Shown: positions 1 to 16,485 of the stretch, one piece after another | How the letters are laid out: every line of letters starts with the position of its first letter | How positions within the stretch are numbered: position 1 is the first letter of the stretch | NCBI GenBank assembly: GCA_028693885.1 | Contig: JAQUUM010000010.1 | Span: 1 to 16,485 of the forward strand | DNA: 16,485 bases | Direction: 5' to 3' | Source of the DNA: Bacilli bacterium | Lineage (GTDB): Bacteria > Bacillota_I > Bacilli_A > ML615J-28 > CAG-698 | Program-made: the position numbers and the translations under genes | Notes under the pieces: generated by a model | Told to the model about the DNA's origin: nothing | The model's input: only the letters and a program-made list of their open reading frames with translations | Database searches by the model: none

Positions 1-1181
1 TTTGGCTTTCTTCTAATTCAGTTGTTTTAACAAGGACGGGGATTATTAACCGTCAGAGTGAAGATGTTAGTGTAACAATAACTGCTAATTTAAAATGTTA
101 TGAAATAGATTATGTTTATACTAAGGAAATAGTTGTTAAAGCACTTGAACTAAAAAATTTAAGTGGAAAGAATATCACTGCAGCTTATTTATATACATCT
201 ACATATAAGAAAATAAATGATGAGGATTGTGATAAAATAGATATTGTTAACTTTTCTTTTGCATCTATTTCAAATGGTGTTTTAAATATAAGTTCATTGA
301 TGGGAAAACTAATTGAAGTTACTTCTTTAAGAAACAAAGGAATTCATGTTTGCTTATCTGTTGGTGGTTGGGGAGCTGATGGTTTTTCAGATGCTGTTCT
401 TACATCGGTAAGTCGAAAAAAGTTAATTGATTCTATTGTTAATACCTTGGGGACATATAAGTTTGCTGGTGTTGATTTAGATTGGGAATATCCAACAACA
501 ACTGCTGGTGGTACAATTACAGGAAGACCTGAGGATAAACAAAATTTTACGCTATTTTTGCAAGAATTAAGAGTGGCACTTGATTTGGTAAATGAAAACT
601 ATATTTTGTCAATAGCTGTTCCAGGTACAGCTTATGGTATGAGATATTATGAAGTTGATAGTATTCATCAGTATTTAGATTATGTACATTTGATGACATA
701 TGACTTGATAGATTATTCAACATCGGAAGTTTCTAAACATCATACTAGTTTATATGCTTCTATATATAATGAAGGGTATATAAAATCTTGTGTTGATTCA
801 TACAAAGCAGCAGGAGTACCGGCAAACAAGTTGGTAATAGGAGCAGCTTTTTATGGCCATTATGGGTATGTTGTTGATACAACAGACGGAATTGGTAAAA
901 ATACTACTTCTGGATTAAGTAACTCGATGGATTATACCACTATTTATAATACGTATATATCAATTTCAGAAAATTCTAATTATATATATTTTGATGAAAA
1001 TGCAAAAGCCTCATGGTATTATGATGGAAATATATTTATATCTTATGATGATCCTATTTCAATATCATATAAGTGTGATTATGTAAAATTAGATAGTTTA
1101 GGTGGAATTATGTTTTGGCATTATGGTGGAGACCAAACGGGTACTTTGCTTGATGCTATTTATCAGTCTTTTATCAATTAA
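1..1181 (+). CDS. GH18 family glycoside hydrolase (chitinase-like), 5' truncated
   Basis: The reading frame is open from the window edge (first full codon at position 3), so the gene starts upstream; the TTG at 297 is internal. The first ~45 residues (WLSSN..., TGIINR..., VTITANL) look like a bacterial Ig-like module of the aBig_2 kind, suggesting an extracellular multidomain enzyme. The GH18 barrel follows: SVGGWG at about 360-377, AGVDLDWEYP at about 465-494, LMTYD at about 690-704 and a late GGIMFWHYGG. The putative catalytic acid is Glu at 486-488, with Asp two residues before it. The first Asp of the family motif DxxDxDxE is Ala here. GH18 enzymes hydrolyse beta-1,4-GlcNAc polymers such as chitin or peptidoglycan-type glycans; the substrate is not determinable. 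It ends in TAA with no clear terminator before the next promoter. No signal peptide can be judged because the N-terminus is missing. Confidence 0.9.
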   Translation, partial: WLSSNSVVLTRTGIINRQSEDVSVTITANLKCYEIDYVYTKEIVVKALELKNLSGKNITAAYLYTSTYKKINDEDCDKIDIVNFSFASISNGVLNISSLMGKLIEVTSLRNKGIHVCLSVGGWGADGFSDAVLTSVSRKKLIDSIVNTLGTYKFAGVDLDWEYPTTTAGGTITGRPEDKQNFTLFLQELRVALDLVNENYILSIAVPGTAYGMRYYEVDSIHQYLDYVHLMTYDLIDYSTSEVSKHHTSLYASIYNEGYIKSCVDSYKAAGVPANKLVIGAAFYGHYGYVVDTTDGIGKNTTSGLSNSMDYTTIYNTYISISENSNYIYFDENAKASWYYDGNIFISYDDPISISYKCDYVKLDSLGGIMFWHYGGDQTGTLLDAIYQSFIN

Positions 1182-1201
1182 ATATAAGAAAACTAATAAT
1201 A

Positions 1202-1230
1202 TTGACTTGTTTAATAAAAAGAATTATAAT
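1202..1230 (+). promoter_or_regulatory. Sigma-A-type promoter for the ACP gene
   Basis: TTGACT at 1202-1207 and TATAAT at 1225-1230 are separated by 17 bp. This sits 24 bp before the ACP start, with an AGGAGG ribosome site in between. It is a near-consensus housekeeping promoter and implies that the ACP is transcribed independently of the upstream glycosidase. Confidence 0.8.
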
Positions 1231-1254
1231 AATATATATAAATAGGAGGGTAAA

Positions 1255-1479
1255 ATGGTTTTAGATAAAGTAAGAAAGATAATAGCTGAAGAACTAAAAG
1301 TTGATGAAAAAAATATTTCAATGGAAACTAGATTAATCGAGGATTTAAAAGCCGATTCAATTGACTCAATACAATTAATAATGGCTTTAGAAGAGGAATT
1401 TAATATTTCAATAAGTGATGATACAGTTCAAAAAATTAAAACTATTGGTGATATTGTTGAGATAATCGAAAAAAAATAA
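1255..1479 (+). CDS. acpP: Acyl carrier protein
   Basis: This is a 74-residue acidic protein of normal ACP length. The DSID motif at residues 34-37 carries Ser35, which should receive the 4'-phosphopantetheine arm; LIEDLKA before it and LIMALEEEFNI after it match the helix II region of bacterial ACPs. It would carry acyl chains as thioesters in the cytoplasm for fatty acid and phospholipid synthesis. The start is set by AGGAGGG seven or so bases upstream. The gene has its own promoter and terminator, and no fatty acid synthesis genes lie beside it, so it looks like a stand-alone ACP rather than part of a fab cluster. It could also serve a specialised acyl transfer, but nothing nearby points that way. 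Confidence 0.93.
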   Translation: MVLDKVRKIIAEELKVDEKNISMETRLIEDLKADSIDSIQLIMALEEEFNISISDDTVQKIKTIGDIVEIIEKK

Positions 1480-1500
1480 TGCCTTTTTTAAGGCATTTTT
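1478..1500 (+). terminator. Intrinsic terminator after the ACP gene
   Basis: AATGCCTT (1478-1485) and AAGGCATT (1490-1497) form an 8-bp stem with a TTTT loop, and the U-run continues to 1500. The stem begins inside the ACP stop codon. The next start codon lies only 18 nt beyond the hairpin, with no room for a new promoter, so it may act as a leaky terminator that sets the expression ratio. Confidence 0.75.
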
Positions 1501-1517
1501 ATTGATTCGGAGGAAAA

Positions 1518-2696
1518 ATGAAAAATTTATTACCAAAATTATTTATCAAAGATTATAAAAATATAGAAAATCCAAAAGTGCGTTTGTCATACGGCGTGTT
1601 AAGTGGTATTGTTGGCATAATAAGCAATTTGTTTCTTTTTAGTATAAAAATAATAATAGGTATTTTATCATTTAGTATTGCAATAATTGCGGATGCTATA
1701 AATAATTTATCTGATGCAGCAACTTCGATAGTGACTTTGCTGGGGTTTAAGTTAGCTAGTAAGCCCGCGGATGATGAACATCCTTTTGGGCATGATAGAC
1801 TTGAGTATGTCACTGGTCTAATTATTTCAATTATCATCTTAGTTGTTGGAATTTTCTTGTTTAAAACTTCTTTTGAAAAAATTATTACACCGAAAGAATT
1901 GGTTTTTAACAAATATGTGACTATAGTACTAAGTTTATCAATTTTGATTAAAATTTGGCAAGCTTGGTTTTATTATCAAAATAGTAAGATAATTAAATCT
2001 AAAACTTTAAAAGCAAATGCGATAGATAGTATGAACGATTTTATAATCACATCTATCATCTTAATCAGTTTTTTGTTAAATAAATTCTCAGGATTTAATG
2101 TTGATGGATATGTTGGTTTAGTTGTTGCTTGTTTTATATTCTTTAGTGGTACTAAACTAGTTAAAGAAACCACTTCATTATTGGTTGGTGAAGTTCCTGA
2201 TAAAGAGTTAGTTAAAAAAATCAAAGATAAAATTTTAAAAGTTGATGAAGTTTTAGGAATGCATGATTTAATAATTCATAGTTATGGGCCTTTAAAATAT
2301 TATGCAAGCGTTCATGTAGAGGTTAACAACTTAATGACAGTAGAAAAAAGCCATTTAATTATAGATAAAATTGAAGAATCTATAAAAAATGATTTGAATG
2401 TAAATATTGTGATACACATTGATCCTGTAGATTTAGATTGTGAAAAAAGAAATTATTATTATGATGTTGTTAAAGAGATAGTTTATAGTTATGATAAGAA
2501 TTTTAAAATGCATGATTTTAGAATTGTAAGAGAAAAAAATAAAGAAATAATTATTTTTGATTTAGTAATACCTTTTAATTATAAAGAATCAAAAGAAAAA
2601 TTAAGAGATTTTATAATAAAAGAAATTAATAAAAGAGAAAAAAATGTGAAAATAAAAATTTTAGTGGAGACTGAAATTGTAAAAATTATTAATTAG
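1518..2696 (+). CDS. Cation diffusion facilitator, manganese-exporter type
   Basis: A 392-residue integral membrane antiporter of the CDF family, which exports divalent metal ions in exchange for protons. About six hydrophobic segments occupy residues ~28-205, and a long cytoplasmic tail follows (residues ~215-392), long enough for two ferredoxin-like metal-sensing units. HPFGHDRLEY (88-97) is the family loop after TM2. The transport-site residues are Asn62 and Asp66 in TM2 (NNLSD) and Asp170 and Asp174 in TM5 (DSMND). Zinc CDFs usually have His in the TM5 position; the N-D/D-D set is the one reported for MntE-type Mn exporters, so Mn is the inferred substrate. The start is supported by GGAGG at 1509-1513. 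Its TAG stop lies within the AGGAGG of the next gene, indicating translational coupling. Iron or cobalt specificity is an alternative. Confidence 0.88.
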   Translation: MKNLLPKLFIKDYKNIENPKVRLSYGVLSGIVGIISNLFLFSIKIIIGILSFSIAIIADAINNLSDAATSIVTLLGFKLASKPADDEHPFGHDRLEYVTGLIISIIILVVGIFLFKTSFEKIITPKELVFNKYVTIVLSLSILIKIWQAWFYYQNSKIIKSKTLKANAIDSMNDFIITSIILISFLLNKFSGFNVDGYVGLVVACFIFFSGTKLVKETTSLLVGEVPDKELVKKIKDKILKVDEVLGMHDLIIHSYGPLKYYASVHVEVNNLMTVEKSHLIIDKIEESIKNDLNVNIVIHIDPVDLDCEKRNYYYDVVKEIVYSYDKNFKMHDFRIVREKNKEIIIFDLVIPFNYKESKEKLRDFIIKEINKREKNVKIKILVETEIVKIIN

Positions 2697-2704
2697 GAGG
2701 AAAT

Positions 2705-4387
2705 ATGTATATTTCAAATGTTGAAAAATGGAAAAATTTTTCGGGTTTATTAGAAGAATTAAGAGAAGAATTGTCTAATATGAATGAAAAAGAGTTAGAG
2801 GATGCTTTTTACACTGACTTAGGTTTTGGCACAGGAGGCATGCGTGGTATAATTGGTGCTGGTACTAATAGAATGAATATTTATACACTAAGAAAAGCAA
2901 ATTATGGCTATGCAAAATTTATACTTAGTTTGAAAGTTAAAAATCCTTCTGTTGTAATAGCTTATGATTCTAGACATAAATCTAAGGAATTTGCTTTAGA
3001 ATCAGCTAAAGTAATGGGCACTTTAGGAATCAAAGCGTACTTATTCAATAAAATCACTCCTACTCCGGAATTGTCATTTGCTGTTAGATATTTAAAAGCA
3101 ACAGGAGGAATAGTAGTTACAGCTTCTCATAATCCTGCTAATTATAATGGTTATAAAATATATGATAGTGATGGTTGTCAACTTGTTCCTGATCTGGCCG
3201 ATCAAGTTATAGAAGAAATTTCAAATGCACCGGATGCTTTTGAAATATTTGTTGAAAATGAAAATGAATTAGTTAGTCAAAATATGGTTGAATATCTTGA
3301 TGATTTGATTGATAAAAAATATCTTGAAGCTGTAAAGTCAATTGCTGTATATCCTAAACAAAATAAAGAAGACTTTAAAGTGGTTTTTACTCCTCTTCAT
3401 GGTACTGCTGCATATTTAGGAAAGAAGTTGTTAAATGAAACAGGGTATAATGTATTTTGTGTTGAAGAGCAAATGGTCCCAGATCCTAATTTTACAACCG
3501 TAAAATCTCCAAATCCTGAGGTCATGAGTGCATTTGATTACGGTATTAAATTAGCTGAAAAGGAAAATGCAGATTTAGTTATAGCTACTGATCCAGATGC
3601 TGATAGAGTTGGACTAGCTGTTAATAATGAAGGAAAATATCAATTGTTAACAGGCAACCAAACAGGTGCATTACTACTTTATTATCTAACAAATAATAAA
3701 CCTTTACCAAAACAAGGTGTTGTCTTTAATACTATTGTTACATCTTCATTAGGAGCAGATATTGCAAAGTCTAAAGGATTAGAAGTAATCTCCACTCTAA
3801 CTGGATTTAAGTTTATTGGAGAACAAGCTAAATTGCTTGAAAATTCATCTAAAGAGTTTTTCTTTGGCTATGAAGAATCATATGGATATGTAGTAAAAGA
3901 TTTTGTTAGAGATAAAGATTCATTACAAGCGTTGCTATTATGTTCTGAAATGGCATGTTTTTATAAAAATAGCGGGAAAAATTTAATTCAGGTACTAGAA
4001 GAGATTTTTAATAAATTTGGTTACTATGTAGAAGATTTAGTTAATATAGCTCTTGAAGGAAAAGAAGGCGCTGATAAAATTGATGAAATACTTAATCATT
4101 TTAGAAAAATGGAGTTAAAACATATTCAAGGACTTGCTGTGCTAGCAAAAGAGGATTATTTAGAACAAAAAAGATTTAAAAATGGTGAAGTTACTAATAT
4201 ATCTTTACCAAAATCTAACGTATTAAAATATCTTTTAAATGATGGTAGTTGGTTTGTTTTGCGTCCAAGTGGAACTGAACCTAAAATGAAAATTTATGTT
4301 GGTACAAAAGATTCTTCTAAGGAAGAAGCTATTAAAAAAATTGCTAAAATTAAAGAAGCTGTTTTAGCAATAGTAAAGTCGGTGTAA
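2705..4387 (+). CDS. pgcA: Alpha-phosphoglucomutase / phosphomannomutase-type phosphohexomutase
   Basis: A 560-residue cytoplasmic enzyme of the alpha-D-phosphohexomutase superfamily, full length for the Firmicute PgcA group. It interconverts glucose 1-phosphate and glucose 6-phosphate via a phosphoserine. All four signature loops are present: TASHNP with catalytic Ser141, the Mg-binding DPDADR at 296-301, the sugar-specificity loop GYEES at 388-392, and the phosphate-binding RPSGTEPK at 520-527. The ATG has AGGAGG at 2695-2700, overlapping the previous stop codon, so it is very probably in one transcript with the metal exporter. Product glucose 1-phosphate normally feeds UDP-glucose, glycolipid or cell-surface polysaccharide synthesis. 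A dual glucose/mannose or ribose-phosphate specificity cannot be excluded. The symbol is by family resemblance. Confidence 0.92.
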   Translation: MYISNVEKWKNFSGLLEELREELSNMNEKELEDAFYTDLGFGTGGMRGIIGAGTNRMNIYTLRKANYGYAKFILSLKVKNPSVVIAYDSRHKSKEFALESAKVMGTLGIKAYLFNKITPTPELSFAVRYLKATGGIVVTASHNPANYNGYKIYDSDGCQLVPDLADQVIEEISNAPDAFEIFVENENELVSQNMVEYLDDLIDKKYLEAVKSIAVYPKQNKEDFKVVFTPLHGTAAYLGKKLLNETGYNVFCVEEQMVPDPNFTTVKSPNPEVMSAFDYGIKLAEKENADLVIATDPDADRVGLAVNNEGKYQLLTGNQTGALLLYYLTNNKPLPKQGVVFNTIVTSSLGADIAKSKGLEVISTLTGFKFIGEQAKLLENSSKEFFFGYEESYGYVVKDFVRDKDSLQALLLCSEMACFYKNSGKNLIQVLEEIFNKFGYYVEDLVNIALEGKEGADKIDEILNHFRKMELKHIQGLAVLAKEDYLEQKRFKNGEVTNISLPKSNVLKYLLNDGSWFVLRPSGTEPKMKIYVGTKDSSKEEAIKKIAKIKEAVLAIVKSV

Positions 4388-4388
4388 T

Positions 4389-5645
4389 ATGAATCCTTTA
4401 GATAAAAGAGTAAATTATATAGAAAAAATCGTTCCCAATTCTTTGACAATCCTTTTTTCAGGAACGGATATAGTTAGATCGGGTGATCAATATTTTCCAT
4501 TTGAAGCTGATAAAAACTTTTATTATATGACTGCAATAAATCAATCAAATGTTGCTTTTGTTTTGATAAAAAAAGAAAAAGAAATTATCGAAAAATTATT
4601 TATTGAAAAAAATGATGAAATTATGGTTAAATGGGAAGGTGCTAAGCTTACAAAGGCGGAAGCCAGTAAAATCTCTTGGATAAACGAAGTTCACTTTTTT
4701 GAGGAGTTTGAAACTTTTATTGAAGATTATTTAGGAATCAATGATGTAAAAACAATTTATCTTGATTTTAAGGAAAAGAAAAAACCAGGGTATACAACCA
4801 TGGCTTATGATTTTCAAAGAGAATTTGTATTAAAACATAAAGATTCAGATATTGAAATAAAAGATTGTACTCCGATATTTCAACATATTAGAATGGTAAA
4901 AGCTTCAGATGAAATTGAGCATATTAAAGAAAGCGTCGAACATACTAGAAATGGTATTGAATTTATGATGGCTAACTGTAGAAAAGATATGTATGAATAC
5001 CAATTAGCAAGTTTTTTTGCTTTTGCACTTAAGTATAATGGCGATAAAAAAGTTGCTTTCCCAACAGTAGTAGCAGGGGGTAAAAATGCTACAGTGTTGC
5101 ATTATTCAAAAAGAAATGAAATATTAAATAAAAAGGATTTAGTTTTAGTAGATGTTGGGTGCCAAACCAACTATTATTGCAGTGATATAACGCGTACTTT
5201 TCCAATCTCAGGTAAGTTTTCTAAGAGACAGCGAGACGTCTATGAAGAGGTTCTTTTAGTTAATAATATGTGTATTGCATCAGCTATAAAAGGAACTACT
5301 CTTACTGAATTAAATAATTATGCTACAGACCTTTTAATAAAAGCTTGTTATCGATTGAAATTAATTACTAAAGATGAAGATATTAAAAAGTATTATTGGC
5401 ATAGTGTTAGTCATTTTTTAGGATTAGATACGCATGATGTAGGTTTTAGAGATATGCCGCTGCAACCTGGCCATGTAATAACAATTGAACCAGGGCTATA
5501 TATTGAGGAAGAAAACATCGGTATTAGAATAGAAGATGATATTCTGATTACGGATGGTGCTCCTATTAATTTAAGTGTTGATATTATGAAGGAACCAATA
5601 GATATACAAAATTATATGAAACGTAATAAAAACAGGCTAATTTAA
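4389..5645 (+). CDS. pepP: Xaa-Pro aminopeptidase, M24B metallopeptidase
   Basis: A 418-residue cytoplasmic aminopeptidase P type enzyme that removes an N-terminal residue preceding proline. The N-terminal ~165 residues form the creatinase/AMP_N-like domain (note FPFEADKNFYYMT), followed by the pita-bread catalytic domain. The five metal ligands are visible: Asp255 (LVDVG), Asp266 (SDITRTF), His342 (SHFLG), Glu367 (TIEPGLY) and Glu382 (RIEDD); further active-site His residues are at 238 and 349. The family uses two Mn ions, which fits the Mn-type exporter two genes upstream. The start is one base after the mutase stop, without a strong ribosome site, so translation is probably coupled. The stop codon sits in the loop of the terminator hairpin. 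Prolidase activity is the main alternative. Confidence 0.9.
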   Translation: MNPLDKRVNYIEKIVPNSLTILFSGTDIVRSGDQYFPFEADKNFYYMTAINQSNVAFVLIKKEKEIIEKLFIEKNDEIMVKWEGAKLTKAEASKISWINEVHFFEEFETFIEDYLGINDVKTIYLDFKEKKKPGYTTMAYDFQREFVLKHKDSDIEIKDCTPIFQHIRMVKASDEIEHIKESVEHTRNGIEFMMANCRKDMYEYQLASFFAFALKYNGDKKVAFPTVVAGGKNATVLHYSKRNEILNKKDLVLVDVGCQTNYYCSDITRTFPISGKFSKRQRDVYEEVLLVNNMCIASAIKGTTLTELNNYATDLLIKACYRLKLITKDEDIKKYYWHSVSHFLGLDTHDVGFRDMPLQPGHVITIEPGLYIEEENIGIRIEDDILITDGAPINLSVDIMKEPIDIQNYMKRNKNRLI

Positions 5646-5659
5646 TAGCCTGTTTTTTT
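5628..5659. terminator. Strong intrinsic terminator, likely bidirectional
   Basis: AAACAGGCTA (5630-5639) pairs with TAGCCTGTTT (5646-5655) around a 6-nt loop that contains the pepP stop codon, and a T-run extends to 5659. On the other strand the A-run at 5628-5632 gives the U-tract needed to end the convergent tRNA-Cys transcript, whose 3' end lies only 5 nt from the T-run. Confidence 0.85.
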
Positions 5660-5664
5660 AAAAT

Positions 5665-5739
5665 TGGAGGCTCCAGTCGGATTTGAACCAACGGTCAGGG
5701 TGTTGCAGACCCTTGCCTTAGCCACTTGGCTATGGAGCC
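5665..5739 (-). tRNA. tRNA-Cys (GCA)
   Basis: On the minus strand the sequence folds as a complete 75-nt cloverleaf. The acceptor stem is GGCTCCA (5739-5733) with TGGAGCC (5675-5669), discriminator U, and an encoded CCA at 5667-5665. The anticodon stem AGGGT/ACCCT closes the loop CTGCAAC, giving anticodon GCA (5706-5704), which reads UGC/UGU cysteine codons. The T arm contains GGTTCAAATCC. Discriminator U73 is the expected cysteine identity base. It stands alone, convergent to pepP, with its own promoter. No other tRNA is seen nearby. Confidence 0.97.
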
Positions 5740-5749
5740 AGCCTAAAAT

Positions 5750-5777
5750 ATTATAACATTTTTTGTAGTATTGTCAA
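5750..5777 (-). promoter_or_regulatory. Promoter for tRNA-Cys
   Basis: On the minus strand a consensus TTGACA (5777-5772) and TATAAT (5755-5750) are separated by 16 bp. The -10 box lies about 10 nt before the tRNA 5' end, leaving a very short leader, as is usual for stable RNA genes. Confidence 0.8.
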
Positions 5778-5835
5778 AGAAAAAATTATAAATCTATATT
5801 TTTTTTTGTTCTTAAATTAGTAAATAAAAAAAATA

Positions 5836-5864
5836 TTGTTAAGAAAAATATATAATGTTATAAT
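5836..5864 (+). promoter_or_regulatory. Promoter for the tandem ABC genes
   Basis: TTGTTA (5836-5841) and TATAAT (5859-5864) are 17 bp apart. A second TATAAT lies at 5851-5856, but its spacing to that -35 is too short. The start codon at 5886 is preceded by GGGGTG at 5875-5880. It is divergent from the tRNA-Cys promoter, with about 60 bp between their -35 elements. Confidence 0.65.
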
Positions 5865-5885
5865 TTAAAAGATTGGGGTGATAGA

Positions 5886-7865
5886 ATGATTAAATTAAAT
5901 AATATTTCTAAGTATTACCATAGTGAAGGGACTGTAGCATTAGGACTTAGAAAAATTAATTTAGAGTTAAATGTTGGAGAGTTTGTTGCTATTACTGGAG
6001 AAAGCGGTAGTGGTAAATCAACATTATTAAATGTAATTTCGGGGAATGATACATACGAAGAAGGTGAAATGTATATTAACGGTGAAGAAACTTCACATTT
6101 TATTGAAAGTGAATGGGAAAATTATCGTAGAAATTATATTGGTTTCATATTTCAAAATAACAATTTGATAGACAGTTATACTGTTTATGAAAATGTTTTA
6201 GCAGCGTTGATAGTTCAAGGAATTAATAAAAAGCTTAGAAGAATTAGGGCTAAGGAAATAATTGAAAGGGTTGGCTTAACTTCGCATTTAAAACATAAAG
6301 CGATTAAGTTATCAGGCGGACAAAAACAAAGATTGGCTATTGCTAGAGCTTTAGCAAAAGATGTTCCTATTATAGTCGCTGATGAGCCAACAGGAAATTT
6401 AGATAGCGAAAGTGGTAGTGAAATAATTAAGTTATTAAACGAAGTATCAAAAGACAAACTAGTCATTATAGTAACACATAATTTTGAGCAAACAAAGGAT
6501 TTTGTTTCTAGAAAAATAAGGCTATATGATGGCGAAGTTGTTGAAGATATTGAATTAAAAGATGTTACAAAAATGGATAAAATTACTGTAAATGAAAACC
6601 AAAATACAGTTATAAAAAAATCGATTTTATTTGGTTTATTAAATTTGAAGAGTCAGCCAGTTAGAACTTTGTTTCTTTTAATTGTCACATTAATAGTTAC
6701 TTTGTTTATATTTAATCTTTATGGAGAACATTTGATGTCGCAAGACAACTCTGGTGCATATTTATCTATGTTCAGTTCAGTCAATAATAACTATAAGGAA
6801 AGAATTATTGTATCAAAAAAAGACAAAACTGCTTTTACTAATGCTGATTATGAATATATCAATTCAATTTCTAAGGTTGATAGAGTAATAAAACAAGACT
6901 TAGCTTTGGATTGTAATACTAATATTTCTTTTTCCTCAGGTGATGAATATTATTATTTTGATGGGTATCCGTATCCTAATGAATACTTAAAAACTACTGA
7001 TTTGGAGTATGGAGTTTTACCAAATGGAATAAATGAAATTGTTATTAAGTCATCATTATATAGTGGTTATAAATACCTTTATCAACTGAATAAAGATATT
7101 AGTATGAAATTAACTACAAATAGTGGCCAAGAGCATATTGATGTAAAAATCGTAGGTTTCATAAATGAATCTGTAAATATAGATGTAATCTATGTTTCGT
7201 CTGAGTTATTAGACTATATTAACACTAAGCAAGAAACCGAAAATAGTGAAAATACAATAGAAGTATTTTTTTCGCCGTTTAGGTATTCAGGATTGGTTTC
7301 AATTGATACTTCAGAAAGTGTAATATACTATCAACATACAGTAGAAGCAAATTTTGAAGATATTAATGCTGTGATTAAGGTTTTGCTTAAAAATGGATAT
7401 TATGCTTTTTCTCCATATACAAGCATTAGTGACCCTTTTAGTAATATGGCAGCGTTATTTGTAGTTTTATCAAATGCTTTTTCAACTTTATCTACAATAT
7501 TTGGTATTTTTGTAATTTATTTTGTTGCATTTTTAATATTAAAATATTTCTTATTATTTAAGAAAAAAGATTATGCGATTTTAAAATCAATCGGAATTGA
7601 TCAAAACAGTATTAGAGTTATGAACTTTGTAGAATTATATTTTGCATTTTTAGTATCTTTTGTGTTGTTAATTCCGCTTTATTTTGTTTTATTAAAATCA
7701 AATGTAAACTCTAGTGGTTTTTTATTTTATAGTTTAACGTATTATAAGTGGTATCATTTTATTTTTCTATTACTAATAAATACATTAATCTGTATTTTAA
7801 TAGTTAGAAGGTATAATAAATTATTAATTAAAAATTCAATTTTAAGTAATATGAGGGTAGAGTAA
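5886..7865 (+). CDS. ABC transporter, fused ATPase and FtsX/MacB-like permease (first of pair)
   Basis: A 659-residue membrane protein. Residues 1-220 are a LolD/MacB-class ATPase with Walker A GESGSGKS (38-45), Q-loop Gln90, signature LSGGQ (142-146), Walker B IIVADE (162-167) and switch His198, so it looks catalytically complete. One membrane segment (~261-279) is followed by a large extracytoplasmic domain (~285-520) and three more segments (~530-557, 582-604, 621-640). This 1+3 layout is that of FtsX/MacB mechanotransmission transporters, which do not move substrate through a channel but drive extracytoplasmic events such as peptide extrusion, lipid release or hydrolase activation. The partner gene begins one base after its stop. 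No sensor kinase or accessory gene is adjacent, so the substrate is unknown; peptide or bacteriocin export or defence is a guess. Confidence 0.88.
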   Translation: MIKLNNISKYYHSEGTVALGLRKINLELNVGEFVAITGESGSGKSTLLNVISGNDTYEEGEMYINGEETSHFIESEWENYRRNYIGFIFQNNNLIDSYTVYENVLAALIVQGINKKLRRIRAKEIIERVGLTSHLKHKAIKLSGGQKQRLAIARALAKDVPIIVADEPTGNLDSESGSEIIKLLNEVSKDKLVIIVTHNFEQTKDFVSRKIRLYDGEVVEDIELKDVTKMDKITVNENQNTVIKKSILFGLLNLKSQPVRTLFLLIVTLIVTLFIFNLYGEHLMSQDNSGAYLSMFSSVNNNYKERIIVSKKDKTAFTNADYEYINSISKVDRVIKQDLALDCNTNISFSSGDEYYYFDGYPYPNEYLKTTDLEYGVLPNGINEIVIKSSLYSGYKYLYQLNKDISMKLTTNSGQEHIDVKIVGFINESVNIDVIYVSSELLDYINTKQETENSENTIEVFFSPFRYSGLVSIDTSESVIYYQHTVEANFEDINAVIKVLLKNGYYAFSPYTSISDPFSNMAALFVVLSNAFSTLSTIFGIFVIYFVAFLILKYFLLFKKKDYAILKSIGIDQNSIRVMNFVELYFAFLVSFVLLIPLYFVLLKSNVNSSGFLFYSLTYYKWYHFIFLLLINTLICILIVRRYNKLLIKNSILSNMRVE

Positions 7866-7866
7866 T

Positions 7867-10329
7867 ATGATAAAAACAATTAATTTAAATAAATATTATA
7901 ATGCTGGTAAGTCTAATGAGATACATGTAATTAATGATGTTAGCCTAGATTTTCCTGATACTGGCTTTGTTAGTTTGCTTGGGCCTTCAGGTTGTGGGAA
8001 AACAACATTATTAAATGCAATAAGTGGATTGGATAAAGTCAAATCGGGTAAAATTATTGTTGGTCAAATAGAGATGAAAAAATATAATTTTAATAAATGG
8101 GATGATATTAGAACTAAAAAAATAGGTTACATTTTTCAAAACTATTTATTATTACCTGAATTAAGCGTTTATCGTAATTTAGAGTTAGTATTGAAAATGT
8201 TAAACGTTCCAAATGATAAAATAGAAGAAAGAATTGAATATGCTTTAAAAGCAGTGAAGATGGAAAGGTTTAAAAAAAGAAGAGCTTCACAACTTTCAGG
8301 TGGACAAATGCAAAGAGTAGCAATCGCTAGGGCGCTTGTTAAAAGCCCTAAGGTTATAATTGCGGATGAACCTACAGGAAATTTAGACGAAAGCAATACT
8401 ACTCAAATCATGAATATTTTACGTAAAATATCTAGAGAATGCTTAGTTGTTTTAGTAACACATGAACCAAGACTAGCTAATTTTTATTCAGACAGAATTA
8501 TTAAGTTAGCTGATGGAAAAATAGTTGAAGATTATTCAAACAAAAGTTCTGATAGTTTTGAATTTTCTGAAGATAGAAATCTTTACTTGAAAGAATATAA
8601 TAAAGATGAAGTATTAAAAGAAAATTTAAATATTGAATATTTCTTTAAAGATAAACCAAAATCTACCAAAATTAAAATAATATATGAAAAAGATGTAATT
8701 TATATTAGTGCTGACAGTGAAAAGGCTAAAATTAAGTTTATTGATTCAGGAAATGAAATTAAAATTTTAGATCAAAAAAAGCCAACTATTAAAATTGAAG
8801 ATTTTGATGAATTTGATTATCATTTAGAAAAACTTCCTGAGAATAGTCTAAAGTCGGCGATTAAATTTAAAGAAGCATTTAAAATGGGTTTTCAACATTT
8901 GCTTTCTTTTTCTAGAAAACAAAAAATGTTTTTATTTGCATTTGCTTTAATTGCTATATTTGTTGTTATATCAGTTATTAATTTCTCTTCTTTGTATATA
9001 GTTGATAAAAAAGATTATGTATATAATGATAAAAATATAATTTCAATTGATTCTAAAGACATAGATGTTGATTATCAAAAATTGATGTTAATTAAATCCG
9101 AATTAGGAATAAGTGGTTATATTGATGGATTGTGTAACCCAAGTAATTATTTTGATGGAATAAAACTAGATTTCTTTTCTCAAACTGAGCATAAAATTTC
9201 AAAACTAACTAATGATGGTATGGAATTTGGTAATATTGTATTTTTAGATAATATAAATCCAAATGATATAAAATATGGTTCTATGCCAACTGATTATAAA
9301 GGTATAGTAATTGATAAATGGATTTTAGATGTAATGATGGAAAAAGGTGATTTATCTAATACTGGATTAGTTGATTATACTGATTTAATAGGCCAAAATA
9401 TATCTTTAGATTATTTATCTTCATCTGTTTTTTTAACAGATGATGGACTTTATTTTCAATTTCCAGTTGTAATTTCAGGCATATCAGATTGTGGAGGTCC
9501 TGTAGTTTTCATAGACAAAGAATTATTATACGTTACAGAATTGTTTGCTGATGAGGAAATCTTAGTTACCAGTAATAGTTTGAGGTTACCTGAAATAGAA
9601 CTAGCTGATAATGAAATTTATCTATCTGAAACACATGTTTTAAGTCATCCTGTTAATTCGACTTATACATTTCAAGGTGAAGATTATATTGTCAAAGGCC
9701 ATTTTTTATATGAATCAGAAGCAGAGAACTTGGATTATATAGTTAATGATGCGAATGTTGAAAAAATTTATATTAATTCTATTTTGAATAGGCAAAGTCC
9801 TAATAACAAAATAGGGATTAATTTTTATGCACCTAATGTGAAAATTGCAGAGCAAAAATTATTAGAAGAAGGAATTACTTTTTCCTTACCCTATGAAGAC
9901 GATATAAATACTTTTAACGAATCTAGAGCTTTAGATGTATCGGTATCGTTAACTACATTAGTATTTATGCTATCAGCATCAAGTGTAATTCTATATTTTT
10001 TGATGAGGTCTAGTGTAATGTTACGAATTAATCAAATAGGTACTTATAGAGCAATAGGTGCAAAAAAAAGAGATATGTATAAAATATTCTTTTCTGAGAT
10101 AGTTTTAATTACTTCAGTTAGTTCTTTAATTGGTTTTTTGTTTATATCATTAACTATTTGGAATGTTAGTCGAAATGTTGTGTTTAGCACTTTAATCACT
10201 TATCCTTGGTATGTGGCTTTGATAACGATTCTATTCATTTTTCTAGTAAATATTTTAGCTGGTTTGTTTCCGGTGCTTAGATTAATGAGATTAACACCTA
10301 CTCAAATAATTACCAAGTATGATATTTAA
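7867..10329 (+). CDS. ABC transporter, fused ATPase and FtsX-like permease with linker insert (second of pair)
   Basis: An 820-residue membrane protein with the same order as its neighbour. The ATPase has Walker A GPSGCGKT (39-46), Q-loop Gln91, LSGGQ (143-147), Walker B VIIADE (163-168) and His199. Between the ATPase and the first membrane segment (~354-372) lies an extra ~120-residue cytoplasmic stretch (~225-345), partly charged and partly predicted beta (repeated alternations such as IKIIYEKDVIYIS). A ~310-residue extracytoplasmic domain and three C-terminal segments (~694-715, 736-763, 781-802) follow, with the FtsX-type IGTYRAIGAKKRDM cytoplasmic turn. The start is one base after the previous stop, so the two are translated together and probably form a heterodimer with two working ATP sites. 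No terminator is seen after the stop. Substrate unknown. Confidence 0.87.
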   Translation: MIKTINLNKYYNAGKSNEIHVINDVSLDFPDTGFVSLLGPSGCGKTTLLNAISGLDKVKSGKIIVGQIEMKKYNFNKWDDIRTKKIGYIFQNYLLLPELSVYRNLELVLKMLNVPNDKIEERIEYALKAVKMERFKKRRASQLSGGQMQRVAIARALVKSPKVIIADEPTGNLDESNTTQIMNILRKISRECLVVLVTHEPRLANFYSDRIIKLADGKIVEDYSNKSSDSFEFSEDRNLYLKEYNKDEVLKENLNIEYFFKDKPKSTKIKIIYEKDVIYISADSEKAKIKFIDSGNEIKILDQKKPTIKIEDFDEFDYHLEKLPENSLKSAIKFKEAFKMGFQHLLSFSRKQKMFLFAFALIAIFVVISVINFSSLYIVDKKDYVYNDKNIISIDSKDIDVDYQKLMLIKSELGISGYIDGLCNPSNYFDGIKLDFFSQTEHKISKLTNDGMEFGNIVFLDNINPNDIKYGSMPTDYKGIVIDKWILDVMMEKGDLSNTGLVDYTDLIGQNISLDYLSSSVFLTDDGLYFQFPVVISGISDCGGPVVFIDKELLYVTELFADEEILVTSNSLRLPEIELADNEIYLSETHVLSHPVNSTYTFQGEDYIVKGHFLYESEAENLDYIVNDANVEKIYINSILNRQSPNNKIGINFYAPNVKIAEQKLLEEGITFSLPYEDDINTFNESRALDVSVSLTTLVFMLSASSVILYFLMRSSVMLRINQIGTYRAIGAKKRDMYKIFFSEIVLITSVSSLIGFLFISLTIWNVSRNVVFSTLITYPWYVALITILFIFLVNILAGLFPVLRLMRLTPTQIITKYDI
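9421..9443 (+). other. Perfect 9-bp hairpin inside the second ABC gene
   Basis: TCATCTGTT (9421-9429) and AACAGATGA (9435-9443) flank a TTTTT loop. It lies within codons for SSSVFLTDDG in the extracytoplasmic domain. No U-run follows, so it is not a standard terminator. It may be chance or an mRNA structure. Confidence 0.5.
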
Positions 10330-10332
10330 TAG

Positions 10333-10361
10333 TTGACATATGTCATAAACTGGTGTATAAT
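10333..10361 (+). promoter_or_regulatory. Consensus promoter of the orp-like operon
   Basis: TTGACA (10333-10338) and TATAAT (10356-10361) are exact sigma-A consensus boxes with a 17-bp spacer, only 4 bp after the upstream stop codon. AGGAGG at 10372-10377 sets the start at 10384. A promoter this strong usually needs repression, which fits the palindrome lying across its -35 box. Confidence 0.85.
10334..10345. promoter_or_regulatory. Candidate operator: 12-bp perfect palindrome over the -35 box
   Basis: TGACATATGTCA is a perfect inverted repeat covering most of the -35 hexamer and the start of the spacer. With its flanks it reads TTGAC-ATAT-GTCAT, close to the TTGAC-N4-GTCAA pattern bound by CRP/FNR-family regulators of the HcpR/FNR type. 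Binding here would block RNA polymerase. The regulator is not identified; part of the match is forced by the -35 consensus itself. Confidence 0.5.
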
Positions 10362-10383
10362 TTCAATATCTAGGAGGTAGATT

Positions 10384-10749
10384 ATGATTATTGCGATTCC
10401 AGTATCAGAAAAAAATTTAAAAGAAGATGTATGTGTTTCATTTGGTAGAGCCCCTTATTATTATGTTTTGGATTCTAATAAAGGCGAAGGTAGTTTTTTA
10501 AAAAACCCAGCAGTTGATCAACCTGGTGGAGCTGGTATTATGAGTTCTCAAATTTTAATAAATAATAAAGTGGAAGTTTTAATTACTAAAAGTTGTGGAG
10601 AAAACGCAGCTAATGTATTACGTGCAGCTAATGTAGAAATCTTAAAAGCTATAAAAGGGTCTTTAGAAGACAATTTAACCGCTTATAAAAAAAGCAGTTT
10701 AGAAAAGTTAATTGAAATACATCAAGGCTTTCATGGAAAACGCAGTTAA
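10384..10749 (+). CDS. NifX/ORP-like cofactor-binding protein (first)
   Basis: A 121-residue soluble protein of the dinitrogenase iron-molybdenum cofactor family (NifB C-terminal/NifX/orange protein, COG1433). Typical features are the MIIAIPVSE start, VSFGRAPYYYVLD (18-30), the glycine turn PGGAGI (47-52) and ITKSCGENAANVLRAANVEI (67-86). The family has an RNase H-like fold and carries metal-sulfur clusters, FeMo-co precursors in nitrogen fixers or a Mo-Cu-S cluster in Desulfovibrio ORP. Cys17 and Cys71 are possible ligands or redox residues. It opens a six-gene operon, and its end overlaps the next gene by 17 nt. No nitrogenase genes are in view, so a role in FeMo-co is unlikely. Which metal it binds is unknown. 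Confidence 0.85.
   Translation: MIIAIPVSEKNLKEDVCVSFGRAPYYYVLDSNKGEGSFLKNPAVDQPGGAGIMSSQILINNKVEVLITKSCGENAANVLRAANVEILKAIKGSLEDNLTAYKKSSLEKLIEIHQGFHGKRS
10724..10727 (+). promoter_or_regulatory. Ribosome site deciding the start of the first MinD/ferredoxin ATPase
   Basis: AAGG at 10724-10727, within the 3' end of the preceding gene, lies 5 nt before ATG 10733. The upstream in-frame TTG at 10712 would add seven residues and has no comparable site. Confidence 0.5.
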
Positions 10750-11578
10750 AAAAATTGCTGTTTTAAGTGGCAAAGGTGGGACTGGTAAAACTTTTATATC
10801 AGTAAATTTAGCTAGTATTATTGATAATGCAGCTTATATTGATTGTGATGTTGAAGAACCTAACGGAGATTTATTCTTCAAGTCTAAAAATATAGAAAAA
10901 CAAGAAGTATTTGTTAAAATACCAAAAGTAGATATGACTTTGTGTAACGGATGTCAGAAATGTGTAGATTTTTGTAAGTTTAATGCTTTGACTTATTTAC
11001 CTAATAAACTATTAATTTTTGATAAATTGTGTCATTCTTGTGGAGGATGTGTTCTGGTTTGTGATAAAAAAGCTTTAACCGAGATAAACAAAGAAATTGG
11101 AAACATTTATGTAGGTAAAAGTAGTGATGTTTTTGTTGTTAGTGGGAAATTGAATATAGGTGAAGCCACAGGGGTACCTATTATAAAACAACTTTTTAAA
11201 TATGAGTTACCTGTTAAAAATATTGTTGTTGATTGTCCTCCAGGTAGTTCTTGTTTAGTTATGGAAACAATAAAAGATGCAGATTATTGTTTGTTTGTTG
11301 TAGAACCCACGATTTTTGGACTTCATAATTTTAAAATGGTTTTAGAGTTAGTTAAGCTTTTTAATAAACCTTTTGGAGTAGTTATTAATAAATATTCAGA
11401 AGAAAGTGAAAATAATATTAAATATTTCTATGAAAAAAATATTAAAATTATTAAAAAGATAAAATATGATAAACTTATTGTTGAAATGAATTCAAGTGGA
11501 TTGATAGTATCTCGAATGTTTCCAGAATATAAATCTTTATTTACAGACATTTTCGAAGAAATTAAGAGGTTTATATAA
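10733..11578 (+). CDS. MinD-superfamily P-loop ATPase with inserted 2[4Fe-4S] ferredoxin domain (first)
   Basis: A 281-residue cytoplasmic protein of the COG1149 type. The deviant Walker A GKGGTGKT (13-20) keeps the signature Lys14 typical of dimeric MinD/Mrp/NifH-class ATPases, and DCPPG at 168-172 is switch II. A bacterial ferredoxin module is inserted at ~65-115: Cys71, 74, 77, 81 and Cys100, 103, 106, 110, both CxxCxxCxxxC, enough for two [4Fe-4S] clusters; the usual Pro after each fourth Cys is absent. The family is thought to couple ATP turnover to electron transfer or metal-cluster handling, with NifX/ORP proteins as partners. ATG 10733 is preferred over TTG 10712 because MENAVKKIAVLSGKGG puts the P-loop at normal distance. 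It overlaps the preceding gene by 17 nt and the next by 1 nt. Confidence 0.9.
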   Translation: MENAVKKIAVLSGKGGTGKTFISVNLASIIDNAAYIDCDVEEPNGDLFFKSKNIEKQEVFVKIPKVDMTLCNGCQKCVDFCKFNALTYLPNKLLIFDKLCHSCGGCVLVCDKKALTEINKEIGNIYVGKSSDVFVVSGKLNIGEATGVPIIKQLFKYELPVKNIVVDCPPGSSCLVMETIKDADYCLFVVEPTIFGLHNFKMVLELVKLFNKPFGVVINKYSEESENNIKYFYEKNIKIIKKIKYDKLIVEMNSSGLIVSRMFPEYKSLFTDIFEEIKRFI

Positions 11579-12441
11579 TGAAAAAAATATTAGTATTAAG
11601 CGGAAAAGGCGGGACCGGTAAAACAACTATATCTAGTGCTTTAATTAAATTATATAATATAAACGCATTTGCTGATTGCGATGTAGATGCTCCTAATTTA
11701 CATTTACTATTTAATGATTTCACTGATTATGAAGAAAGTAATTATTTTGGGTTAAAAAAAGCAGTAATAAATCAGGAAAAATGCATTTTATGTGGCTTAT
11801 GTTTAGAAAAGTGTAGATTTGACGCTATTAAATATGATAAAAGGTATAGTATTTTATTGCATGATTGTGAAGGTTGTGGAGTTTGTGAATATGTTTGTCC
11901 GGCCCAAGCAATAAGCATGAACCAATATGTTAATGGGTATTTAAGATTGTATAAAAATGAAGTTGTTTTTTCCACTGCAACTTTAAAAATGGGAAGTGGA
12001 ACTACAGGTATGCTTGTAACAAAGGTCAAAAAACAGTTATTTGATAATGTTTCAGAAAAGGAAATTGCTTGTATAATTGATGGTTCTCCTGGTATAGGTT
12101 GCCCTGTAATAGCTTCGTTGAGTGGTGTTGATTATGCATTATTAGTTACTGAGCCTTCTATTTCAGGGATATCCGATTTAAAAAGAATAGTTAAAGTTTC
12201 AAAAAGTTTTAATACGAAAATAATGGTTTGTATTAATAGATATGATGAGAATGAAGAAATAACTAATAGAATTAAAGAATATTGTAATGAAGAAAATATT
12301 TTTGTTGTTGGAGAAATTCCTTTTGATTCTAAAGTGATTGAATATTTGAATATGGGGAAAAGTTTTATTGATTTTGATGGCAAAGCAAGTATAGCTACTA
12401 AAAATATGTTTGAAATTTTAATTAAGAATGTAGGAATTTAA
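11578..12441 (+). CDS. MinD-superfamily P-loop ATPase with inserted 2[4Fe-4S] ferredoxin domain (second)
   Basis: A 287-residue paralogue of the preceding gene. GKGGTGKT (9-16) is the deviant Walker A with Lys10, and IDGSPGIGCP (167-176) is the switch II region, with an extra Cys175. The ferredoxin insert has Cys69, 72, 75, 79 and Cys97, 100, 103, 107, the last followed by Pro. Two such ATPases in a row are the rule in this gene family's clusters (as in the Desulfovibrio orp operon), and they probably form a heterodimer that supplies electrons or a conformational switch to a NifX/ORP partner. Its ATG overlaps the previous TAA (TAATG), and AAGAGG at 11564-11569 supports the start. The two copies are clearly diverged, so duplication is old. 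Confidence 0.9.
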   Translation: MKKILVLSGKGGTGKTTISSALIKLYNINAFADCDVDAPNLHLLFNDFTDYEESNYFGLKKAVINQEKCILCGLCLEKCRFDAIKYDKRYSILLHDCEGCGVCEYVCPAQAISMNQYVNGYLRLYKNEVVFSTATLKMGSGTTGMLVTKVKKQLFDNVSEKEIACIIDGSPGIGCPVIASLSGVDYALLVTEPSISGISDLKRIVKVSKSFNTKIMVCINRYDENEEITNRIKEYCNEENIFVVGEIPFDSKVIEYLNMGKSFIDFDGKASIATKNMFEILIKNVGI

Positions 12442-12442
12442 A

Positions 12443-13279
12443 ATGAAAATAACTACTTTAATTGAAAATACTAAAATTGAAGCTGCTTTATATGAAGAAC
12501 ATGGCTTAAGTTTCTATATAGAGGCTAATGGTAAAAAAATATTGTTTGATTTAGGCCAGGGAGAAAGTTTTTTGCATAATGCAAAATACTTAAAAAAAGA
12601 TATTGGAAATGTAGATTTTGTTTATATATCTCATGGACACTATGATCATGGTGGTGGATTAGATAGTTTTTTAAAAAATAATAGCAAAGCAAAAGTGTAT
12701 TTAAACTCAAATTCGTTTAACGATTTTTATTCTAATAGAAATGGAATAAAACATTATATTGGTTTAAAAAAAGAATTAATTAATAATGAAAGAATAGTAT
12801 TATCTAAAAATGATTATGAAATTTATAACGGCTTTAGCTCGTTTTGCGATGTAGAAATTAAAGATATGTTCCCTAGTACAAATAAAAATTTATTTGAGTT
12901 GGTTGATAATTGTTATATAAATGATACCTTCAAACATGAGCAATATTTAGTCATAAGAGAAAATGATAAATATATATTATTTTCGGGATGTTCTCATAGA
13001 GGGATTATAAATATAGTTGAAGGTTTTTATAAGAAGTTTGGTTTTTATCCTAATGTAGTAGTTGGTGGATTCCACTTATACAATAAATCTAATAACGAGT
13101 ATGAATCGGATAGTAATATAATTACTTTAGCCAATTACTTAATAAAAACTAATGCAACGTATTATACAGGCCATTGTACAGGATTGTTAGCTTACAAAAA
13201 ATTAAAAGATAAAATGAAAGAAAAAATAAATTACATTTCTACAGGTAGTGTAATAGAAATAGAGGTAAAAAATGAGTGA
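12443..13279 (+). CDS. Metallo-beta-lactamase-fold hydrolase, COG1237 type
   Basis: A 278-residue cytoplasmic protein with the MBL fold. SHGHYDHGGG at 63-72 is the metal motif HxHxDH (His64, His66, Asp68, His69). Further conserved positions are His165 (KHEQ), His185 (GCSHRGI), His211 (GGFHLY) and a late TGHCTG, which match the COG1237 subgroup related to MJ0301 and methanopterin-linked phosphate synthase annotations. Its substrate in bacteria is not established. It begins one base after the second ATPase and its TGA overlaps the next ATG by 8 nt, so it is a true operon member. A role in hydrolysing or oxidising a small molecule linked to metal-cluster chemistry is inference only. It shows no rubredoxin or flavodoxin domain, so it is not a flavodiiron protein. 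Confidence 0.85.
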   Translation: MKITTLIENTKIEAALYEEHGLSFYIEANGKKILFDLGQGESFLHNAKYLKKDIGNVDFVYISHGHYDHGGGLDSFLKNNSKAKVYLNSNSFNDFYSNRNGIKHYIGLKKELINNERIVLSKNDYEIYNGFSSFCDVEIKDMFPSTNKNLFELVDNCYINDTFKHEQYLVIRENDKYILFSGCSHRGIINIVEGFYKKFGFYPNVVVGGFHLYNKSNNEYESDSNIITLANYLIKTNATYYTGHCTGLLAYKKLKDKMKEKINYISTGSVIEIEVKNE

Positions 13280-14102
13280 CAAATGTAATAATGATTGTTC
13301 AAGCTGTTCTGAAGATTGTGATGATAGGAAAGAAAAAAATGATTTTTCGGAAAAACCCCATAATCTTAGTAAAATTAAAAAAGTTATCGGTATAGTTAGT
13401 GGTAAAGGAGGAGTAGGTAAATCACTAGTTACTTCGCTATTAGCTGTTTATGCATGTAAAAGGGGTTTTAAAACAGCGATTTTGGATGCTGATATTACAG
13501 GGCCATCGATTCCAAAAGCATTTGGCTTAAAAGAAAAAGCTTTAGGAACTAAAGATGGATTATATCCTATAAAAACCAAAACGGGTATAAGTGTTATGTC
13601 TGTTAATTTCTTGTTAGAAAATGAAACAGATCCAGTTGTTTGGAGGGGGCCATTAATAGCTGGTGCTGTAAAACAATTTTGGACAGATGTTATTTGGGAA
13701 AACATTGATATAATGTTTATAGATATGCCGCCCGGGACAGGGGATGTACCTTTAACTGTTTTTCAATCTATTAAGGTTGATGGAATAGTTATAGTTACTT
13801 CACCTCAGGAATTAGTTAATATGATTGTTGCAAAAGCTACAAAAATGGCTAATATGATGAAAATACCTATTATAGGAATAGTTGAGAATATGTCTTTTTT
13901 CGAATGCCCTAATTGTTTAGAAAAGCATAATATATTTGGAGAAAGCAAGATAGAAGAAATTGCGAAAAGTTATGAAATTGATATAATTGAAAAAATGCCA
14001 ATAGATTCTAAAATTTCAAAGCTTTGTGATCAAGGAATGATAGAAAATATAGAAGAAGAATATTTAGATGATTTGATTTTAAATATAGGAGAAAATATAT
14101 GA
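13272..14102 (+). CDS. mrp: Mrp/NBP35-family Fe-S cluster carrier ATPase
   Basis: A 276-residue cytoplasmic P-loop protein. The deviant Walker A GKGGVGKS (44-51), DADITGPSIP (72-81), DMPPGTGD switch II (151-158) and CPNC (212-215) are hallmarks of Mrp/ApbC/NBP35, which bind a [4Fe-4S] cluster between two subunits at the CxxC and pass it to target proteins. An N-terminal tail carries Cys5, 9, 12 and 16 (CxxxCxxCxxxC), a possible second cluster site also seen in anaerobe homologues. The downstream NifX/ORP-like gene overlaps it by 4 nt (ATGA). In sulfate reducers the same two domains are fused as MrpORP, so this protein probably loads or works with that neighbour. AGAGG at 13261-13265 supports the start. 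Confidence 0.92.
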   Translation: MSDKCNNDCSSCSEDCDDRKEKNDFSEKPHNLSKIKKVIGIVSGKGGVGKSLVTSLLAVYACKRGFKTAILDADITGPSIPKAFGLKEKALGTKDGLYPIKTKTGISVMSVNFLLENETDPVVWRGPLIAGAVKQFWTDVIWENIDIMFIDMPPGTGDVPLTVFQSIKVDGIVIVTSPQELVNMIVAKATKMANMMKIPIIGIVENMSFFECPNCLEKHNIFGESKIEEIAKSYEIDIIEKMPIDSKISKLCDQGMIENIEEEYLDDLILNIGENI

Positions 14103-14437
14103 AAATAGCAGTAGCGGTTGAAAATAATATAGTATCTGAACATTTTGGTCATTGTGAAAATTTTTGTTTTTTTTATATTGAGAACAACAAAATTATAAGT
14201 AGAGAAAAGGTTGCAAATCCTGGTCATAAACCAGGTTTTCTACCTTTATTTTTAAAAGAAAAAGGCATAAATTTAATTATAGCAGGTGGAATGGGTGGAG
14301 GTGCAGTCCAACTTTTTATAGATAACGATATAGAAGTAATAACAGGTGTTGTTGGAGACGTAGAAGAGGTAATAAATAAATTCCTAAAGAAAGAACTAGT
14401 TTACACAAATAAGATTTGCGATAGCCATAATCATTAA
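14099..14437 (+). CDS. NifX/ORP-like cofactor-binding protein (second)
   Basis: A 112-residue soluble protein of the same family as the first gene of the operon but of a different subgroup. It has EHFGHCENF (14-22), NPGHKPGFLP (40-49) and the glycine-rich IIAGGMGGGAV (60-70), and it ends in a Cys/His tail, CDSHNH (Cys107, His110, His112). Cys19, Cys23, His18, His43 and the tail are plausible metal or cluster ligands. This subgroup is the kind found fused to the C-terminus of Mrp in MrpORP proteins; here it is free-standing with a 4-nt overlap on mrp. AGGAGA at 14087-14092 supports the start. It is the last gene before the terminator. The metal bound is unknown. Confidence 0.86.
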   Translation: MKIAVAVENNIVSEHFGHCENFCFFYIENNKIISREKVANPGHKPGFLPLFLKEKGINLIIAGGMGGGAVQLFIDNDIEVITGVVGDVEEVINKFLKKELVYTNKICDSHNH

Positions 14438-14462
14438 AAAAAAGACTTTAGTCTTTTTTTTT
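14436..14462. terminator. Terminator of the orp-like operon
   Basis: An A-run and GAC (14436-14446) pair with GTC and a T-run (14451-14462) around a TTTA loop, starting in the stop codon of the last gene. The symmetrical A/T runs would let it work in both directions, but no gene points at it from the right. The GC part of the stem is only three pairs, so its strength is moderate. Confidence 0.75.
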
Positions 14463-14463
14463 A

Positions 14464-14492
14464 TTGACTTAACTACAATGGAAATATATAAT
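14464..14492 (+). promoter_or_regulatory. Promoter of the MarR-ABC operon
   Basis: TTGACT (14464-14469) and TATAAT (14487-14492) are 17 bp apart, immediately after the preceding terminator. A 45-bp leader follows before the start codon at 14537. Confidence 0.82.
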
Positions 14493-14500
14493 ATATTAGT

Positions 14501-14517
14501 CGTTTAATTGTTAAGCG
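14501..14517. promoter_or_regulatory. Candidate MarR operator
   Basis: CGTTTAA-TTG-TTAAGCG is a 17-bp inverted repeat with 6 of 7 half-site bases matching. It lies just downstream of the -10 box, where a bound MarR dimer would block transcription start. Size and TTAA-rich character fit MarR-family sites, so autoregulation is inferred. Confidence 0.5.
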
Positions 14518-14536
14518 TTTATCTAAAGGAGGCTAT

Positions 14537-15016
14537 ATGTTTGAAAAAATCAGTTCTAGTTTAGGGAAGATAATTTTAATGAAAAAGGTGATGATAAATA
14601 ATATATTTAAGGAAACGAATTTATATTATGGACAGCACCCAATACTTGAAATACTAAATAAAAATAATGGATCTACTCAAATAGAAATAGCTGATAAATT
14701 AGGAGTTTCAGCTGCGAGTATTGCCCTTTCTACTAAAAGAATGGAAAAAAATGGTTTGCTATGTAAAAAAATAGATGAAAAAAATTTGCGTTGTAAAAAG
14801 CTTTTTATAACTGATAAAGGTATAGCAAGTCTAGAGAAAATTCATAAAGAGATTAAAAAAATAGATGACAAAATGTTTAATGGATTTAGCAAAGATGAAA
14901 TAAATAAATTTAATTTTTTTCTTGATAAAATAATGAAAAATGTTTTAGAAGATGGAGAATTTGATTTAAAGGTTGAAAACATTATAAAAACAATGAATAT
15001 TAATATGGAGGAATAA
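14537..15016 (+). CDS. MarR-family transcriptional regulator
   Basis: A 159-residue winged-helix DNA-binding protein, normal for the family. The core is QHPILEIL (33-40), then helix-turn-helix QIEIADKLGVSAASIALSTKRME (about 48-70) with the recognition helix at ~58-71. The wing DEKNLRCKKLFITDKG (80-95) corresponds to the conserved D-x-R...L-T-x-x-G of MarR. N- and C-terminal helices would form the dimer interface. It is the first gene of an operon with an ABC exporter starting one base after its stop, the classic arrangement in which the repressor is released by the exporter's substrate. AAAGGAGG at 14525-14532 sets the start. Cys76 and Cys86 could in principle make it redox-sensitive, but this is speculation. 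Confidence 0.9.
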   Translation: MFEKISSSLGKIILMKKVMINNIFKETNLYYGQHPILEILNKNNGSTQIEIADKLGVSAASIALSTKRMEKNGLLCKKIDEKNLRCKKLFITDKGIASLEKIHKEIKKIDDKMFNGFSKDEINKFNFFLDKIMKNVLEDGEFDLKVENIIKTMNINMEE

Positions 15017-15017
15017 A

Positions 15018-16485
15018 ATGTTCAAAGACTTAATACCATTTATTGGAAAGTATAAGAAATATGCAATTATTACACCAATCTTAATGATTTTTGAAGTTAT
15101 TTTTGAAGTTGCGATACCATTTATAATGGCTTTAATAATTGATGAAGGGATAAAAATAGGTGTTGAACAAGGTGATTTGAGTTATGTAATTAGTTTAGGT
15201 GCATTGTTGATTTTATTTGCTGTTATTGCATTGATCTGTGGAGCATTAGGCGGAAAATATGGAGCGATTGCTGCAACTGGTTTTGCAAAAGAAATAAGAA
15301 AAGGAATATTCTATAAGATTCAAGATTTTTCTTTTTCAAATTCTGATAAATATCCAACATCATCTTTAGTAACCCGAATGACTACTGATGTTAATATGAT
15401 TCAAAATGCATTTATGATGTCTTTAAGAATGCTAGTAAGAGCACCTATTATGCTAATATCAGCTACAATTATGGCTTTTATAATTAATTCTAAACTAGCT
15501 AGTGTTTTTATTATAGCTATTCCTTTTTTAGCATTTCTTTTATATTTTATATTTATTAAAGCGCATCCATATTTTAGAAAGATGTTATATAAATACGATA
15601 GATTAAATAATTCAGTTCAAGAAAACTTAATTGGTATTAGAGTAGTTAAGTCTTTTGTAAGAGAAGAATACGAAATTAATAAGTTTAAAGATTCAGTAAG
15701 TGAGTTGAAAGAAACTTCAATTAAGGCAGAAAAGATTGTAATACTTACAAATCCGATTATGCAGTTTACTATGTATATTGGAATAATTGCAATTTCTTGG
15801 TTTGGTGCTAAACTTATTATAAGTGACTTAATGAAAACTGGAGAACTAATGAGTTTTATAACGTATATTACGCTTGTTTTGATGAGTTTAATGATGCTTT
15901 CTATGACTTTTATTCAAATCATTATTTCAAAAGCAGCCTCAAGCAGAGTTGCTGAGGTTTTAAAAGAAGATTCTGAGATTAAAGATGGCTTAGATAAGGA
16001 TAGAGTATTAAAAGATGGTTCAATTGAATATAGAAATGTATGTTTTTCTTATTCAAAGGATAATGACAACTATGTCTTAAAAAATATTAATATAAAGATT
16101 GAATCTGGAGAAGTCATAGGGATATTAGGAAGTACTGGTTCTGCAAAAACTACACTTGTACAACTGATACCACGTCTTTATGATGTATCTGAAGGTGAAT
16201 TAATTGTAGGTAAATCAAGTATAAAAGAGTACTCTTTGAACAATCTAAGAAAAGAGGTTGCAATCGTTCTTCAAAAAAATATTTTATTTAGTGGAACGAT
16301 TAAGGAAAATTTGCTTTGGGGGAACAAAAATGCTACTAAAGATGAAATTCTCGATGTATGCAAAATAGTTCAAGCTCATGATTTTATTATGAGTTTTACT
16401 GATGGGTATGAAACACGTTTAGGTCAAGGCGGAGTTAATCTGTCGGGTGGACAAAAACAACGAATTTGTATAGCTAGAGCTTTAT
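15018..16485 (+). CDS. ABC exporter, fused membrane domain and ATPase (multidrug type), 3' truncated
   Basis: 489 codons run in frame to the window end without a stop. Residues 1-305 hold a six-helix exporter domain (segments near 16-38, 54-78, 132-155, 160-180, 240-264 and 278-303), and the ATPase follows from ~335. Walker A is GSTGSAKT (371-378), with Ala in place of the last Gly before Lys, a variant known in this exporter group. Q-loop Gln419 and signature LSGGQ (475-479) are visible; Walker B and the switch His lie beyond the window. GGAGG at 15007-15011 sets the start, one base after the MarR stop. Such half-transporters usually pair with a second one encoded next, expected just outside. 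Likely role: export of drugs, lipids or peptides across the membrane under MarR control. Confidence 0.92.
   Translation, partial: MFKDLIPFIGKYKKYAIITPILMIFEVIFEVAIPFIMALIIDEGIKIGVEQGDLSYVISLGALLILFAVIALICGALGGKYGAIAATGFAKEIRKGIFYKIQDFSFSNSDKYPTSSLVTRMTTDVNMIQNAFMMSLRMLVRAPIMLISATIMAFIINSKLASVFIIAIPFLAFLLYFIFIKAHPYFRKMLYKYDRLNNSVQENLIGIRVVKSFVREEYEINKFKDSVSELKETSIKAEKIVILTNPIMQFTMYIGIIAISWFGAKLIISDLMKTGELMSFITYITLVLMSLMMLSMTFIQIIISKAASSRVAEVLKEDSEIKDGLDKDRVLKDGSIEYRNVCFSYSKDNDNYVLKNINIKIESGEVIGILGSTGSAKTTLVQLIPRLYDVSEGELIVGKSSIKEYSLNNLRKEVAIVLQKNILFSGTIKENLLWGNKNATKDEILDVCKIVQAHDFIMSFTDGYETRLGQGGVNLSGGQKQRICIARAL

Follow-up and report, generated by a model that had tools for sequence, protein, structure and literature searches.

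The window, the whole 16,485-nt stretch of DNA that was analysed, contains six plus-strand open reading frames (genes A to F; Table 1). Profile searches confirmed the domains that the first-pass annotation had assigned to them: a NifX-type protein, two MinD/ferredoxin ATPases, an MBL-fold protein, an Mrp protein, and a second NifX-type protein (PF02579, CbiA-type, PF00753, and PF10609 matches). The genes are as tightly packed as that annotation had claimed, the open reading frame coordinates giving overlaps at the A/B, B/C, D/E, and E/F (4 nt) junctions and a gap of 1 nt at C/D. Its proposal of one promoter and one terminator is consistent with the consensus promoter before gene A and the A-T-rich hairpin after gene F; the stretch 14425–14470 has a predicted folding energy of −9.6 kcal/mol (z −3.5), and the hairpin is absent from the output of the terminator scan. 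Genes A and F each end shortly after the NifX domain. Gene E carries four N-terminal cysteines, together with GKGGVGKS and CPNC, which match the Mrp/NBP35 signatures GKGGhGK[ST] and CXXC.

Table 1. Genes and predicted regulatory features of the operon (positions within the window).
Feature	Position	Strand	Description
Promoter	10333..10361	+	TTGACA-17-TATAAT; both hexamers match the consensus (12/12)
Palindromic operator (predicted), 12 bp	10334..10345	.	TGACATATGTCA; overlaps the −35 hexamer; 10333–10346 reads TTGACATATGTCAT
Ribosome-binding site	10372..10378	+	AGGAGGT
Gene A	10384..10749	+	NifX/ORP-type DiNase protein, 121 aa; PF02579, 71.8 bits
Gene B	10712..11578	+	MinD-type (CbiA-type) ATPase with inserted two-cluster ferredoxin; in-frame ATG at 10733
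Gene C	11578..12441	+	Second MinD-type (CbiA-type) ATPase with inserted ferredoxin
Gene D	12443..13279	+	MBL-fold metallohydrolase; PF00753; 2p4z, E 1.1e-39; TM1679 3h3e, E 2.1e-21
Gene E	13272..14102	+	Mrp/NBP35 ATPase; PF10609, 290.9 bits; P-loop half of split MrpORP
Gene F	14099..14437	+	NifX/ORP-type protein; PF02579; DiNase half of split MrpORP; SEHFGHCE, C-terminal CDSH
Rho-independent terminator-like hairpin	14436..14461	+	11-bp A-T-rich stem

Judged by its sequence, the operon belongs to the ORP/MrpORP kind, with Mrp and the last NifX protein forming a split MrpORP. The MrpORP model NF041136 describes one chain with P-loop and DiNase parts at 450 bits, and here the halves are separate adjacent chains below that score, E matching model positions 1–232 with 327.5 bits and F positions 265–365 with 111 bits; the first cysteine of the NF041136 motif CXHFGHCE is serine in F. 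The orp operons and ORP complex of Desulfovibrio vulgaris (Orp3, Orp4, Orp5, Orp8, and MrpORP) likewise cluster a NifX-type protein, a pair of MinD-type ATPases that each carry two ferredoxin motifs, and Mrp with a second DiNase domain, and all of these occur here, as one-domain NifX proteins (A and F), two ATPases with two ferredoxin motifs, and an MrpORP encoded by two genes. In D. vulgaris, however, MrpORP is a single chain, whereas here two genes encode it and an MBL gene is added; there, two sigma-54 operons are controlled by DVU2106, according to excerpts of PMC3897727; here, the promoter found is a single consensus sigma-70 promoter with a palindrome, and the window proteins scanned showed no activator domain.

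Conservation of the neighborhood extends from Bacillota to other bacteria and to archaea. Among the 80 named loci listed in a search through C, B was present in 77 and a NifX-type open reading frame in 73, and the three lacking B have the start of C no more than 256 nt from the contig end; L001, L002, and L012–L014 were left out of this work. Stand-alone homologs without a conserved neighborhood would have spoken against kinship; instead, B lies directly upstream of C in 66 of these loci. Together with the NifX proteins, the paired ferredoxin ATPases, and the split MrpORP, this supports the initial description of the operon as compact and related to the Desulfovibrio orp system. A tree of 48 B and C pairs, built with a quick method, assigned the window to a Bacillota-type clade of 26 rows (SH-aLRT 100); it did not resolve the window's neighbors, group the carriers of its own family, or separate transfer from loss. 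A literature search by co-occurring words returned no paper pairing two of three ORP-ATPase phrases, and excerpts of PMC11497831 and PMC6616478 list a DiNase gene as down-regulated. The first-pass annotation had not noted the shared operator, a distant DUF5320 gene, the DUF134 regulator gene of most relatives, or a NifH-like cysteine in both ATPases, which are described below.

The exact 12-mer TGACATATGTCA occurs at two places in the 1.34-Mb assembly, compared with 0.12 expected from base composition. The second exact site, accompanied by a one-mismatch copy, lies on another contig upstream of a DUF5320 gene, whose promoter has the same TTGACA-17-TATAAT layout. Two further one-mismatch sites precede genes without an evident link (a secreted protein and an AdoMet decarboxylase); for comparison, two sites in this genome were found with a reversed control word. 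In the 26 operons of the clade, the window's own included, the 14-mer was found within 1.6 kb upstream of B in 21 at up to two mismatches and in 25 at up to three, compared with 0.19 and 2.26 for shuffled palindromes, means of 0.40 and 3.52 for control words keeping TTGACA, and maxima of 10 and 18 for control words staying close to the 14-mer. In 23 of the 26 the box lies on a −35 that is paired with a TATAAT-like −10 (0.86 at random places), the exceptions by the rule used being L028, L029, and L032, and a second copy, often 32–39 bp downstream, is present in 15 of those 23; the window has a single palindrome match at up to two mismatches. Beyond the Bacillota-type clade, most loci lack the box (it was present at up to two mismatches in 22 of 73 loci; L103–L110, from the NifH search, were left out of the operator scans). 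A literature search for the 14-mer or 12-mer in the operator sense found no paper, the sole match, available in part, being one on an E. coli motif.

As candidates for the regulator, we considered the neighboring MarR gene and DUF134. The MarR gene at 14537 was rejected, as the palindrome is missing upstream of it; the ABC transporter gene that comes next is more likely its partner. A DUF134 helix-turn-helix gene flanks 22 of 25 related operons, and of 43 named loci lacking it, all nine that were checked had DUF134 in trans. Among 60 genomes (own included), DUF134 was found in 8/9 operon carriers and 3/51 others (one below the cut-off), and DUF5320 in 6/9 and 0/51, respectively, counts that overstate significance because the relatives are not independent. 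Natural fusions of DUF134 to NifX and of NifX to DUF5320 exist; a Pfam check covered two of four and six of ten, respectively, and two of the six NifX-DUF5320 fusions scored below the cut-off. The box also lies 36 bp ahead of the ATG of a stand-alone DUF134-NifX gene, and distant DUF5320 genes with the box occur in other genomes (G019, L126, L129, and L131). Eight distant loci holding DUF134 were found in other genomes, three with the box, located before DUF5320, and five without it at up to two mismatches; since DUF134 also had no match in the window's own genome (86.5% complete), its role as the binder is unproven.

The box could instead be bound by a Crp/Fnr-type regulator, an alternative we regard as rather unlikely. 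TTGAC-N4-GTCAA resembles Crp/Fnr-type sites, the box is kept here even though DUF134 was not found, and a gene for a cNMP-binding or Crp-type protein adjoins DUF134 in two genomes (L120, below the Pfam cut-off, and L130, above it). The flanking DUF134 genes of the related operons and the box before the DUF134-NifX gene nevertheless argue for DUF134. A wide TTGAC-N4-GTCAA regulon in this genome was rejected, as 30 sites at up to one mismatch compared with 47 for the reversed control show no enrichment, leaving the ATAT-centered word alone as informative.

DUF5320 is rich in glycine, arginine, and aromatic residues and has a helical end; in 32 open reading frames, residues 21–70 contained (medians) 26% Gly, 14% Arg+Lys, and 16% aromatic residues. 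Among the matches listed in a literature search on DUF134 and DUF5320, none, as far as the portions available go, concerned this system. The composition and the NifX-DUF5320 fusions recall IssA, a thioferrate protein that, according to parts of PMC5524996, combines a NifX domain with a Gly/aromatic/cationic tail, and would fit iron-sulfide storage or detoxification: NifX proteins would nucleate a thioferrate-like polymer, DUF5320 would envelop it, and its release or reduction would fall to the ATPases. We consider this improbable as the function of the operon: IssA carries domain and tail in one chain, whereas A and F have no such tail, which here is encoded by a separate gene and is joined to NifX in relatives; a likeness in low-complexity sequence proves little, and two of six tested fusions fall below the Pfam cut-off.

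Mo-Cu chemistry, which the first-pass annotation had brought in from Desulfovibrio, fared worse. A would then be an ORP holding a Mo-Cu sulfide cluster, as described for Orp8 in excerpts of PMC6345978, with the remaining proteins serving it; the protein kinds are the same, and ORP (2wfb) is detectably related to A (E 2.7e-4). The nearest solved relative of A is, however, the much closer MTH1175 (1eo1, E 1.8e-17), and F has no match to 2wfb at E 0.1. Neither ModA nor MoeA was found in the window's own genome, which sets it apart from D. vulgaris. ModA exceeded the cut-off in none of the 60 genomes, hence in no operon carrier, and MoeA_N was absent from seven of the nine carriers, including a 99%-complete one, MoeA being present in the other two (the searches for MoeA, SufBD, and nitrogenase covered the nine carriers). 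These searches weaken a Mo-Cu cluster as the default reading and make it unlikely in this genome; as an account of the operon we find it doubtful indeed. The annotation's statement that nitrogenase genes are missing holds for component 1 across the whole assembly, where the single match was below the cut-off.

The four ferredoxin-type cluster sites proposed earlier were upheld, eight ferredoxin-type cysteines being invariant in each ATPase (84/84 B and 89/89 C sequences), enough for four 4Fe-4S sites. An additional invariant cysteine, Cys181 in B (84/84) and Cys175 in C (89/89), aligns with Cys132 of NifH. The NifH ligands are Cys97 and Cys132 of each subunit; only the Cys132 column is matched in B and C, their alignments containing no invariant cysteine between the ferredoxin and Walker B that could correspond to Cys97. 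B and C thus have one ligand where NifH has two, differ from the deviant-Walker ATPases NifH, Nbp35-Cfd1, and ApbC by the inserted ferredoxin, and lack the CxxC of Mrp; PF00142 is absent from the profile matches of the window proteins. The predicted model of C (pLDDT 92.4) has fold scores that tie among ApbC, NifH, and MinD, and sequence identity favors MinD over NifH. The analysis gave no support to the cell-division link cited in the first-pass annotation. A cell-positioning system, in which the site of the septum or of a polar complex would be set by MinD/ParA-like ATPases and the metal centers would act as sensors, is very improbable: MinD is the top Foldseek match (22–26% identical), polar MrpORP was seen (parts of PMC6345978), and septum positioning was proposed by the Desulfovibrio authors, who, in excerpts of their papers, call the cell-division link "putative" or a "hypothesis", but ApbC and NifH score equally well by fold, neither the operon nor the 80 listed loci, as classified, contain a division gene, and the cysteines invariant in the ferredoxin and at switch II speak for cluster chemistry.

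We favor, by a modest measure, a repressor-controlled, inducible ORP/MrpORP operon whose ATPases would load and reduce iron-sulfur clusters on NifX carriers. Mrp (E) would supply the ferredoxin sites of B and C with 4Fe-4S clusters; in vitro, Desulfovibrio MrpORP passes such clusters to its Orp3-Orp4 partners, according to parts of PMC6345978. B and C would form a pair resembling NifH or Nbp35/Cfd1 and, through the switch-II cysteine at the interface, would link ATP hydrolysis to the transfer of electrons or clusters from the ferredoxin sites to the NifX proteins A and F. DUF5320 may serve A in trans, being equivalent to the tail fused to the same NifX protein in other organisms. An operator that covers the −35, in many cases accompanied by a second copy, fits repression that a metal-sulfide or redox signal would relieve; its likely binder in relatives is DUF134, which in this genome may be unassembled or replaced.

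An inducible system in a relative is supported by Clostridium hiranonis, in which the polycistron "HTH, chaperone, ATPase1, ATPase2, MBL hydrolase, dinitrogenase iron-molybdenum cofactor" showed the strongest rise under berberine (log2FC 4.4 to 2.36; excerpts of PMC7798349). By description, the order of these six open reading frames fits DUF134-A-B-C-D-F; the excerpts name no Mrp and do not recognize the polycistron as orp-like.

Taken jointly, these observations allow a broader reading, which we hold to be possible rather than probable: a Mo-independent iron-sulfide regulon of anaerobes in which DUF134, in some cases joined to a NifX sensor domain of its own, would be the cluster-sensing repressor of TTGACATATGTCAA, DUF5320 a detachable IssA-like tail binding anionic iron-sulfide on NifX carriers, and the two NifH-like ferredoxin ATPases, each having one cysteine at the interface, would charge or discharge the carriers with ATP. 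In this genome the operon would have been broken up, with DUF5320 moved away and DUF134 vanished, and the shared operator would have kept the unit together.

ORP-type operons are widespread in anaerobes, and carriers that lack recognizable Mo genes allow the Mo-Cu question to be tested. The shared box ties DUF134 and DUF5320, two unstudied families, to the ORP system and would give them a predicted role. The conserved operator offers a direct route to the whole regulon, its regulator, and the inducing signal in culturable relatives that carry the operon, including Anaerovirgula, Clostridium, Enterocloster, and Bacillus marasmi.

The six open reading frames, their domains, tight junctions, consensus promoter and terminator-like hairpin described in the first-pass annotation were all present. 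Domain searches revealed that B and C are each a MinD-like ATPase carrying an inserted two-cluster ferredoxin. Against the MrpORP model NF041136 (cut-off for the whole chain, 450 bits), E scored 327.5 bits over model positions 1–232 and F scored 111 bits over 265–365; the two halves of MrpORP, a fusion of Mrp with a NifX-type domain, are separate genes in the window. The assembly comprises 207 contigs and 1,338,922 bases (86.5% completeness), and the nearest named relatives of the phospho-sugar mutase near the operon were from 'Bacilli bacterium' MAGs, the best named one at 83% identity.

The loci found through C, of which 80 named ones were listed out of 307, span Bacillota, further bacterial phyla and archaea. 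Among these 80, B was present in 77 (directly upstream of C in 66), a NifX-type ORF in 73, Mrp in 34, the helix-turn-helix family DUF134 in 37, and an ORF resembling the small protein family DUF5320 in 44 (models built in this analysis). Within a clade of 26 operons including the window, L015, L019 and L022 have a fused MrpORP after C, separate adjoining Mrp and NifX genes occur in L027 and the window, and in genome G048 what lies between D and F looks like a decayed Mrp, for which an assembly fault may be an alternative cause. Six separate genes in the order A-B-C-D-E-F were present in the window only, among the loci seen.

HFG and the next Cys19 were invariant among 21 F-type sequences, 20 of which retain the C-terminal Cys and His; F of the window has a shorter tail, and where the published CXHFGHCE motif begins with Cys it has Ser. 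Two C-terminal His residues are retained in 23 of 24 A-type sequences. Co-occurrence was examined in 60 genomes including that of the window, nine of which carry the B+C pair. SufBD was present in all nine carriers. ModA was above cut-off in none of the 60 genomes (control genomes, 9/14 positive), and MoeA_N was present in two of the nine carriers (G048 and G056), being found neither in the window's own genome nor in the 99%-complete G053; judged by ModA and MoeA, a Mo-Cu cluster is therefore unlikely in the window's genome.

The palindrome TGACATATGTCA overlaps the -35 element of the operon promoter. Its 14-mer form, TTGACATATGTCAA, was present within 1.6 kb upstream of B in 10, 21 and 25 of the 26 operons at up to one, two and three mismatches, respectively, compared with means of 0.00, 0.19 and 2.26 (maxima 0, 4 and 12) for 199 shuffled palindromes and 0.03, 0.40 and 3.52 (maxima 3, 10 and 18) for 200 words keeping TTGACA, the latter maxima stemming from words close to the operator. 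In 23 of the 26, the box contains a -35 element followed by a TATAAT-like -10, with a spacer of 16 in most and 17 in the window; 15 of these 23 have a second copy 32–39 bp downstream (0.86 expected at random places). Across all 73 loci whose upstream DNA was long enough (window excluded), the 14-mer was present in 10 and 22 at up to one and two mismatches (controls, 0.04 and 0.64), so the box is mainly a feature of the Bacillota-type clade.

In the window's own assembly (G000), exact TGACATATGTCA occurs at two sites, against 0.12 expected from window composition. The second, on contig C142, is accompanied by a copy with one mismatch; both precede an ORF of 80 aa that belongs to DUF5320 (54.6 bits; cut-off 27) and whose promoter has its -35 TTGACA inside the box, 17 bp from TATAAT. 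Neighbouring genes encode malic enzymes, a flavin reductase-like protein, a lactate racemase-like protein and Ldh_2. Two further one-mismatch sites neighbour genes that show no obvious connection, and two sites were likewise counted for the reversed control word.

DUF5320 was present in six of nine carriers and 0/51 other genomes (Fisher p 1.7e-6), and DUF134 in eight of nine and 3/51, one below cut-off (p 5.5e-7), kinship being ignored in both tests. In the eight carriers, DUF134 is directly upstream of A or fused to the NifX domain there (G053, G056). DUF5320 is likewise detached from the operon in G019, where it retains two boxes, and a box precedes DUF5320 in the distant loci L126, L129 and L131 of other genomes. 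Pfam confirmed DUF134-NifX fusions in L101 and L121, the latter from a genome without B and C, with the box 36 bp before the ATG. In G026, where the B/C pair was not found in the search of 60 genomes, a two-mismatch box lies between DUF134 with a cNMP-binding-type protein and the facing thioredoxin and peroxiredoxin-like gene. No box at up to two mismatches was found in the five distant DUF134 loci examined besides L126, L129 and L131. Our models gave ten NifX-DUF5320 fusion ORFs; of six checked with Pfam, four were over cut-off and two below.

Coordinates of operator-linked, partner and neighbouring features
Feature	Location	Strand
DUF5320 gene with two operator copies	L111 (G000 C142) 484-726	-
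TTGACGTTAGTCAA, exact match to TTGAC-N4-GTCAA	G000 C116:4613-4626	
TGACAAATGTCA, immediately before gene of secreted-looking protein	G000 C113:8687-8698	
Stand-alone DUF134-NifX fusion, box ahead, adjoining chromate-transporter-like gene (by eye)	L121 (G030) 3315-4129	
DUF134 locus of G026	L120 (G026) 3-1316	
DUF134 adjoining Crp-type regulator	L130 (G068) 752-1782	
Mrp region interrupted by stops, flanked by MBL and by the NifX behind it, which is open	L096 (G048) 10680-11400	
Cation efflux (CDF) protein	window 1518-2696	
Two large ABC transporter proteins directly upstream of operon, N-terminal ATPase; second with FtsX domain	window 5886-10329	
Promoter-like site of its own (11/12), between F and MarR-type/ABC exporter genes	window 14464-14492	
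MarR-type regulator, then ABC exporter gene running off contig	window 14537-16485	

In mouse cecum, the strongest induction by berberine is reported for the genes of a six-ORF polycistron of C. hiranonis (PMC7798349); its gene order, going by the published description, matches DUF134-A-B-C-D-F, and the response fits an inducible, repressor-controlled unit. The window operon is of a known, poorly understood kind; the present analysis adds a new layer of regulation to it and makes the hypothesis on its mechanism clearer.
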